From assembly GCF_000972865.1 (NCBI RefSeq), contig NZ_CP011144.1, positions 2,356,001 through 2,420,000 on the forward strand: a DNA stretch of 64,000 nucleotides, in the 5' to 3' direction. Position numbers and translations under genes: made by a program. Below are positions 1 through 64,000 of this stretch, piece by piece. The notes below the pieces were generated by a model. The model was given only the letters and a program-made list of their open reading frames with translations, was not told where the DNA came from and made no database searches. Origin of the DNA: Pseudoxanthomonas suwonensis. GTDB lineage: Bacteria > Pseudomonadota > Gammaproteobacteria > Xanthomonadales > Xanthomonadaceae. Every line of letters begins with the position of its first letter. Position 1 is the stretch's first letter.

Positions 1-724
1 AGGCGCCTTCCACGCGCAGCGCCTGCAAGGTGGCGAGCGTGCGGCGGAGCAGGGCGCGGATCCCGGCTTCGTCCTTGAGCACGCCCTCGTAGGTTTCCAC
101 CCCGACCAGCGCCAGCGACTGCGGCCACTGGGCGATCGCATCGACCACCTCGCGCACCTGTGCCTCGTCGCGCACCCCGGTGCGGCCGCCGGCCACACCG
201 ATCTCCAGCAGCAACCGCAGGCGCCGGCCCTGCGCGGCGAAGAACGCGCCCAGCGCCTGCGCATTGGCTGCCGAGTCGACCAGGCAGCAGAACTCGAAGT
301 CCGGGTCAGCCAGCAGCCCCGAGACAATAGCCATGTTGGCGCGGTCGACCAGCTGGTTGGCCACCAGTACCCGGCGCAGCCCATGCCGGTACGCGTCGCG
401 CACCTGCGGCGCGGTCGCCAGGGTGATGCCCCAGGCCCCGGCGTCGAGCTGCATCGCGAACAGCTCCGGGCTCATCGTGGTCTTGCCGTGCGGGGCCAGT
501 TCGACCCCGTAGGCGTCCATGAACCGGCGCATCCAGGCAAGGTTGTGCTGCAGCGCCGAGTCGCGCAGCACCGCCACCGGCAGGCTGACCTCGCCCTCGA
601 GGATGCGCCAGCCGGCCGCGTCCGCCTCGAGGGGTTCGCTGCCGGCCGCGCCGGCGCCCAGTCCCTTGCCGATGAGCCGGGTGGCGGAAGATTGAAATAA
701 ATTATCGTTATGGGTCAGAGGCAT
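1..724 (-). CDS. PLP-dependent amino acid deaminase / D-threonine aldolase-like protein (3' end outside window)
   Basis: The reverse strand starts with MPLTHNDNLF and stays open to the window edge, giving the first 241 residues. The segment VELAPHGKTTMSPELF (about residues 74-89) is the PLP-lysine signature of the alanine-racemase-fold enzymes that include D-threonine aldolase, D-serine dehydratase (DSD1) and the proteobacterial 'amino acid deaminase' group; the Schiff-base lysine should be Lys81. The long acidic N-terminal arm before the barrel fits the deaminase subgroup of about 400 residues. The C-terminal beta domain lies outside the window, so substrate cannot be judged. It is divergent from the malic enzyme gene, separated by about 260 bases. 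Confidence 0.75.
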   Translation of the reverse strand, partial: MPLTHNDNLFQSSATRLIGKGLGAGAAGSEPLEADAAGWRILEGEVSLPVAVLRDSALQHNLAWMRRFMDAYGVELAPHGKTTMSPELFAMQLDAGAWGITLATAPQVRDAYRHGLRRVLVANQLVDRANMAIVSGLLADPDFEFCCLVDSAANAQALGAFFAAQGRRLRLLLEIGVAGGRTGVRDEAQVREVVDAIAQWPQSLALVGVETYEGVLKDEAGIRALLRRTLATLQALRVEGA

Positions 725-981
725 GCAGGAGTTCCCGGCACGATCAGCCAAATGCCTATGTACCACAGCCGCAAAGCGGGTGGAAAAGATTTTCATGGAA
801 GCCGGCGGGCGAGGTTCGCCGCCAATGTGCCCCAGGTGGGCGCCGCGCCGGCCTGCGACCGGTGTCAGGCCCCTGGTCCACCGCTTTGTGCCCGTTCCGT
901 CAGCCGGTGCGGGGCCTGGGGCCGGGACCCGGCTGCGGCCAGCCGCGTAGAATCCCGTGCCTGCCCATCGCCGTGACGGAC

Positions 982-3276
<2,295 letters not shown>

Positions 3277-3330
3277 GGTCGATTCGAACTGGTGCGCCAA
3301 GGAGGCTCCAAACAGTTCAACGTCCTGCTC

Positions 3331-3359
3331 GTCATTCCCGCGAAGGCGGGGATCCAGTG
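3331..3359. repeat. REP-like palindrome (CATTCCCGCG-AGGCGGGGATCC type)
   Basis: Imperfect palindrome GTCATTCCCGCGAAGGCGGG followed by ATCCAGTG, 55 bases downstream of maeB. It belongs to the same loose family as the elements at 31021, 57191, 60040 and 63083. Such extragenic palindromes usually sit just after stop codons and can stabilise mRNA 3' ends. Confidence 0.6.
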
Positions 3360-3576
3360 TCTTTGCATTCGATGGTTTGGGCCGCGGAATCGTTTGCTTG
3401 GGCGGGGTGGTGATTCCCTGAAGGAAGCGTTCGGAGGTGGTCAGGGATTTCCGACGCTTGGTTCGGAATCGGACTATCCCTGACGGCAAGGTCGATGTGC
3501 GATAGGTGAGGCGCCGGCAAAGCCGGCCGTGTGGGCCAAGGTGGCCCGACGCGCAAACAACCAAGGAGTGGATGTC

Positions 3577-3771
3577 ATGCGTAGTCTGACTGTCGATGAA
3601 GTTGAGGCGGTTTCGGGAGGCGAGCTGAACTGCTCGGCTGGGTTTCCGAGTGGAGTGAAGTGCGAAGGTAAGTTGTCGGATTGGGTGAGTGCTGCGAAGG
3701 GTGCTTGGAATGTCTTGGCGAGCACCCCTGGCACTGTGCCCTGGATGGCGACCAAGCTCATGGAGGATTGA
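3577..3771 (+). CDS. Double-glycine-leader microcin-like precursor peptide
   Basis: A 64-residue peptide preceded by a strong AAGGAG ribosome site. Residues 1-15 (MRSLTVDEVEAVSGG) are a typical double-glycine leader of class II bacteriocins/microcins: acidic, with hydrophobic residues at alternating positions and ending GG. Cleavage after Gly15 would free a 49-residue core with two cysteines (Cys19 and Cys29, possible disulfide), three tryptophans and a glycine/alanine-rich middle. GC is visibly lower than in maeB. The next gene is a CPBP-type membrane protease, a family that includes bacteriocin self-immunity proteins. No peptidase-containing ABC exporter lies in the window, so export would need a transporter encoded elsewhere. 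Antimicrobial activity is inferred only from the leader and context. Confidence 0.75.
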   Translation: MRSLTVDEVEAVSGGELNCSAGFPSGVKCEGKLSDWVSAAKGAWNVLASTPGTVPWMATKLMED

Positions 3772-3779
3772 GCTGAAAA

Positions 3780-3805
3780 GGAGAGGGCTTGGCCCTCTCC
3801 TTTTT
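3780..3805 (+). terminator. Rho-independent terminator between peptide and CPBP genes
   Basis: Perfect 9-bp stem GGAGAGGGC / GCCCTCTCC with a 3-base TTG loop followed directly by five T, 8 bases after the peptide stop codon and 18 bases before the CPBP start. It would end most transcription after the peptide, making a short abundant mRNA, with leaky read-through supplying less of the membrane protein. Confidence 0.88.
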
Positions 3806-3822
3806 ATTTTTGTGGAGGCCAT

Positions 3823-4404
3823 GTGGATTCTCTTCCAAGAAAGGATCTCTATCTTGCGGGCTTTGTAGTCGCAATCTTCACATACATGACTCTAATCGCC
3901 TTGTCTGAAAAAGCAGGGTTCTTGTATGCGGAGCTTCCATTGGAGCTTCTTATTTGTTGTGCGCTTGCCTTGATCTTTCCAGAACCAGGTCTTGGCCTTG
4001 GTTGGGGCAAGAAAGCTGTCTCGGTAATGGCTTTGATGACTATTGGTCTATGTGCTGTATGGACTCTTGGATTTTGGTACTGGGAGTCCCATTCGTCTAA
4101 TTTCGATAGGGATTGGAGGCTGATATTTCCGTTGTTGAGCTTAGTTGTTACAAAGCCATGGCTTGAAGAAAAGCTTCTTAGGCACATGCTTCTGACATCA
4201 CTAACTGGTATGGCAGGACCAGTTATTTCATCGATTCTCGTGTCGATATTCTTTGCAGTTGCACACAAGGGTGTGATGCTATGGGCATTCATCGTGTCTC
4301 TTGCGCTGTGCTGGATCAGATTCCGATTCAAGGCCAAGACTGCTCATTGCGTGGTAGTGCATGGATTGATCAATGCCTACGTTCTGGTGCTCTACATGCT
4401 CTAG
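3823..4404 (+). CDS. CPBP family intramembrane metalloprotease (putative immunity or processing protein)
   Basis: A 193-residue polytopic membrane protein starting with GTG behind GTGGAGG; the ATG two bases earlier is in another frame and soon hits a stop. The three CPBP (CaaX protease and bacteriocin-processing) motifs are present: EEKLLR at residues 115-120 (EExxxR), FAVAH at 144-148 (FxxxH) and HGLIN at 180-184 (HxxxN), each beside a hydrophobic segment. Members of this family include Rce1-type proteases and the immunity proteins of class II bacteriocins. Position just after a double-glycine peptide gene suggests self-immunity or peptide maturation. Codon use and GC are far lower than in flanking core genes, a sign of horizontal acquisition. 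Confidence 0.8.
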   Translation: MDSLPRKDLYLAGFVVAIFTYMTLIALSEKAGFLYAELPLELLICCALALIFPEPGLGLGWGKKAVSVMALMTIGLCAVWTLGFWYWESHSSNFDRDWRLIFPLLSLVVTKPWLEEKLLRHMLLTSLTGMAGPVISSILVSIFFAVAHKGVMLWAFIVSLALCWIRFRFKAKTAHCVVVHGLINAYVLVLYML

Positions 4405-4731
4405 CTGGAATTTGGGTGGAGTGTGGCAAGGGCTGTCATCACCCAGGTCCATGACTGCCGAATGCGAGCCCTAGCCAATTCGTCCAGGCGGGTCAGTCGC
4501 TGCTGTGCGTATTGCCATAGGTGCGCGACTCCGCCTGAAGCCGGCGCCTGAGATCGGTCGTTTTCTTGATCGCGGCGTATCGTCGGCGGAGCCGGCTTCA
4601 GCCCTACGGTTTTCCGCCGCTAACGTAGGCGAGCCCGTCATCCATCTCTACGGGCTCCCGGACCCCCGTTGCCGTGTGCATACCGGGCGGGAGTCAGGTC
4701 CGGTCTGTCCACCCTCCGGTACCCTGTTCCC
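4405..4731. other. Intergenic stretch with an inverted repeat
   Basis: I see no gene here. TGAAGCCGGC (4536-4545) and GCCGGCTTCA (4591-4600) form a 10-bp inverted repeat about 45 bases apart, resembling extragenic 'GCCGGCTTCAG' palindromes. The promoter of the porin gene should lie in the second half. Confidence 0.4.
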
Positions 4732-5868
4732 ATGAATTCCCGCGCCTTTGCCGTTCCTGCCATCCTGGCCGCCCTGCTCGCCAGCCCCGTCGCTTCCGCC
4801 ACCGGCCTGCCGACCTCCTTCACCGCCAACGGCGTGGAATACGGCGCCAAGGGCACGCTGCAGTACGACATCAACCGCTTCCAGGATGACCGCTACGCCG
4901 GCGGCGGCGAGGCCTTCGAGGACGCCGACGGTTGGCGCCGGGCCGAGCTGTACCTGTTCGCACGCAAGAAGGGCGCCTTCGAGCTTACCGCCGGCTACGA
5001 CTTCGAGGGCGAAGTCTGGCTCGACGCCTACCTGAAGCTGGAAACCGCCGCCGGTGATTTCCGCGCCGGGCAGCAGAAGACCCTGGTCGGCTGGGAGGAC
5101 TATGGCGTCGGCACCACCTCCACGATCTACCTGGAGCGCTCGGCTGCCGAGAACGCGTTCTACCAGGGCCGCCGCGTCGGCCTGGAGTGGACCTGGACCG
5201 GGACCGAGAACTGGCGCTTCGCCCTGGCCGGCTACACCGGCCCGGACCTGGACGACGCCAACGCTGGCACCACCTTCGCCGGCCGCGTGGTGCATACGCC
5301 CATCGCCGACGACACACGCGTGCTGCACCTGGGCGCCAGCGCCTCGCGCGAGCGCCGCGACGACGGCATCGCCCGCTTCCGCGCTCGCCCCAATGCGGCG
5401 CTGACCGACGTGCGCCTGGTCGACACCGGCCGCCTGGCCAGTGACGCCATCGATCGCGTCGGGTTGGAAGCGGCCTGGCGCGACGGCCCGCTGCTGCTGC
5501 AGGGCGAGTACCTGGTCGGCCACAACAACGCCCCGTCCGGGCAGCCGGACTTCGACGGCCGCGGCTGGTACGCGCTGGCCTCGTGGGTGCTGACCGGCGA
5601 GACCCGGCCCTACATGAATTCCGCGTTCGGCAATCCCAGGCCCTCGCGCGAGGCCGGCGCGGTGGACATGCAGCTGCGCTACGCCGACCTGGACCTGGAC
5701 GATGGCGTGATCCGCGGCGGCCGCCAGCGCGACTGGACCCTGGGCGCCAACTGGTACTGGGGCCGCCACCTCAAGCTGCAGGCCAACTACGTGTGGCTGC
5801 GCACCGACCGTGCCGGCGTGTCGCTGGACCCGGAAGTGTTCGAGGCGCGGGTGCAGGTCGCGTTCTGA
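4732..5868 (+). CDS. OprO/OprP-family (phosphate-selective-type) outer membrane porin
   Basis: A 378-residue protein with a Sec signal peptide (MNSRAFAVPAILAALLASPVASA). The mature part is built of alternating amphipathic strands rich in aromatic girdle residues (for example WRRAELYLFARKKGAFELTAGYDF, split as strand pairs) and ends in a beta-barrel C-terminus with terminal phenylalanine (VQVAF), the sorting signal for the Bam complex. The RxELYLFARK... and later GAxWYWGRHLKLQANY segments are typical of the porin O/P family (Pfam Porin_O_P). Start chosen at the Met directly before the signal peptide. These porins usually bring in phosphate or polyphosphate; no Pho-box is obvious to me, so substrate is uncertain. 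Confidence 0.85.
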   Translation: MNSRAFAVPAILAALLASPVASATGLPTSFTANGVEYGAKGTLQYDINRFQDDRYAGGGEAFEDADGWRRAELYLFARKKGAFELTAGYDFEGEVWLDAYLKLETAAGDFRAGQQKTLVGWEDYGVGTTSTIYLERSAAENAFYQGRRVGLEWTWTGTENWRFALAGYTGPDLDDANAGTTFAGRVVHTPIADDTRVLHLGASASRERRDDGIARFRARPNAALTDVRLVDTGRLASDAIDRVGLEAAWRDGPLLLQGEYLVGHNNAPSGQPDFDGRGWYALASWVLTGETRPYMNSAFGNPRPSREAGAVDMQLRYADLDLDDGVIRGGRQRDWTLGANWYWGRHLKLQANYVWLRTDRAGVSLDPEVFEARVQVAF

Positions 5869-5869
5869 G

Positions 5870-5888
5870 CCGGCGGCGTTGCCGCCGG
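5870..5888 (+). terminator. GC hairpin after porin gene
   Basis: CCGGCGGC-GTT-GCCGCCGG, a perfect 8-bp stem starting at the base after the porin stop codon. There is no U-run, so it may be a weak terminator or an mRNA 3' stabiliser. Confidence 0.4.
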
Positions 5889-5940
5889 GGCGGGCGTCTC
5901 GCACAGTGGCCGGCATCGACCGTTCTCCGCCGGCCTGCGC

Positions 5941-6267
5941 TTGACCCGCCACGTCCTCTTCGTCTGCAGCCGCAACCGGCTGCGCAGCCCCACCGCCGAG
6001 CAGGTCTTCGCCGGCTGGCCCGGCATCGAGACCGCCTCGGCCGGCCTGGCGCCGGACGCCGACAATCCGGTCACGCCGGAACTGCTGGCGTGGGCGGAAC
6101 TGATCCTGGTCATGGAGCGCGCGCACCGCGCGCGGTTGTCGGCCAAGTTCGCCTCTCACCTGCGCGGCAAGCGCGTCGTCTGCCTGGACATCCCCGACGA
6201 CTACGGCTTCATGGACCCGGCGCTGGTCGAACTGCTGCGGACGAAGGTGCCGCGCCACTTGCGGTAG
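5941..6267 (+). CDS. Low-molecular-weight protein tyrosine phosphatase-like protein (COG4551 type)
   Basis: A 108-residue cytoplasmic protein beginning at a TTG codon (TRHVLFVCSRNRLRSPTAEQ); no better start exists because the catalytic motif comes at residue 9. The motif VCSRNRLRSPTAE matches the C-x5-R P-loop of low-molecular-weight phosphatases, and TASAGL and ELILVMERAHR are the other conserved stretches. It is much shorter than LMW-PTPs (about 150) and lacks their C-terminal DP general-acid region in the usual place; the length and DIPDDYGFMDP end (about residues 82-92) fit the short COG4551 family. Its substrate is unknown. It stands alone, 72 bases after the porin gene. Confidence 0.75.
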   Translation: MTRHVLFVCSRNRLRSPTAEQVFAGWPGIETASAGLAPDADNPVTPELLAWAELILVMERAHRARLSAKFASHLRGKRVVCLDIPDDYGFMDPALVELLRTKVPRHLR

Positions 6268-6343
6268 CGCCGGCCGGCCGCCGCTCATCGCGTGGAATCA
6301 GGGGAAGGAGCCCAGCCATGGGCGACATGGGCGCCGGAACCGT

Positions 6344-6630
6344 GAGGGCGTCGCCTGGGCCGACGGCGTCGCGTCGCGGTCATGCCCGCTCCTACAACCG
6401 CCGCAGTGTCGGCTTTTGTAGGAGCACAGCTTGCTGGCGACACGGGCGTTGGAGGCATGAGGGCGTCGCCTGTGCCGACGGCGTCGCGTCGCGGTCATGC
6501 CCGCTCCTGCAACCGCCGCGGTGTCGGCTCTTGTAGGAGCACAGCTTGCTGGCGACACGGGCGTCGGAGACATGAGGGCGTCGCCTGTGCCGATGGCGTC
6601 GCGTCGCCGATGAATCGGGCTCCTGCAAGA
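6344..6630. repeat. 115-bp tandem repeat, about 2.5 copies
   Basis: Units start with GAGGGCGTCGCCTG at 6344, 6459 and 6574, a constant 115-base spacing, with only a few substitutions between copies and a truncated last unit. Each full unit contains the inverted pair GCTCCTACAA / TTGTAGGAGC, a palindrome type widespread as extragenic elements in xanthomonads and pseudomonads. The array fills most of the gap between two convergent genes and I see no ORF in it. Confidence 0.85.
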
Positions 6631-6677
6631 AGGCCCCGGATGCGTAGGTGGCAACGCGGCGGCCCGCGCCGCGCGCC

Positions 6678-7067
6678 TCAATCCTCGTCGTCGCCCTCGA
6701 CCACCTTGCGCTGCATCGCGTCCAGGTAGGCGTCGGCCTCGGCCACCGAGGTGAAGATCTCGCCCAGCGGCACCGCCTTGACCATGTCGAACACCTTCTG
6801 GATCTGCGGCTGCGGGTTCACCACCAGCACCTTGCCCACGCGCGCGGACAGCGCCTTGCGCGCCTTGAACACCGAGCGGATGCCGGCGCTGCTGATGTAG
6901 TCCAATCCGGCCAGGTCCAGCACCAGCGAGGTGATCGCGTCGTTGGCCAGCACCGGGGCCAGCGCCTGGTCCAGCTCAGCGTAGCTGTGCGTGTCCAGGC
7001 GGCCGCCGATGGCCACCCGTTGCACGCCGTTGGCCGGTGGGGCGATGTCGATCCTCAGCAGACTCAT
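6678..7067 (-). CDS. STAS-domain anti-sigma factor antagonist
   Basis: A 129-residue soluble single-STAS protein. The core LVLDLAGLDYISSAGIRSVFKARK (read in two halves around residues 48-71) has the DxxxxSSAG motif, where the serine (Ser59 or Ser60) is the site phosphorylated by RsbW-type kinases. Its start codon overlaps the stop of the upstream PP2C/ATPase gene (ATGA), so the two are translationally coupled. Role by family: unphosphorylated antagonist binds the anti-sigma/ATPase module and releases its target; the large partner would set its phosphorylation state. The acidic tail (VVEGDDED) is unusual but harmless. Confidence 0.88.
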   Translation of the reverse strand: MSLLRIDIAPPANGVQRVAIGGRLDTHSYAELDQALAPVLANDAITSLVLDLAGLDYISSAGIRSVFKARKALSARVGKVLVVNPQPQIQKVFDMVKAVPLGEIFTSVAEADAYLDAMQRKVVEGDDED

Positions 7068-9514
7068 GCCTGGCTCTCCATGTCGTGGGCGGCGTCCAGC
7101 CGCAGGGTGATGCGCAGCACGTTGCAACCGTCGATACGCTGGTAGTCGACCGCATCGGCCAGTTCGCGCACCAGGAACACGCCCAGCCCGCCGATGCCGC
7201 GCACGGCGATGTCCAGGTCCAGGTCCGGTGCATCGCGGGCGGTCGGGTCGAACGGCGCACCGCGGTCGCGGAACTCCAGCCGCAGCCGGTCGCCGTCCAG
7301 GTGCGCCTGCAGCTGCAGCGGCGCGTCCGGCGCGATGGCGTGCTCGACCACGTTGCAGGCCACTTCCTCCACCACCAGCCGTGCGTCGTGGATGGCCGCG
7401 GCACTGGCGCCGTGCCGTGCCAGCAGCGCGTCGACCGCGTCGGTCATGCGCAGCACGTCCGCATGCGTCCGGGCCCCGTCGATCCGCACCGAAGTCTCCC
7501 CTTGCGTGGCCACAGCATGCGCCGCGGCCCCGGCGCTGTCGAGGTCGCGCGCCCGGCTGATCGCCAGGATGGTGATGTCGTCGGACTGCGGCGCCTCGCC
7601 GGCGTGCGCACGCACGTCCTCGAGCAGGCGCCGGCAGGCGGTTTCGGCATCGTCGCCGGCGGCCAGCACCCGCAGCAGGCGCTCGCTGCCATAGGCGCGG
7701 TTGTCGGCGTCGAACGCCTCGGTCACCCCGTCGGTGTAGCCGACCAGGGTGGCGCCGGCGGCCAGCACGCCCTCGTGCAGCGGGTAGTCGTCGCTGGGCT
7801 CGAAGCCCAGCGGTGCGCCGCCGGCCAGCGCCAGCAGCTCGGCGCGGCCGTCGGCGTGCAGCAGCAGCGGCGGCTCGTGCCCGGCGCTGGCCAGGCGCAG
7901 GCGGCCGCTGGCCACGTCCAGGCGCCCGCACAGCACGGTGGCGAACATGCAGGTGTCGTTGTTCTCGGCCAGGCGCACCGAGGCGGCGGCCAGGATCTTC
8001 TCCGGCGTGCCGTGGCGCCGCGCCATCTGCTCGAGCACGGTCAGCGTGCGCGCCATGAACAGCGCCGCCGGGATGCCCTTGTCGGACACGTCGCCGATGG
8101 CGAACCACAGCACCCCCGGCTCCAGCTCGGAGAACTGGTAGAAGTCGCCGCCCACCGCGGTGGCCGGCTCCAGCACCGCGTGCGCCTCCACGTGCATGTG
8201 CCGGGTGTCGAACGCGCGCGCGGCTGGCAGCATCGACTGCTGGATGTCACGCGCGATCGACAGCTCGCTCTCCAGCTTCTGCCGGGCGCTGGCCATCTCC
8301 CCGATCTCCTGCATCTGCTCCTTGATCGAGCCGCGCGCCGCATCGAACGCGCGCGCCATCACCCCGACCTCGTCGCCGCGCTCCACGTAGGGCAGCGGGT
8401 AGTCGAAGTCGCCTTCGCTGAAGTGGTGCGCGCTGTCGGTCAGCTCCTCGATCGGCGCGGCGATCGCGCCGCTGTAGCGCCGCGCCAGCCACAGCGCGAA
8501 CAGCAGCGCAATCAGGCTGGCCAGGGCCACGCCCACCGCGACCCGGTCCAGCCGGTGCAGGAAGTGCTGGTCCGAGGCGGTGAGGGCGAAGCTCCAGCCG
8601 CTGTCGGCCACCGGCACCACCACCGTACCCAGCGCATTGCGCCCGGCGTCGCGGTGCTCGAAGGTGGCCGGCCGGCGCTCGGCGATGGCCGCGGCCAGCG
8701 GCGCCAGGTCGCCGCGGCCGGGCCGGGCGGCCAGTTCGGCGGCGCCGAGGCGCATCTGCACGTCCGGATCCGGGTGCACCACCGCCAGCCCCTCGGGCGA
8801 GAACAGCATCGGCTGCAGCCCGGCGCCGCTGATCCCGGTCACCAGCTCGGCCAGCCGCGCCACCGGCACGTCCAGGCTGACCATGCCCACCGCCGGCGCG
8901 CCGGGCGGATCGCCCGGGCGCCACAGCGGCAGGTTGTAGGTGGAGAAGTACTCACCGGCGGTGGCCGCGTTGGCATAGGGCTCGGACCACCACGGCCGCG
9001 GCGAGGCCACCGTGCGCACGTACCAGGGCATGGTCGCGTAGTCGTAGCCCAGGTCGGCCACCGATTGCTCCACCAGCGTCGGCCCGTCGCGGCGGATGTA
9101 CCAGGTGAACCCGTCCGGGTCGCCCGGCAACAGGCCCGGCTCGATGATGATCATCGCCCCGGCGATGTCCGGGTCGCCGGCCAGGCTGGCCACCAGCAGC
9201 GAACGCAGGTTGGACGGCTGCGCCCCGACCCCGGTGGCGCTGGCGGCCAGGGTGCGGCCGCTGACCTGCACCGACTCCAGGGTTGCTTCCAGGCTGCGCA
9301 CGGTCTGCCGGGCCAGGCCGTCGGCCTCGGCGCGGGCGTTCTGCACGATCAGCCAGCGCGCGCCGAAGTAGAACGCCAGCGCGGTGACCAGCAGCAGCCC
9401 GGCGTTGAGCACGCTGGACCACAGCACCATCCGCGTGCGCAGGCTGTCGCGCCAGCGCACGCGGCCGGCGGGCGGGGCGGGCGCGTCGGGGCTGCCGTTC
9501 GGAGTGGCGGGCAT
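7064..9514 (-). CDS. Cache-HAMP-SpoIIE (PP2C) phosphatase with C-terminal RsbW-like ATPase domain
   Basis: An 816-residue membrane signalling protein. After a Pro/Ala-rich cytosolic tail come a transmembrane segment (about residues 28-52), a periplasmic Cache-like sensor (including WYIRRDG and PWWSEPYANA), a second membrane segment (VGVALASLIALLFALWLA), a HAMP domain, a coiled coil, and a SpoIIE-type PP2C phosphatase (VGGDFYQF, AIGDVSDKGIPAALFMA, SAGHEPPLLL, YTDGVTEA, SDDITIL). The last 130 residues are an RsbW-like HATPase (VEEVACNVVEHA, GGLGVFLVRELAD). Phosphatase and kinase of a partner-switch are thus on one chain, with the coupled STAS protein as substrate. Start at MPATPNGS is preferred over upstream in-frame Mets because a GGA site precedes it. 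It is divergent from aceE. Confidence 0.88.
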   Translation of the reverse strand: MPATPNGSPDAPAPPAGRVRWRDSLRTRMVLWSSVLNAGLLLVTALAFYFGARWLIVQNARAEADGLARQTVRSLEATLESVQVSGRTLAASATGVGAQPSNLRSLLVASLAGDPDIAGAMIIIEPGLLPGDPDGFTWYIRRDGPTLVEQSVADLGYDYATMPWYVRTVASPRPWWSEPYANAATAGEYFSTYNLPLWRPGDPPGAPAVGMVSLDVPVARLAELVTGISGAGLQPMLFSPEGLAVVHPDPDVQMRLGAAELAARPGRGDLAPLAAAIAERRPATFEHRDAGRNALGTVVVPVADSGWSFALTASDQHFLHRLDRVAVGVALASLIALLFALWLARRYSGAIAAPIEELTDSAHHFSEGDFDYPLPYVERGDEVGVMARAFDAARGSIKEQMQEIGEMASARQKLESELSIARDIQQSMLPAARAFDTRHMHVEAHAVLEPATAVGGDFYQFSELEPGVLWFAIGDVSDKGIPAALFMARTLTVLEQMARRHGTPEKILAAASVRLAENNDTCMFATVLCGRLDVASGRLRLASAGHEPPLLLHADGRAELLALAGGAPLGFEPSDDYPLHEGVLAAGATLVGYTDGVTEAFDADNRAYGSERLLRVLAAGDDAETACRRLLEDVRAHAGEAPQSDDITILAISRARDLDSAGAAAHAVATQGETSVRIDGARTHADVLRMTDAVDALLARHGASAAAIHDARLVVEEVACNVVEHAIAPDAPLQLQAHLDGDRLRLEFRDRGAPFDPTARDAPDLDLDIAVRGIGGLGVFLVRELADAVDYQRIDGCNVLRITLRLDAAHDMESQA

Positions 9515-9794
9515 GGGCGTCCGTGCGCGGGGCGACGTGCCGATCATAAGCAGATCGCAGGCCACACAAGGGGCCGGAGGTCGCCGCTGCAAAAGGGCGG
9601 CAAGGATTGTTGCGTCGCAACAAGCGGCGCATGTCCCGGGACTGTCCCGGACAGCGAACGATTGCACGCGAAACCGTTGGTTTTACAGGCCAATACGCCC
9701 GCGTAGCGAAGCGGCTGAAACGGCCCTTGCGGTAAACTCCCCGGTCCACAAGAACACAGCGGCCGCGACCCCCGCGCGCGGCATAGGGAGTGAT

Positions 9795-12488
9795 ATGAAC
9801 TGGCTGAACGAGGTGCTGCAGAACGATCCGGATCCGGTCGAGACCCAGGAATGGATCGAGTCGCTCAAGGCGGTCATCGACCGTGACGGCCCCGAGCGCG
9901 CGCACCTGCTGCTGGAGGACATGGTCGAGCTGACCCGCCGCTCCGGCGCGTTCCTGCCGTTCTCCCCGACCACCGAATACGTCAACACCATCGCGCCGAC
10001 CCTGGAGGCCAAGAGCCCGGGCAACGCCGACCTGGAGTGGCGGATCCGCTCGATCATCCGCTGGAACGCGATGGCCACCGTGGTCCGCGCCAACCGCAAG
10101 CCGGGCGACCTGGGCGGCCACATCGCCTCGTTCGCCTCGGCCGCCACGCTCTACGACGTGGGCTTCAACCACTTCTGGCGCGCGCCTTCCGACAACCATC
10201 CGGGCGACCTGCTGTTCATCCAGGGTCACAGCGCCCCGGGCATCTACGCCCGCTCGTACCTGGAAGGCCGGATCAGCGAGAACCAGCTGGACAACTTCCG
10301 CATGGAAGTGGACGGCCGTGGCATCTCCTCCTACCCGCACCCGTGGCTGATGCCGGACTACTGGCAGACCCCGACCGTGTCGATGGGCCTGGGCCCGCTG
10401 GCCGCGATCTACCAGGCGCAGTTCATGAAGTACCTGGAGCACCGTGGCCTGATCGCGGAGTCCGACCGCAAGGTCTGGTGCTTCATCGGCGACGGCGAGT
10501 CCGACGAGCCCGAGACCCTGGGCGCGATCGCGCTGGCCGGCCGCGAGGGCCTGGACAACCTGATCTTCGTGGTCAACTGCAACCTGCAGCGCCTGGACGG
10601 CCCGGTGCGCGGCAACGGCAAGATCATCCAGGAACTCGAGGGCGTGTTCCGCGGCGGCGGCTGGAACGTGATCAAGCTGCTGTGGGGCGGCTACTGGGAC
10701 GCGCTGCTGGCGCGCGACACCAACGGCATCCTCAAGAAGCTGATGATGGAGACCGTCGACGGCGAGTACCAGAACTGCAAGGCCTTCGGTGGCGCCTACA
10801 CGCGCGAGAATTTCTTCGGCAAGTACCCGGAGACCGCGGCGATGGTCGCGGGCCTGTCCGACGACGACATCTGGCGCCTGAACCGCGGCGGCCACGACCC
10901 GCACAAGGTCTACGCGGCCTACCACCAGGCGGTGAACACCAAGGGCATGCCGACCGTGATCCTGGCCAAGACGGTCAAGGGCTACGGCATGGGCAGCTCG
11001 GGCGAGTCGCTCAACCCTACCCACCAGACCAAGAAGCTGGACGACGACGCGGTGCGCGCGTTCCGCGACCGCTTCAACATCCCGCTGACCGACAAGCAGC
11101 TGGAAGAGGCCGAGCAGGTCCCGTTCTACCACCCCGGCGAGGACTCGCCGGAAGTGCAGTACCTGAAGGAACGCCGCGCCGCCCTCGGCGGCTACCTGCC
11201 GCAGCGCCGGCAGAAGGCCAGCAAGAGCTTCACCGTGCCGGCGCTGGACAAGTTCGAGCGCCTGCTCAAGGACAGCGGCGAGCGCACCTACTCGACCACC
11301 ATGGCCTTCGTGCAGACGCTCAACATCGCCCTGCGCGACAAGGAGCTGGGCCCGCACCTGGTGCCGATCGTCGCCGACGAGGCCCGCACCTTCGGCATGG
11401 AAGGCCTGTTCCGCCAGATCGGCATCTACGCCCCGTTCGGCCAGAAGTACAAGCCGGTCGACTCCGACCAGCTGATGTACTACCGCGAGGACCAGGCCGG
11501 CCAGGTGCTGCAGCAGGGCATCAGCGAGCCGGGCGCGATCGCCTCGTGGATGGCCGCCGGCACCAGCTACTCGGTGTCGAACGTGCCGATGCTGCCGTTC
11601 TACATCTACTATTCGATGTTCGGCTTCCAGCGCGTGGGCGACATCGCCTGGCAGGCGGCCGACATGCGCACCCGCGGCTTCCTGCTCGGCGGCACCGCCG
11701 GCCGCACCACGCTCAATGGCGAAGGCCTGCAGCACGAGGACGGCCACAGCCAGGTCCAGGCCGGCTTCATCCCCAACGTGCGCAGCTACGACCCGACCTT
11801 CGGCTACGAGGTCACCGTGCTGCTCCAGCACGGCATGAAGGCGATGATGGAAGACCAGATCGACGAGTACTGGTACCTGACCCTGATGAACGAGAACTAC
11901 GCCCACCCGGAGATGCCGGCCGGCGCGGAGCAGGGGATCATCAAGGGCATGTACCTGCTCAAGGACGCCGGCAAGCCGAAGAAGGGCGAACTGCGCGTGC
12001 AGCTGCTGGGCAGCGGCACCATCCTGCGCGAGGCCATCGCCGCCGCGGAGGTGCTGGACAAGGATTTCGGCGTCACCGCCGACATCTGGTCCTGCCCCAG
12101 CTTCAACGAACTGCGCCGCGACGGCTTCGACGTCGAGCGCTGGAACCGCATGAACCCGGAAGCCAAGACCCCGCGCAAGGCCTACGTGACCGAGCTGCTG
12201 GAAGGCCGCCAGGGCCCGGCCATCGCCGCCACCGACTACGTGCGCGGCTTCGCCGACCAGATCCGCGCCTTCGTCCCGATGCAGTACACCGTGCTGGGCA
12301 CCGACGGCTTCGGCCGCTCCGACACCCGCGCCAACCTGCGGCGGTTCTTCGAGGTGGACCGGTACTACATCGCCCACGCCGCCATCGCCGCGCTGGCGAA
12401 GGAGGGGAAGATGACCGGGAAGGACGTGGCCCGGGCGATCAAGCAGTACAAGATCGATCCGGAGAAGGCGAATCCGGTTGGGGTTTGA
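9795..12488 (+). CDS. aceE: Pyruvate dehydrogenase E1 component, homodimeric type
   Basis: An 897-residue protein (E. coli AceE 887) with AGGGAG upstream of the ATG. It decarboxylates pyruvate with thiamine diphosphate and passes the hydroxyethyl group to lipoyl-E2. Visible landmarks are GHIASFASAATLY, FIQGHSAPG, the thiamine diphosphate/Mg motif GDGESDEPE...NCNLQ (about residues 235-262), and the C-terminal half with FGMEGLFRQIG, GTSYSV and GEGLQHEDGHS. It is not followed by aceF/lpd here: a terminator ends the unit 45 bases later, so E2 and E3 are encoded elsewhere, as is common in this family. The upstream gap of 280 bases is shared with the divergent sensor gene. Confidence 0.97.
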   Translation: MNWLNEVLQNDPDPVETQEWIESLKAVIDRDGPERAHLLLEDMVELTRRSGAFLPFSPTTEYVNTIAPTLEAKSPGNADLEWRIRSIIRWNAMATVVRANRKPGDLGGHIASFASAATLYDVGFNHFWRAPSDNHPGDLLFIQGHSAPGIYARSYLEGRISENQLDNFRMEVDGRGISSYPHPWLMPDYWQTPTVSMGLGPLAAIYQAQFMKYLEHRGLIAESDRKVWCFIGDGESDEPETLGAIALAGREGLDNLIFVVNCNLQRLDGPVRGNGKIIQELEGVFRGGGWNVIKLLWGGYWDALLARDTNGILKKLMMETVDGEYQNCKAFGGAYTRENFFGKYPETAAMVAGLSDDDIWRLNRGGHDPHKVYAAYHQAVNTKGMPTVILAKTVKGYGMGSSGESLNPTHQTKKLDDDAVRAFRDRFNIPLTDKQLEEAEQVPFYHPGEDSPEVQYLKERRAALGGYLPQRRQKASKSFTVPALDKFERLLKDSGERTYSTTMAFVQTLNIALRDKELGPHLVPIVADEARTFGMEGLFRQIGIYAPFGQKYKPVDSDQLMYYREDQAGQVLQQGISEPGAIASWMAAGTSYSVSNVPMLPFYIYYSMFGFQRVGDIAWQAADMRTRGFLLGGTAGRTTLNGEGLQHEDGHSQVQAGFIPNVRSYDPTFGYEVTVLLQHGMKAMMEDQIDEYWYLTLMNENYAHPEMPAGAEQGIIKGMYLLKDAGKPKKGELRVQLLGSGTILREAIAAAEVLDKDFGVTADIWSCPSFNELRRDGFDVERWNRMNPEAKTPRKAYVTELLEGRQGPAIAATDYVRGFADQIRAFVPMQYTVLGTDGFGRSDTRANLRRFFEVDRYYIAHAAIAALAKEGKMTGKDVARAIKQYKIDPEKANPVGV

Positions 12489-12532
12489 GGTTCGGCATCA
12501 CTAGGCACCGAAGAGCCTGATAGTGCCTTGAG

Positions 12533-12557
12533 AAAGCCCCGATATTTCGGGGCTTTT
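12533..12557 (+). terminator. Rho-independent terminator of aceE
   Basis: Stem AAAGCCCCG / CGGGGCTTT with an ATATTT loop, running into seven T, 45 bases after the aceE stop. Textbook intrinsic terminator; it also marks the boundary to the AT-rich gene that follows. Confidence 0.93.
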
Positions 12558-12611
12558 TTTATTCTAACTTTCTGATGTGCTGGACCCGTGGATTACGCAG
12601 GGGAATCTAAA

Positions 12612-15446
12612 ATGTTCAAGAAAGGACGTCGCCAAGTAGTTATGGGGGCAATTGCGACTTGGCGACAGGCCTTAATAGGTGCCGCCAGTCTATTTTTAAT
12701 CAGTCAGTTCGGTTGGGCGCTCAACGAAAGAGCTACGGATCTAATTCGTGCCATCAGCGGCGGTAGGCTGGAACTGATACAAGATAGATCCTCCATTTAT
12801 GCAATCTGGCTCGGAGCCATTGGGGTGCATGCCGCGGTTGGTGCCCTGGCGCCAATTCTTGGATACACATTACTCACCACCAACATCACTAGTGCTTCTC
12901 GAATAGCCCCGGCGGGCGGCGTTGTTGCGCTGGAGATTCAATGGGAAAAGTATCTTCGCTTGTCGCTTTCTTTGCTGGTGTCTTCAATTCTTGGCGTGAT
13001 CTTTGCGCCTTCTGTGCTTGGACTGCTGGCAGCGCTTCTGGCTACGTGCTACGTGATTGTAAAGACTGGGTTGGTATTCAAGCAGGGCTTCGATTTGATC
13101 GAGAGGCCTGAGCGATATGATGCAAGTGCGCGAAAGTACTTAGTTCAAGTAGTAAAAGAGATAAAGCTTGCAGATCCCAGTGTTGAGCAGGATCGACTAG
13201 CTAATTTACTTAACTCTGAACTGACCACGCACATCCAGAAATTGCCGAAAGGCATCATTCTTCCCTCGAAGCTTCGATTAGGCAGCCCCTTCACCGAGAC
13301 CGAGCTGGTTCGATACCGCAAGGGTGCGATCGAGGCATTGGTATCTGAAGCTACCTCATTGGGTTGTGTTCTATACCTAATGCGCGAATCGATGAGTCAT
13401 CATCTTGGGCGAGGACAAATTAACTTCTTAGCAGTGGCGCGCACCGAGCAAGTGACAGTACTTGAGGGGGCGCCGCCGACATTGGAGCGGGGGCCAGTCG
13501 AACCGTCTTCTGTTGAGAGGTTGCAGGAGATATTGGAAGAGTCGATCTTCTATCAAACGACGCAGGAGACTGACGATCTTGCACGTATGCCGCTGCTTGC
13601 AATGCGTCACGTTGCGGCAGTAATCCAGGAGGCTCTTCCGAGCCAGCGACCGCATGATGTCGAGTACGGTCTAGATGTTCTTGGGCAAATCATTGATCAA
13701 CTAACCGAGTCACATGGCGCGCGCGCTATTAATTCAGATCGGTTTCGTTGGATCTACGACATTCCTGCCTTCGTCTCTAATCAACTGGAGGATGTTCCTC
13801 ACAGTCGCATGATGTACGTGCGACTTCTTGTTTCATTCATTCGAAATAGAATGATCGCCTGGCTGAATGATGAAAAGTTCGATCATATGTCGAGGGCATA
13901 TATGGCGCTCCTCGGAAGAATTCTGCGATCGTCTGTTGTAAGTGGTCATCACGCGTCTAGCTATGAAATAGTGGTAATCCGTGAAATCCCTCTCCTCGCG
14001 AGAGTGGAGCGCTCCGACGCGGTAATAATTATAGTGCGTGAGCTAATAATGCTTGTTGTAGACCGCCGACTGGCTGGCGATCAGTTTGAAACAGATCGTC
14101 GTGATCTGATTAAGGGTATAGATGAAGTGCTCCGCTTCAGTGGCGATGTTGGTGAAAGTATCCGTGTTGAAGCTACGGTAGCTGCGCTTGCTGTAGCGCT
14201 CTTCATGGCGGATCGAGATGATTCTTACAAGAATCATGTCGCGGAGATTAGCCAGGGATTGATGTCTAGCCGGTACGACGAAATTTCATTCGCAGGCGTG
14301 ATCTCTGTCCTTCAGAGTTCTCGGGCGCTTATGGAGCGTTGGCGATTGGATTGGTGGGAGCTGGAACAGAAAGGTTCGGGGGCTCATTGGATAAGTATGA
14401 GTGCGTGGGTGCTAAGGGCATCGGTTGTAGCGCTCACTCATTTTTCTTGGAGGCTCTCCTATCTTGAGGATGAAAACCTCCCGTCGGAAGATGTTCTTTT
14501 TGCGGTAAGCAAAGAGATCGAGGGTGGCGAGTGGCTTGCGCTTCTTCCGATGGCATCTGCAAGTTCGATTAGAAGTTTGAGCGCAACCTTTGCGGACCTC
14601 AAAAGTCGCAGAAGAGGATTAGTCGAAGCACGAGTTGCAGGAGCAAGAGTTTCAGCGTCGAAGGTGCGCGAGTTCATACACGACCAGGCGGAGTCTATCA
14701 AGGCAGAATTCGTTTCATACAACGAATGGCTGCGAAATGCTGGCTCAATAATGTATGAACATGCTAGTCAGGAATTTGATAGATCTGGCGTAAGTCGACT
14801 CGTTCCAAAAGACTCTTTTGTGAGTGACGATGTTGTCGACATACCTGTGAAGATGCTCGCCGACAACCTCGGTCGGTCACTCGTCGATTTTGAGCTGAAT
14901 GCGATCGCTAGATCTCTTCATCAAAGGTCTGAGTCCGTCGTCAGGGTTGATTCTGTAAGCGATGAGCAGATATGGGGCGCTATTGATGATTTCATTCAAG
15001 GTGAGGGGTTGTCACTTCTGATCTTGGGGGTGGGGGCTAGCTTCTATGAGCACTATCCGGAGATGACGCTTGCCCAGGAAAAAGCTGAGGCCAAGAAGAA
15101 AAGCATTCGCTTCGAGTCGGTTCGAGGGGTGGCTGATTTGCCTCGGGCTATCTTTATTGCAGAGCCGTCAACTTCGTTCGCCGTATGCAGGCGCGAGTTG
15201 AACATGGAAGAGCAAGCGGTTTATAGAGAACAGTTGCCGCTTCAGGATGGGGGGGTCGTAAGCGACGTCATCGAGATTGACGAAGACATGAAGGAGCGAT
15301 GGCTCGAGGGTTCCGCCCAAGATGAAAGGGCGGAGATGAGGGCTCTCTACGAGCGAAGTGTTGTCGCTCGAACGTTCTGGAGCTTCTCGGTTATTGCGCG
15401 AAATGGCCGTTTCAGCGTTTACATGCTTCCGCCGGATGAAGATTGA
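12612..15446 (+). CDS. Large orphan membrane-anchored protein, AT-rich, unknown function
   Basis: A 944-residue protein I do not recognise. The ATG at 12612 has AGGGGA seven bases upstream; an in-frame GTG at 12588 is an alternative. The N-terminus has hydrophobic segments at about residues 18-38 (ALIGAASLFLISQFGWAL), 62-90 (WLGAIGVHAAVGALAPILGY) and 112-150 (a long double hydrophobic stretch ending LAALLATCYVIVK); the remaining roughly 790 residues are soluble, largely helical and acidic, with no nucleotide-binding or catalytic motif that I can see. GC is close to 50 percent with scattered AT-ending codons, far below both neighbours, pointing to recent transfer. It is a single gene between the aceE terminator and a repeat-filled gap, a position where defence or anti-competitor genes are often found, but nothing in the sequence proves such a role. 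Confidence 0.8.
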   Translation: MFKKGRRQVVMGAIATWRQALIGAASLFLISQFGWALNERATDLIRAISGGRLELIQDRSSIYAIWLGAIGVHAAVGALAPILGYTLLTTNITSASRIAPAGGVVALEIQWEKYLRLSLSLLVSSILGVIFAPSVLGLLAALLATCYVIVKTGLVFKQGFDLIERPERYDASARKYLVQVVKEIKLADPSVEQDRLANLLNSELTTHIQKLPKGIILPSKLRLGSPFTETELVRYRKGAIEALVSEATSLGCVLYLMRESMSHHLGRGQINFLAVARTEQVTVLEGAPPTLERGPVEPSSVERLQEILEESIFYQTTQETDDLARMPLLAMRHVAAVIQEALPSQRPHDVEYGLDVLGQIIDQLTESHGARAINSDRFRWIYDIPAFVSNQLEDVPHSRMMYVRLLVSFIRNRMIAWLNDEKFDHMSRAYMALLGRILRSSVVSGHHASSYEIVVIREIPLLARVERSDAVIIIVRELIMLVVDRRLAGDQFETDRRDLIKGIDEVLRFSGDVGESIRVEATVAALAVALFMADRDDSYKNHVAEISQGLMSSRYDEISFAGVISVLQSSRALMERWRLDWWELEQKGSGAHWISMSAWVLRASVVALTHFSWRLSYLEDENLPSEDVLFAVSKEIEGGEWLALLPMASASSIRSLSATFADLKSRRRGLVEARVAGARVSASKVREFIHDQAESIKAEFVSYNEWLRNAGSIMYEHASQEFDRSGVSRLVPKDSFVSDDVVDIPVKMLADNLGRSLVDFELNAIARSLHQRSESVVRVDSVSDEQIWGAIDDFIQGEGLSLLILGVGASFYEHYPEMTLAQEKAEAKKKSIRFESVRGVADLPRAIFIAEPSTSFAVCRRELNMEEQAVYREQLPLQDGGVVSDVIEIDEDMKERWLEGSAQDERAEMRALYERSVVARTFWSFSVIARNGRFSVYMLPPDED

Positions 15447-15474
15447 TCTGTCGCGTTGTGGATGAGGCGAAAGC

Positions 15475-15595
15475 GGGGGTCAGGTTCACTTTTGATGTGA
15501 GGCTGGCCTAGGAGCCGGCGCAACAAAGGGGCCAGCGCAACAAAGGGGCCAGAGGAAATATTCAATTCAAACGGATATTCCCTCTGGCCCCTTTG
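15475..15595. repeat. Half GGGGTCAGGTTCA element plus AAAGGGGCCAGAGG palindrome
   Basis: GGGGGTCAGGTTCAC (15475-15489) is one arm of the dispersed palindrome family. AAAGGGGCCAGAGGAAATAT (from 15542) pairs with ATATTCCCTCTGGCCCCTTT (to about 15594) to form a nearly perfect 20-bp stem. A second copy of the latter palindrome is at 21820. A shorter direct duplicate CAACAAAGGGGCCAG lies just before it. Confidence 0.85.
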
Positions 15596-15827
15596 GTGGG
15601 AGCCAGGTCTCTGGTCGCACTAGCGGCGCAACTGGGGCAGCGGTAAGCCGCCGGATCGCCGATAAGACGGGCACGCACCGGGTTTGGGTGATGCGGCGAT
15701 AGCAGCCAGCACGCAGTGCTCGCTGTGAACCAGACAGCTTTGTCGAAACAGTCACGCCCCCGCATCTGGCCGCGCCTGTCTGCCGTTGCCGTACTGGTAG
15801 TACGTGCAGCATTCAAGGAGGAGAGCA

Positions 15828-17105
15828 ATGGCACAGATCCTCTATATGGCGAGCTTCGAATCCGGCTCAGGCCCGGCCTTTGTTGCCCGCCATGGCCAGA
15901 CAGGCGCGCAGTACCAGGCCACCTTCGACGATCTGGTGAAGAAGGGCCACCGCCCTGTCTGCATCAGCGTCGCCCGCGACGGGTCCACGGCCCGTTATGC
16001 CTCCATCTTCCACAAGGTGTCGGGACCGGGCTGGGTCGCCCGCCACGGCATCAACGGCGCGCAATACCAGGCCGCCGTCGACGAATGGGCGCCCAAGGGC
16101 TTCCGTCCGAAAAGCCTCTCGGCCGCCACGGTCGGGGGTACCACGCTGTTTGCCTGCATCTACGAGCAGGGCGGCAGTGGTGAGTGGGTCGCGCGGCATG
16201 GCCTGACCGGCGCGCAATACCAGGTCGAGTTCGACAAGTGGGTCGGCAAGGGCTTCCGCCTCCGCGGCGTCTGCCCGTATGCCACAGGCTCCGGCGTCCG
16301 CTACATCGCCTGGTGGGAAAAGAGCGCCGGCCCGGCCTGGGTCGCCCGCCACGGCCTGGGCGAGGCCAGCTTCCGCCAGACCCACGAAAGCCTCGCGGCG
16401 CAGGGCTATGACCTCGTCTCGGGCGGCGCCGCGCTCTCCGGTTCCAGCGATTTCTACGCCGGCCTCTGGGAAAAGCGCGCCGCGACGTCCATCGGCCACC
16501 ACGGCCAGACCGGCGGCGCTTACCAGGCCAATTTCGATGCTGCACTGGCCCAGGGCCGCCGCCTCGTCTTCGTCGCGGGCTACTGGGGCGAGCGTCCGGT
16601 GGACGTGAACCTGCGCTTCCGCATCCAGCGCCAGCAGCAGTCGCAATGGTGCTGGGCGGCGGTCAATGTCAGCGTCCGCCGCTACTACCAGCCCGCCTCC
16701 ACCCTCACCCAGTGCCAACTCGTCAACACCCGCCGCGGCCGCAGCGACTGCTGCACGAACGGCAACAGCAGCGCCTGCAACCAGACGGACGACACCTCCG
16801 GTGTGCTGGACACGCTGGGCCATCGCAACACCCACACCAACGGCATCGTCTCCTACGCCACGTTGCGCGACCAGACCGCTGCCGGCCGGCCGCTGTTCAT
16901 GCGTATCCAGTGGTCTGGCGGCGGCCGCCATGCCGTCCTCGCCACAGGCGTCGAGGATGGCGGCAACGTCATCGTCTGCGATCCAGGCGCGTCGAGCGCG
17001 GCGGATGCCAACCTCGGCACCACCTCGGTCTGGGATTACGATACCTTGCAGACCGCGTACAACACGACCGGCAGCTGGATCGCCACCGCCACCACCGAAC
17101 CCTGA
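15828..17105 (+). CDS. Papain-like cysteine protease with five N-terminal BTRD1-like tandem repeats
   Basis: A 425-residue protein behind AAGGAGGAGAG. Residues 1-258 hold five repeats of about 48-50 residues, each with a (F/W)VARHG-xTGAQYQ core (residues 18-30, 69-81, 120-132, 171-183 and a weaker one at 222-234), the pattern of 'bacterial tandem repeat domain 1' also called the polyglycine-hydrolase structural repeat. The C-terminal part is a papain-like fold of the AvrRpt2/C39-like type: QQSQWCWAAVN with Cys275, GGGRHAVLATGV with His368, CDPGA with Asp385. Extra cysteines (296, 308, 309, 317) could form disulfides. No signal peptide is visible, so it is cytoplasmic or leaves by a non-Sec route. 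Only 20 bases separate it from the next gene, a likely operon partner. Its substrate is unknown. Confidence 0.82.
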   Translation: MAQILYMASFESGSGPAFVARHGQTGAQYQATFDDLVKKGHRPVCISVARDGSTARYASIFHKVSGPGWVARHGINGAQYQAAVDEWAPKGFRPKSLSAATVGGTTLFACIYEQGGSGEWVARHGLTGAQYQVEFDKWVGKGFRLRGVCPYATGSGVRYIAWWEKSAGPAWVARHGLGEASFRQTHESLAAQGYDLVSGGAALSGSSDFYAGLWEKRAATSIGHHGQTGGAYQANFDAALAQGRRLVFVAGYWGERPVDVNLRFRIQRQQQSQWCWAAVNVSVRRYYQPASTLTQCQLVNTRRGRSDCCTNGNSSACNQTDDTSGVLDTLGHRNTHTNGIVSYATLRDQTAAGRPLFMRIQWSGGGRHAVLATGVEDGGNVIVCDPGASSAADANLGTTSVWDYDTLQTAYNTTGSWIATATTEP

Positions 17106-17125
17106 GGTAGCTACGGAGAGCCGCC

Positions 17126-17740
17126 ATGCCCGTCACCCTCGCCACCCCGCCGGAAGCGGCTGCCGTTGAACTCGGCAAGCGCTTGCCGCCGCTCGCCCGA
17201 TCCGCCGCGCTCGAAGCCCGCGCACCTGCAATCGGTCGTGCAGCCACTCGTTTCAACCTCAGGTCCGATATGCGCGTCGCCCGAAGCCTCGCAGAGGTCG
17301 CCGATTCGGACGTCGTCGCCAGCCCCATCTATGCGCTCGGCCTTGATCAACTGGCCAAGGGCAAGATGGGAGACGGTGCCAAACTCACCGGCTGGTCCTG
17401 GGTGATCGCAACCGAAGCCGGGGCTGTCTCCGCCGAGACGACTGCAGGCACCAACCGTTTCGCGCAGATTTCCAACGCCGCCAGTGCCGGCCGCTTCCGC
17501 CGCGCGCTGCTTGTCATGGCCCAGGGTAGCGGTGACGCGGATGGCGAAGCCGTGCAGCTTCGCATCCCGGCGCTCCACACCAGCCTGCTCTGGATCAAGG
17601 GCAAGCGCGAGTTGTATGAAGTCCTCGATTCCAGCGTCGCCGGCCTCGAAACAGGCCGTCGCTACACCGCCGCCGAACTCCAGAAAATCCTGAAGCCTGA
17701 AGCCGAATCCCGCCTGCGCACCCCCAATCTCGACGGCTGA
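17126..17740 (+). CDS. Unknown protein linked to the BTRD1-protease
   Basis: A 204-residue soluble protein that I cannot assign. GGAGAG precedes the ATG. The N-terminal 60 residues are rich in Ala/Arg and helical; the middle contains GWSWVIATEAGAVSAETT and RFRRALLVMAQGSG, which look like beta strands; the C-terminus is helical. There is no signal peptide, cysteine or membrane segment. The 20-base gap after the cysteine protease implies co-expression, so an inhibitor, immunity factor or substrate of that protease is a reasonable guess, but it is inference from position only. Confidence 0.65.
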   Translation: MPVTLATPPEAAAVELGKRLPPLARSAALEARAPAIGRAATRFNLRSDMRVARSLAEVADSDVVASPIYALGLDQLAKGKMGDGAKLTGWSWVIATEAGAVSAETTAGTNRFAQISNAASAGRFRRALLVMAQGSGDADGEAVQLRIPALHTSLLWIKGKRELYEVLDSSVAGLETGRRYTAAELQKILKPEAESRLRTPNLDG

Positions 17741-17776
17741 TCCGCAGCACCCGGGAACAACAGGGCTGGAAGGGAA

Positions 17777-17793
17777 AACGGGGTCAGGTTCAC
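17777..17793. repeat. Single arm of the GGGGTCAGGTTCA element
   Basis: AACGGGGTCAGGTTCAC, 36 bases after a stop codon; no matching second arm nearby, so it is a degenerate half-copy of the dispersed palindrome. Confidence 0.6.
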
Positions 17794-17895
17794 ATCTGTG
17801 CAGTCTTGCCACCGGCGCGCCGGCTTCACGTGGTGCGAAGCTGGGCTTGGGCTAGGCTCTTGCGGCGGAGCATCTCCGCTACCCGGGAGCTGGGC

Positions 17896-18990
17896 ATGGC
17901 GATGATGAAGGCGGCGGTATTCGTCGAACCCGGCCGGATCGAACTGGCCGACAAGCCCATCCCCGATGTCGGCCCCACCGATGCCCTGGTCAGCATCACC
18001 ACCACGACCATCTGCGGCACCGACATCCACATCCTCAAGGGCGAGTATCCGGTGGCCCAGGGGCTGACCGTGGGCCACGAGCCGGTCGGCGTGATCGAGA
18101 AGCTCGGCAGTGCGGTCAAGGGCTACCAGGAAGGACAGCGGGTGATCGCCGGCGCGATCTGCCCCAACTTCAACTCCTACGCGGCGCAGGACGGCGTTCC
18201 CTCGCAGGATGGCAGTTACCTCGTCGAGCGCGGCCTGTGCGGCTGCCATGGCTACAAGGCCACCGCCGGCTGGCGCTTCGGCAACATGATCGACGGCACC
18301 CAGGCCGAGTACGTGCTGGTGCCCGACGCCGAGGGCAACCTCGCCCCGATCCCCGATGGCCTCACCGACGAGCAGGTGCTGATGTGCCCGGACATCATGT
18401 CCACCGGCTTCAAGGGCGCGGAGAACGCCAACATCCGCATCGGCGACACCGTGGTGATCTTCGCCCAAGGGCCGATCGGGCTGTGCGCCACGGTCGGCGC
18501 GCGCCTGCTGGGCGCGGCCACCATCATTGCCATTGACGGCAACGACCACCGTCTTGGCATGGCGAAAACCATGGGCGCCGACATCACCTTGAACTTCACC
18601 CGGTGCGACGTGGTGGACGAGGTGATGAAGCTCACCGGCGGGCGCGGCGCGGACTCCTCGATCGAATGCCTGGGCCTGGCCAGTACCTTCGAGCAGGCGA
18701 TGAAGGTACTCAAGCCGGGCGGCACACTCTCCAGCCTCGGTGTGTATTCCAGCGACCTGAAGATTCCACTTGCCGCGTTCGCCGCCGGCCTGGGCGACCA
18801 CAGGATCAACACCGCGCTGTGCCCCGGCGGCAAGGAACGGATGCGCAGGCTGATGAGCGTGATCGCATCCAACCGTGCCGATTTCGGCGCGCTGGTGACC
18901 CACCACTACCGGCTCGACGACATCGTCGCCGCGTACGACCTGTTCGCCCACCAGCGCGACGGCGTGCTCAAGATCGCGATCAAGCCCTGA
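17896..18990 (+). CDS. Zinc-dependent alcohol dehydrogenase (TbADH/isopropanol-dehydrogenase type)
   Basis: A 364-residue medium-chain dehydrogenase with GGGAG seven bases before the ATG. Catalytic-zinc ligands are visible as TICGTDIH (Cys), GHEPVG (His-Glu) and CPDIMSTGF, where the aspartate replaces the usual cysteine as in Thermoanaerobacter/Clostridium beijerinckii secondary alcohol dehydrogenases. The structural-zinc lobe with four cysteines is absent, also as in that group. The nucleotide fold is FAQGPIGLCAT followed by AIDGNDHR; the acidic residue there suggests NAD rather than NADP (inference). Likely oxidises secondary or short-chain alcohols. Stands alone between repeats. Confidence 0.88.
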   Translation: MAMMKAAVFVEPGRIELADKPIPDVGPTDALVSITTTTICGTDIHILKGEYPVAQGLTVGHEPVGVIEKLGSAVKGYQEGQRVIAGAICPNFNSYAAQDGVPSQDGSYLVERGLCGCHGYKATAGWRFGNMIDGTQAEYVLVPDAEGNLAPIPDGLTDEQVLMCPDIMSTGFKGAENANIRIGDTVVIFAQGPIGLCATVGARLLGAATIIAIDGNDHRLGMAKTMGADITLNFTRCDVVDEVMKLTGGRGADSSIECLGLASTFEQAMKVLKPGGTLSSLGVYSSDLKIPLAAFAAGLGDHRINTALCPGGKERMRRLMSVIASNRADFGALVTHHYRLDDIVAAYDLFAHQRDGVLKIAIKP

Positions 18991-19006
18991 GCGCGGGGGC
19001 CAGCAG

Positions 19007-19028
19007 AAAAGGGGTCAGGTACATTTTC
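19007..19028. repeat. Single arm of the GGGGTCAGGTACATTTT element
   Basis: AAAAGGGGTCAGGTACATTT followed by TC, just after the alcohol dehydrogenase stop; no second arm close by. Confidence 0.7.
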
Positions 19029-19145
19029 ATAGGGATGTTCTAGAGAACTGAGGCGGCCGACAGCGAGTCGGCCCCCCCCGGGGCGCGCTTCGCCTGGGCA
19101 GAGTATCGTGTGGGTTCATCCGCAAGCCGCCACGAAGGGACCGCC

Positions 19146-20162
19146 ATGACCAGCTATCGCGCGTGGGCCGCACCGAAGCCTGGCGCCGCCTTGGAGCCCT
19201 TCGAATACGACCCGGGCCCGCTGGGTGCCGATCAGGTCGAGATCACGGTCGAGCACTGCGGCATCTGCCACTCGGACCTGTCGATGCTGGACAACGCATG
19301 GGGGTTCACCCAGTACCCGTTCGTGCCCGGCCACGAGGCGGTCGGACGCGTCACCGCGCTGGGTGCGAACGCTCGGGGCGTGGTGATGGGCCAGCGCGTC
19401 GGCCTGGGCTGGAACGCGCACAGCTGCCTGCACTGCGATCCCTGCCTGGCCGGCAACCAGCACCTGTGCCGGGAGCTGCAGCCGACCCTGGCCGGCCGCC
19501 ACGGCGCCTTTGCCGAGAAGGTGCGCGCGCACTGGGTCTGGGTGATACCGCTGCCCGACGGCCTGGACGCGGCCGAATGCGGGCCGCTGCTGTGCGGCGG
19601 CATCACGGTCTTTGCGCCGCTGCGGGAACTGGGCATTTCGCCCACGGCGCGGGTCGGCGTGGTCGGCATCGGCGGCCTGGGCCACATGGCGCTGAAGTTC
19701 TGCCGGGCCTGGGGGTGCGAGGTCACGGCGTTCACCACGAGTGCCGCGAAGGAAGAGGAGGCGCGCGCGTTCGGCGCCCACCACGTGGTCGCCACCGGCG
19801 ATGCCGCGGCGCTGGAGCAACTGGCGGGCCGGTTCGACCTGATCATCGACACCGTGAACGTGCCGTTGGACTGGAACGGCCTGCTGGCCGCGCTGGCGCC
19901 GAAGGGCCGGCTGCACGTTGTCGGCGCGGTGCTGGAGCCGATCCCGGTGCCGGCGTTCTCGCTGATCATGGGGCAGAAGTCGCTGTCGGGCTCGCCGACG
20001 GGTTCGCGTGGGGCGCTCGACAGCATGCTGGCTTTCGCCGCTCGGCACGGCGTGGCGCCCAAGACCGAACACTTCCCGATGAGCCGCGCCAACGAGGCGC
20101 TGGACCACCTGCGCGCGGGCAAGGCGCGCTACCGGATCGTGCTGGACGCGGATTTCGGCTGA
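19146..20162 (+). CDS. NAD(P)-dependent zinc alcohol dehydrogenase (YahK/cinnamyl-ADH-like)
   Basis: A 338-residue medium-chain dehydrogenase. HCGICHSDL provides the catalytic-zinc cysteine, PGHEAVG the histidine-glutamate pair, and CLHCDPCLAGNQHLC the four-cysteine structural zinc lobe (about residues 92-106). The Rossmann motif is GVVGIGGLGHMALK. This set is typical of the cinnamyl-alcohol-dehydrogenase/YahK group of broad aldehyde reductases that use NADPH. It differs clearly from the preceding dehydrogenase, which lacks the structural zinc, so the two are not a tandem duplication. Start at MTSYRAWAAP, the family's normal N-terminus. Confidence 0.9.
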   Translation: MTSYRAWAAPKPGAALEPFEYDPGPLGADQVEITVEHCGICHSDLSMLDNAWGFTQYPFVPGHEAVGRVTALGANARGVVMGQRVGLGWNAHSCLHCDPCLAGNQHLCRELQPTLAGRHGAFAEKVRAHWVWVIPLPDGLDAAECGPLLCGGITVFAPLRELGISPTARVGVVGIGGLGHMALKFCRAWGCEVTAFTTSAAKEEEARAFGAHHVVATGDAAALEQLAGRFDLIIDTVNVPLDWNGLLAALAPKGRLHVVGAVLEPIPVPAFSLIMGQKSLSGSPTGSRGALDSMLAFAARHGVAPKTEHFPMSRANEALDHLRAGKARYRIVLDADFG

Positions 20163-20219
20163 GCCGGCTTCCGGACGTAGTCGGTACCGCCTGATGTATC
20201 AACCGGGAAGGGAATTACC

Positions 20220-21401
20220 ATGACACCGCCAAACCTCGATCGTCGCGATTTCATGCTCGCAACCGCCCTTGCAACCCTCGGCGGCGCTGCGGCATCGGCT
20301 GCTCCCGCTTCTGCTCAGGCTGCGGCGCCAACCGCGGCGACCCGGTTGCCGGGAGGAACGGTCTATACCGGCGGCACCGTGGACGGAAAGCCGGTTGTCA
20401 GCGCGCTGGGTGTCAGCGACCTTGCGCCGGGAAAACTCCATCGCCTCTACTTCCGTGGTGTCGAAGGCCCCTCGGGCCAGCCATGGCTGGTGTCGGTGGC
20501 CGTCCTGCGGGGAGCGAACCCGGGCAAACGCGTCACGCTGGTGAGTGGTGTCCACGGCGATGAAATGAGTTCCATCCACGCTGTCCAGGCCATCATCAAC
20601 GGACTCGACCCGGCCGCGGTGAGCGGCACCGTCATGGCGGTCTTCGACGTATCCCGCCCTGCGATTGAAAGCATGGGCCGACGCTGGCCGAACTCCGGTC
20701 GCGGTGTCGACCTGATCGACCTCAACCGTGTCTGGCCGGGCGACGAGAACGCGCCAAGTGCACCGGCGCGCCATGCCGGTCTTCTGTTCAACCGGTTGAT
20801 CCGTCCGAACTCGGACTATGTCCTCGATTTCCACACCAGCACGAGCGGCATCGACGCCCCGGCGTTCCACCTGGCGAAGATGGACGTGCCCGAGGTCAAG
20901 GCCATGGCGGAGCTCTTCCCGATCGACCAGATCTTCGACAACGCCGGGTATCCCGGGCTTCTTACGGATGCCCTCTTCCGGGTGGGTATTCCGGCCTTCA
21001 CTCCCGAGATCGGCAACGCCCGGCGCCTTGATCCGTCGATGATCCCGCTCTTCGTGGAGGGCACGAAGAACGTGCTCAAGCTGCACGGCATCATCGACGG
21101 CCCGATGGGACGTACCGGACGCGACACGGGAGTCTTCGTGGGCAATAGCCTCGCCCCGGTTCTCGCGACCGCGGGCGGCATTGTCGAACATCTCGTGCGG
21201 CTGGCGGACAAGGTCACCCCCGGTCAGAAAATCGCAATCCAGCGCAACATGTTCGGTGAGACCGTCGCCGAATACACCAGTCCGGTCGATGGCGAGATCG
21301 GCGCCCTGCGAAGCGACGCCACGTCGGAGCCCGGCAATGTGATCACCTTCATCCTGTTCAACCGGAGCACGCCGGAGGGGGCTGAAGCCTACCCGGAGTA
21401 A
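20220..21401 (+). CDS. Tat-exported succinylglutamate desuccinylase/aspartoacylase-family (M14) protein
   Basis: A 393-residue protein with GGAAGGGA before the ATG. The leader MTPPNLDRRDFMLATALATL has a twin-arginine motif (DRRDFM) and an Ala-rich cleavage region, so it should be folded before export to the periplasm. The catalytic zinc motif SGVHGDEMSS gives the HxxE pair, with VLDFHTS supplying the third ligand and NRVWPG nearby, as in the AstE/AspA branch of M14 carboxypeptidase-like enzymes. The C-terminal domain (from about residue 300) is a beta-rich module. It probably hydrolyses an amide bond of an acylated amino acid or a peptide; substrate unknown. Confidence 0.85.
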   Translation: MTPPNLDRRDFMLATALATLGGAAASAAPASAQAAAPTAATRLPGGTVYTGGTVDGKPVVSALGVSDLAPGKLHRLYFRGVEGPSGQPWLVSVAVLRGANPGKRVTLVSGVHGDEMSSIHAVQAIINGLDPAAVSGTVMAVFDVSRPAIESMGRRWPNSGRGVDLIDLNRVWPGDENAPSAPARHAGLLFNRLIRPNSDYVLDFHTSTSGIDAPAFHLAKMDVPEVKAMAELFPIDQIFDNAGYPGLLTDALFRVGIPAFTPEIGNARRLDPSMIPLFVEGTKNVLKLHGIIDGPMGRTGRDTGVFVGNSLAPVLATAGGIVEHLVRLADKVTPGQKIAIQRNMFGETVAEYTSPVDGEIGALRSDATSEPGNVITFILFNRSTPEGAEAYPE

Positions 21402-21514
21402 CGCGCGGGAAAAGGCGGAAAAAGGAGCCGGGGAAGCGAACCAGCCCACTCTGAGTATGTCGAACCGCCCGCCGGCTGGCCGTCGTATCCGCATCACCAC
21501 CCACAGGACAAACC

Positions 21515-21727
21515 ATGGCCAGCGAGCAGAAGACGAAGGGCCCGGCCTCGTACTTCCCGTCCATCGAAAAGACATACGGCAAGCCCGTCGCGCACTGGTT
21601 CGCGCTGCTGGACGCGGCTGGCGACATGAAGCACATGGACCAGGTGGCCTTCCTCAAGCGCGAGCACGGACTCGGCCATGGCCACGCCAATGCGCTGGTG
21701 GCCTACCACCGCGGCCGCGGCGACTGA
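21515..21727 (+). CDS. DUF4287-family small protein
   Basis: A 70-residue cytoplasmic protein. The sequence GPASYFPSIEKTYGKPVAHW and the later GLGHGHANALVAYHR match the short DUF4287 helical family. No function is known. It is separate from its neighbours and followed immediately by the left 77-bp repeat. Confidence 0.82.
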   Translation: MASEQKTKGPASYFPSIEKTYGKPVAHWFALLDAAGDMKHMDQVAFLKREHGLGHGHANALVAYHRGRGD

Positions 21728-21738
21728 AAAAATGGGTC

Positions 21739-21815
21739 AAAAAAGGGGTCAGGTACATTTTCTCGCTTGATGGATCCGGGGAGATGGCCTGACCCCCTTC
21801 AGCCCGGGACCGGGG
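21739..21815. repeat. Left 77-bp direct repeat bracketing the TIR module
   Basis: Begins AAAAAAGGGGTCAGGTACAT and ends AGCCCGGGACCGGGG. It is identical to the copy at 24645-24721 except for two adjacent bases (GGGGAGATGG here, GGGGAACTGG there). Internally, GGGGTCAGG pairs with CCTGACCCC, so each copy is also a hairpin related to the dispersed palindrome family. Confidence 0.92.
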
Positions 21816-21819
21816 AGCC

Positions 21820-21873
21820 AAAGGGGCCAGAGGGCATATCCGTTTGAATCGGATATTCCCTCTGGCCCCTTTC
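21820..21873. repeat. AAAGGGGCCAGAGGG palindrome, second copy
   Basis: AAAGGGGCCAGAGGGCATAT pairs with ATATTCCCTCTGGCCCCTTT around a short loop; CCGTTTGAATCGG in the loop is the inverse of the loop core of the copy at 15542. Further GGCCCCTT fragments follow to about 21900. Confidence 0.85.
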
Positions 21874-22060
21874 GTCTTTGGCCCCTTGGCCCCTTTGGTC
21901 AGCCACTGTTCCGCTCGTGCCCCGCCTGGCCTGGCGCCGGGGAGCACAGCACTTGGCCGCTGTGCGCCGCCCGTCGCGTTAGCGGTTGCAGGCAGGAGGG
22001 GATCCGGTCGGTCAGTTCCGGGCATGCCGCGCCTTGGGAAGGTCGGAGAGGGAAACCTGC

Positions 22061-24148
22061 ATGCCGCCGCACGGTTCGGGGTACCGCGCCTTCATCAGCT
22101 ACAGCCATGCCGACACGGCCGTGGCGCGGTGGCTGCACCGGGCGCTGGAGTCCTATCGCATCCCGTCGCGGCTGGTGGGCCGCACGACCGGCCTGGGCGA
22201 GGTGCCCGCGCGGCTGACACCGATCTTCCGCGACCGCGACGAACTTGCGGCCGCCGGCGACCTTTCCGACGCCCTGCGCCAGGCGCTGGGCGCGTCCCTG
22301 TTCCTGGTGGTAGTCGCATCGCCGGCCGCGGCGCGCTCGCGCTGGGTGGACGAGGAGGTACGCCACTTCAAGCAGGTCCACGGCGAAGGCCGGGTGCTGG
22401 CGCTAATCGCCGCCGGCTGCCCCGGCGGCGGCGACGGGTCCGAGTGCTTTCCGCCTTCGCTGCGCTTCCGCGTGGGGGCCGATGGAAGCATCAGTACGGA
22501 ACCGGCCGAGCCGATCGCAGTGGACCTGCGTGCCGGCGGCGACGGCAAGCGGATGGCCAAGCTCAAGCTCGTCGCCGGCCTCACCGGCCTGCCGCTGGAC
22601 GCGCTGGTCCAGCGCGAAGCGGCGCGTCGCCATCGCCGGCTCACCGCGCTGGCGGCGGTCGCGGCGACCGTGGCTCTCAGCATGTCGGTGCTGGCGCTGA
22701 TGGCCGTGCGCGGGCAGGCCGAGGCCGAACGGCAGCGTGCCGAGGCCGACGGGCTGGTCGAGTTCATGCTCACCGACCTGCGCGCCAAGCTCGAGCCGGT
22801 GGGCCGGCTGGAGATCTTCGACTCGGTCGGCCAGCGCGCGCTCACCTATTACGGCCGGCAGGAACTCAAAGCGCTCGACGCCGACGCCCTGGGCCGCCGG
22901 GCCCGGGCCCTGCACCTGGTGGGTGAAGTACGCGAACTGCGCGGCAACAGCGGGGAGGCGCTGGAGGCATTCGTCCAGGCCGAACGCACCACCGCCGAAC
23001 TGCTGGCGCGCGCGCCGGACGACCCGCAGCGGATCTTCGACCATGCCCAGAGCGTCTACTGGGTTGCCTACATCGGCTGGCAACGCAACGACCTGGAGCA
23101 GGCCGAACACGGCTTCCGCGAGTACGACCGCTTGGCGGCGCAGCTGGTCGCGCTGGATCCGACCCGTGAGGAGTGGCTCAACGAGCGCGCCAGCTCGCAG
23201 TCCAACCTGGGCGCGTTGTTGCAGCGGATCGGCCGGCATCCGGAAGCCACGGACCACTTTCGGCAGGCGCTGGCGATGTCACGCGAGCTGGCCAAGGCGG
23301 CGCCCGCGGACCGCGAGCTGCAATGGGCACTGGCGCAGGCGCATGCCTGGCTGGGCGACTCGCTGATGCAGTCCTGGCAGTTCGCCGATGCCGCCCGGCA
23401 ACGCCAGCAGGAGCTGTCGGTCTACGAGACGATGCTGGTCGTGGACCCGCGCGACGCCAAGGCGCGCGAAGGCAAGTCGGTGGCGTTGGCGATGATCGCC
23501 GATCTGCAGTTGATGGATGGCGAGCTGGAACTGGCCCACCAGACTGCCCTGGCCAGCCACGAGGCGATCGTGTCGCTGGCCGGCGAGGATCCGGAGAACC
23601 AGCTCTGGCGGGAGATGGTGGCTTCGATCACGAACAGGCGCGTGGAAGCCCTGATGCTCGACGGGCGCTGGCAGGAGGCCGAGCAGCTCAACCGGCAGGC
23701 GCTTGCGCTTGCCACCGCGCTGGTCGCCACCGATCCGTCGGTCGCCGACTGGCGGACGGATGTGCTGATGAGCGCGCGCTGGATGGATATCGCCATCGCT
23801 TTCGCCCTCCACGGCCCGGCTGCCGGCCGCGCCGGCATTGCCCGTTTCCGGCGCGATTTCGGCGATGACCTCGATTCCGGGGACTCCAGCCTGCGCATGC
23901 CCTGGGTGGCGGTGCTGGCGATGGATGCGATCGACCAGGCGAATGCAGGCCAGGCCGACGCCGCGCGCGAGCGACTGGTCGCGCTGCAGGCGCAGCTGCC
24001 GCCCACGCCGCAGCCGCGTACCCAGGCGGTGCTGCGCTACCTGCGGGGAGAGATGCCCCTGCATCTTCCGGCCGACGACGCTCCCGCGCCGGCCGTACGC
24101 CTTGGCTACGACCCGGGAGTCATCCTGCAAGCCGCGAAAGGATCATGA
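22061..24148 (+). CDS. TIR-domain protein with transmembrane segment and TPR region
   Basis: A 695-residue protein with GGAGAGGG upstream of the start. Residues 8-120 are a bacterial TIR (TIR_2-like) domain: YRAFISYSHADT (box 1), IFRDRDELAAAGDLSDALRQ, FLVVVASPAAA and SRWVDEEVRHF, where the glutamates after Trp95 occupy the place of the NADase catalytic glutamate. A linker leads to one transmembrane helix (about 194-216), a short coiled coil, then roughly 450 residues of TPR-like helical repeats (for example RARALHLVGEVRELRGNSGEALEAF in two helices). TIR enzymes of this kind can cleave NAD, and TIR-TPR proteins occur in signalling and defence; which applies here is unknown. It is coupled to a small beta-rich protein, and the pair lies between two 77-bp direct repeats. 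Confidence 0.85.
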   Translation: MPPHGSGYRAFISYSHADTAVARWLHRALESYRIPSRLVGRTTGLGEVPARLTPIFRDRDELAAAGDLSDALRQALGASLFLVVVASPAAARSRWVDEEVRHFKQVHGEGRVLALIAAGCPGGGDGSECFPPSLRFRVGADGSISTEPAEPIAVDLRAGGDGKRMAKLKLVAGLTGLPLDALVQREAARRHRRLTALAAVAATVALSMSVLALMAVRGQAEAERQRAEADGLVEFMLTDLRAKLEPVGRLEIFDSVGQRALTYYGRQELKALDADALGRRARALHLVGEVRELRGNSGEALEAFVQAERTTAELLARAPDDPQRIFDHAQSVYWVAYIGWQRNDLEQAEHGFREYDRLAAQLVALDPTREEWLNERASSQSNLGALLQRIGRHPEATDHFRQALAMSRELAKAAPADRELQWALAQAHAWLGDSLMQSWQFADAARQRQQELSVYETMLVVDPRDAKAREGKSVALAMIADLQLMDGELELAHQTALASHEAIVSLAGEDPENQLWREMVASITNRRVEALMLDGRWQEAEQLNRQALALATALVATDPSVADWRTDVLMSARWMDIAIAFALHGPAAGRAGIARFRRDFGDDLDSGDSSLRMPWVAVLAMDAIDQANAGQADAARERLVALQAQLPPTPQPRTQAVLRYLRGEMPLHLPADDAPAPAVRLGYDPGVILQAAKGS

Positions 24149-24150
24149 CC

Positions 24151-24636
24151 ATGCCAGTGAACCGGACAGTGAACGTCTCGGTCGTCTTCAACTGCGTGCA
24201 GAACGGCGCAAACGACTTCGGCGGTTCCGCCACCTACACCCAGAGCAGTTCCACCCCCTCCGACCTGGGGAACGTGGTGGACAGCAACGGCAACATCGAC
24301 CTGCGGCAGGCGTCCGCCTACGACCCGTCTCAGTACAACGACAGCGTGGACTTCGTGTTCACCCTGGCGCCGCAGTCCACCGGCTACGTCACCCCGGTGG
24401 TCTGGGCCAGCCGCAACGGCGCCGGCGCGACCATCGTCGTGCCGCAGGGCGGCAACGCCCAGGAGTTCCAGGTCGAGCAGTCGTCCGCCACTCCCCAGCT
24501 GCTGACCATCGTCGACAACGACGACGACAGCAACACCTACAACTACAAGCCCGCGGTCGAGCTGCCCAACTTCGACCACTACTACATCAGCCTGGACCCG
24601 CGGATCGTCAACAAACCGAGCAGCACCAACAAGTAG
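24151..24636 (+). CDS. Small beta-rich partner of the TIR-TPR protein
   Basis: A 161-residue soluble protein with no signal peptide or membrane segment. ATG at 24151 has AAAGGA eight bases upstream; an in-frame ATG at 24145 overlaps the stop of the TIR gene, so the two genes are coupled either way. The sequence alternates short polar and hydrophobic strands (VNVSVVFNCVQNG, DSVDFVFTL, PQLLTIVDNDDDSNTYNYKP) and looks like a beta sandwich. The end DHYYISLDPRIVNKP resembles, as far as I recall, the C-terminus of small proteins annotated 'DP-EP family', a tentative link. No catalytic motif is visible. Asp/Asn-rich DNDDDSN could bind calcium. It may be a ligand, regulator or target of the TIR protein. 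Confidence 0.75.
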   Translation: MPVNRTVNVSVVFNCVQNGANDFGGSATYTQSSSTPSDLGNVVDSNGNIDLRQASAYDPSQYNDSVDFVFTLAPQSTGYVTPVVWASRNGAGATIVVPQGGNAQEFQVEQSSATPQLLTIVDNDDDSNTYNYKPAVELPNFDHYYISLDPRIVNKPSSTNK

Positions 24637-24644
24637 CCGGCTGC

Positions 24645-24721
24645 AAAAAAGGGGTCAGGTACATTTTCTCGCTTGATGGATCCGGGGAACTGGCCTGACC
24701 CCCTTCAGCCCGGGACCGGGG
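24645..24721. repeat. Right 77-bp direct repeat bracketing the TIR module
   Basis: Same orientation as the copy at 21739-21815 with 75 of 77 identical bases, starting 8 bases after the stop of the small beta-rich gene. The near-identity contrasts with other family members in the window, which share only the outer arms. Confidence 0.92.
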
Positions 24722-24840
24722 CCGCGCCGGCGTCCTGGCCAGGCGCGATTCCCGACGCAGCGCAAGAAAACGAGGCCGCCCCCGTCGCCGGGGGGCGGCT
24801 TGGTGATAGCGTGCGCGCATGTCCGTCCAGGGGTGATCGC

Positions 24841-26661
24841 ATGCGTACGTTCTTCCGCTGGGGCTTCCGGCTGGTGCTGGTGCTCCTGTTGCTGGTCCTG
24901 TTGCTGGTGCTGCATACCCTCTACTTCAAGCCGCTGAGGATCGGCTGGTTCTACGAGCGCGTGTTCGGCGAGTACGCGCTGAAGGACCCGGAGATGTTGA
25001 GCAGCCTGCGCATGCTGCCGCCGTGGCTGGACTGGTATTCGGACGACCTGACCGACGCTTCGCAGGCGTACCAGCAGGCGCTGAACGCCAAGCTCGACGC
25101 CGACCTGGCCACGCTGCGCCGCTACGACCGCAACGCGCTCGACGGGGACGCGCGGCTGTCCTACGACATGCTGGAGTACTTCCTCGACATCCAGGCGCAG
25201 GGTCGGCGCTTCGAGCGCCACAACCACCCGCTCAACCAGCTGTTCGGTGTGCAGAACGGGTTGCCGACCTTCATGGCCACGCAGCATCCGGTGGCCAGCG
25301 TCAAGGAAGGCGACAACTACGTGGCGCGGCTGAACAAGTTCCCGCTCAAGTTCCGGCAGGTGCTGGACGGCGTGCGCCTGCGCGAACAGGAAGGCATCGT
25401 GCCGCCGACCTTCGTGGTCGAGAAGGTGCTGGCCGAGATGCAGGCCTTTGTCGCCGCGCCGGCGCGGGACAACATCCTCTACACCAGCCTGGCCGAGAAG
25501 ATCGGCAAGGCGCCGGCCGGCGCGATCGACGCCGAGGCGGGCGCGCGACTGCTCGACGAGGCCGAGGCGGCGATCACCGGACAGGTGTATCCGGTCTACC
25601 GGGAAATGATCGCCTACTACGAGCAGCTCCTGCCCAGGACCACGGGCAACCACGGCGTGTGGGCATTGCCCGACGGCGACGCCTTCTATGCCTGGGCGGT
25701 GCGCCAGCAGACCACCACCGGCATGACCCCGGAGCAGGTGCACGCGCTGGGGTTGTCGGAGGTGGCGCGGATGGAGGCCGAGATGGACGCGATCCTGCGC
25801 GCCGAGGGCCTGGTCGAAGGGACGGTGGGTGAGCGGATCCGGCAGCTGGGCGAACGCCCGGAGCAGATGTATCCCGACTCCGACGCCGGCCGCGGACAGA
25901 TCCTGGCCGACTACCAGGCCGCCATCGACGAGATCGACGCCGGCCTGGCACCGTACTTCAACGTCCGGCCGGCGAGCACGGTGAAGGTCGAGCGGGTGCC
26001 CGAGTTCCGCGAGAAGACCGCGCCGGGCGCCTACTACGAAGCGCCCGCCTTCGACGGTTCAAGGCCCGGGATCTTCTACGCCAACCTGCGCAACGTCGAG
26101 GACGTGAAGAAGTTCGGCATGCGCACGCTGGCCTACCACGAGGCGATCCCGGGGCACCACTTCCAGATCGCCCTGCAGCGGGAACTGCAGGGCGTGCCGA
26201 CCTTCCGCAAGGTGTTGCCGTTCACCGCCTTCTCCGAAGGCTGGGCGCTGTACGCCGAGCGCCTGGCCTGGGAGGCCGGCTACCAGGCGCAGCCGCTGGA
26301 CAACCTCGGCCGCCTGCAGGCCGAGATGTTCCGCGCGGTGCGCTTGGTGGTCGACACGGGCATCCACCACAAGCGCTGGACCCGCGAGGAAGCCATCGCC
26401 TACATGGTGGCCAAGACCGGCATGTCGGAGGCCGACGTGGTGGCGGAGATCGAGCGCTACTTCGTCATGCCGGGCCAGGCCTTGGCCTACAAGGTCGGCA
26501 TGAACACGATCCTGGCGCTGCGCGAGCGGGCTCAGTCCGAGCTCGGCCCAAAGTTCGACCTCAAGGGCTTCCACGACGTGGTGCTGGGCGCCGGCTCGAT
26601 GCCGATGACACTGCTCGAGCAGCGGGTCGATGCCTGGATCCAGGAGGAGCGCGCGCGCTGA
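24841..26661 (+). CDS. DUF885 family metallopeptidase-like protein, membrane-anchored
   Basis: A 606-residue protein. Residues 7-27 are a leucine-rich signal anchor (WGFRLVLVLLLLVLLLVLHT), after which the protein is soluble and probably periplasmic. The DUF885 signature YHEAIPGHHFQIALQREL (near residue 431) contains an HExxxGHH zinc site, and FSEGWALYAERL supplies the downstream glutamate; the spacing fits the collagenase/M2-like fold proposed for this family. The N-terminal region (YDMLEYFLDIQAQG, NQLFGVQNGLP) is also typical. It is expected to be a carboxypeptidase or oligopeptidase; the precise substrate is unknown. Confidence 0.88.
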   Translation: MRTFFRWGFRLVLVLLLLVLLLVLHTLYFKPLRIGWFYERVFGEYALKDPEMLSSLRMLPPWLDWYSDDLTDASQAYQQALNAKLDADLATLRRYDRNALDGDARLSYDMLEYFLDIQAQGRRFERHNHPLNQLFGVQNGLPTFMATQHPVASVKEGDNYVARLNKFPLKFRQVLDGVRLREQEGIVPPTFVVEKVLAEMQAFVAAPARDNILYTSLAEKIGKAPAGAIDAEAGARLLDEAEAAITGQVYPVYREMIAYYEQLLPRTTGNHGVWALPDGDAFYAWAVRQQTTTGMTPEQVHALGLSEVARMEAEMDAILRAEGLVEGTVGERIRQLGERPEQMYPDSDAGRGQILADYQAAIDEIDAGLAPYFNVRPASTVKVERVPEFREKTAPGAYYEAPAFDGSRPGIFYANLRNVEDVKKFGMRTLAYHEAIPGHHFQIALQRELQGVPTFRKVLPFTAFSEGWALYAERLAWEAGYQAQPLDNLGRLQAEMFRAVRLVVDTGIHHKRWTREEAIAYMVAKTGMSEADVVAEIERYFVMPGQALAYKVGMNTILALRERAQSELGPKFDLKGFHDVVLGAGSMPMTLLEQRVDAWIQEERAR

Positions 26662-26664
26662 GCC

Positions 26665-26708
26665 AAAAAGGGGTCAGGTTCATTTCCTGTGTCTCCCTGA
26701 CCCCTTTG
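26665..26708. repeat. GGGGTCAGGTTCATTTC palindrome, short-loop copy
   Basis: AAAAAGGGGTCAGGTTCATT then CTCCCTGACCCCTTTG: GGGGTCAGG pairs with CCTGACCCC 4 bases after the DUF885 gene stop. Could act as a terminator. Confidence 0.8.
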
Positions 26709-26865
26709 CGCTTTGCGCGGTGCGCATCACGCCGATGCGCAGGCAGGACGTGGGGCGTTCGTTGACATCGCATTCACGGACAGCAAACCCTGTGACTGGT
26801 TGACTGACGCCTCTACGTGAATTTGCGGCGTGCCCCGGTTTCCGTCGCCCATTGACAGGATCGCG

Positions 26866-28227
26866 ATGGTTACCGTGACAGCCCCCGCCGCCAGTTCCGC
26901 CGCTGTGCCCAGGCCGACGCTGCACGCCCGCAGCGCATTCGCCATCGCCATCGGCATCGTGGTGGGGGCCGGCATCTTCCGCACGCCCTCGCTCGTCGCC
27001 GCTGGCTCGTCCAGCGAACTGGTGTTCCTGTCGGCCTGGCTGGTGGGCGGCGTGCTTTCGATCATCGGTGCCCTGTGCTACGCCGAACTCGCCAGCACCT
27101 ACCCCGAAGCGGGGGGCGACTACAGCTACCTGCGCCGGGCCTTCGGCAGGCGCCTGGCTTTCCTGTACGCATGGGCCAGGCTGGCGGTGATCCAGACCGG
27201 CTCCATCGCCCTGCTTGCCTTCGTGGTCGGCGACTACCTGGCGCAACTGCTGCCCATCGGGCCATGGTCGGCGACCGTGTACGCGGCCGTGGCGGTGGTG
27301 GCGCTGACCACGATCAACTGGCTGGGCATGCGCCAGGGCAGCGGAACCCAGAACTGGTTGACCGTGGTGGAGATCCTAGGCCTGGTGCTGATCGTGGCCG
27401 TCTGCCTGCTGCTGGCGCCCGACGCGCCGGTCGATCCGCTGGCCGTGGCCGGCGGCAACGGCTACGGCCTGATCCTGGTGTTCGTGCTGCTCACCTACGG
27501 CGGCTGGAGCGAAGCGGTATACGTGACCGCCGAGGTCCGCGATGCGCGCCGGGTCATGCCGCGGATCCTCACCGGCAGCCTGGCGGCGGTGGCGATCCTC
27601 TACCTGATGGTCAATTTCGCCTACCTAAAGGTGCTGGGACTTGGCGGCATCGCCGGATCGGATGCGGTGGCGGCCGATGCGATGCACGTGGTCCTGGGTG
27701 CGCCCGGCGCGGCGGCGATCAGCGTACTGGTGGTGGTGGCGGCACTGACGTCCGCCAATGCGACCATGATCACCGGTGCACGCAGCGCGTATGCCGCAGG
27801 ACGCGACTTCCCGGCGCTGGCCTGGATCGGCCGCTGGGACCAGCGCAGCGGCTCGCCGCGCACCGCCATGCTCGTGCAAGGAGCACTGGCCCTGCTGCTG
27901 GTCGGCGTGGGCGCCCTGGCCCGCGACGGTTTCGGCACCGCGGTCGAATACACCGCGCCGGTGTTCTGGCTGTTCTTCCTGCTGGTGGGCATTGCACTGT
28001 TGGTGCTGCGCCGGCGCGACCCCGACGCGCCGCGTGGCTTCCGGGTGCCGTTGTACCCGCTGTTGCCGCTGCTGTTCTGCGCCACCAGCGCCTACCTGCT
28101 CTATTCCAGCCTGGCCTATACCGGTATCGGCGCTCTGGTGGGCGTGGCCGTGCTGGCGATCGGCGGATTGTTGCTGCTGGTGTTCAACCCGCGTCCATCG
28201 TCCACGCACGATGTACGAAATCCATGA
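26866..28227 (+). CDS. APC-family amino acid permease
   Basis: A 453-residue inner-membrane transporter with about 12 hydrophobic helices. The first helix has IAIGIVVGAGIFRTPSLVA, the classic G-[AS]-G-I-F substrate-binding break of the APC superfamily. CYAELASTYPEAGGDYSYLRRAFG (helix 2/loop) and LTYGGWSEAVYVTAEVRD (helix 6) are typical of the LAT/SteT or YfnA-like amino acid/polyamine subgroup. GACAGGA precedes the ATG. The following methyltransferase gene begins 27 bases after the stop and may be co-transcribed, with no obvious functional tie. Confidence 0.88.
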   Translation: MVTVTAPAASSAAVPRPTLHARSAFAIAIGIVVGAGIFRTPSLVAAGSSSELVFLSAWLVGGVLSIIGALCYAELASTYPEAGGDYSYLRRAFGRRLAFLYAWARLAVIQTGSIALLAFVVGDYLAQLLPIGPWSATVYAAVAVVALTTINWLGMRQGSGTQNWLTVVEILGLVLIVAVCLLLAPDAPVDPLAVAGGNGYGLILVFVLLTYGGWSEAVYVTAEVRDARRVMPRILTGSLAAVAILYLMVNFAYLKVLGLGGIAGSDAVAADAMHVVLGAPGAAAISVLVVVAALTSANATMITGARSAYAAGRDFPALAWIGRWDQRSGSPRTAMLVQGALALLLVGVGALARDGFGTAVEYTAPVFWLFFLLVGIALLVLRRRDPDAPRGFRVPLYPLLPLLFCATSAYLLYSSLAYTGIGALVGVAVLAIGGLLLLVFNPRPSSTHDVRNP

Positions 28228-28253
28228 CCATTCCACTCCCGCGAGGCAGCGAC

Positions 28254-28901
28254 ATGACCGCCATACCGCTTTCCCGATTCGCTCTTCTGTTCTCGGCCCT
28301 GCTCATGGCAGGCTGCAGCGACGGCACCAGCAGCACGGACGCAAGCCTGGCCGACGGCGTGCAGACGCTCCCGGCAGTGAATGCATTCGGCGATCCCGCC
28401 GAAGCCCTTGCCTCCGGTGAGGTGGCGCAGCCACGCCGCACCCCGGATGTGGTCTACGTGCCCACGCCCGAACACGTGGTCGAGGCCATGCTCAAGCTGG
28501 GCGAGGTCAAGCGCGGCGACGTGCTCTACGACCTCGGCTCCGGCGATGGCCGCATCCCGATCGCCGCCGCCAGGAAGTTCGGCGTGCGCGGCACCGGCAT
28601 CGAAATCGATCCCGAGCGCATCCGCGAGGCCAATGCCAATGCACGGGAAGCCGGCGTCGCCGACCTGGTCACTTTCCGCGAGGAGGACCTGTTCGAAGCC
28701 GACTTCAGCGAGGCCACCGTGGTCACCCTGTACCTGCTGGACAGCCTCAACGAGAAACTGCGGCCCAAGTTGCTGGCCGAACTCAAGCCGGGCACGCGGA
28801 TCGTCAGCCACGACTTCCGCATGGGCGACTGGCAGCCCGAGCAGACGGTCGAAATTCCGCCCAGCACGATCTACCGCTGGACCATCCCGGAACGCGACTG
28901 A
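28254..28901 (+). CDS. Class I SAM-dependent methyltransferase with lipoprotein signal peptide
   Basis: A 215-residue protein whose first 20 residues (MTAIPLSRFALLFSALLMAG, then Cys21) form a clear type II signal peptide with lipobox LMAGC. After a low-complexity linker come PDVVYVPTPEHVVEAMLKLG and VLYDLGSGDGRIPIAAA (methyltransferase motif I), GTGIEIDP (motif II acidic residue) and a later DLFEADFSEATVVTLYLL. This fold resembles the small 'DOT1-like/N6-adenine-like' class I enzymes. Exported methyltransferases are odd because SAM is cytoplasmic; either the domain does something else in the periplasm or the leader is used differently. An earlier in-frame ATG at 28224 is possible. Confidence 0.8.
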   Translation: MTAIPLSRFALLFSALLMAGCSDGTSSTDASLADGVQTLPAVNAFGDPAEALASGEVAQPRRTPDVVYVPTPEHVVEAMLKLGEVKRGDVLYDLGSGDGRIPIAAARKFGVRGTGIEIDPERIREANANAREAGVADLVTFREEDLFEADFSEATVVTLYLLDSLNEKLRPKLLAELKPGTRIVSHDFRMGDWQPEQTVEIPPSTIYRWTIPERD

Positions 28902-28903
28902 AG

Positions 28904-29092
28904 AAGGGGCTAGAGGAAATATCTGCTTGAACCGCCAACCAGAGCGATCCTGACGGGAAAGGTGTCGCTACTCGCGATCTGCAAAGAGGGAGCCCAAAAG
29001 GGGTCAGGTTCATTTCTGAAAGGAGCCAGCAAGAAAAGGGGTCAGGTTCATTTGGCTAAAGGGGTCTGGCTGCCTCCGGCCCCTTTGGCCCG
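28904..29092. repeat. Cluster of three repeat fragments
   Basis: GAAGGGGCTAGAGGAAATAT (from 28904) is half of the AAAGGGGCCAGAGG palindrome. AAAAGGGGTCAGGTTCATTT occurs twice (28995 and 29036) in direct orientation. AAAGGGGTCTGG then GGCCCCTTTGGCC (29056-29092) ends the cluster. It separates the methyltransferase and S9 peptidase genes. Confidence 0.8.
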
Positions 29093-29137
29093 CGTCGTAT
29101 ACCCTGAGCGCTGCCATCGACGACCGGGGACCCCGTC

Positions 29138-31018
29138 ATGACCCAACTGCTCCGCTCCGCATCACTGGCCGCCTGCTTGGCCACGGCCCTGCTGTCGGCA
29201 CCCGCATCCGCCGCGCCCGCCGCCGACCCCGAGCTCGAGGCGCGCATCGCGGCCATGGGCCGCGTCGGTAGCGCCAGCGGCGCGCAGTATTCGCCGGACG
29301 GCAGGCAGATCGCCTACATCACCAACCTCAGCGGCGTGCCGCAGGTCTGGCGGATCCCGGCCGAAGGCGGCTATCCGCGGGCGGTGACGTCGGGCACCGA
29401 CCCCGCTTCGGGAGTGCGCTGGTCACCGGACGGCAGGCTCGCCTACGCGGTGTCGCCCGGCGGCGGTTACAACGCGGCCCTGCTGCTCACCTCCGCGGAC
29501 GGCACCGGGACGCGCGCGATCGACGACGACGGCGACGCCAACACCTTCGTCGGCGATTTCACCCGCGACGGCCGCTACGTGTTCGGCAGCAACGTGCGCG
29601 ATGCCGCCAGCATGGATGTCTGGATCTGGGATCCGCAGACCGGCAAGGCCCGCAACACGATCCAGATGGAAGGTCTCGGCAGCGCGCTCGACATCATCGG
29701 CGACCAGGCGCTGGTGACGCGGCTGGTCACACGCGGCAACAGCAACCTGTGGCTGGACGACCTGGCCACCGGCAAGAGCACCCTGCTGACCCCGCACGAA
29801 GGCTCGGCCAGCGTCGACGGGCTGTTTGGTGCCGATGCGTCGACGGTCTATCTCAACCACAACCTGGGCCTGGACCGCACGGTGTTCGCGCGCCTGGCCA
29901 TCGGCGCGGATGGCAAGCCTTCCGCACCGCAGACCCTGGCCAGCCGCGACGACGGCGAACTGCAGGGCTTCGCCCTGAGCGACGACAAACAGACCGCGCT
30001 GCTGGTCTGGAACATCGCCGGGCGCAACGAGCTGGAGCGCATCGACCTGCGCAGCGGCCGGCGCACGCCGCTGCCGGCGGCGCCGTCCGAACTGGTGTCC
30101 GGCATCGACTTCGCCCCCGACGGCCGCAGCGTGGTGCTGACGCTGTCCGGTTCGCAGGCGCCCGCGGACCTGTGGCGGCTGGACCTCGATGCCGGCACCT
30201 GGACGCGCCTGACCTGGAGCCCGCATCCGGGCGTGGACCTGGCGCAGCTGGTCAAGCCGGAACTGCGCACCTACACCGCCCACGACGGCCTGGAACTGTC
30301 GGGCTGGCTGTACCTGCCGAAGGACTTCCAGGCCCCGGGCCCGGTGGTGCTGAGCTTCCACGGCGGCCCCGAAAGCCAGGAGCGGCCCGCCTTCCGCGCC
30401 GACTACCAGGCACTGCTGGCCAGTGGCATCGGCGTGTTCGCGCCGAACATCCGCGGCTCGTCCGGCTTCGGCAAGGCGTTCATGCAGATGGACAATCATG
30501 AAGGCCGCTTCGACGCCAACCGCGACATCCAGTCCACCGCCGAGTTCCTGGTGCGCGAGGGCATCGGCGACAGGCAACGGCTGGGCATCATGGGTGGCAG
30601 CTACGGCGGCTACGCGACCATGGTCGGCGTCACCGAGTTCCCCGAGACTTTCGCCGCGGCGGTAAACCTGTTCGGCATGGTCAACTTCGAGACCTTCTTC
30701 TCGCAGAGCACGCCGTGGATGGGGGCGATCTCCGCCGGCGAGTACGGCGACCCGAAGACCCAGCGCCAGCTGCTGCGCGACCTGTCGCCGATCCACAAGC
30801 TCGACCGCGTCCGCACTCCGCTGATGGTGATGCACGGCGCCAACGACACCAACGTGCCGCTGGTGGAGGCCGAGCAGATCGTCGACACGCTCAAGCAGCG
30901 CGGCGTCGACGTCGAGTTCGTGCTGTTCCCGGACGAGGGCCACGGCTGGCGCAAGGAGGCCAACCGGGTGAAGTCGACGATGGAGATGACCCGGTTCTTC
31001 CGCGAGCACCTGCTGTGA
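29138..31018 (+). CDS. S9 family prolyl oligopeptidase-like peptidase, secreted
   Basis: A 626-residue protein with a Sec signal peptide (ACLATALLSAPASAAPA, cleaved near residue 26). The N-terminal two-thirds is a WD40/beta-propeller-like region with repeated YSPDGRQIAYIT, WSPDGRLAYAVS and FAPDGRSVVLTL blades. The C-terminal alpha/beta hydrolase has GPVVLSFHGGPESQ, the nucleophile elbow MGGSYGGYATM (Ser near 487), an aspartate in MHGANDTNVP and the histidine in DEGHGW, so the Ser-Asp-His triad is complete. It should cleave short peptides (acylaminoacyl-peptidase/DPP-IV branch) in the periplasm or outside the cell. Confidence 0.92.
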   Translation: MTQLLRSASLAACLATALLSAPASAAPAADPELEARIAAMGRVGSASGAQYSPDGRQIAYITNLSGVPQVWRIPAEGGYPRAVTSGTDPASGVRWSPDGRLAYAVSPGGGYNAALLLTSADGTGTRAIDDDGDANTFVGDFTRDGRYVFGSNVRDAASMDVWIWDPQTGKARNTIQMEGLGSALDIIGDQALVTRLVTRGNSNLWLDDLATGKSTLLTPHEGSASVDGLFGADASTVYLNHNLGLDRTVFARLAIGADGKPSAPQTLASRDDGELQGFALSDDKQTALLVWNIAGRNELERIDLRSGRRTPLPAAPSELVSGIDFAPDGRSVVLTLSGSQAPADLWRLDLDAGTWTRLTWSPHPGVDLAQLVKPELRTYTAHDGLELSGWLYLPKDFQAPGPVVLSFHGGPESQERPAFRADYQALLASGIGVFAPNIRGSSGFGKAFMQMDNHEGRFDANRDIQSTAEFLVREGIGDRQRLGIMGGSYGGYATMVGVTEFPETFAAAVNLFGMVNFETFFSQSTPWMGAISAGEYGDPKTQRQLLRDLSPIHKLDRVRTPLMVMHGANDTNVPLVEAEQIVDTLKQRGVDVEFVLFPDEGHGWRKEANRVKSTMEMTRFFREHLL

Positions 31019-31020
31019 AG

Positions 31021-31047
31021 CGCTTCCCGCCTTCGCGGGAATGACGA
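31021..31047. repeat. REP-like palindrome after S9 peptidase gene
   Basis: CGCTTCCCGCCTTCGCGGGA followed by ATGACGA lies just after the peptidase stop; CCCGC and GCGGG pair. It is an inverted relative of the element at 3331. Confidence 0.6.
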
Positions 31048-31304
31048 GCAAAAAAGGCGAATCGTTCAGGCCTTCCTGGAGAGGGCCCGTTTAGGCGCAG
31101 TTCTGGCGCTGGCCAGCTGGACGTGGGGCGTCCTGTCCGCGAATTACCCGGTTTCGTCGGCGTGGGCTGCGTCCGGTCGGTTGCGGTTTGCCGGGTATGG
31201 GTGCCCCGATAGCCTCCCGGTCTGCCAGCCTGGGGAATGCGATGCATCCGGCCGGCCTGCTGCCGACGGGTCTTGCCCGCTGCCTGGATCCACGGAGGAC
31301 ATCC

Positions 31305-32141
31305 ATGAAAAAAGCCCTGTTGATGGTGATCCTGTTCCTCCACAGCCTCGGGGTGCATGGCGAGAACCATAGGATCGAGGATGTCGAATTCATCAGCCAC
31401 GGCGACAGGCTGTCTGGATCGATAGTGTTTCCCGTCGACAGGGAGATACATTCCGCCGTGGTGTTCGTGCATGGCTCGGGAAAGCAGACAAGGAACATGC
31501 GCTGGGCCGAGGGTTTCGCCAGGGAAGGTGTGGCGGCCCTGGTTTACGACAAGCGGGGCGTCGGCAGGTCGGGGGGCGAGTACGAAGGCGAGCAGAGCGT
31601 TGGTGAAAGGAACATAGTCCTTCTGGCGGACGACGCGGTGTCGGCCTTGAACACGCTCTCCAGTCACCCTGCCTTGGAGGGTGTGCCTGTGGGTCTGGCA
31701 GGGATCAGTCAGGCGGGATGGATCGTTCCCCTGGCTGCGGAGAAAAGTGGCGTCGCGAGTTTCATGGTCCTGTGGAGCGGGCCTGTCTGCAAGGTCAGTG
31801 AAGAGGACATCTTCAGCAAATATACGGGGGACCTGGACGGGAAGAGGGTTCCAAGTTACTCCGAGGCCTTGGATTCAAGAAAGCAAAAATACATCTGGCC
31901 CGATTTCCTCGGGAAGGATTCGGATCCGAATGAAAGCCTGGCGAAACTCGGGATTCCCGGGCTTTGGATATTCGGGGGGCGAGATGGCAGCATCCCGGTC
32001 GACCTGTCCATCCAGAACCTGCAAAAACTGCGGGACGCCGGGCATGGGTACGACTACGTTCTGTTCTCCAGCCTGGGGCACAACAACATGCCTGAGACGT
32101 TCTCCGTAGCTACCGATTGGATCAAGAGATCATCGAAGTAG
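31305..32141 (+). CDS. Exported alpha/beta hydrolase
   Basis: A 278-residue protein with CGGAGGA upstream of the start. Residues 1-19 (MKKALLMVILFLHSLGVHG) are a Sec signal peptide. The fold shows VFVHGSGKQTRNM (oxyanion strand), LVYDKRGVGRSGG and the nucleophile elbow GLAGISQAGW, here GISQAG instead of GxSxGG, typical of the 'alpha/beta hydrolase family' dienelactone/acyl-hydrolase-like group. GGRDGSIPVD gives the acid and SSLGHNNMP the histidine. GC is lower and codon use less biased than the flanking genes, so it may be acquired. Substrate unknown. Confidence 0.85.
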   Translation: MKKALLMVILFLHSLGVHGENHRIEDVEFISHGDRLSGSIVFPVDREIHSAVVFVHGSGKQTRNMRWAEGFAREGVAALVYDKRGVGRSGGEYEGEQSVGERNIVLLADDAVSALNTLSSHPALEGVPVGLAGISQAGWIVPLAAEKSGVASFMVLWSGPVCKVSEEDIFSKYTGDLDGKRVPSYSEALDSRKQKYIWPDFLGKDSDPNESLAKLGIPGLWIFGGRDGSIPVDLSIQNLQKLRDAGHGYDYVLFSSLGHNNMPETFSVATDWIKRSSK

Positions 32142-32192
32142 CCACCCTTGGACAGCCCGTTTGATGCGTGGCGTGTGCGATAGAATCCCGCC

Positions 32193-32939
32193 ATGACCAT
32201 CGAATCCCAGTCCGACATCGAGGCCCTGCAGCGCATCGGCGGCATCGTCGCGCGCGTGCGCGAGGCGATGCTGGCCGCGGCCCGGCCGGGCATGACCACC
32301 GCCGAGCTGGACGTGATCGGCGAACGGCTGCTGGCCGAAGCCGGCGCACAGCCCGCGCCGCGGCTGACCTACGGCTTCCCCGGCGCGACCTGCATCAGTG
32401 TCAACGAGGAGGCCGCGCACGGCGTCCCGGGCGCGCGCGTGCTGCGGCCCGGCGACGTGCTCAACGTGGACGTGTCCGCCGAGCTGGACGGCTACTTCGC
32501 CGACACCGGCGGCACCCGGGTGCTGCCCTCGGCCTCGGCGCGCGACACGCGCCTGTGCCATGCGTCGCGCACCGCCCTGGCCGAGGCGTTGAAGGTGGCG
32601 CGCGCCGGGCAGCCGCTGAACCGCATCGGCGCGGCGATCGAGGCGACCGCGCGCCGCTTCGGCTTCCGGGTGATCGAGAACCTGGCCAGCCACGGCGTCG
32701 GCCGGGCCCTGCACGAAGAGCCGGGCCAGATCGCCGGCTACTACGACCCGGACGATACCCGCGTGCTGCACGAGGGCCTGGTGATCACCATCGAGCCGTT
32801 CCTCTCCACCCGCAGCCGCCTCGTGGACGAGGCCGACGATGGATGGACGCTGTTGGCGGCCCCGGGCAACCGCTCGGCGCAGTTCGAGCACACCCTGATC
32901 GTCACCCGCGGCGAGCCGATCGTGGTGACCGTGCACTGA
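32193..32939 (+). CDS. map: Type I methionine aminopeptidase
   Basis: A 248-residue cytoplasmic enzyme that removes the initiator methionine. All five metal ligands are visible: NVDVSAELDGYFADTGGT (two aspartates), ASHGVGRALHEEPG (histidine), ITIEPF and QFEHTLIV (two glutamates). Length fits the short type I class. The metal-site stretch SHGVGRALHEE deviates from the E. coli GHGIGRGFHEE pattern and the gene is not next to rpsB/tsf, so it may be a second, accessory copy rather than the housekeeping one. Confidence 0.9.
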   Translation: MTIESQSDIEALQRIGGIVARVREAMLAAARPGMTTAELDVIGERLLAEAGAQPAPRLTYGFPGATCISVNEEAAHGVPGARVLRPGDVLNVDVSAELDGYFADTGGTRVLPSASARDTRLCHASRTALAEALKVARAGQPLNRIGAAIEATARRFGFRVIENLASHGVGRALHEEPGQIAGYYDPDDTRVLHEGLVITIEPFLSTRSRLVDEADDGWTLLAAPGNRSAQFEHTLIVTRGEPIVVTVH

Positions 32940-32949
32940 GCTCAAGCAG

Positions 32950-33009
32950 AAAAGGGGTCAGGTTCATTTCTGGGTTGAGGAAATCCGGGAAATGAACCTG
33001 ACCCCTTTT
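32950..33009. repeat. GGGGTCAGGTTCATTTC palindrome, full copy
   Basis: AAAAGGGGTCAGGTTCATTT then C, an 18-base loop, and GAAATGAACCTGACCCCTTT then T: a perfect 21-bp stem 10 bases after the map stop. It probably acts as a terminator of map. Confidence 0.92.
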
Positions 33010-33182
33010 ATGCAACGCCGGCCCCGTGCCGGCGTTTTGCTTTCCGCGCCCTGTATGCCGGTACCGCCTGCGGGGCCGCGGCGCAGGATGTCCGCCTCGC
33101 TTTGCAGGACGCGTTGTTCCGGTCGACGGCGGTGCGGTCGGATCCGGCGGCCGTCGTTCCTTGTCCCGCAGGAGGAGTGGAA

Positions 33183-34058
33183 ATGGATGTCGTCAACCAT
33201 CGCATCGATGCGCTCTGGCACAAGCACACCAGCAACTACAGCCAGGGCAAGACCATCAAGCCGCGATTCATCGTGATGCATTACACGACCGGCTGGAGCG
33301 CGGAAAACAACCTGGCCTGGCTGCTAGGCAGGGCCGGCGGCAGCGGCAATACCGAGTCGAGCGCCCACATCCTGGTCGGGCGCGACGGCAAGGCCTGGCA
33401 GATCTGTCCGTTCAACCGGCGGGCCTGGCACGCTGGACCGTCGCGGCTGGGCACGGTTGCGGACCTGAACAGCCATGCGATCGGCATCGAGCTGCTCAAT
33501 CCCGGCTGGCTCAAGCCCGACGGCCACGGTGGCTGGGTCGACTACCACGGCAACAGACGCAGCACGCGCCAGCTGCAGTCGGACGGCGGCTATCTGCTGG
33601 CGCGCAATAGCAGGGTCGGGAGCGGGGAGCTGGCTTGGCCGCTGTACACCGATGCGCAACTCGATACCAGTCGGCAGATCTGCCTGGCGATCGCCAGGGC
33701 CTATCCGATCCACGAGATCGTCACGCACGAAGAAGTCGACACGCGGGGGTGGAAGACCGATCCGGGGCCGGCGTTCCCGCTGGACAGCTTCCGGTCGCTG
33801 GTCGACGACTACGGACGCGAATCGGCGCAACCGCGCTACAAGGTGAGCGCCTCGCGCCTGAACCTGCGCGGCGGTCCGGCCACGAGCTACGAACTGGTCG
33901 ATCCACCGGGCCAGCTGCAGCAGGGCACGCTCGTGGAGGCACTGCGCCACGAGGGAGACTGGGCCTACGTCCAGGTCGTCCGTGAAGGCAGTCGCGCCCA
34001 GGCGGGCGCCACGGTCACCGGCTGGGTACATTCGGCCTACCTGCAGCGGCAGTGGTGA
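33183..34058 (+). CDS. N-acetylmuramoyl-L-alanine amidase (Amidase_2) with SH3-like domain
   Basis: A 291-residue protein after AGGAGGAG. Residues 25-190 are an Amidase_2/PGRP-like zinc amidase: FIVMHYTTGW (first His), SAHILVGRDGKAWQICPFNRR AWHAG (second region, read in two parts), SHAIGIELLNPG and ETVTHEE-like IVTHEEVDTRGWKTDPGP, giving the third ligand and acid. The last 65 residues (YKVSASRLNLRGGPATSYEL ... GWVHSAYL) are a bacterial SH3 cell-wall-binding domain. It cuts the bond between muramic acid and the stem peptide. No signal peptide is seen at the chosen start, so it might be released by lysis, by another secretion route, or be toxin-like. Confidence 0.88.
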   Translation: MDVVNHRIDALWHKHTSNYSQGKTIKPRFIVMHYTTGWSAENNLAWLLGRAGGSGNTESSAHILVGRDGKAWQICPFNRRAWHAGPSRLGTVADLNSHAIGIELLNPGWLKPDGHGGWVDYHGNRRSTRQLQSDGGYLLARNSRVGSGELAWPLYTDAQLDTSRQICLAIARAYPIHEIVTHEEVDTRGWKTDPGPAFPLDSFRSLVDDYGRESAQPRYKVSASRLNLRGGPATSYELVDPPGQLQQGTLVEALRHEGDWAYVQVVREGSRAQAGATVTGWVHSAYLQRQW

Positions 34059-34138
34059 ACAGGCCAAAGGGGACGGGGGAAATAAGCGCATGGCCGGACA
34101 GATGCTTGCCGGGCCGCTCGAATGCCGCTGCACGAAAA

Positions 34139-34264
34139 TAAAAGGGGTCAATAAAAGGGGTCGGGTACATTTACTTCAGAAAAAGGGGCCAGTAAAAAGG
34201 GGACAGGTCCATATCCTTGCGTCCCTCGTTTGGGAGAGTCGGGAAAATGAACCTGACCCCTTTT
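34139..34264. repeat. Composite of repeat arms including one full palindrome with a one-unit loop
   Basis: Three GGGG-C-CA arms (34142, 34156, 34183) precede AAAAAGGGGACAGGTCCATA (34194) whose partner arm GGGAAAATGAACCTGACCCC then TTTT ends at 34264. The loop carries one copy of a TCCTTGCGT 9-mer that is multiplied in the copy at 35917. Confidence 0.8.
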
Positions 34265-34327
34265 GGGTCTCCTGATTCTTCCCGTCGCGCGGCGTATCCT
34301 TTCCGGAAAACCAATCCGGAGCCGATC

Positions 34328-34765
34328 ATGCGCAGCGTCCTGCTTCCTGTCGTCCTGCTGACCGCGGCGGGCCTTGCCCATGCCGGTGAGCCTGTCCGCT
34401 ACGGCGAACCGTTGCCCGACACCGCGGCAGTGCCCCTGTCCGAGGCGTTGGCCGCGTTCGACCAGCACGCAGGAAAGCAGCAGCGCTATAGCGGCCGCAT
34501 CACCCAGGTCTGCCAGGCCAAGGGTTGCTGGATCGTGCTGGAGGACAACGGCCAGACCGCGCGGGTGATGTTCAAGGACCACGCGTTCCTGATCCCGAAG
34601 GACAGCAGCGGTCACGCGGAGGCGGTCGGTGTGCTCTCGCGCAAGGAACTCACGCCCGAGCAGCTCGAACACCTGCGCGAGGACAGCAAGGGGCTGGAGG
34701 TTTCGCCGGTCGAATACCGGATCCTGGCCGAGGGCGTGGAGATCGAGGCCGTGCCGACATCCTGA
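34328..34765 (+). CDS. DUF4920-family periplasmic protein
   Basis: A 145-residue protein with a Sec signal peptide (MRSVLLPVVLLTAAGLAHAG). The mature part has YSGRITQVCQAKGCWIVLED and ARVMFKDHAFLIPKD, the conserved body of DUF4920, where paired cysteines (CxxxxC) may bind metal or form a disulfide. Function unknown; members often sit with respiratory or copper genes, but no such neighbour is present here. It lies between two palindromic repeats, so it is probably monocistronic. Confidence 0.85.
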   Translation: MRSVLLPVVLLTAAGLAHAGEPVRYGEPLPDTAAVPLSEALAAFDQHAGKQQRYSGRITQVCQAKGCWIVLEDNGQTARVMFKDHAFLIPKDSSGHAEAVGVLSRKELTPEQLEHLREDSKGLEVSPVEYRILAEGVEIEAVPTS

Positions 34766-34831
34766 TCCGGCGACGTGGTACCCCCGCTACGCCCCTTGCG
34801 GACCTAAGCCGTCCCGGTCCCGAAGCCGAAG

Positions 34832-34913
34832 AAGGGGCCCATAAAGGAGTCAGGTACATTTCCTTGCATTCCTTCGCTTGGGAGGGTTGGGAAAAATGAA
34901 CCTGACCCCTTTT
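34832..34913. repeat. GGGGTCAGGT palindrome with two loop 9-mers
   Basis: AAAGGAGTCAGGTACATTTC (from 34842) pairs with GAAAAATGAACCTGACCCCT then TTT (to 34913). The loop has CCTTGCATT CCTTCGCTT, two imperfect copies of the 9-mer. Confidence 0.85.
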
Positions 34914-34966
34914 GATCGGTTCCTAGGCCCGAAGCAACAAGTCGACCCATCCCAAGGGAACTCCCC

Positions 34967-35446
34967 ATGAAGACGACGTTCGCCCTCTTGCTGGCTGTGG
35001 TCGCGTTCCAGGCCACACCTGCACATGCCGAATCGGCCGTGTCTCCGCTGGTGGGTCGCTGGGCCATCGAGGTCGCGACATTGCCGATACCACCAGAAGC
35101 GCGGCCGAAGAGCGTGATCCTCGAGTTCCAGGACGCGGGCAACGGGAACTGGGCCACGCACGTGGAGATCGTGCATCAGAGCGGCGAAACCATGCGCGCC
35201 GAGGCGACGTTGCCGCTCGACGGCACACCGGGATCGATCGCCGGCAACTACTGGGCCGACGTTTCCGCGATGAAGATGCCTGCCCCGAACGTGCTGGTGA
35301 TGCAGCTGGTCGACGACGGAGCGCCGGCTTCCACGCGCATCTATTCGGTGGCCGCGGACAGCGGGACGTTGACCGAGACCAAGGCCTTCTTCGGCAGCGA
35401 CGGCACGCCGATCCTGCAGACCATCACCTTCCACCGCGTGCCGTAG
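34967..35446 (+). CDS. Secreted protein of unknown function
   Basis: A 159-residue protein with AAGGGAA before the start and a Sec signal peptide (MKTTFALLLAVVAFQATPAHA). The mature domain starts VSPLVGRWAIEVATLPIPPE and continues with alternating strands ending TPILQTITFHRV, like the lipocalin-type 'GxW' family of small periplasmic barrels; the GRW motif supports that reading. I do not recognise a named family. Confidence 0.75.
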   Translation: MKTTFALLLAVVAFQATPAHAESAVSPLVGRWAIEVATLPIPPEARPKSVILEFQDAGNGNWATHVEIVHQSGETMRAEATLPLDGTPGSIAGNYWADVSAMKMPAPNVLVMQLVDDGAPASTRIYSVAADSGTLTETKAFFGSDGTPILQTITFHRVP

Positions 35447-35460
35447 CGAAGGCCGCGACC

Positions 35461-35676
35461 TCAAGGCTCGCCGAAGCCGCGGCTCGACTGCGCCGCCGCG
35501 CGCGGCGCGTACGCGAGGTCCGGATCGGCGCCGGCGAACACGGGGTCGCCATGCGGCGGGGTCCGGTCGCCGGCATCGGGCACGGCGGCCGTCGGTGCCG
35601 TGGCCTTGCGGCGCTGCCAGGCCTGGTAGGCGAGGAGGCCGACAACGCCCAGGGCCAGGGTCTTGAGCATGCTCAT
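35461..35676 (-). CDS. Small membrane-anchored protein, unknown
   Basis: A 71-residue protein with GGAGATCC before its ATG. Residues 3-20 (MLKTLALGVVGLLAYQAW) form one membrane helix, followed by basic QRRK and a low-complexity Pro/Ala/Asp-rich tail predicted to be disordered. Convergent with the preceding secreted protein gene. Function unknown. Confidence 0.7.
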   Translation of the reverse strand: MSMLKTLALGVVGLLAYQAWQRRKATAPTAAVPDAGDRTPPHGDPVFAGADPDLAYAPRAAAQSSRGFGEP

Positions 35677-35848
35677 CGCGGATCTCCAGCATCGGGAAGC
35701 GGTGCTCAGGTTGACCCGGCGGGAGTGATCCAGCCGTGACCTGGGGATCAATGCAACGTTCACGGCTCCGGCGGCGGCCTCCTCGGGGCACCAACTCTCC
35801 GCAACTCCAGGGCTGCCTTCCGGTCGCTGGTCCACAGCCTCTCCTGGC

Positions 35849-36026
35849 GAATGAACCTGACCCCTTTTACTGGCAGCCTCTCCAGGCGCACCCGCGGGCC
35901 GAGTCCACTATGTCCATAAAAAGGGTCAGGTACATTTCCTTGCGTTCCTTGCGTTCCTTGCGTTCCTTGCGTTCCCTGCATTCCTTGGCTTGGGATAGCC
36001 GGGAAAATGAACCTGACCCCTTTTTG
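35849..36026. repeat. Repeat half-copy plus palindrome with expanded 9-bp tandem loop
   Basis: GAATGAACCTGACCCCTTTT (35849-35868) is one arm. AAAAGGGTCAGGTACATTTC (35918) and GAAAATGAACCTGACCCCTT then TTT (36004-36026) form a second hairpin. In its loop the 9-mer TTCCTTGCG is repeated four times exactly (35936-35971) and twice imperfectly (35972-35989). Confidence 0.88.
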
Positions 36027-36107
36027 GGAAGGGTCCCGGACCGCGGTTGGTGGGCGTAACATGCGTCTGTCGCTTGCCAGCGCGCAGGACCGTCCGGAGG
36101 CCCCGTG

Positions 36108-36335
36108 ATGTCCAGGACCACCCAGCCCGTTTCGCCCCGCAAGCCGGCAGGGGCGGTATCGAAGAACGCATCGGCGTCAGCGGTGAAGAAACAGTCCGCG
36201 GTGAAGCGGCCCACCATGGAGACGGCGTCCCGGACCGTCGCACCGAAGAAGAAGCCGGCGCCCCGGCCCTCGCCAGGCAAGCGCAGCGAGGTCAAGGACG
36301 CGCACGATCGGTATGCCAACGTGGAGATCGGCTGA
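36108..36335 (+). CDS. Small basic lysine/proline-rich protein
   Basis: A 75-residue protein (MSRTTQPVSPRKPAGAVSKN...) with a Lys/Pro/Ala/Ser-rich, highly basic and probably disordered sequence, ending DAHDRYANVEIG. GTG directly before the ATG is an alternative start. Such basic tails occur in histone-like or nucleoid proteins, but there is no recognisable domain. Its short length and compositional bias make it less certain than its neighbours. Confidence 0.5.
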   Translation: MSRTTQPVSPRKPAGAVSKNASASAVKKQSAVKRPTMETASRTVAPKKKPAPRPSPGKRSEVKDAHDRYANVEIG

Positions 36336-36374
36336 CCGTTCCTTCGTTTCTCCGTCCGCTGGACAGCGCCGGCC

Positions 36375-37442
36375 ATGAAGCCACCCACCCATCTGCTCAC
36401 CGCCAGCGATGGCGTTCGCCTGGCCTGGACGGTCAGCGGGCAGGGGATGCCGCTGGTCAAGGCCTCCAACTGGCTGACCCACCTCGAGTACGACCCTGAC
36501 AGCCCGGTCTGGCGCCACTGGGTGCGGTTCCTTTCCGGCCACTACCGCTACCTGCGCTATGACGAGCGTGGCTGCGGATTGAGCGACTGGGACGCGGGCG
36601 AACTGTCGCTGCCACGCTGGCTGGAAGATCTCGAATCGGTGGTCGATGCGGCCGGCCTGCCGCAGCCCTTCGTCCTGCTCGGCATCAGCCAGGGCGCGGC
36701 TACCGCCGTGGCCTACGCGGCGCGCCACCCGCAGCGGGTCTCGCACCTGATCCTCTACGGCGGCTACGTGCTGGGCGCCAAGCGACGCGGCGACGCCGAA
36801 TCGTCGCACCTGTACCAGTTGATGGAACAGCTGGCCCGGTTCGGCTGGGACAAACCCAATCCCGCCTTCCGCCAGCTGTTCACTTCCCGCTTCATTCCCG
36901 GGGGCACCGAGGAGCAGATCGCCTGGTTCAACGACCTGTGCCGCAAGTCCACCCGTGCCGAGATCGGTGCGCGGCTGATCGCGGCGCGTGCGGAAATGGA
37001 TGCGCGCGAGTTCATGCCGCGGGTCGCCACGCCGACCCTGGTCCTGCATGCGACCCGCGACGAAGTAGTGCCGCTGTCCGAAGGGCGCCGGCTGGCCAGC
37101 GGCATCCCGGGCGCCGATTTCGTCACCCTGGATTCGCCGAACCATGTCCTGCTCGAGCACGAGCCGGCCTGGGAACAGTTCTGCCAGGCCGTGCGCGAGT
37201 TCACCGGGCAGGGCATCGCCGCATCCGCTGCGACGGTGGCCACCCTGGAGGGCCTGAGCCGCCGCGAACGCGAGATACTGGCCCGGCTGGGCGAGGGCGC
37301 CAGCAATGCGCAGATCGCCGCGGAACTGCGGATCTCGGAAAAGACCGTGCGCAACCACGTCTCGCACCTGTACGGGAAGATCGGCGTGCGCAGCCGGGCC
37401 CAGGCGATCGTGTATGCGCATCGCCACGGACTGTTGCGCTAG
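36375..37442 (+). CDS. LuxR-family transcriptional regulator with N-terminal alpha/beta hydrolase domain
   Basis: A 355-residue two-domain protein. Residues 1-275 are an alpha/beta hydrolase: RYDERGCGLSDWD, nucleophile elbow LLGISQGAATA (Ser near 111), acid in LHATRDEVVP and His in SPNHVLLEHE. Residues 290-355 are a GerE/LuxR helix-turn-helix: LSRREREILARLGEGASNAQ and ISEKTVRNHVSHLYGKIGV. Hydrolase-LuxR fusions are known; the hydrolase part is thought to sense or process a small ligand rather than metabolise in bulk. The next gene starts 123 bases later on the same strand and could be a target. Confidence 0.9.
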   Translation: MKPPTHLLTASDGVRLAWTVSGQGMPLVKASNWLTHLEYDPDSPVWRHWVRFLSGHYRYLRYDERGCGLSDWDAGELSLPRWLEDLESVVDAAGLPQPFVLLGISQGAATAVAYAARHPQRVSHLILYGGYVLGAKRRGDAESSHLYQLMEQLARFGWDKPNPAFRQLFTSRFIPGGTEEQIAWFNDLCRKSTRAEIGARLIAARAEMDAREFMPRVATPTLVLHATRDEVVPLSEGRRLASGIPGADFVTLDSPNHVLLEHEPAWEQFCQAVREFTGQGIAASAATVATLEGLSRREREILARLGEGASNAQIAAELRISEKTVRNHVSHLYGKIGVRSRAQAIVYAHRHGLLR

Positions 37443-37565
37443 TCGGGACATTCGTCCCGGGCCGGCGGAGAATCCGGCCGCAACCGGGACAAGGTTCATC
37501 TGTCGTCGCCATGAAGGCGGCGGCCACAATCGCTGGACGAATCCATCCACGTCCGAGGTGGTCGC

Positions 37566-38309
37566 ATGGCCCGCCTGTCCGTCCTGCTCTACGGCGCCGT
37601 CTGCTACGCGGTGTTCCTGGTCACGTTCCTCTACGCCATCGGCTTCGTCGCCGGACTGGGCGTACCCAAGCACATCGACTCCGGCACGGGCGATGGCGTG
37701 GTCCGCGCGCTGCTGGTCAACCTCGCCCTGCTCACGCTGTTCGCCGTGCAGCACAGCGGCATGGCCCGGCCGGGGTTCAAGCGCTGGTGGACCCGGTTCG
37801 TGCCCGAACCGATCGAACGCAGCACCTATGTGCTGTTGACGAGCGTGGCGCTGATCCTGTTGTTCTGGTTCTGGCAGCCGCTGCCGCAGCTGGTCTGGCA
37901 CGTCGGCAACCCGGCCGCGCGAGTCTTCCTGTACGCGCTGTCGGCGCTGGGCTGGCTGCTGGTGCTCACCGGCACCTTCGTCATCAGCCATTTCGACCTG
38001 TTCGGGCTCAAGCAGGTATGGCAGTACAGCCGCGGCCGGCGCCGGCCCGACGGCCACGCGCCGTTCGTGACCCGCGCCTACTACCGCATCGTCCGCCATC
38101 CGCTGATGCTCGGCTTCCTGGTCGCGTTCTGGGCGACGCCGACGATGACGCTCGGGCACCTGCTGTTCGCGCTGGCCACCACCGGCTACATCCTGGTCGC
38201 GGTGAAGTGCCTGGAGGAACGCGACCTGGTCGCGCAGTACGGCGACACCTACCGTGAGTACCAGCGCCGCGTGCCGATGATCCTGCCGCTGCCCAGGCGC
38301 GACCGCTGA
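37566..38309 (+). CDS. mddA: NnrU/MddA-like membrane methyltransferase (putative methanethiol S-methyltransferase)
   Basis: A 247-residue polytopic membrane protein with about six helices. AVQHSGMARPGFKRWWTRFV, YRIVRHPLMLGFLVAFWATP and LEERDLVAQYGDTYREYQRR are conserved in the MddA/isoprenylcysteine-methyltransferase-like family; the RHP and EERDL...YxxY parts make the SAM site. MddA methylates methanethiol to dimethyl sulfide. Assignment to methanethiol is by similarity only; the parent family (NnrU, ICMT-like) has other members. Could be controlled by the upstream LuxR fusion protein. Confidence 0.75.
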   Translation: MARLSVLLYGAVCYAVFLVTFLYAIGFVAGLGVPKHIDSGTGDGVVRALLVNLALLTLFAVQHSGMARPGFKRWWTRFVPEPIERSTYVLLTSVALILLFWFWQPLPQLVWHVGNPAARVFLYALSALGWLLVLTGTFVISHFDLFGLKQVWQYSRGRRRPDGHAPFVTRAYYRIVRHPLMLGFLVAFWATPTMTLGHLLFALATTGYILVAVKCLEERDLVAQYGDTYREYQRRVPMILPLPRRDR

Positions 38310-38407
38310 CCTCGAGGACCGGGGTCCGAAAACCGATCGCGCCAGGGCCACGGCGGGTGGCCAGCGGCCCCCCGCCGCGCGAGCGGGCGGGCCGTGACCT
38401 CTGCCGG

Positions 38408-38815
38408 CTAGCGGACGAAGGCGATGCGCCGCATCCCGGTGGCGTCGGCCGCGGCGAGGATCCTCACCAATGCCTCGTACTGGCTGTCGGGGTCGCTGGC
38501 GATGCGAAGCTCCGGCAGGTTGCCGGCGTGGGACTGGGCCTGTGCCTGCATGCGCGCCCGCAGTTCGCCCGCGCCGATGGGCGTGCCGTTCCAGGTCAGC
38601 TGGTTGGCCGCGTCCAGGCGCAGTTCGACCGGTGGCGGCGGGTCGGGACGCTCGATGCGGCGGTCGGTGGCTTGCGGCAACGCCACGTCGATCGGCCGGG
38701 CCACGATCGGCGCGGTCACGATGAAGATGATCAGCAACACCAGCATCACATCCACCAGCGGGGTGACGTTGATCTCCGCCAGCGGTCCGGTACTTCCTGC
38801 GCTACTGAACGCCAT
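38408..38815 (-). CDS. exbD: ExbD/TolR-family energy-transducing protein
   Basis: A 135-residue inner membrane protein: a short cytoplasmic tail (MAFSSAGSTGPLAEINVTPL), one transmembrane helix with the conserved aspartate (VDVMLVLLIIFIVTAPI) and a periplasmic domain. The sequence EINVTPLVDVMLVLLIIFIV is the family signature. It takes proton-motive force to a TonB or TolA partner. ExbB/TolQ and TonB genes would normally be adjacent; none is present here, so it is a lone copy. Confidence 0.88.
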   Translation of the reverse strand: MAFSSAGSTGPLAEINVTPLVDVMLVLLIIFIVTAPIVARPIDVALPQATDRRIERPDPPPPVELRLDAANQLTWNGTPIGAGELRARMQAQAQSHAGNLPELRIASDPDSQYEALVRILAAADATGMRRIAFVR

Positions 38816-39114
38816 GGGTCGCTCCTTGCAGCGAGGCCGGTTGCCCCAATGCCGACACTACGCCCGTGCTGCGGTCCGCTGGATCGACCGGTGGCCAGCA
38901 TTCAGCCGCCGTTGGGCGCACGGCGCGCGTTGCCATCCAGGACGCCGCTGAAGCGGAGTGCGACGGACAGGGGCTCCGTTCTTCTTCCTGACCCCGCATG
39001 TCCTGCATACGTATTCGCGTTGCACGGCCGCTCCGGCGCGGGCTACCGTCGTCGCGGCCAGGGACGGGGCATGCCTGCCGTCCCGCGATCACGGTTGCGC
39101 TCGAGGTGGGATCG

Positions 39115-40251
39115 GTGAGGGGCTTGCTGTTGGCGTTGACCTTGTGCCTGGCCGGGGAGGCCGCGGCGTCCGTCTCCGATGTGGAGCATGCGGCCATGCT
39201 GGCCGCGGACCGGCGGTCCGCCGAGGCGTACATCCTCGACCAGTTCGCGGATGCCGACCTGGTCCTGCTCGGCGAGGACCATGCGATCCGGCAGACGCTG
39301 GCGTTCGTGCGCGACCTGGTCCCGCAGCTCCACCGCGCCGGTGTCCACAACCTGGTCGTGGAGTTCGGGGCCGAGGAAGACCAGCATGAGCTCGACCGGC
39401 TGCTGACTTCACCGGGGTACGACGCCGACGCGCTGAAGCGGCTGATGTTCCGCTACAACAGCGCGTGGAGCTGGGTCGAGTACCGCGACCTGTACGAAGC
39501 CGCCTGGCGCCTCAACCGCAGCCTGCCCGCCGGTGCGCCGCCGTTCCGCATCGTCAACATGAGCTATGTGTACCGGTGGCACGAGTTCGCCGCGCCGCGC
39601 ACGCCGGACGTGCTGCAGCGGGTGTTCTGGCGCGGGACGGTCGACGGCTTTCGCGCGCGGGTGATCGAGGACCAGGTCCTCCGGCGCGGGGAAAAGGCCC
39701 TGGTACTCACCGGCACACCGCATGCGTTCACCCGCTACGCCATGCCGCGGGTGGAGGACAACAACGAAGGCTTCTGCGGGTTCGACGCCAACTGGCTCGG
39801 CAACCGCCTGCTGCGGCGGCATCCGGACCGCGTCGTCAGCGTGCTGGTGCACCAGCCGTTCCCGAACCTGCCCGGCCGCCAACCCGCCCTGGTGCAGCCG
39901 GCGCAGGGTGCCATCGAACGGATCATGGCGGAGCTGGGCAATGCGCCGCGCGGATTCGACCTGAAGAACGCGGCCATGGGCGCGCTGCCCGACCGCAGCT
40001 ACTACGCGATGTGCCATCCCGACTTCACGATGGCGGACCTGTTCGACGGGTACCTGTTCCTGGCGCCGTTCCGGGAACTGGAGCCGGCCACCGTGGATCC
40101 CGGCTTCGTGGACGCGTCGAACATCGCCGAGGCGCTGCGGAACTATCCCGATCCGGACTGGAAGTCGCCGCCGCGGGACCTGGCCGGCTTCCGCGCGCAC
40201 CTCGCCGGCATGGCCGAGGAGATCCGGAACCGTTACCGGTCGGTCGAATGA
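39115..40251 (+). CDS. Secreted TIKI/ChaN/EreA-fold-like protein
   Basis: A 378-residue protein starting at GTG behind GAGGTGGGA, which places a Sec signal peptide (RGLLLALTLCLAGEAAAS) at the N-terminus; the upstream in-frame Met would bury it. DADLVLLGEDHAIRQTLAFV has a GE-x-H motif and HNLVVEFGAEEDQHELDRLL an E-rich helix, as in the TIKI/ChaN/EreA fold (heme-binding ChaN, erythromycin esterase, TIKI proteases). Further conserved segments are VLTGTPHAFTRYAM and YYAMCHPDF. The exact family is uncertain. The stop overlaps a possible start of the next gene, so the two are probably one operon. Confidence 0.7.
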   Translation: MRGLLLALTLCLAGEAAASVSDVEHAAMLAADRRSAEAYILDQFADADLVLLGEDHAIRQTLAFVRDLVPQLHRAGVHNLVVEFGAEEDQHELDRLLTSPGYDADALKRLMFRYNSAWSWVEYRDLYEAAWRLNRSLPAGAPPFRIVNMSYVYRWHEFAAPRTPDVLQRVFWRGTVDGFRARVIEDQVLRRGEKALVLTGTPHAFTRYAMPRVEDNNEGFCGFDANWLGNRLLRRHPDRVVSVLVHQPFPNLPGRQPALVQPAQGAIERIMAELGNAPRGFDLKNAAMGALPDRSYYAMCHPDFTMADLFDGYLFLAPFRELEPATVDPGFVDASNIAEALRNYPDPDWKSPPRDLAGFRAHLAGMAEEIRNRYRSVE

Positions 40252-40265
40252 GCAGGAGTCGCGTC

Positions 40266-41171
40266 GTGCGTGGAATCGTCCGGTGGTATGCCGTGCTGTG
40301 GCTGTTGCTGCTGCTGTCGCCGGTGCAGGCCTGGGGCCACGACGGTGCCGGGCAGGGCCACCTGCAGGAAACGCTGCTGCTGCCTTCCCGCCACGTGCCG
40401 CAACGGGCGGTACGGATATGGCTGCCACCCGGCTACCCGGAGCCGGGCCGGCGCTATCCGGTGCTGTACATGCACGACGGCCAGAACGTGTTCGCCCGCG
40501 CGCCGTCGAGCGGTTCGGGCTTCGGCAGTTGGGAGACCGAGCTGGCGATGGAACGGTTGCTCGCCCAGGACCGGATCCGCCCGGCCATCGTGGTGGCCAT
40601 CGACAACACGTCCAACCGCACCGGCGAGTACATGCCCGAGGCGGCCTACCGGATGGCCCAGGCGCGGGACCGGCCCGTCGGTTCCAGCCGTGGTGCCCTG
40701 GTCGGCGAGCAGGACATCCGGTCCGATGCCTATCTCCGGTTCATCGTCGGGGAACTCAAGCCCTACGTCGATGCGCACTACCGCACCGGGCCGGGGCCGG
40801 AGGACACTTTCATCATGGGGTCGAGCATGGGTGGGCTGATCTCTCTGTACGCCATCTCGGAGTACCCGGAGGTATTCGGCGCCGCCGCCGCGCTGTCGAC
40901 CCACTGGCCGATCGGCGACGGCATCACGGTCGAGTACCTGCGCACCCGCTTGCCCGATCCCGCCACGCATCGCCTCTATCTCGACCGGGGTACCGAAACA
41001 CTGGACGCGAGCTACGGGGTCTACCAGGACCAGGTCGACCGCCTCCTGGAGGAACGGGGCTACGTGAAGGGGCGCGGTTTCGAGAGCCGGGTCTTCGAGG
41101 GCGCCGAGCACAACGAGACCAGCTGGGCGCAGCGTCTGGAGATTCCGCTGGAGTTCCTGCTGGGCGAGTAG
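40266..41171 (+). CDS. Secreted esterase-D/enterochelin-esterase-like alpha/beta hydrolase
   Basis: A 301-residue protein. GGAG seven bases before GTG makes 40266 the best start; an ATG at 40248, overlapping the previous stop, is in frame too. The N-terminus VRWYAVLWLLLLLSPVQAWG is a signal peptide. The hydrolase has RVLWLPPGYPEP-like RIWLPPGYPEPGRRYPVLY, HDGQNVF, elbow IMGSSMGGLISLY (Ser) and the histidine in FEGAEHNETSW. This is the COG2382/COG2819 esterase class, which hydrolyses esters such as siderophore or acylated substrates. Paired with a TIKI/ChaN-like protein, a heme or iron link is possible but unproven. Confidence 0.85.
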   Translation: MRGIVRWYAVLWLLLLLSPVQAWGHDGAGQGHLQETLLLPSRHVPQRAVRIWLPPGYPEPGRRYPVLYMHDGQNVFARAPSSGSGFGSWETELAMERLLAQDRIRPAIVVAIDNTSNRTGEYMPEAAYRMAQARDRPVGSSRGALVGEQDIRSDAYLRFIVGELKPYVDAHYRTGPGPEDTFIMGSSMGGLISLYAISEYPEVFGAAAALSTHWPIGDGITVEYLRTRLPDPATHRLYLDRGTETLDASYGVYQDQVDRLLEERGYVKGRGFESRVFEGAEHNETSWAQRLEIPLEFLLGE

Positions 41172-41182
41172 GCATGCGGCAT

Positions 41183-41205
41183 GGAGATCGACGCACGCGA
41201 TCTCC
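41183..41205. terminator. Hairpin between convergent genes
   Basis: GGAGATCG-ACGCACG-CGATCTCC, perfect 8-bp stem in the 55-base gap between the esterase and the aldolase gene on the other strand. No T-run on either side, so termination is only suggested. Confidence 0.35.
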
Positions 41206-41226
41206 GGCGTCATCGAAGACGTGTTT

Positions 41227-42390
41227 TCATGCCTCCGGCAGTGACTCCATGAATCGCCGAGCGAGCTCGGCCGGATCGGTCCGCAGCAGAGTCGCATTCA
41301 CCTGCAGCGGCAACTCGCCGGTGTCCGGCCGCGGTTGCGCGAGCACGATGCCGCGCCGCCGGACGCGTTCGGCGAAGGCTGCCGGGTCGACGCCGGCCAC
41401 CGACAGGAAGAAGCGGCTGGTGCCGCCGGGCAGCTTGCGCGCCGTGAACCGGCCACTGGCCTGCAGGCGCTCGATCAGCGCGTCGGCCGCACTCCAGGCA
41501 CGGGCGTAGTCGGCCTCGAAGGTGGCCGCGTAGTCGGCGACCAGGGCGACCGATGGCCAGGCGGCGGGCAGGGCGCCGCCGAACATGCGCCGTTCGTGGA
41601 ACAGGCCATCGATGAATTCCCCGCTGCCGGCCAGGATCGCGCCGCTGGCGCCGTTGAAATGCTTCCACAGCGACACGTAGACCGTGTCGAACAGGGCGGT
41701 GTATTCGTGCACGGCGCGGCCGGAATGGAGCGGCAGGGTGAACAGGCGGGCGCCGTCCAGGTGCAGGCCGATGCCTTGCGCTCGTGCGTAGCGGCTGACC
41801 TGTTCGAGCTCGGCGAAGTCGGCCATGGCGTGGTCGAGCCGCCGCACCGGGGTCTCGATGGAGATGGCGCCCACGTCGTTGCGCACGCGCCCGCCGCGCG
41901 AGCGCTCGACCCAGGCCTGCACCTGGTCCAGTGGCAGCGTGGCCTGTCCGGCGGCGAGCGGGACGAGATTGAGGCCGCTCAGGGCCTGGGCGCCGTCGCC
42001 GCTGTCGTTGTAGAGGTGGCTCTCGGCCTGCACCAGTACCCGGCGGTCGCCGCCGGCGAGCCGGCGCACGGCCAGGTGGTTGGCCAGCGTGCCGGTCGCG
42101 ACGAACATCGCCGCGGGCTTGCCGAGCAGGCGGGCGAAGCTGCGCTCCAGCTGCTCGACCACACCGCCGCGCGAGTAGTAGTCCGCCGCCAGGCCATCGC
42201 GGGCGACGACTTCGTGCAGGCGCGCGGCGTACTCGCGCGGATCCAGGCCGAGGCCGTCGGAGACGAAATCGATGCGCCGGAACAGGTCGTCCGGCGTCGT
42301 GGTGATTGCCGCGGCTGCGCCGGCGGCACCGGGCAGCAGCGTGGCGACCATGCCGAAGCTGCCCGTGGCCAGGAAAGTACGACGGTCCAT
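41227..42390 (-). CDS. Threonine-aldolase-like PLP enzyme with Tat-like leader (internal start of longer frame)
   Basis: A 387-residue protein beginning MDRRTFLATGSFGM with AGGGGAC just upstream. The leader contains a twin-arginine motif (RRTFL) and an alanine-rich hydrophobic stretch, unusual for this normally cytoplasmic PLP family. The body is the low-specificity L-threonine aldolase (beta-eliminating lyase) fold: FVSDGLGLDP start strand, GTLANHLAV, ESHLYNDSGDG, HLDGARLF and the PLP lysine in VSLWKHFNGASGAIL, RRMFGGALPAAWP. It would cleave beta-hydroxy amino acids. The same reading frame continues upstream without a stop into an epimerase gene; the ribosome site and leader argue that this start is used independently. 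Confidence 0.75.
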   Translation of the reverse strand: MDRRTFLATGSFGMVATLLPGAAGAAAAITTTPDDLFRRIDFVSDGLGLDPREYAARLHEVVARDGLAADYYSRGGVVEQLERSFARLLGKPAAMFVATGTLANHLAVRRLAGGDRRVLVQAESHLYNDSGDGAQALSGLNLVPLAAGQATLPLDQVQAWVERSRGGRVRNDVGAISIETPVRRLDHAMADFAELEQVSRYARAQGIGLHLDGARLFTLPLHSGRAVHEYTALFDTVYVSLWKHFNGASGAILAGSGEFIDGLFHERRMFGGALPAAWPSVALVADYAATFEADYARAWSAADALIERLQASGRFTARKLPGGTSRFFLSVAGVDPAAFAERVRRRGIVLAQPRPDTGELPLQVNATLLRTDPAELARRFMESLPEA

Positions 42391-43395
42391 GATGTCCCCT
42401 GCAAGGCGGTGCACGGATGCTGTGGTGGCGCGCCGGGGACTGTCAAACAGTGCAACGGGAGCGGCGTACCCGCTTTCACGGCGCGGAGAGTGCGCCGCCC
42501 TGGTTCCGTAACAGGCCAGGTCGTCCAGCGCCTGCTCCAGCGTCGGGAAGCGGAACGCGAAGCCCTCGGCCAGCGCACGTGCCGGCAGCACGCGCTGGCC
42601 GGTCAGCAGCAGCTGGGCCATCTCGCCGAACACCAGCTTCAGCACCGGTGCCGGCGTGGGCAGCACTGCGGGACGATGCAGGGCGCGGCCCAGGGCCTGG
42701 GCGAACTCGCGGTTGGTCCGCGGCGCCGGTGCGGTGCCGTTCCAGGCGCCCTGCGCGGCGTCGCGCTCCAGCAGCCAGAGGACCAGGCCGACCAGGTCCT
42801 CGCGATGGATCCAGCTCATCCATTGGCGGCCGTCGCCCATCGGGCCGCCCAGCCCGAACCGGAACGGCGGCAGCATCTTGGCCAGGGCGCCGCCGCCGCG
42901 GCCGAGCACGATGCCGGTCCGCACCCGGCAGGTGCGCACGCCCAGGGCCTCGGCGCGCATCGCTTCGGCTTCCCAGTCGCGGCACAGCCGCGCGGCGAAG
43001 TCCTCGCCCGGCGCCGCCGATTCGTCCAGCGGGGTGTCGTCGCGCGGGCCGTACCAGCCGATCGCCGAGCCGGATACCAGCACGCGCGGTGGCCGCGGCT
43101 GCGCGGCGATCCATTCGACCAGGCGCCGGGTGGTGTCGATGCGCGAGCTGCGGAACCGGGCCTTGCGCGCTTCGTTCCAGCGGCCGTCGGTCAGCGGCTC
43201 GCCGGCGAGGTTGACCACTGCATCCACTTCGCGCGCCTGCTCCAGCGCGCCGAATACGGCCACCTCCGCCGGCAGTCGCGCACGCGCGCGGGCCGGATCG
43301 CGGGTGAGCACGGCGGGCGCGTGGCCGGCCTGCAGCAGTCGTGCGCACAGCGCGGTGCCGATGAAGCCGGTACCGCCGGTGACCAGGACGTGCAT
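41227..43395 (-). CDS. TIGR01777-family NAD-dependent epimerase whose frame reads through into the threonine aldolase
   Basis: From MHVLVTGGTGFIGTALCARL the frame stays open for 722 codons. Residues 1-295 are a full TIGR01777 (YfcH-like) SDR epimerase: GGTGFIGTAL, VVNLAGEPLTDGRW, SGSAIGWYG, GIVLGRGGGAL, MSWIHREDLVG and the family end FRFPTLEQALDDL. About 40 residues of no known domain (ACYGTRAAHSPRRESGY...) then join the start of the aldolase. Normally this family stops after about 300 residues. Either the stop was lost, making a fusion with an internal Tat leader, or translation of the aldolase mostly begins at 42390. A sequencing error near 42500 is also possible. Confidence 0.75.
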   Translation of the reverse strand: MHVLVTGGTGFIGTALCARLLQAGHAPAVLTRDPARARARLPAEVAVFGALEQAREVDAVVNLAGEPLTDGRWNEARKARFRSSRIDTTRRLVEWIAAQPRPPRVLVSGSAIGWYGPRDDTPLDESAAPGEDFAARLCRDWEAEAMRAEALGVRTCRVRTGIVLGRGGGALAKMLPPFRFGLGGPMGDGRQWMSWIHREDLVGLVLWLLERDAAQGAWNGTAPAPRTNREFAQALGRALHRPAVLPTPAPVLKLVFGEMAQLLLTGQRVLPARALAEGFAFRFPTLEQALDDLACYGTRAAHSPRRESGYAAPVALFDSPRRATTASVHRLAGDIMDRRTFLATGSFGMVATLLPGAAGAAAAITTTPDDLFRRIDFVSDGLGLDPREYAARLHEVVARDGLAADYYSRGGVVEQLERSFARLLGKPAAMFVATGTLANHLAVRRLAGGDRRVLVQAESHLYNDSGDGAQALSGLNLVPLAAGQATLPLDQVQAWVERSRGGRVRNDVGAISIETPVRRLDHAMADFAELEQVSRYARAQGIGLHLDGARLFTLPLHSGRAVHEYTALFDTVYVSLWKHFNGASGAILAGSGEFIDGLFHERRMFGGALPAAWPSVALVADYAATFEADYARAWSAADALIERLQASGRFTARKLPGGTSRFFLSVAGVDPAAFAERVRRRGIVLAQPRPDTGELPLQVNATLLRTDPAELARRFMESLPEA

Positions 43396-43483
43396 GGGAA
43401 GCCTCCGGAACGCGGCCGTCGGTGCGCCAGCGGTATGCGCAGGATGCCGCAGCGGCGGCGGCGGCGCATGCCGCCTGGCCGGT

Positions 43484-43597
43484 TCAGCCGCTCGCGCCCG
43501 AGCGCAGGAACACCCACAGCAGCACCGCGCCGAACACGACGATGGCAGTGATGATCACGGCCATGATGCGCAGCGGTGGGCGGGCGTTGCGGTTCAT
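43484..43597 (-). CDS. Very small single-helix membrane protein
   Basis: A 37-residue product, MNRNARPPLRIMAVIITAIV then VFGAVLLWVFLRSGASG: basic N-terminus and one hydrophobic helix. Its ATG overlaps the stop codon of the upstream 98-residue gene (ATGA), so it is translationally coupled. The clean membrane helix and the coupling support a real gene despite its size. Function unknown. Confidence 0.6.
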   Translation of the reverse strand: MNRNARPPLRIMAVIITAIVVFGAVLLWVFLRSGASG

Positions 43598-43890
43598 GGG
43601 TCGTCCTTCGTCGATGGCTGCGTGCGCGGCGTCTGCGGGTCGGCGGCGTCCAGGCCGGTCGGGCAGGGCTCACCCTCCGGTTCGCCGGGAACCAGGCCGG
43701 CCGCGGCCAGCATGCAGTTCAGGCGCGAGTTCACGTAGGCCTCGTGTTCGGCCGGCACGTCGCGGGTCAGGGGCTCGGCCTCGGCGGCGAAGGCTTCGAG
43801 CACGTCCGGCCCGTCGTGGCGGGCGATCAGTTCCGGCAGTCGGCGTTCCAGGCGTGCCAGTTCGGCGTCGATGTCCGCAGGTGTCTTCAT
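43594..43890 (-). CDS. Small soluble protein of unknown function
   Basis: A 98-residue acidic, helical protein (MKTPADIDAELARLERRLPE...) with one cysteine pair (Cys59, Cys76) and a Pro/Thr-rich tail. No known domain. It heads a small operon on the reverse strand with the 37-residue membrane protein and then the epimerase frame 89 bases further on. Confidence 0.65.
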   Translation of the reverse strand: MKTPADIDAELARLERRLPELIARHDGPDVLEAFAAEAEPLTRDVPAEHEAYVNSRLNCMLAAAGLVPGEPEGEPCPTGLDAADPQTPRTQPSTKDDP

Positions 43891-44320
43891 GCGGCGATGC
43901 TCCCGCAGCCTGCGTCATGGCGGTGTATGGAAACCGCGGCCGACGGCCACACCGCAATACCCAGGCCATGGGCGCCGTTGCCGCGTCTGATCCGCCACCG
44001 GCCAGGGTGTGGTTTCCTGCCGGAGTGGAGCAGGAACGAGGTCAGGTCCGCTCCCGGCGCCATCCCACGGGACCGGCTCTGTCGCAGCCACGGGTTCGGA
44101 GCCATGGCGGTCGACAAGCGGCCTGGCCTGCGTCTTCGTGCATCGGCGGACGCAAAGGTCGCCGCCAGGAAACGCCGAACAAGCGCAATGACGCAGATGG
44201 CGCTCTCCCGGAGCCTCTAGGTCCGGTTGCGCGGAACCGCCATGGACGTTCCGGGTGCAGCCGTTCCATGAGCGCCATCCAGCAGGTCGGACGACTATCG
44301 GTGCTGGAGCGCCCCGCCGC
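43891..44320. other. 430-base gap without a recognisable gene
   Basis: I find no convincing coding region, repeat or structured RNA here. Promoter of the small operon on the reverse strand should be near its left end; the right end is the 3' side of the TetR gene. Confidence 0.4.
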
Positions 44321-44935
44321 TCAGCCGTAGTGCGCCAGGAACATGTCCACCGCCGAGGCGGCGACGGCGTCCTGCTCGGCTTCGCTCAGCAGCGGCTGCG
44401 CCATCGCGATCTGCGGCCAGAACGCGAAGCCCTTGACCAGCGATTCCAGCTGCATCGCGGCGAATGCCGGGTCGGGCGCCTTGAGCCGGCCGTCGGCGGC
44501 GGCGGCGCGCACCCAGGCGGTCATGGCGTGCTCGCGCTGGCCGAGGCGCTCCATCAGTTCGCGGGCAAGGGCCGGCGAGTGCAGGCCGGCGGCGATCGCG
44601 ACGCGGGCCAGGTCGGCGAAGTCCGGGTCGTGCAGCAGGCGCAGCTTGTGCCGCACCAGTTCCAGCAACTGCCCGCGCAGCGGGGCGTCGGCGCGGTAGG
44701 GCGTGGCGTACTCGTCGCTGCCGTGCAGCAGCATCCGGTCGACGATGTGCGCGAACAGCGCTTCCTTGCCCGGGAAGTGGTTGTAGACGGTGCGCTTGGA
44801 CACGCCGGCGCTGGCGGCGATGCGGTCCATGCTGGTGGCCTCGTAGCCGGCGGTGCGGAACTCGGCCACGGCGGCGTCGACGATCGCGGCGCGCTTGCGG
44901 TCGGTCAGGCGGGCGGGGGCGTCGGGCTTGGCCAT
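44321..44935 (-). CDS. TetR/AcrR-family transcriptional repressor
   Basis: A 204-residue regulator. Residues 9-60 hold the TetR helix-turn-helix (LTDRKRAAIVDAAVAEFRTA, YEATSMDRIAASAGVSKRTV, YNHFPGKEALFAHIV). The remaining part is the ligand-binding/dimer domain with the C-terminal TetR_C type seen in AefR-like proteins (LARVAIAAGLHSPALARELM). It is divergent from the lipoprotein metallo-hydrolase gene with two similar palindromes in between, so it probably represses that gene and itself. Confidence 0.92.
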   Translation of the reverse strand: MAKPDAPARLTDRKRAAIVDAAVAEFRTAGYEATSMDRIAASAGVSKRTVYNHFPGKEALFAHIVDRMLLHGSDEYATPYRADAPLRGQLLELVRHKLRLLHDPDFADLARVAIAAGLHSPALARELMERLGQREHAMTAWVRAAAADGRLKAPDPAFAAMQLESLVKGFAFWPQIAMAQPLLSEAEQDAVAASAVDMFLAHYG

Positions 44936-44947
44936 CGACACGGATTT

Positions 44948-44998
44948 TACACCGGACGGTTTACTTTTCGCGAACCTGTAATTACACTGCACGGTGTA
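44948..44998. promoter_or_regulatory. Two putative TetR operators in the divergent promoter
   Basis: TACACCGGACGGTTTA (44948-44963) and TACACTGCACGGTGTA (44983-44998) are imperfect palindromes of the same length with a TACAC...CGGT-TA plan, their centres 35 bases apart. The region is locally AT-rich and only 81 bases lie between the two start codons. Confidence 0.6.
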
Positions 44999-45016
44999 GT
45001 TTTCAGGATGTCCCGC

Positions 45017-46162
45017 ATGCCCACCCCCGCCACCCCGCCGGAACCGGGTCGCCGCCGGCCTTGCCGCCGCCGGCTGTTCCCGGTCCTCGTCCTTGGAGTC
45101 CTCGTCTTGAGCGCCTGCACCCTGTCCGTTGTCAGGACCCAGTCCCCCGTCGCCGACTACCCGGACTCGCCGCAGTCGGCCGACGGCCGTTTCCGCAACC
45201 CGGTGCCGCGTCCGCCGCAGGGAGCCGGCGAGATGGCCAGGATCCTGTGGGACTTCGCCTTCAACAAGCCGGCCGGGACGGCGCCGGCCACGCCTCCGGA
45301 CGTGGTGCCGCTGACCCGCGCGGATCTGGACGCGGCGCCGGACCGCAGCCTGTTCCGGCTGGGCCACTCCACCCTGCTGGTCAAGCTGCGCGGCGGCTGG
45401 TGGATCACCGATCCGGTGTTCGCCGAGCGCGCGTTCCCGGTGCAGTGGATGGGGCCGAAGCGTTTCCATGCGCCGCCGATTGCACTGGACGAACTGCCGC
45501 CGCTGCGCGGCGTGCTGCTGTCGCACGACCATTACGACCACCTCGACCGCGACGCGGTGGTGAAGCTGGCGCACAAGGCCGAGGTGTTCCTCGCGCCGCT
45601 CGGCGTCGGCGACCGGCTGGTCGCGTGGGGCGTGCCGCAGGCCAAGGTGCGGCAGTTCGACTGGTGGCAGGAAGCGCGGATCGACGGCCTGCGCCTGGTG
45701 GCCACGCCGGCGCAGCATTTCTCCGGCCGCGGGCTGTTCGACGCCGGCCGCACGCTGTGGGCATCGTGGGTGATCATCGATCCGCCCGCGGGCGACGGCG
45801 ACGCGGGCCTGCGCCTGTTCTTCAGCGGCGATACCGGCTACTTCGACGGCTTCCGCGAGATCGGCCGCCGCTTCGGCCCGTTCGACGCGACCTTCATGGA
45901 AACCGGCGCCTACGACGCGCGCTGGGCCTACGTGCACATGCAGCCGGAGGAAACCGTGCAGGCGCACCAGGACCTGGGTGGCCGCTGGCTGCTGCCGGTG
46001 CACAACGGCACCTTCGACCTGGCCATGCACGCCTGGGACGAGCCGTTCGAACGGGTGGCGGCGCTGGCGTCGGAACGCGGCATCGCGCTGGCCACGCCGC
46101 GCATGGGCGAGCGTTTCGACCTGGCCGCACCGCAGCCGACGCGCGCCTGGTGGCGGGACTGA
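45017..46162 (+). CDS. Lipoprotein MBL-fold metallo-hydrolase (NAPE-PLD/UlaG-like)
   Basis: A 381-residue protein. AGGA lies eight bases before the ATG at 45017; an ATG at 45008 is in frame. The leader PGRRRPCRRRLFPVLVLGVL and VLSAC (lipobox LSAC) marks an outer membrane or periplasmic lipoprotein. Metal ligands are in LLSHDHYDHLDRD (HxHxDH), an aspartate in FFSGDTGYFDGF and histidines in ATPAQHFSGRG and LPVHNGTFDL, as in the NAPE-phospholipase D and UlaG group of beta-lactamase-fold hydrolases. A phosphodiester or lipid head-group is the likely substrate. It is expected to be under control of the divergent TetR protein. Confidence 0.85.
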   Translation: MPTPATPPEPGRRRPCRRRLFPVLVLGVLVLSACTLSVVRTQSPVADYPDSPQSADGRFRNPVPRPPQGAGEMARILWDFAFNKPAGTAPATPPDVVPLTRADLDAAPDRSLFRLGHSTLLVKLRGGWWITDPVFAERAFPVQWMGPKRFHAPPIALDELPPLRGVLLSHDHYDHLDRDAVVKLAHKAEVFLAPLGVGDRLVAWGVPQAKVRQFDWWQEARIDGLRLVATPAQHFSGRGLFDAGRTLWASWVIIDPPAGDGDAGLRLFFSGDTGYFDGFREIGRRFGPFDATFMETGAYDARWAYVHMQPEETVQAHQDLGGRWLLPVHNGTFDLAMHAWDEPFERVAALASERGIALATPRMGERFDLAAPQPTRAWWRD

Positions 46163-46190
46163 TCCCGGCGGTCGGGTAGAAACGCGGCAT

Positions 46191-46222
46191 AAAAAATGAT
46201 GCCGCCCACGAGGGGCGGCATC
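46191..46222 (-). terminator. Rho-independent terminator for the reverse-strand gene
   Basis: On the reverse strand GATGCCGCCC / GGGCGGCATC form a 10-bp perfect stem followed by ATTTTTTAT. It sits 54 bases after the stop of the YkvA-like gene. On the forward strand the T-run is missing, though the stem could still slow transcription of the converging metallo-hydrolase gene. Confidence 0.8.
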
Positions 46223-46275
46223 GGACAGGACCGCGGGCGGGGCCCGCACGCCGGGTGGCGCGGACCGGTGGGCGG

Positions 46276-46932
46276 TCAGTGGACCCGGAACATCGCCGTC
46301 GGCGCCGGCGCGTAGCTGGACTCGCGCACCCGGCGGCGGTGGGCGACCAGGGCGGCCTCGGTGTCGCGGGCCGTCTCCCAGGCGCGGCGGTCGAACGGCA
46401 GTTCCTCCGGCGGGCAGCCGCGCAGGCCGGCTTCCAGTGCGCGCAGCCGCTGGAAGTCCTGGTAGTACGCCATCTCGCGGCGCAGCGTCGGCCAGGCGGT
46501 CTCGACCACGATGGCGTCGTCCAGGCGGCCGATCCGTGGCACCCAGTCCGGGATCAGGTCGCGGGTGTCCTTGGCGTAGTCGACCACCAGGCGGGCGTAG
46601 TTGGCCACGTCGTTGGCGGCCTCCCAGTCCGGGTCGGCGGCCATGGCGGCGACCGATTCGATCCACGTAATACGTTGGGCGATACAGCCGGGCGCGTCTT
46701 CGTCCGCGGCCGCCGACAGCTGCCGCGCGGCGGTGGCCAGCTGGTCGATGTCCAGCGGCGCCTTGACCCGGCCCAGGCGGGCCAGCAGGCGGTTGAAGCG
46801 CGCCAGGTCCGCGGAGGTCGGCCGGTAGTCGCCGATGTTCTTGCGGCGGTGCAGCAGGTTGAAGGACGGGGGGGCGTCCAGGACGGCAGGCAGCGGCTGG
46901 ACCAGGGAGCGGGTTGTCATCACAGCGTTCAT
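46276..46932 (-). CDS. YkvA/DUF1232-like protein
   Basis: A 218-residue protein with GGAGACGC before the start. ANDVANYARLVVDYAKDTRD and LIPDWVPRIGRLDDAIVVET resemble the YkvA (DUF1232) motif, in which a loop followed by LDD is conserved; here the strong hydrophobic helices of membrane YkvA proteins are reduced, so the match is partial. Rest is helical and basic. Its promoter lies in the 140 bases shared with the divergent CadC-like gene. Function unknown. Confidence 0.6.
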   Translation of the reverse strand: MNAVMTTRSLVQPLPAVLDAPPSFNLLHRRKNIGDYRPTSADLARFNRLLARLGRVKAPLDIDQLATAARQLSAAADEDAPGCIAQRITWIESVAAMAADPDWEAANDVANYARLVVDYAKDTRDLIPDWVPRIGRLDDAIVVETAWPTLRREMAYYQDFQRLRALEAGLRGCPPEELPFDRRAWETARDTEAALVAHRRRVRESSYAPAPTAMFRVH

Positions 46933-47073
46933 CGTGCGTCTCCATAGGATGGGTGGGCGCGGCATCGCCGGCGCCGGGCCAGCTTCCCGGGACCGCGGAT
47001 GCGGGTCATGAGGCAGGAATGAGCGTTCCGTGCGTGTTCGCTGATTCCATGAGGCAACCATGAGGAAGTGGCG

Positions 47074-49308
47074 ATGAAGCCGGGCACCGACCAGCCTCCC
47101 GCCCCCGACGGCGACGGCGGCAGCGGGCGCTACCGCTTCGACGGCATCGTGGTCGACGCCGCCGCGCACACCCTGGTGCGCGACGGCCGCGAGCTGGCGC
47201 TGGAGCCCAAGGCCTTCGCCGTGCTGCTGGCCCTGCTGCGCCGCCCGGGCGAGTTGCTGGGCCGCGACGCGCTGCTGGACCAGGTCTGGGGCCACCGCCA
47301 CGTCACCCCCGGGGTGCTGACCCGGGCCATCGCCCAGCTGCGCGCGGCGCTGGACGACGACTCCCAGCACCCGCGCTACATCCAGACCCAGCACGCGCTC
47401 GGGTACCGTTTCATCGGCAGGCTGGAGAGCGCCACGTCGGTCCTGCCGGCGCTGGCGGCCGAAGCCCCTGTGGCCGTGAAGGCGGCCGATGCCATCCAGG
47501 CCGCGCCGGCGCTGCCGGCCGCGCCTGTCGCGCCTGCGGACGACCCGGCCGGACCACAGCCCCGCCTGCAGGACCAGGCGCCGGGCGCCTCGCTCCTGGC
47601 CTGGGTGGCCGGGCTGGCGGCGGCGCTGGCCCTGGGAGCGGTGGCCTGGCTGTGGCGCGAGCCGGGCCCACCGCCGGTGGCGACCGAGGCATCCATCGCG
47701 GTGCTGCCCTTCACTACGCTGAGCGACGCGCGCGACGACCGCTACTTCGCCGAGGGGTTGTCGGTGGAGATGCTGAACGCGCTGGCCGGCGTGCATGGCC
47801 TGAAGGTCGCGGCGTGGCGCCCGCCGGAGGCGATCGACCGCAGCCAGGACATCCAGGCGCTGGGCCGGCTGCTCGGCGTGGCCACGCTGCTGGACGCCAG
47901 CGTGCGCCGCGACGGGCAGCGCCTGCGCATCAGCGCGCGGCTGTCGGATACCCGCAGCGGCTACACGCTGTGGTCGCGCAGCTACGACGGCGACGCCGAC
48001 ACGATTTTCGCCACCCAGACCGACATCGCCGACGCGGTGGTCGACGCGCTGGTCGAAGTGTTGCCGGAGGAGCGCGAGAACCTGCGCAGGCGGCTGGAGC
48101 CTACCCGCAGCGCGACCGCGTTCGATGCCTACCTGGTCGGCCTGAGGCAGATGCTGCATGCACAGGGTGACGAGGGCCGCAACGCCGCCACCGAGCACTT
48201 CCGCAGGGCGCTGGCGGCGGACGCGGGCTTCGCCCGGGCGCAGGCCGGCCTGTGCCGGATGGAACTGTGGGACTTCGAGTCCAAGCGCAATGCCGATGCG
48301 TTCGACACGGCGCGGCTGGCCTGCCTGCGGGCCATGAACATGGACCGCACCATGGCCGAGGTGAGCCTGGCGCTGGGCGACCTCCACCGCGTGCAGGGGG
48401 ATGAGAAGCAGGCGCTGAAGTACTACGACGCCATCCTCGACGATCCGGGGATGCGCTGGCGGGCGCTGGTGGGACGCGCGCGGCTGCACATCGACCAGGG
48501 CCGCGACGACCAGGCGATGCGGGATTTCCGCCAGGCATTGCAGGCCAGTCCGGGCAATGCGCAAGTGCATGCCGAGCTGGGCTACCAGCAGTACCGCCTG
48601 GGCCGGTATCCGGAGGCGGTCGCCTCGTACCGCACCGCCGTGGCGTTGCGCCCGGACGTGGCCTCGTACTGGAGGACCTACGGCGGGCTGCTGTTGACGA
48701 CCGGCGACACCGCGGGCGCCGAAGTGGCGCTGCGGCGTTCGCTGGCGATAGAGCCCCACGAAAGCCCGTTGAGCAACCTGGGCACGCTGCGCTACCAGGA
48801 AGGGGACTACGCGGGCGCGGCCGAGCTGTACCGCCGCGCGGTCGAACTCAACCCCAAGGGCTTCTTCTATCTCGGGCGCCTGGGGGACGCGCTGGAGGCG
48901 GATCCGCGGACCGCAGCGCAGGCGCGCGAACCTTATGCCCAGGCGGCCTTGCTTGCGCAGCGCTTCGTGGACGTCAAGCCCGGCGACGCCAAGGCACTGG
49001 CCGCGCTGGGCTGGTACCAGGCGCAGCTTGGCGACCGCGATGGCGCGCTGCGGCGGGTCGGCGAGGCCAGGGCGCTGGCGCACGAGCCAGGGGAAGTGGC
49101 GATGTACAACGCGCAGACCCTTGCCGTCCTGGGCCAGTACCCGCAGGCGCGCGAGTCGCTCCAGGCCGCACGCGCGGCGGGCATTCCCGAGTCACGCATA
49201 GCCACCCATGCCGTCTTCAGGCGGACGGGGCTGTCCGAACCGCCGGAAGGCGACACACCGCCCCCGGCCGTTTCCCCCGCAGCAGCGGGACCACCACGAG
49301 GAGAATGA
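47074..49308 (+). CDS. CadC-like membrane transcriptional regulator with TPR sensor domain
   Basis: A 744-residue protein. GAGGA is seven bases before the ATG at 47074, while the GTG two codons earlier is too close. Residues 15-115 are an OmpR/PhoB-type winged helix (LEPKAFAVLLALLRRPGELL, LDQVWGHRHVTPGVLTRAIA, YIQTQHALGYRFIG), followed by an Ala/Pro-rich linker, a transmembrane helix (LAWVAGLAAALALGAVAWLW, about residues 172-191) and a periplasmic part with IAVLPFTTLSDARDDRYFAE (a TolB-like segment), then TPR repeats. This CadC/ToxR-like plan puts the DNA-binding domain in the cytoplasm and the sensor outside. It is coupled to a 75-residue peptide. Confidence 0.88.
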   Translation: MKPGTDQPPAPDGDGGSGRYRFDGIVVDAAAHTLVRDGRELALEPKAFAVLLALLRRPGELLGRDALLDQVWGHRHVTPGVLTRAIAQLRAALDDDSQHPRYIQTQHALGYRFIGRLESATSVLPALAAEAPVAVKAADAIQAAPALPAAPVAPADDPAGPQPRLQDQAPGASLLAWVAGLAAALALGAVAWLWREPGPPPVATEASIAVLPFTTLSDARDDRYFAEGLSVEMLNALAGVHGLKVAAWRPPEAIDRSQDIQALGRLLGVATLLDASVRRDGQRLRISARLSDTRSGYTLWSRSYDGDADTIFATQTDIADAVVDALVEVLPEERENLRRRLEPTRSATAFDAYLVGLRQMLHAQGDEGRNAATEHFRRALAADAGFARAQAGLCRMELWDFESKRNADAFDTARLACLRAMNMDRTMAEVSLALGDLHRVQGDEKQALKYYDAILDDPGMRWRALVGRARLHIDQGRDDQAMRDFRQALQASPGNAQVHAELGYQQYRLGRYPEAVASYRTAVALRPDVASYWRTYGGLLLTTGDTAGAEVALRRSLAIEPHESPLSNLGTLRYQEGDYAGAAELYRRAVELNPKGFFYLGRLGDALEADPRTAAQAREPYAQAALLAQRFVDVKPGDAKALAALGWYQAQLGDRDGALRRVGEARALAHEPGEVAMYNAQTLAVLGQYPQARESLQAARAAGIPESRIATHAVFRRTGLSEPPEGDTPPPAVSPAAAGPPRGE

Positions 49309-49310
49309 AC

Positions 49311-49538
49311 ATGTCGCAGCAGAGGACTTTTGGCGGAAGCGGTTCCATCGACCTTGGCAATGGCATCTCCATCGATGTCGACATGACCGCCCTGATGAGC
49401 AGTCCGGACGTGTGCATACCACAGCCCGGAGTTGTCTCGCAGCTGAAACTGGTCACCGGCGATTTCCCGGGCGGTGACCCGGAAAATCCCATCGAGCTGG
49501 GTTTCAAGATCAAGTTCGTCGACCACCGGGAGGAGTAG
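49311..49538 (+). CDS. 75-residue peptide coupled to the CadC-like regulator
   Basis: MSQQRTFGGSGSIDLGNGIS and on to FKIKFVDHREE. GAGGAG is seven bases before the ATG at 49311; an ATG at 49305 overlaps the regulator's stop. No signal peptide or membrane helix. It is rich in Gly, Asp and Pro with alternating strands (SIDVDMTALM, IELGFKIKFV) and a single cysteine. I do not recognise the family. Could be a ligand or regulator of the CadC-like protein. Confidence 0.65.
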   Translation: MSQQRTFGGSGSIDLGNGISIDVDMTALMSSPDVCIPQPGVVSQLKLVTGDFPGGDPENPIELGFKIKFVDHREE

Positions 49539-49639
49539 TTCGGGCGCTCGTGCATGGATCGTCCTGCCGGCTTGCGGACGTACCGGCAGGACGGGGAGGA
49601 AGCGAGAGACGTAACTGGCGTCCCGCCTGGGGCGGTGCC

Positions 49640-49710
49640 CACAAAAGGGGTCAGGTTCATTTTCCCAACACGGGTGCGTGCACGGGAAAATGAACCTGAC
49701 CCCTTTTGTG
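49640..49710. repeat. Perfect 27-bp-stem GGGGTCAGGTTCATTTT palindrome
   Basis: Bases 49640-49666 (starting CACAAAAGGGGTCAGG) and 49684-49710 are exact reverse complements, with a 17-base loop AACACGGGTGCGTGCAC. It is the most perfect copy in the window. Lying 100 bases after the 75-residue peptide gene, it may terminate that operon. Confidence 0.95.
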
Positions 49711-49748
49711 GCAAGGTGGCGGATATTCGCCGCCATGCGCAGGAAACG

Positions 49749-50639
49749 ATGATGAAGCGACTGACCGCCCGCGACTTCGCACCGGAACTGCTGGAGCTGT
49801 ACGACGGCTATGTGCACGGCCGCATCAGCCGGCGCCAGTTCCTCGACCGCGCCGGCACCTTCGCCGTGGGCGGACTGACCGCGGCCGGCATCCTCGCGGC
49901 GCTCGGCCCGGACTACGCGCTGGCCCAGCAGGTGCAGTTCACCGACCCGGACATCGTCGCCGAATACATCCGCTACCCCTCGCCCAACGGCCACGGTGAA
50001 GTGCGCGGCTACCTGGTGCGTCCGGCCAAGGCCGAAGGCCCGGTGCCGGGAGTGGTGGTGGTGCACGAGAACCGCGGCCTGAACCCCTACATCGAGGACG
50101 TGGCCCGGCGCGTGGCCAAGGCCGGTTTCGTCGCGCTGGCGCCCGACGGCCTGAGTTCGGTCGGCGGCTACCCCGGCAACGACGACAGGGGCCGCGAACT
50201 GCAGCGCCAGGTCGATCCGGAGAAGCTGATGAACGACTTCTTCGCCGCGATCGACTACCTGCTCGCCGACGAACGCACCACCGGCAAGGTCGGCATCACC
50301 GGCTTCTGCTACGGCGGCGGCGTGTCGCACGCCGCCGCGGTGGCCTATCCGGAACTGGCCGCCGCGGTGCCGTTCTACGGCCGCCAGGCGCGGCCGGAGG
50401 ACGTGCCGCGGATCAAGGCGCCGCTGCTGATCCACTTCGCCGAGAACGACGCCAACGTCAACGCGACCTGGCCGGCCTACGAGGCGGCGCTGAAGGCCGC
50501 CGGCACGAACTACGAGGCGCACTTCTATCCCGGCACCCACCACGGCTTCCACAACGATTCCACCCCGCGTTACGACGAGGCGGCGGCGGAACTGGCGTGG
50601 GAGCGGACGCTGGAGTGGTTCCGCCGCTACCTGGCCTGA
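49749..50639 (+). CDS. Tat-exported dienelactone hydrolase-family protein (YghX-like)
   Basis: A 296-residue protein; ATG at 49752 is equally possible. Residues 25-55 contain GRISRRQFLDRAGTFAVGGL, a twin-arginine leader beginning after a cytosolic extension, as in YghX of E. coli. The hydrolase has VVVVHENRGLNPYIEDVARR, the cysteine nucleophile in GITGFCYGGGVSH, the acid in FAENDANVNA and the histidine in GTHHGFHNDST, the complete Cys-Asp-His triad of dienelactone hydrolases. Substrate unknown. Confidence 0.88.
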   Translation: MMKRLTARDFAPELLELYDGYVHGRISRRQFLDRAGTFAVGGLTAAGILAALGPDYALAQQVQFTDPDIVAEYIRYPSPNGHGEVRGYLVRPAKAEGPVPGVVVVHENRGLNPYIEDVARRVAKAGFVALAPDGLSSVGGYPGNDDRGRELQRQVDPEKLMNDFFAAIDYLLADERTTGKVGITGFCYGGGVSHAAAVAYPELAAAVPFYGRQARPEDVPRIKAPLLIHFAENDANVNATWPAYEAALKAAGTNYEAHFYPGTHHGFHNDSTPRYDEAAAELAWERTLEWFRRYLA

Positions 50640-50773
50640 GCGACGGCAACGCAGGTCCGCGGTGGCGGCGCGCGCGGCATGGTCATCGCCGCGCATCGCC
50701 CAAGCTGAATACGCTCACCGCAAGCCACGCATGCGCGGACGGCCGCGATCCGTGGTCCGCCTCCACTCCGTGT

Positions 50774-50788
50774 TGATCTGGATCAATG
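50774..50788 (+). promoter_or_regulatory. Possible FNR/ANR-type operator upstream of the Usp gene
   Basis: TTGATCTGGATCAA matches the FNR consensus TTGAT-N4-ATCAA exactly in its two arms and lies about 57 bases before the Usp start codon, a usual activating position. Many Usp genes are regulated by ANR/FNR in related bacteria. Confidence 0.6.
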
Positions 50789-50843
50789 ATCATCCGTGGC
50801 AGGGAGAGGGATACTGCCCCCACATCAGACGGAGGAAGCAGCC

Positions 50844-51293
50844 ATGTACACGCATCTCCTGGTTCCCACCGACGGTTCGCCGCTGTCGGACTACGCGGTC
50901 GAGCAGGCGCTGGCGCTCGCCGTGGCGTTGAAGGCGAAGGTCACGCTGTTCACCGCGGTCGAGCCGTTCCACGTCATCGCGTATACACCCGAGCAGGTCG
51001 CCGAGACGCGCGATGCCTACGACCGCCACGCCAGGGAAGAGGCCGCGCGCCGGCTGGCGCAGGCCGCGGAGCGGGCCAGCGCGGCCGGCGTGGAGCACGC
51101 GACCGTGTCGCAGGCCAGCGACGACCCGCACGAGGCGATCATCGCCACGGCGAAGGAGAAGGGCTGCGACCTGATCGCGATGGCGTCCCACGGTCGGCGC
51201 GGGGTCAAGGCGCTGGTGCTGGGCAGCGTGACCGCCAAGGTGCTGACCCACTCCGAAGTGCCGGTGCTGGTCTACCGGCACGGCGACGACTGA
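50844..51293 (+). CDS. Universal stress protein (UspA family)
   Basis: A 149-residue cytoplasmic protein behind GGAGGAA. It begins MYTHLLVPTDGSPLSDYAVE, has the ATP-site motif MASHGRRGVKALVLGSVTAK and ends VPVLVYRH. This is a single Usp domain of the ATP-binding type. It is preceded by TTGATCTGGATCAATGATC, an inverted repeat resembling an FNR/ANR site (TTGAT-N4-ATCAA) centred near 50782, so anaerobic induction is possible. Confidence 0.92.
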   Translation: MYTHLLVPTDGSPLSDYAVEQALALAVALKAKVTLFTAVEPFHVIAYTPEQVAETRDAYDRHAREEAARRLAQAAERASAAGVEHATVSQASDDPHEAIIATAKEKGCDLIAMASHGRRGVKALVLGSVTAKVLTHSEVPVLVYRHGDD

Positions 51294-51423
51294 CGCGTTC
51301 GGTCGCGGCGCGGCGCGCGCGGCCGCCGTCGCGACGCCTGTCGCGCCTGCAAGGGCTCGCGCAGCCGCACACGCACCCACCGGCTGCTCGCTGCATCCGG
51401 AGGGCCCGCGCGCCTGCCCGTGC

Positions 51424-51777
51424 CTACTTGAGGTTCTGGACGATCGCGTCCGCCGTGTCGCTGGTCTTCTTCAGCAGGTTGGACAGCGTGCTCATCAGCT
51501 TGCCGAGCCGGTCCATCGCCATCTGCAGCCGCAGGCTTTCCATCTCGCCCATTCCGGCCAGCGAATCCAGCGTCGAGCGGATGTCCTCCTGCACGGCGCG
51601 GGCGGCTTCCAGGTCCAGGGCGAGGGTGCCGGCGCGTTCGGCGATGCGCGGAACCAGCAGCCGGTCCAGGCCCCGCGCCACGTCCAGCACGCCGCCCTTC
51701 AGCAGCGCCGCATCGCCCTTGAAGTCGATCCGGGCCGGACCCAGCCGGATCTTCAGCGAAGCCTCTTTCGCATCCAT
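51424..51777 (-). CDS. Helical protein of unknown function
   Basis: A 117-residue protein with GGAGGACACC before the start. After a short strand-rich N-terminus (ASLKIRLGPARIDFKGD) it is mostly helical with heptad-like leucines (GLDRLLVPRIAERAGTLALD, MAMDRLGKLMSTLSNLLKKT), suggesting a coiled coil. No signal peptide or known domain. It faces the Usp gene in convergent orientation. Confidence 0.7.
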   Translation of the reverse strand: MDAKEASLKIRLGPARIDFKGDAALLKGGVLDVARGLDRLLVPRIAERAGTLALDLEAARAVQEDIRSTLDSLAGMGEMESLRLQMAMDRLGKLMSTLSNLLKKTSDTADAIVQNLK

Positions 51778-51955
51778 GGTGTCCTCCGCCTGCCGCGGAC
51801 ACGGCGCCATTGCCATGCCCTCAATGCGTTGGAACGGGGCCGATGCGGCAGGCCGGTCAGTTGCGCGGAGCCGACCGCGGGAGCACCGGCGGCGACGGAC
51901 GCACACACGCCGGGCAGGGTAGAGTCCGGCCACACCCGCACACGGAGGCTGCCGC

Positions 51956-52234
51956 GTGAGCGCAACACCCGATCCATTCGCCCGCTGGGCGCAGCTGCGC
52001 AAGCAGGGCATGGCCCGGTTCGTGCTGGTCCGCGGCGCGCTGGGCTGGGGCCTGACCACGGCCCTGATCTACTCGCTGCTCATGTGGGGCATCGCCGGCG
52101 CCGACCTGCGCGTGCTGCTGCCGCTGTCGCTGCTGCTGTTCCCGCTGGGCGGGCTGCTGTGGGGCGCGGCGATGTGGTGGCATCTGGAGCGCCGGTACCG
52201 GCGCCACCTCCAGGCCGGTGAAGCCGGTCGATAG
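51956..52234 (+). CDS. Small membrane protein of unknown function
   Basis: A 92-residue protein from a GTG start with GGAGG seven bases upstream. Two transmembrane helices (GLTTALIYSLLMWGIAGA and VLLPLSLLLFPLGGLLWGAA) sit between basic cytosolic ends. Function unknown. Confidence 0.75.
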   Translation: MSATPDPFARWAQLRKQGMARFVLVRGALGWGLTTALIYSLLMWGIAGADLRVLLPLSLLLFPLGGLLWGAAMWWHLERRYRRHLQAGEAGR

Positions 52235-52379
52235 AGACGTCCGCCGGCGTCATCCGCGCCTCCTGCTGGGGCCAGGGTCGCGGCGCACACCACGCCGCTG
52301 TCGAATCCGCGCAGCCGGATCCGTCGCACAGGCAGGCTCCTTCCGGGGCCGCCGCCATCGTGCCGTGCGAGGACCCGCC

Positions 52380-53033
52380 ATGAGACTGCTGTTCAGCCGC
52401 AATCCCAACCCCCGCCTGGCCGTGGCCGTGGCGCGCCACCTCGGCGCGGACGTCGCGTTCGAATTCGCCGCGCCGCGTGCACCGGGCCAGGCGGAACGCT
52501 ACCGCGCGCTCAATCCGACCCTGCTGCTGCCTGTCCTGGTTTTCGCCGACGGCGGCAGCCTGTGGGAAGCCGATGCGATCGCCTGCCGGCTCGCGCGCGA
52601 TGCGGGCTCGCGCTTCTGGCGCACCGGCAGCGAGGAACCGGCGATGATCCAGTGGCTCAGCTGGGGCAAGGAAAACTTCGTCCGCGGCTGCGACATGGTC
52701 AGCTACGAGCGCGGCACCCGGCCGCGCTACGGGCTGGGCCCGTTCGATGCGGCCGTGCTCGAAGCAGGCCTGGCGCGTTTCGCCGAGGGCGCCGCGTTGC
52801 TCGACGCCGAACTGTCGCGACGTGATTGGCTGCTGGGCGACGCGGTGTCCTATGCGGATTTCCGCATGGCCACGTTCCTGCCGTACAACGACGTCGCCCG
52901 GCTGCCGCTGCACGACTATCCGTCACTCGCGCGCTGGTACGGCCGGCTCGAGGCGCTGGACGCCTGGCGCGATCCGTTCTCCGGCCTGCAGGCGCCGGAA
53001 CTGCCGCCGGTGCCGGCGACTGCCACGGACTGA
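52380..53033 (+). CDS. Glutathione S-transferase family protein
   Basis: A 217-residue protein. The N-terminal thioredoxin fold is recognisable by MRLLFSRNPNPRLAVAVARH, LNPTLLLPVLVF (with the cis-proline) and SLWEADAIACRLA (the glutathione-binding E-A/S pair). The C-terminal helical domain has DWLLGDAVSYADFRMATFLP, the N-capping box of GST folds. The active-site residue is not obvious (Ser6 or Arg7 region), so activity is uncertain. Confidence 0.87.
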   Translation: MRLLFSRNPNPRLAVAVARHLGADVAFEFAAPRAPGQAERYRALNPTLLLPVLVFADGGSLWEADAIACRLARDAGSRFWRTGSEEPAMIQWLSWGKENFVRGCDMVSYERGTRPRYGLGPFDAAVLEAGLARFAEGAALLDAELSRRDWLLGDAVSYADFRMATFLPYNDVARLPLHDYPSLARWYGRLEALDAWRDPFSGLQAPELPPVPATATD

Positions 53034-53088
53034 GGGCCCGCGCGGCGCCTGCACGGCCGCATCCGCGACCTGCCACTACCATGCGGGC

Positions 53089-54006
53089 ATGCCCGCCCCG
53101 CCGCACAGCCTGCTCGATCCGGCGGTCCGCCAGGTCCGGCGCTGGGTGCTGGACGCGTTCCCGCGCGGCCAGAGCGGCATCGACTACGACCAGCCGCCAG
53201 GCGACCCGGGCCTGTTCGGACCCGACAGCGTGACCTGGCGGGTGCACGCCGACTTCCCAGGCATGCTGTCCGGCGGACTGTGCGCGCTGATGCTGCAGGC
53301 GCTGCATCCGCGGGTGCTGGCCGGCGTGTACGACCATTCCAACTTCCGCGAGGACCTGGTCGGGCGGCTGCGCCGCACCACCGCGTTCGTCGCCGGCACC
53401 ACCTACGCGTCGACGCCCCAAGCGCAGGCACTGGTCGAACGGGTACGCCGCATCCACGCGCACGTGGACGGCCAGCTGCCGGACGGGCGCCGCTACGCGG
53501 CGAACGAACCGGAACTGCTGGCCTGGGTGCACGTGACCGAGGCCTGGGGCTTCCTGCACGGCTACCACCGTTACTGCCGATCGGTGCCGGCGGCACTTGC
53601 CGACCGCTACTACGACGAGACCCGGCGCGTGGCCGAGGCGCTGGGCGCGCGTGGCCTGCCGGCATCCGCGGCGCAGGTGGCGGCGTACTTCGACGCGATG
53701 CGGCCGCAGCTGGCGCTGGATGCGCGCGCCCGCGAAGTGCTGGCGATCCTGGCCGCGATCCGCCTGCCGGTGCCGCTGCCGGGGCTGTCGCGCGACGTGT
53801 TCCTCGGCGCCGGCGCGGCGCTGCTGCCGGACTGGGCGAGGCCGCTGCTGCAGCGCGAGGGCATGCGTGGCGCCCGCGACCGTACCGCGGCGACGGCGAT
53901 GCGCGGCATCGCGCCGCTGTTCCGTCGCGCGCTCGGCGACGGCCCGGCGGTACGTGCCTGCCGCCGCGTGGGCGTGTCGCCGCAGGTGCTGGAACGCTGG
54001 CCGTGA
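53089..54006 (+). CDS. MpaB-family (DUF2236) oxygenase-like protein
   Basis: A 305-residue soluble protein. SVTWRVHADFPGMLSGGLCA and LQALHPRVLAGVYDHSNFRE are the conserved N-terminal motifs of DUF2236; FLHGYHRYCRSV and the later WVHVTEAW supply histidines that bind heme in the studied members of this family (latex clearing protein Lcp, MpaB). It is likely a heme-dependent oxygenase or cleaving enzyme; substrate unknown. Confidence 0.87.
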   Translation: MPAPPHSLLDPAVRQVRRWVLDAFPRGQSGIDYDQPPGDPGLFGPDSVTWRVHADFPGMLSGGLCALMLQALHPRVLAGVYDHSNFREDLVGRLRRTTAFVAGTTYASTPQAQALVERVRRIHAHVDGQLPDGRRYAANEPELLAWVHVTEAWGFLHGYHRYCRSVPAALADRYYDETRRVAEALGARGLPASAAQVAAYFDAMRPQLALDARAREVLAILAAIRLPVPLPGLSRDVFLGAGAALLPDWARPLLQREGMRGARDRTAATAMRGIAPLFRRALGDGPAVRACRRVGVSPQVLERWP

Positions 54007-54178
54007 GCGCCGTGCGACGCGGCCGCGCCACGCACGTTGCGGAGGCGGGAAAGCGCAGGAATGGCCGGTATTTCCGGTATTTACGTGGTCGGACCTGGCC
54101 GATGAACGGTCGCTTTGCATCGTCCGGCTGAACGTAGGATCGGTCCCCTGCCAGTTGCGGCAGTCACGGAGACGCCAG

Positions 54179-55438
54179 ATGAAACGCGCATTGCTTGCCG
54201 CCGTAGTGGCGGCGACGGTCTGTTCCCTGGCGGCCTGCCAGCGTCCGGCGGAGCAAACAGCCACGGCGCCGCCGGCCGCGGGTGGCGAAGTTGCCGCAGG
54301 CGCCGCGCAGGCGGGCACGCCGTCCGTGGACCTGCAGGCGCTGGCCCATCGCGTGGTCACCCAGAGCGCCGGGGTGAAGGAGGGCGATGCGGTGCTGATC
54401 ACCGGTCGCCATCAGGATGCCGAACTGATGGAGGACCTGGCGGTGGAAGTGGCCCGGGTGGGCGGCTATCCGATGATCGAGTACGGCAGCGACCGCCTGG
54501 CCAGGCGCCTGTTCTTCGACGTCCCGGAAAAGTACGACGCCCGCGAGGATGCGCTGCTCGCCAAGCTGGTCGACACGTTCGACGTGGTCATCAGCCTGGG
54601 CAACGGCACCAGCGAGAACCTGTTCGAGGGCGCCGACCCGAAGCGGGTGGCGGCGCGCAGCAGGGCCAACGAGGCCATCGGCCAGGCGATATACAAGAAC
54701 GGCGTGCGCATGGTCGAGCTGGGCAACAACATGTATCCCACCGCCTGGCGCGCCGAGCGCTTCGGCATGGACCAGGACGAACTGGCGCGGATGTTCTGGG
54801 ACGGCCTGAGCATGGACTACACCGAGCTGCAGGCCCGCGGCGAGCAGGTCCGCGCCACGCTCGCCGCCGGCAACGTGGTCCACGTCACCCATCCCAACGG
54901 CACCGACCTGACCTTCCGCATCCAGGGCCGCAAGGTCGGCGTCAGCGACGGCATCATCTCCGAGGAGGACGTCAGGCAGGGCGGCTCGGCCGTGTCGGTG
55001 TACCTGCCGGCCGGCGAGGTGTACACCACCCCGGTGCCCGGCAGCGCCGAGGGCCGGCTGGTCGATACCGGCGGCAGCTTCCGCGGCAAGAACATCGATA
55101 ACCTGACCCTGACCATCGACGACGGCAAGGTCGTCGCGATCGAAGGCACCGGTCCCGGCTATGCCGACCTGAAGGCGGTCTACGATGCCATCGACGATGA
55201 GCGCAAGAACGAGTTCGCGTTCTTCAACCTCGGTATCAACCCGAACGTGCGCTTGGGCGAGGGCAGCACGGCGGGCAGCTGGATGCCGGCCGGCGCGGTC
55301 ACGGTCGGCACCGGCTCCAACGCCTGGGCCGGCGGCGACAACCATTCCGGCGGCGGCCGTACCGTGTTCCTGCCCGGCAGCACCGTCACCCTGGACGACA
55401 AGGTGATCGTGGAGAACGGCGAGTTGAAGCTGCAGTAG
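54179..55438 (+). CDS. M29-type (AmpS/thermophilic) aminopeptidase, lipoprotein
   Basis: A 419-residue protein with a lipobox (AATVCSLAAC, Cys20) after a short hydrophobic leader. The body shows VKEGDAVLITGRHQDAELME, SLGNGTSENLFEGADPKR, NVVHVTHPNGTDLTF, NLTLTIDDGKVVAIEG, ELGINPN-like NLGINPNVRLGEGSTAGSWM and DNHSGG. These are the conserved parts of the M29 thermophilic metallopeptidase family. M29 enzymes are normally cytoplasmic; an exported lipoprotein form is a departure and might be a periplasmic aminopeptidase. An upstream frame runs into MpaB, but the leader sets the start. Confidence 0.8.
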   Translation: MKRALLAAVVAATVCSLAACQRPAEQTATAPPAAGGEVAAGAAQAGTPSVDLQALAHRVVTQSAGVKEGDAVLITGRHQDAELMEDLAVEVARVGGYPMIEYGSDRLARRLFFDVPEKYDAREDALLAKLVDTFDVVISLGNGTSENLFEGADPKRVAARSRANEAIGQAIYKNGVRMVELGNNMYPTAWRAERFGMDQDELARMFWDGLSMDYTELQARGEQVRATLAAGNVVHVTHPNGTDLTFRIQGRKVGVSDGIISEEDVRQGGSAVSVYLPAGEVYTTPVPGSAEGRLVDTGGSFRGKNIDNLTLTIDDGKVVAIEGTGPGYADLKAVYDAIDDERKNEFAFFNLGINPNVRLGEGSTAGSWMPAGAVTVGTGSNAWAGGDNHSGGGRTVFLPGSTVTLDDKVIVENGELKLQ

Positions 55439-55449
55439 CCGTTCCGGCA

Positions 55450-55474
55450 GCTCCCGCCGCGAGGCGGCGGGAGC
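55450..55474 (+). terminator. GC-rich hairpin after M29 peptidase
   Basis: GCTCCCGCCGC-GAG-GCGGCGGGAGC, a perfect 11-bp stem 12 bases after the stop. It has no U-run, so termination is likely but weak. Confidence 0.5.
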
Positions 55475-55877
55475 GGTTGCGCGCGTACCGGGCCCGGATC
55501 GCATGCCGCCCGGCGCCTCGATCCGCTTCGCGCCGAACCCGTGGGTCCTCCGGGCCGGGCAGGCTGGCGATACGCTGATCCGGCCCAGCACGGCGCCGGC
55601 TGGCGGTCGACCGCCGGGCCGTCGCGCACCGCGCCGCCAACGAAGCCGGTCTTGACCGCGTCCGGTGCCGCCGTCCACGGCCAAGCACGGCCGTGCGCCG
55701 CTGTTGCGCCGCGTGGGCGTGTCGCCGCGCTCGCTGGCGCACCGGCCATGGGGTCCGGGTGGTGTCCTGGCCTGGCCGGATCGGCCGCCATCTGCGCCTG
55801 CGACGCTTTGCCCGTCTGGAACATCATTGAAGACGAGGTTTTCCCGCTTGCCGCCACCCACACTGAAGGAGCCGCCC
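55475..55877. other. 400-base gap, no gene found
   Basis: Between the hairpin and the S41 peptidase gene. I see no convincing ORF with codon bias, repeat or structured RNA. The S41 promoter should lie near the right end. Confidence 0.4.
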
Positions 55878-57140
55878 TTGTTCCGCGCAATCCTCCTGCT
55901 TGCCGTCTGCCTGTCGTGGCTGCCCTCGTGCCTGGTCGCGGCCGAGCCGCGCGCCGTCGCCGGGGAGGTCGCCGCGACCATCGAGCGCGAATACTTCGAT
56001 CCGCAGCGCGGCGCCGGGATCGCCGCCGCACTGCGCGCCGACGCGGACCGCGGCGACTTCGACCGGCTGCAGGACCCGCTGGACCTGGCTACCGCGCTGA
56101 CCACGCGGTTGAAGCCGCACGACCGGCATTTCAACGTGCGCTGGTCCGCAGGCGACGAAGCGCCGGCCAACGGACCGCGCCGGCCGCCGCCGGGCGCGGG
56201 CCCGGCGCGCGACAACTTCGGCATCCGCCGGGTGGAAGTGTTGCCGGGCAACGTCGGCTACCTCGACCTGCGCCAGTTCGCCGATTTCGACTTCGCCGAC
56301 CCGCAGGCGCCGGCCCGCCAGGCGATCGACGCGGCGCTGCAGCTGCTGGCCCACGTCGACGCGCTGATCATCGACCTGCGCGACAACGGCGGCGGCTCGC
56401 CGGCGATGGTCGGCTATCTGGCCAGCGCCTTCGCCGAGCCCGGCGCGGACATCTACAACACCTTCCATTCGCGCACCGGCACCCGGTCGGAGGCGCCCGC
56501 GCAGGGTTTCGCCTCGCCGCGCACGCAACTGCCCCTGTACGTCCTCACCAGCGGCCGCACCGGCTCGGCCGCCGAGGCATTCGCCTACACGCTCAAGAAC
56601 GCGCGGCGCGCCACCGTGGTCGGCGAGGCCAGCGGCGGCGCGGCCAATCCGGGCCGTCCGTTCCGCCTGGGCGACGGCTTCAGCGTGTTCGTGTCCACCG
56701 GCTCGCCGGTCAGCCCGGTGACGGGGAGCAACTGGGAAGGCACCGGCGTGGCGCCGGACGTGGAGGTCGCCGCGGCCGATGCGCTGGACCGCGCCCGGCG
56801 GCTGGCGCTGGCCGCGCTGGTGGAGCGCGGCGCCGGCGAGCCTGCGCGCTGGGCGCTGGAGGCGGCGGACGCCACGCCGGCCACGGATGCCACGACGCTG
56901 GCCGGCTTCGCCGGCGACTACGGCGTGCTGCGCGTCGAGCTGGCGGAAGGTGCGCTGCAGCTGCGCCAGGACCGGCGCCCGGCGCTGCGGCTGCGGCCGC
57001 TGTCGGCCGACATGTTCTTCGTCGATGGCGAGCCGACCCGCCGGGTCCGCTTCGAGCGGCGGCCCGACGGTAGCATCGCCGCGCTGGAGTTGCAGTGGGC
57101 CGACGGACAGCGGGCGCGGCACGCGCGCGGCGAAGGCTGA
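55878..57140 (+). CDS. S41 family peptidase, exported
   Basis: A 420-residue protein from a TTG start; GAAGGA lies seven bases upstream and the start places FRAILLLAVCLSWLPSCLVA at the N-terminus as a signal peptide (with a possible lipobox LPSC). VLPGNVGYLDLRQFADFDFA and DALIIDLRDNGGGSPAMVGY are typical of S41 C-terminal processing-like peptidases; the nucleophile serine is in SGRTGSAAEAFAYTLKN and the general-base lysine follows (LKNARRATVVGEASGG). No PDZ domain is visible. The last 100 residues are an extra module. Confidence 0.85.
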   Translation: MFRAILLLAVCLSWLPSCLVAAEPRAVAGEVAATIEREYFDPQRGAGIAAALRADADRGDFDRLQDPLDLATALTTRLKPHDRHFNVRWSAGDEAPANGPRRPPPGAGPARDNFGIRRVEVLPGNVGYLDLRQFADFDFADPQAPARQAIDAALQLLAHVDALIIDLRDNGGGSPAMVGYLASAFAEPGADIYNTFHSRTGTRSEAPAQGFASPRTQLPLYVLTSGRTGSAAEAFAYTLKNARRATVVGEASGGAANPGRPFRLGDGFSVFVSTGSPVSPVTGSNWEGTGVAPDVEVAAADALDRARRLALAALVERGAGEPARWALEAADATPATDATTLAGFAGDYGVLRVELAEGALQLRQDRRPALRLRPLSADMFFVDGEPTRRVRFERRPDGSIAALELQWADGQRARHARGEG

Positions 57141-57190
57141 GGCTGCGCGCTGCGCCGGGAGCGATTCGGCGCCGGAACCACCTCCGCACC

Positions 57191-57352
57191 GTCGTCCCGG
57201 CGAACGCCGGGACCCAGTGCCTTTGGCTTTGCGACGACATCAACGAGCGAAAGTCGCTGGATCCCGGCGTGACCAGCCATTACCAGCCATTCGGCTCTCA
57301 TAAATCGCTTCGGCTGTGGTGGAGCGTTTCGCCGGGACGACGGACGAGCCTA
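57191..57352. repeat. Composite CGTCGTCCCGGCG element
   Basis: GTCGTCCCGGCGAACGCCGG then GACCCAG (57191-57217) is a palindrome. From 57286, TACCAGCCATTCGGCTCTCA TAAATCGCTTCGGCTG and TTTCGCCGGGACGACGG are the reverse complement of the block at 63260-63335, so the two are copies in opposite orientation. Lies between the convergent S41 and methyltransferase genes. Confidence 0.85.
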
Positions 57353-58192
57353 GCGCCGCACCGCCAGCACGCCGTCCAAGGCCAGCTGCGCCTTGAACCC
57401 GGCCAGCTCCAGCCGCCGCGCCACCTCGCGCGGCACGTCGCGGCCGCTGGTGAGCCGGTTCGGGCTGCCGGTGTAGTGGAACAGCCGGCCGCCGCGGCGC
57501 AGGACCCTGGCGAGCTGGCCGTAGAACGCCAGCGAATACAGTTCGCCGGCGATGCCGAAGCGCGGCGGGTCGTGCAGCAGCGCGTCGAACGAGGCATCGG
57601 CCTCGGCGGCGATCGCCTGTGACACGTCGGCATGCATCAGCTGCAGGCGTCCGCCGGCGTCCGCCGCGTCCGGATCCGGCGACCACGGGTTGAGCGTGCG
57701 CAGCCACAGCACGCTGTCGTTCTTCTCGAACGAGCGGATCCGGCCGACGCCGGCCTCCAGGCAGCAGGCGGCGAAGTAGCCGAGCCCGCCGCAGGTGTCG
57801 AGCACCGCCTTGCCGCGCGGTTCCACCAGCGCGACCTTGCGCCGCGCGTCGTCCAGCGGCGATTCCTTCGAGGTCGGCAGCATCTTGATGCCGTCGATCT
57901 CGAAGGTCGGCACGTCCCATTCGGTGGGCACCAGCTTGATCAGCGAGCCGGCGTAGCGCGAGACCGGTTCCCAGTCCTCGCCGTCGAACCGGTAGATCGT
58001 GCGGTCCTTGAGCCGGCCGGGATACGGGTACGCCGTGCCGCGCCAGTGCCAGCGGTCGGCGCCGAGCGCGGCGCTGTCCTCGCTGCGGCCGAGGTCGAGC
58101 GAGCCGGTCCAGGCGGCCGCGCCGGCCTGGCGCGCGGCGAGCAGCGCCTCGGCGGTGTCACGGGTCAGCAGCGGGCCGGCGGAATGGGGCAC
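57350..58192 (-). CDS. Class I SAM-dependent methyltransferase
   Basis: A 280-residue cytoplasmic enzyme. ALVEPRGKAVLDTCGGLGYF (motif I), then FEKNDSVLW, the catalytic loop LLHDPPRFG (DPPR, as in N6-adenine/RNA or protein methyltransferases of the 'DPP' class) and VLRRGGRLFHYTGSP. DPPR in place of NPPY or DPPF and the N-terminal 110-residue module (TAYPYPGRLKDRTIYRFDGE) fit the RlmI/RsmJ-like or COG2521-like group. Substrate unknown. Confidence 0.8.
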   Translation of the reverse strand: MPHSAGPLLTRDTAEALLAARQAGAAAWTGSLDLGRSEDSAALGADRWHWRGTAYPYPGRLKDRTIYRFDGEDWEPVSRYAGSLIKLVPTEWDVPTFEIDGIKMLPTSKESPLDDARRKVALVEPRGKAVLDTCGGLGYFAACCLEAGVGRIRSFEKNDSVLWLRTLNPWSPDPDAADAGGRLQLMHADVSQAIAAEADASFDALLHDPPRFGIAGELYSLAFYGQLARVLRRGGRLFHYTGSPNRLTSGRDVPREVARRLELAGFKAQLALDGVLAVRR

Positions 58193-58292
58193 GGGAAGGC
58201 GACGCGGGAAGGGGCGGGCATCGTAACCGAGCGCGCCGTTGCGGCCCGTCGCCGGACCGGATCCGCCGCGCGCGGCGGCGGATGCGTGCCGC

Positions 58293-59849
58293 CTACATGC
58301 CGGAGCGGTAGTGGATGCCGTAGCGCTCGATGCGGCCCACGCGCTCGGCGACCTGGCGTACCGCCGGATGATCCTTCAGCGTGTTCCAGCGCGCGAAGGA
58401 CTCGCGGTCGCCGGGCAGCGGCTCGGGCTCGGGGTAGTCCTGCAGTGCGGCCAGCGCGTCGGCGCGATGCTCGCCGGACTCGAGCAGGCCGGCGAGCGCG
58501 CGCGCGGCCTCGTCGATGCGGTCCTCGCGCACCAGCGCGTACACCCCATGCATCGGCGAGTCGTCGCGCTGCTTGCGCAGGTAGGCCAGCGCCTTGGCGG
58601 CGCCGGCGCGGTCGCCCGCCTGCCAGGCCACGCAGTGCTGGATCGAGGCCTGCACCATGCGGCCGTAGCCGCTCATCCCGCCGACCGCGGCGATGGTGGC
58701 GCGCGCATCGTCCGCGCGGCCCAGGCTGCAGTAGAAGGCGCCCAGGTTCAGCACCTGGCTCACGTTGGGCGTGCCCCATTCGTCCAGCCGGCTGGCGCGC
58801 ACCAGCAGCTCGACCGCCTCGTCGATGCGGTCGGTGCGGCGCAGGGCGATGGCGTGGTTGTTGAGGATCCAGGCCTGGTAGTCGGCGGTGTCCTCGTAGG
58901 GCGCCTGCTCCGGCGTGGCCGCCGCGAGCGTGTCGAGGATGCTCCCGGTCTCGTCCAGGACCTCCTGGTCCAGGCCCAGCGTCAGCATGGCGTAGGTCAG
59001 GTCGGTGCGGACCTTGAGGCTGCTCGGCCGCTCGCCGGCCAGCGAGCGCAATGCGTCCACGTGCGTGCGCGCGGCCCGCTCCACGTCGAAGCGCGGCGAT
59101 TGCCGGTCCACCAGTGGATCGAAGCGCCGGTCGCTGCGCAGCTTCACCAGCAGGTCGGGCCAGCCGATGCGCGCCACTGCGTCGCCGGCCAGCGCGGTCT
59201 CGCCGCGCTTCACGCGCAGCAGCGCCAGTTCGTACCAGAGGTCGTCGGCGCCCAGCCCGCCGCGGTCCCACTCGGCGTCGAACAATCCCTGCAGCAGGCC
59301 CAGGCGCACGGGGGCGTCGTCGTCCAGCTCATGCAACAGCTGGTAGACGAAATGGTCCTCCGTCTCCAGGTCGCCGAGCACCGTGGGCGAAAGTCGGACC
59401 GCTTCGGTCAGCCGCCGGGCCGCATCCTCGTACCTGCCCTGCTGGGCCGCGATCAGCGACAGGAAATACGGGTCGGTGGCATGCCCGGGCTCGGCCTCGA
59501 TGGCCCGCAGGAACAGCTTGCGCGCGCGCTTGGGGTCGTCCATCAGCAATGCGTTGAGCGCGGACAGCGCCAGCGCGGCGTGGCGCTGCTCGCCGGGCAG
59601 CCGGCCGAAGCCGGGATCGGCGATCAGCGGCTTCAGCAGGCGTTCGCTGCCGGCATGGTCGCCCTGCTGGAACGAGGCCACCGCCGCGCCGAGCTGCTGC
59701 TGGAACGGCGTCTGCGCCGTTTCCTTGCGCAGCTTGCGCGCGATCGGGTCGCTCTCCTCGTAGCCGGCGCTGATCCCGGAACCGATGGCGGCGCCCACTG
59801 GCAACAGCAGCCCGATGGAGGCGAGCAGCCCCCAGACCCGTACGTGCAT
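58293..59849 (-). CDS. Exported TPR-repeat protein
   Basis: A 518-residue protein with AGGGGAT before the start and a Sec-type leader (MHVRVWGLLASIGLLLPVGA). The body is a chain of TPR-like helices (PYFLSLIAAQQGRYEDAARR, NNHAIALRRTDRIDEAVELL, LNLGAFYCSLGRADDARATI). No catalytic domain. Probably a periplasmic scaffold. The GGDEF-EAL gene starts divergently 512 bases away. Confidence 0.82.
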   Translation of the reverse strand: MHVRVWGLLASIGLLLPVGAAIGSGISAGYEESDPIARKLRKETAQTPFQQQLGAAVASFQQGDHAGSERLLKPLIADPGFGRLPGEQRHAALALSALNALLMDDPKRARKLFLRAIEAEPGHATDPYFLSLIAAQQGRYEDAARRLTEAVRLSPTVLGDLETEDHFVYQLLHELDDDAPVRLGLLQGLFDAEWDRGGLGADDLWYELALLRVKRGETALAGDAVARIGWPDLLVKLRSDRRFDPLVDRQSPRFDVERAARTHVDALRSLAGERPSSLKVRTDLTYAMLTLGLDQEVLDETGSILDTLAAATPEQAPYEDTADYQAWILNNHAIALRRTDRIDEAVELLVRASRLDEWGTPNVSQVLNLGAFYCSLGRADDARATIAAVGGMSGYGRMVQASIQHCVAWQAGDRAGAAKALAYLRKQRDDSPMHGVYALVREDRIDEAARALAGLLESGEHRADALAALQDYPEPEPLPGDRESFARWNTLKDHPAVRQVAERVGRIERYGIHYRSGM

Positions 59850-60361
59850 GACATCCCCTGATCCCCTGTCCTGCCTGCATTGAACGGCAAGCCGTCGCGC
59901 GTGCCAAGCCGCGCGATGCCGGCCTGTGACCGGCGTCGATGGACAGCCTACCGGCACCTGGGCGGGGCCACCGCGAAGTAGCGGCGTCGCCGCGTGCCGT
60001 TGCTGGCGACGGGCACCCGGTACCCGTCGCCCTCCATGCCGTCGTCCCGGCGAACGCCGGGACCCAGCGACTTGGCTTTCGCGCCAGGTCGCTGCAAAGC
60101 TCTGTAGGCACTGGGTCCCCGGCGTCCGCCGGGACGACGGACGGAGCGGTCGCTGCCGCCGGCGCTGCGGGCGGCCGATGCCATGGCGTATGGAGGCGCC
60201 GGGCCCGCCGCACGTCGGCGCATGGGGTGCCGGCGCTCAAGATTCCGGCCCCGCGTCCGAACTTGTACGGGAGGGCACGACCCGTCCGACCGGATCGCCG
60301 ACTGGACGGGTGACCGCCGGTGTCATTCCGGGCGGGCCCGGCCCCGCGCCAGAGGATCCGC
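59850..60361. repeat. 512-base divergent gap holding a pair of CGTCGTCCCGGCG elements
   Basis: Arms CCGTCGTCCCGGCGAACGCC then GGGACCCAGCG (60040-60070) and ACTGGGTCCCCGGCGTCCGC then CGGGACGACGG (60110-60140) face each other, so a 100-base inverted pair with a 39-base spacer can form. No gene seen; both flanking promoters must lie here. Confidence 0.75.
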
Positions 60362-63052
60362 ATGCCAGTCCCCCACCAGCACCTGCCAGTTTCGCCCGAG
60401 GGCGCGCGCGGTGGCGCCCTGCGCGCCCCGCTGGCGTCGGCCGTGTGGGCGCTGGTGGTGCTGGTGGCCGGGTTGGCGTTCACCGCCGAACTGGCGCGGC
60501 GCGAATGGGTCGATGCGCGGGCCCGCGCCGAAGCCATGCAGCAGTCGCTCGCCGACGCCGCGCAGGCGCGGGTGGTCGAACCGCTGGCGTCGGCGGCGCT
60601 GGCGTTGCGGGCGATGCAGACCGTGTTCCTGTCCAACGACGACGTCGACGGGACGCTGTTCGCCCAGTACCACGACAACCTGCACACGCGGCAACAGGTG
60701 CCGGGCCACGTCGCCACCGCCTTCGCCCGGCGCACGCCGGACGCGGCCGGCGCACCGCGCTCTTCCTACCGCTACCAGCTGGTGGCGCCGCTGCAGGACA
60801 ACGAGGCGCTGCTCGGACTGGACATCGCCACCCAGCCCGAGAACCTGGCCGCGCTGGAGCGCGCGCGCGACGCCGATACGCCGTCGCTGTCGGCGCCGTT
60901 CCCGCTGCTGCAGTTCGACGGCGCCGGCTCCGGTGCCGCGCAGGGCGTGGTCGTGCGGCTGCCGGTGTATTCGCGCGGCGCGGTTCCGGCCAGCGAGGCC
61001 GAGCGCCGCGAGCGGGAGATCGGCGCGCTGGCGGTCAGCCTGCGCCTGGAGCCGATGCTGCGCCACGCCCTGCAGGGCCGGATCCTGGAATACATGCACG
61101 TGGAGATCCGAGACCTGGACGCCGCGCCCGGCCAGGAGATGGTGTTCGCCACCGATCCGGATCCGCTCGCAGGCAGCGCCGTGCAGGTCCGCCGCGCCGA
61201 ATTCGGCGGGCGACGCTGGGAGCTGCGCCTGTGGCCGCATGGGGCGGTGCCCGGCGAGGGCCGGACCCACCTGATCGTGGCCGCTGGCGGGCTGATCAGC
61301 GTGCTGCTGGCGCTGCTGCTGCTGTCGCAGGCGACCACCCATCGCCGCGCGCTCGACCTCGGCCGGGAGATGGCCGCCCGCTTCGGCGAAAGCGAGGCGC
61401 GCTTCCGCGTGCTAAACGAGCTGCTGCCGGCGCTGGTGCTGCTGGCCGATGCGCGCAGCGGCCGCATCGCCTACGCCAACCAGGCCGCGCGCGAGCACCT
61501 GGGGCCGGTGGTGGACGCACCGCTGGCCACGCTGTTCGCCGACCCGGCGCTCGGCGGCCGGGCGATGGCCGAGGCCGGCCGCGGCGGCGCCTGGGCCAGC
61601 CAGGAGGCGGTGATCGTCGGCCGCGACGGCGGCGTGTTCTGGGCCAGCGCCTCGCTCGCCCGGGTCGAGGTGAACGGCGCGCCCTACCTGCTGATGGTGG
61701 CCACCGACACCACCGAGCAGCGCGAGTTGACCGAGCGCCTGCGCTACCAGGCCGCGCACGACAGCCTGACCGAGCTGTGCAACCGCCGCGAGTTCGAGCG
61801 CCGGCTGCAGGTGGCGCTGGATGTGCGCGCGCGCCGTGCCGACGCGGCGCCGTTCGCGCTGCTGTACATCGACCTGGACCAGTTCAAGCTGATCAACGAC
61901 GTCTCCGGGCACACCGCCGGCGACCAGCTGCTGGTGCAACTGGTGCACGCGATGCGCCAGCACCTGCGCCCCGGCGACGTGCTGGCGCGGCTGGGCGGCG
62001 ACGAGTTCGGGCTGCTGGCGTTCGACGTGGACGTCGCGCTGGCGCACGTGCTGGCCGAGCGGCTGCGGCGCTGCATCGAGGGCGTGATGTTCGTCTGGCA
62101 GGGGCGGACCTACGCGGTCAGCGCCAGCATCGGCATGGTCCTGGTCGACCATGACGGCTGCACCCTCAAGGACCTGCTGGCCTGGGCCGACAGCGCCTGC
62201 TACCAGGCCAAGGAGAGCGGCCGCAACCGGGTCTGCGCTTACCGCGAGGACGAGGACGCCAGTCGGCGCCGCACCGAGATGGAGTGGGCCAACCGCCTGC
62301 GCTGGGCGCTGGAGCAGGACCGCCTGCTGCTGGACTACCAGGAGATCGTGCCGCTGGCGCCGGCGTCCGAACCGGGCACCCACATCGAGCTGCTGCTGCG
62401 CCTGCGCGAGGAGGACGGCACGGTGGTGCTGCCGGGTGCGTTCCTGCCGGCGGCCGAGCGCTATGGGTTGATGCCGGCGGTGGACCGCTGGGTGATCCGC
62501 ACCGCGCTGGCCCACTTCGCCGACCTGCATCCCTGCGGCGACGTGCTGCGCACCTGCGCGATCAACCTGTCCGGGGCCAGCATCGAGGACGAGGGCCTGG
62601 CCGACTTCATCCTCGACACGATCGACGAGTTCGCCGTGCCGGCCGAGCGGATCTGCCTGGAGATCACCGAGACGGTGGCGGTGCGCAACCTGCTGCGGGT
62701 GGTGCGGGTGATCGAGCGCCTGCGCCGGGCCGGCTGCCGGATCGCGCTGGACGACTTCGGCGCCGGCATGTCCTCGTTCGGCTACCTCAAGAACCTGCCG
62801 GTGGACCTGATCAAGATCGACGGCAGCTTCGTCCGCGACCTGGGCAGCGACCCGATGAGCCGGGCGATCGTCAACGCGGTGGCCCAGATCGGCCACCAGC
62901 GCGGGCTGAAGGTGGTGGCCGAATGGGTCGACGGCGAGCACACCCTGGCGGTGCTGCGCGAGCTGCGGGTGGATTATGGCCAGGGCTTCGTCCTGCACCG
63001 GCCGCAGCGGGTGCTGTTCCAGCGCCCGCGCGATGCGCGCCGGGTGGCGTGA
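60362..63052 (+). CDS. CHASE-PAS-GGDEF-EAL protein (cyclic-di-GMP turnover)
   Basis: An 896-residue inner-membrane protein after AGAGGA. Two hydrophobic helices (about residues 23-42 and 303-322) enclose a periplasmic CHASE-like sensor; a PAS domain (about 340-450) precedes the GGDEF domain with an intact active site LARLGGDEFGLL and a YIDLDQFKLINDVSGHTAGD motif. The EAL domain has ELLLRLREED (EAL changed to ELL), INLSGASIEDE, LEITET, ALDDFGAGMSSFGYLKNLPV and KIDGSFVRD; DDFGAG, the metal-binding residues and VVAEWVD glutamate are present. It may make and degrade c-di-GMP; the changed EAL tripeptide leaves phosphodiesterase activity open. Confidence 0.92.
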   Translation: MPVPHQHLPVSPEGARGGALRAPLASAVWALVVLVAGLAFTAELARREWVDARARAEAMQQSLADAAQARVVEPLASAALALRAMQTVFLSNDDVDGTLFAQYHDNLHTRQQVPGHVATAFARRTPDAAGAPRSSYRYQLVAPLQDNEALLGLDIATQPENLAALERARDADTPSLSAPFPLLQFDGAGSGAAQGVVVRLPVYSRGAVPASEAERREREIGALAVSLRLEPMLRHALQGRILEYMHVEIRDLDAAPGQEMVFATDPDPLAGSAVQVRRAEFGGRRWELRLWPHGAVPGEGRTHLIVAAGGLISVLLALLLLSQATTHRRALDLGREMAARFGESEARFRVLNELLPALVLLADARSGRIAYANQAAREHLGPVVDAPLATLFADPALGGRAMAEAGRGGAWASQEAVIVGRDGGVFWASASLARVEVNGAPYLLMVATDTTEQRELTERLRYQAAHDSLTELCNRREFERRLQVALDVRARRADAAPFALLYIDLDQFKLINDVSGHTAGDQLLVQLVHAMRQHLRPGDVLARLGGDEFGLLAFDVDVALAHVLAERLRRCIEGVMFVWQGRTYAVSASIGMVLVDHDGCTLKDLLAWADSACYQAKESGRNRVCAYREDEDASRRRTEMEWANRLRWALEQDRLLLDYQEIVPLAPASEPGTHIELLLRLREEDGTVVLPGAFLPAAERYGLMPAVDRWVIRTALAHFADLHPCGDVLRTCAINLSGASIEDEGLADFILDTIDEFAVPAERICLEITETVAVRNLLRVVRVIERLRRAGCRIALDDFGAGMSSFGYLKNLPVDLIKIDGSFVRDLGSDPMSRAIVNAVAQIGHQRGLKVVAEWVDGEHTLAVLRELRVDYGQGFVLHRPQRVLFQRPRDARRVA

Positions 63053-63082
63053 GCGCGCGCAACGCCTGGACGATGCCGTGTT

Positions 63083-63437
63083 GACGTCGTCCCCGCGCAG
63101 GCGGGGATCCAGCGACTTTGCTCTCTGCTCCTGCAGCGAGAGGCAACAGGCAAGCACAAAGCACAAGTCACTGGGTCCCCGCCTGCGCGGGGACGACGGA
63201 GGTTGGGATCGGCGTCAGGTTTTGCTTGCTCTCGGCGATCGCGTCTCCGCAACAACTTGCCCGTCATCCCCGTGTAGGCGGGAAGCGCTTCACAGCAGCC
63301 GAAGCGATTTACAACAGCCGAATGGCTGGTAATGGCTGATCATCCAGCGACTTTGCTCTCGGATTCCTTTGCCGGGAGGAGATGCCGGCCAGTACAGGCA
63401 CAAGTCACTGGGTCCCCGCCTACGCGGGGACGACGGC
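63083..63437. repeat. Cluster of four CGTCGTCCCCGCG-type palindromes
   Basis: Arms at 63083-63112, 63170-63199, 63260-63335 and 63407-63437. The first and second, and the third and fourth, each form inverted pairs (ending GCGGGGACGACGG). The third copy continues with GGAAGCGCTTCACAGCAGCC GAAGCGATTTACAACAGCCG, shared with 57286 in reverse. Fills the gap between GGDEF-EAL and the convergent GH9 gene. Confidence 0.85.
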
Positions 63438-63449
63438 GGTTGGGGCTGG

Positions 63450-64000
63450 CTAGGGCGCCGCGGCGTCCAGCAGGTCCTGCGCGGCGTGGACCAGGAACAG
63501 GTAGCTCGCGCCCAGGTTGATCACGTACTCGTTCTCGCCCCACAGGAACGGCCAGTCCTCCTTGTTCTCCGGGAAGTCCGGCTTGAGGATCAGCACGCCC
63601 GGCACCACGCCGCCGGCGATGAAGCTGAAGTCCGCGCGATTCATGCCGTAGGCCACCTGCTTGGAGCGCGCGCCGACCGCCGACACGAACGACAGGTTCG
63701 AGTCCGGGTGGGTGCCGTACAGGTAGTTCAGCCCCTGCAGCGTCGGTTCGATGTCGAACAGGTCGGGATAGGCCCGGTGCAGCCAGTAGTTGGCGGTGGC
63801 ATGGCCGACCACCGCGCCGTTGCCGGCCCAGCCGCCACGGGTGATCGGCACGCCGTAGGGGTTCTCGCGCAGCGCCTCGTCGCGTTCGGCGCGGAACGCC
63901 TGCGCGCGCGTGCGCAGTTTGGCGGCGAAGTCCGCGTCCATGTGCGGCAGCGCGCGCACGGCCCATGGCGCGTTGGCCGCGAAGCGCGCGTCGATCGCCG
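63450..64000 (-). CDS. Glycoside hydrolase family 9 endoglucanase, C-terminal part (5' end outside window)
   Basis: The reverse-strand frame is open from the window edge to the stop at 63450, giving the last 183 residues. GVPITRGGWAGNGAVVGHAT and the catalytic-region signature LNYLYGTHPDSNLSFVSAVG, then WPFLWGENEYVINLGASYLF, match the C-terminal helices of GH9 (cellulase E/CelD) enzymes; the glutamate of GENEY is the general acid. It would hydrolyse beta-1,4-glucans. An in-frame GTG near 63959 is unlikely to be the true start because the GH9 fold needs about 250 further residues. Confidence 0.83.
   Translation of the reverse strand, partial: AIDARFAANAPWAVRALPHMDADFAAKLRTRAQAFRAERDEALRENPYGVPITRGGWAGNGAVVGHATANYWLHRAYPDLFDIEPTLQGLNYLYGTHPDSNLSFVSAVGARSKQVAYGMNRADFSFIAGGVVPGVLILKPDFPENKEDWPFLWGENEYVINLGASYLFLVHAAQDLLDAAAP

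Follow-up and report, generated by a model that had tools for sequence, protein, structure and literature searches.

The two coupled genes between positions 22061 and 24636 of the window, a 64,000-nt stretch of the Pseudoxanthomonas suwonensis genome (NZ_CP011144.1, positions 2,356,001 to 2,420,000), appear to encode a two-protein receptor unit, in which a TPR superhelix and a small tailed partner would form a modular sensor that drives a TIR domain in a Thoeris-like circuit, a reading to which we give a probability of roughly one half. The observations behind it are the conserved pairing of the two genes, a shared tail on otherwise divergent partners, a predicted SO1698-like fold, the TIR glutamate, and the co-occurrence of SLOG-SLATT proteins (features in Table 1). 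From these, we infer the contact between TPR and tail, the self-cleavage, the NAD signalling, and a role in defence.

Table 1. Features of the gene pair and its surroundings, numbered from the first nucleotide of the window.
Feature	Position	Strand	Remarks
Left 78-bp repeat, REP-like element	21738..21815	+	arm GGGGTCAGGTACATTTT plus shortened inverted arm
Second palindrome, 26-nt arms, AAAGGGGCCAGAGGG type	21820..21872	.	another REP-like element
Presumed promoter and leader, an upstream stretch of about 120 bp shared with P. daejeonensis	21944..22060	+	local alignment
TIR-TM-TPR receptor gene, 695 aa	22061..24148	+	ORF, ATG start; Pfam TIR_2 5.7e-11, ThsB_TIR 5.5e-07, TPR_12 3.6e-11
TIR domain, residues 11-118	22091..22414	+	E99, the conserved glutamate, at 22355-22357
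Predicted single transmembrane segment, residues 198-216	22652..22708	+	hydropathy
TPR superhelix, residues about 251-664	22811..24052	+	modelled structure, matched by Foldseek to the TPRs of LGN and OGT
Small beta-sandwich partner, 161 aa, SO1698 / DP-EP-like fold	24151..24636	+	alternative start 24145
Conserved C-terminal tail codons, D149-P-R-I-V-N-K-P156	24595..24618	+	Asp-Pro placed on SO1698 D116-P117
Right 78-bp repeat, REP-like element	24644..24721	+	8 nt 3' of the small gene

The original prediction had treated the two genes, which overlap or nearly abut and lie between the flanking repeats, as a coupled unit, and this held well beyond the window: a small, same-strand, tailed gene follows closely behind the TIR-TM-TPR gene at all 29 evaluable loci, with highly diverse partner bodies. 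A tailed partner likewise lies behind 15 of 17 chosen receptors that carry the same TPR type with other outputs (in the four that were scanned, nSTAND1 or kinase; the two exceptions are L162, near a contig end, and L163), as well as all five receptors examined later in other families. None of eight TIR proteins that lack this TPR type is followed by a tailed partner, and none of the four proteins at L165-L168, whose TPRs are of another type in the two scanned, scores with this TPR profile (split profiles). Specifically, the wHTH-nSTAND1 and kinase TM-TPR proteins of Xanthomonadaceae resemble the window's pair in their same-profile TPR and in having a small partner whose tail is of the DPxxxN type, but their output is a STAND NTPase with a DNA-binding head, or a kinase, rather than a TIR domain. 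A literature search, covering listings and the openings of abstracts, returned no description of this receptor-partner pairing.

Such tight coupling, with genes overlapping or nearly abutting and the receptor first, is also what would be expected of a toxin-antitoxin-like pair, in which the small protein would act as a dedicated inhibitor, silencing the TIR receptor until loss or self-cleavage of the small protein frees NAD depletion. Further, in 12 pairs, for which receptor and partner were matched through contigs of equal length rather than by reading contigs one by one, partner divergence tracks that of the TPR and not that of the TIR, which would fit an inhibitor matched to its receptor's TPR. 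Nevertheless, we regard this as an unlikely account, given that similar partners accompany outputs that are no obvious toxins (transcription-factor-like nSTAND1, and kinases), that some loci carry two or three partners in tandem, and that lone partners occur (two of seven small-protein matches, L045 and L046, have no receptor within 1.5 kb on each side). The lone partners also count against the receptor-unit reading, as do the two receptors without an adjacent partner (L162 and L163) and a Porphyrobacter MAG in which the partner lies on the opposite strand.

The receptor reads as a membrane-tethered TIR protein, in agreement with the original prediction, with one predicted hydrophobic segment ahead of the TPRs; a segment of this kind, at a KD19 of at least 1.6, is present in 58 of 60 receptors. 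An excess of lysine and arginine before relative to after the segment (56/60 receptors) places the TPR side, by prediction, in the periplasm. The expected glutamate had been said to be retained, and E99 is identical in all 60 aligned TIR sequences, the window's included. This conservation is consistent with the production of an NAD-derived signal by the TIR domain, with NAD hydrolysis itself being a prediction from sequence.

The small protein, previously described as beta-rich, was modelled as such with a mean pLDDT of 86; comparison with relatives favours a start at 24151, although 24145 is possible. Its predicted fold and its Asp-Pro site, with a tail after it, liken it to SO1698, the self-cleaving endopeptidase (DP-EP; PF08985; DUF1888) of Shewanella oneidensis, whose counterpart tail reads DPQIINRP. 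The tail is strongly conserved in the 45-member alignment of the window's subfamily (D149 in 44/45, P150 in 45/45, I152 in 45/45, and N154 in 44/45). The window's partner nevertheless differs from SO1698 in that it is only 20% identical, about 35 residues larger, encoded together with a receptor, and, at 18.7 bits, below the PF08985 gathering cut-off of 25. In the window-subfamily alignment, 22 of the 45 members match PF08985 at E<=0.01 (best 1.1e-5). A PF08985 scan of 229 class genomes yielded a single sub-threshold match (23.1 bits, cut-off 25), and 14 control genomes yielded none; the match, which comes from the genome of the window itself, falls within a frame of 2,403 aa and was taken as chance. 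With no true match in the class genomes, the Pfam model thus misses these partners. When profiles were compared with the PDB by sequence, that of the window's partner found nothing, while that of the nSTAND partners ranked SO1698 first (E 0.044, 0.062), and that of the TIR partners of subfamily A5 placed it tenth and eleventh among weak matches (E 0.51, 0.87).

SO1698 has been used as a self-cleaving sequence, with cleavage reported at low pH (PMC11655445). Among SO1698 chains, the alignment stops at residue 116 for the wild type, Y26F, K98A, P115A, and Q118A but runs to residues 123-124 for D37A, S114A, D116A, and P117A. Lys98 has a counterpart only in the window's subfamily, and Asp37 has no clear counterpart in the partner, the sequence alignment placing no Asp at that position. 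In subfamily A6, Asp precedes Pro in two of seven members (Asn in two, Gly in three), so Asp-Pro self-cleavage is not general. The only link that hhalign made between the window's subfamily (A2) and A4 and A5 lay in the tail and was weak (A2-A5 65%, A2-A4 3%), and A6 compared poorly with either A2 or A5 (A2-A6 22%, A5-A6 5%); a common origin of all partners is therefore not established.

In the receptor-unit model that we favour, the receptor would sit in the inner membrane with its TIR domain facing the cytosol, and its TPR superhelix would act with the co-encoded beta-sandwich protein, recognising the D-P-x-I-x-N tail either directly or after export, and perhaps only once the Asp-Pro bond is cut. 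The state of the partner would turn the TIR domain on, which would then use up NAD or produce a signal of the cyclic ADP-ribose type, with a SLOG-SLATT-like membrane protein as the likely responder in most relatives; the whole would constitute a Thoeris-like circuit for stress or phage defence. More tentatively, and at less than even odds, the pair may exemplify an as yet unnamed modular sensor, in which the Asp-Pro tail of a self-cleaving SO1698-type protein is what an anchored TPR receptor reads, and output heads (TIR with SLOG-SLATT, wHTH-nSTAND1, or kinase) are swapped freely. Partner bodies would then vary around a constant tail because it is the body that encounters changing threats, with the tail acting as the switch.

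Direct binding between TPR and partner faces a predicted topology conflict, with the TPR placed in the periplasm and the window's partner lacking a signal-peptide-like start; 44 of 47 distinct partners lack a strongly hydrophobic N-terminus, as judged by an ad hoc hydropathy cut rather than a signal-peptide predictor. The other three (L020, L022, and L187), with strongly hydrophobic, signal-peptide or lipoprotein-like starts, lean toward a different and rather improbable reading, whereby the agent that is sensed or exported is the small protein itself, a beta-sandwich that would undergo self-cleavage, cross-linking, and assembly in the envelope and whose state the TPR reports in the service of envelope stress or quality control, not phage. 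The predicted periplasmic TPR would suit this role, as would the fold neighbours of the partner, which include PixA inclusion-body and Mak operon proteins, and the Lys-Asp link and self-assembly of SO1698 that Osipiuk is said to have described in 2012. However, such a start is found in none of the 45 window-subfamily members, the window's included (highest KD12 1.41), and the linking lysine is not conserved beyond that subfamily.

Comparison with known defence systems returns us to the receptor unit and its putative Thoeris-like output. The window's TIR domain matches PF08937 ThsB_TIR (30.4 bits, cut-off 21.2), as in Thoeris, which couples a ThsB TIR with a SIR2-SLOG or TM-macro ThsA, and the genomes of relatives encode a SLOG-like protein. 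The window's pair differs from Thoeris in that one protein joins the TIR to TM-TPR and has a DP-tail protein as its partner, that the relatives' SLOG-like protein bears SLATT-like 2TM parts, and that no SIR2 or macro effector occurs in the scanned flanking genes (the window neighbours, AstE-like, DUF4287, DP-tail protein, and DUF885, include no ThsA of either type). Curated Thoeris models do not recognise it (NCBIfam ThcB4, 12.8 bits against a cut-off of 220), PADLOC gave the window pair only SAVED_TIR (28.5 bits) and TIR-NLR (11.6 bits), and defence libraries recognised neither the pair nor the scanned related parts, apart from domain-level matches. The SLOG-SLATT-like membrane protein co-occurs in 36 of 41 TIR genomes. 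In the window's genome, its gene is 1.35 Mb distant, adjoining another TIR-TPR gene, and its product scores below every cut-off (DUF4231 22.9 versus 24.7, SLATT_1 20.0 versus 26.3, and YAcAr SLOG 18.0 versus 28.2); the SLOG-SLATT profile had no match in the PDB. The SLATT idea reportedly originated with Burroughs and colleagues in 2015. In the TIR and SLATT neighbourhoods of Aravind and colleagues, a TIR signal is likewise joined to a 2TM SLATT protein, whose predicted effect is to alter the permeability of the membrane, but the passages concerned mention neither a DP-tail partner nor a TIR-TM-TPR receptor (PMC9503650, PMC7159879).

The repeats that bracket the pair tell a plainer story. Their existence, above chance, was confirmed, while their described size (77 bp, 75/77 alike) is corrected to 78 bp with 76/78 identity; the left copy ends 245 nt before the TIR start, and the right begins 8 nt past the small-gene stop. 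The full unit has two copies in the 3.89-Mb genome, both here, with a next-best match of 62 nt at 78% and no further genome copy of the interior. The 17-nt outer arm, by contrast, has 87 genome matches (<=2 mismatches) versus one for the reversed control pattern, many of them inverted pairs spaced 23-64 nt start to start. Judged by these patterns, the arm belongs to a REP-like family: it shares with REP/REPIN elements the short palindromic arms, the many sites, and the frequent inverted pairs, whereas the 78-bp unit differs in its one shortened arm and in an interior present only twice. The second palindrome at 21820..21872 probably lies outside the module. A similar REP doublet pair, 51/52 alike, encloses an unrelated ORF at a spacing of 842 bp, and a further pair, 7.4 kb apart and 72/84 alike, brackets unrelated sequence. 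Such doublets come near to repeat pairs around unrelated genes, which the original prediction had named as evidence against itself, but they are composed mostly of common arms and so are weaker evidence than a second copy of this exact pair would be.

That the gene pair is a composite mobile element, with the 78-bp repeats as ends between which it recombines in or out, as had been proposed, is weakened by these comparisons to the point of being very unlikely. Both full-length copies do flank the pair, their interior is unique to it, and the two genomes of the genus, out of 17, that carry the pair have it at different loci. However, the arms recur at 87 sites, similar doublets surround unrelated sequence, no additional gene was recognised between the repeats, and the left repeat lies about 130 bp beyond the conserved leader. 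Further, the same pair in Pseudoxanthomonas daejeonensis (84% and 81% identical), the sole other copy in the 17 genomes, sits at a different locus, where the 14 and 20 kb examined contain no arm (<=3 mismatches), and its homology stops about 120 bp upstream and directly after the small-gene stop; the same ends around cargo are thus absent elsewhere among these genomes, and movement by repeat recombination is unsupported. A search for an empty site through the flanking genes found no syntenic relative and no genome with both flanks, as both flanking genes lack conservation across the genus: the AstE-like gene occurs, at E<=1e-120, only in the window's genome among 297, and the DUF885 gene is at most 42% identical among the matches listed. 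Carriage by prophages or plasmids was considered and rejected. Scans of viral contigs with the small-protein and receptor alignments gave 33 and 37 pattern stretches, respectively, and no confirmed relative, and plasmids gave one partial match (Novosphingobium, 41.5% identity over 75% of the query). The repeats around the gene pair look like ordinary, REP-like genome clutter with no demonstrated role.

Attention accordingly moves from the repeats to the genes between them. If the receptor-unit model is true, it would place the self-cleaving SO1698 / DUF1888 proteins in a physiological context; to our knowledge none has been proposed for them, and our literature search showed none. It would also provide a class of TIR proteins that lack a known trigger with a candidate sensor, and a sensor shared by TIR, STAND, and kinase heads would amount to a general input cassette.

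Throughout the loci compared, the TIR-TPR gene and its small neighbour behaved as the coupled unit that the original prediction took them for. Of 30 TIR-TM-TPR loci fetched, L038 was left out as truncated by a contig end; in 29/29 remaining, the receptor was followed by a small same-strand gene with a loose-pattern tail, starting between 4 nt upstream and 120 nt downstream of the receptor stop (script-chosen starts). Close to their ends, 27/29 partners had the strict tail, [DNG]P.[IVM].N. Among 343 other called genes (80-300 aa; L151-L190, L223-L238) serving as a control, three matched the strict tail, and all three were located behind receptors. Several receptors have two to three tandem partner genes, which at L181, L026, L188, L179, and L187 are diverged genes behind a single receptor; the second L187 partner begins like a signal peptide. 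The partner gene of a Porphyrobacter MAG runs convergent to its receptor. The window-type small protein occurs in 6/297 family genomes, at seven places, and at two loci (L045, L046) the small proteins have no receptor within 1.5 kb on either side.

The partner also accompanies this TPR type on other output heads. Matches to the TM-TPR part only were longer proteins; 16 such loci were picked from several dozen, and the four receptors domain-scanned comprised three wHTH-nSTAND1-TM-TPR proteins and one kinase-TM-TPR protein. Among 17 closed receptors at these loci, tail pattern identified a partner for 14 (strict in 8, loose in 6); for L161, whose partner has a longer end, alignment to the same family (58%) brings the total to 15/17. 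No adjoining partner was present at L163 or at L162, which lies close to a contig end. Sampling 299 genomes of the phylum yielded five receptors of the window's TPR type in other families, all with a small gene directly downstream (one by strict pattern, four by eye) and tails reading DPKIVN, DPTVSH, DPDIKN, TPTIKN, and DPSIPD. When the receptor profile was split into TIR and TPR halves, all 51 receptors scored at least 136 bits with the TPR half, and 49/51 had a partner. In contrast, eight TIR proteins (L165-L168, L253-L256) with TIR scores of 170-286 bits had no TPR-profile score at E<=1e-3 and no partners (0/8). Partner presence contrasts between TPR types, a contrast strengthened by the split profiles.

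By Pfam, the receptor comprises TIR_2, ThsB_TIR, and TPRs. S93, W95, and E99 are invariant in 60/60 aligned sequences, and the equivalent glutamate is catalytic in TIR NADases; judged from the alignment, the TIR thus appears to keep the residue expected for NAD hydrolysis, as originally proposed. The proposed membrane tether likewise finds a counterpart in a predicted hydrophobic segment at 198-216 (58/60; KD19>=1.6), with positive charge greater before than after it in 56/60, and the TIR is predicted to lie inside and the TPR outside the membrane. The structural model (pLDDT 86, pTM 0.65) places the TIR first, then a long helix, then a TPR superhelix that resembles peptide-binding TPRs, such as that of LGN. 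Across 12 partner/receptor pairs, matched through contigs of equal size, partner distances correlated with TPR distances given TIR (partial r 0.69, p 0.0002), versus 0.13 (p 0.28) with TIR given TPR; when 185 TPR columns were drawn at random, mean values were 0.63 (TPR) and 0.25 (TIR). The TIR, being more conserved, may simply be a noisier clock; at the sequence level, the co-divergence is consistent with contact or joint function of partner and TPR.

Apart from the tail, partner bodies are highly dissimilar. In profile comparisons, the CDP-type partners of TIR receptors and those of nSTAND receptors joined (97.6%, E 4e-12), and the window's subfamily, A2, met CDP-type partners at the tail only, weakly (A2-A5 65%, A2-A4 3%). 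The xPIIIN subfamily, A6, in which Asp precedes Pro in 2/7 members, joined others poorly (22% and 5%). With subfamilies joined this weakly, a single origin for all partners is unsupported. No account of TPR receptors with a DP-tail partner emerged from the literature searched, a statement limited to that search; combinations of TIR with either SLOG or SLATT are already known (PMC9503650, PMC7159879).

A SLOG-SLATT-like gene occurred in 36 of 41 TIR-TM-TPR genomes (receptor matches at E<=1e-80) versus 8/256 others, one of these (G215) a fragment; counted by genus, this gave 16/1/2/35 (Fisher 1.2e-10, kinship ignored). It lay within 3 kb in 20/36 genomes. The sole TIR genus without it has a DUF4231-matching protein convergent to the pair, scoring ~1e-20 to the SLOG profile, which is impure. 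Within the window's genus, both genes occur together in G000 and G010 alone, and G215 has the fragment of the SLOG-SLATT-like gene. The own-genome protein matched Pfam DUF4231, SLATT_1, and YAcAr below cut-off, and its gene lies 1.35 Mb from the window module, adjoining another TIR-TPR gene, so a tie to the window module is unsupported; those two genes are a candidate separate signalling pair. The genomes of L230 and L231 lack the TIR-TM-TPR pair, and the L230 TIR-type gene is TIR plus TPR by Pfam.

Coordinates of repeats and loci
Feature	Position
Arm cluster, 17 in 36 kb	genome 2370-2406 kb (window 14000-50000)
Arm cluster, 19 in 25 kb	genome 2470-2495 kb
Doublet pair enclosing one ORF	genome 752453-753338
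Second palindromic repeat family, AAAGGGGCCAGAGGG type	window 15543-15590 and 21820-21872
Gene adjoining partner gene	L177:14092-14952
TIR-TPR gene, then SLOG-SLATT-like gene	genome 3724810-3728323 (L223:5811-9324)
SLOG-SLATT-like gene adjoining different TIR-type gene	L230:6287-10023
SLOG-SLATT-like gene adjoining different TIR-type gene	L231:5473-9310

As described originally, two near-identical direct repeats (78 bp, 76/78; first given as 77 bp, 75/77) enclose the gene pair, and other family members in the window share only the outer arms: the whole repeat had no further match in the single-contig 3.89-Mb genome, and the outer arm GGGGTCAGGTWCATTTT had 87 matches at <=2 mismatches, versus 1 for a reversed control. 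Arm matches are clustered, and the window region concerned may be a variable zone. Inverted arm pairs are frequent, spaced 23-64 nt start to start, an arrangement like that of REP doublets. The L177 gene, judged from its N-terminus, is presumably a REP-associated transposase. Similar repeat pairs around unrelated genes exist in part: doublets 842 bp apart (51/52 alike) enclose an unrelated ORF, which we take to be the exonuclease VII small subunit, and another pair lies 7.4 kb apart (72/84 alike), but both consist mostly of common arms and therefore offer just a partial parallel. The P. daejeonensis gene pair has different neighbouring genes and no arm (<=3 mismatches) within 14 kb at L011 or 20 kb at L171. 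Alignment of this locus to the window runs from ~120 bp upstream through just past the small gene's stop, no further; the repeats thus do not belong to the module as a constant feature. Matches to the left neighbour at E<=1e-120 were confined to the window's own genome (1/297), and within the genus, the listed matches to the right neighbour reach at most 42% identity. The evidence does not support movement of the module through the flanking repeats; the two genes themselves hold more interest than the original prediction claimed.
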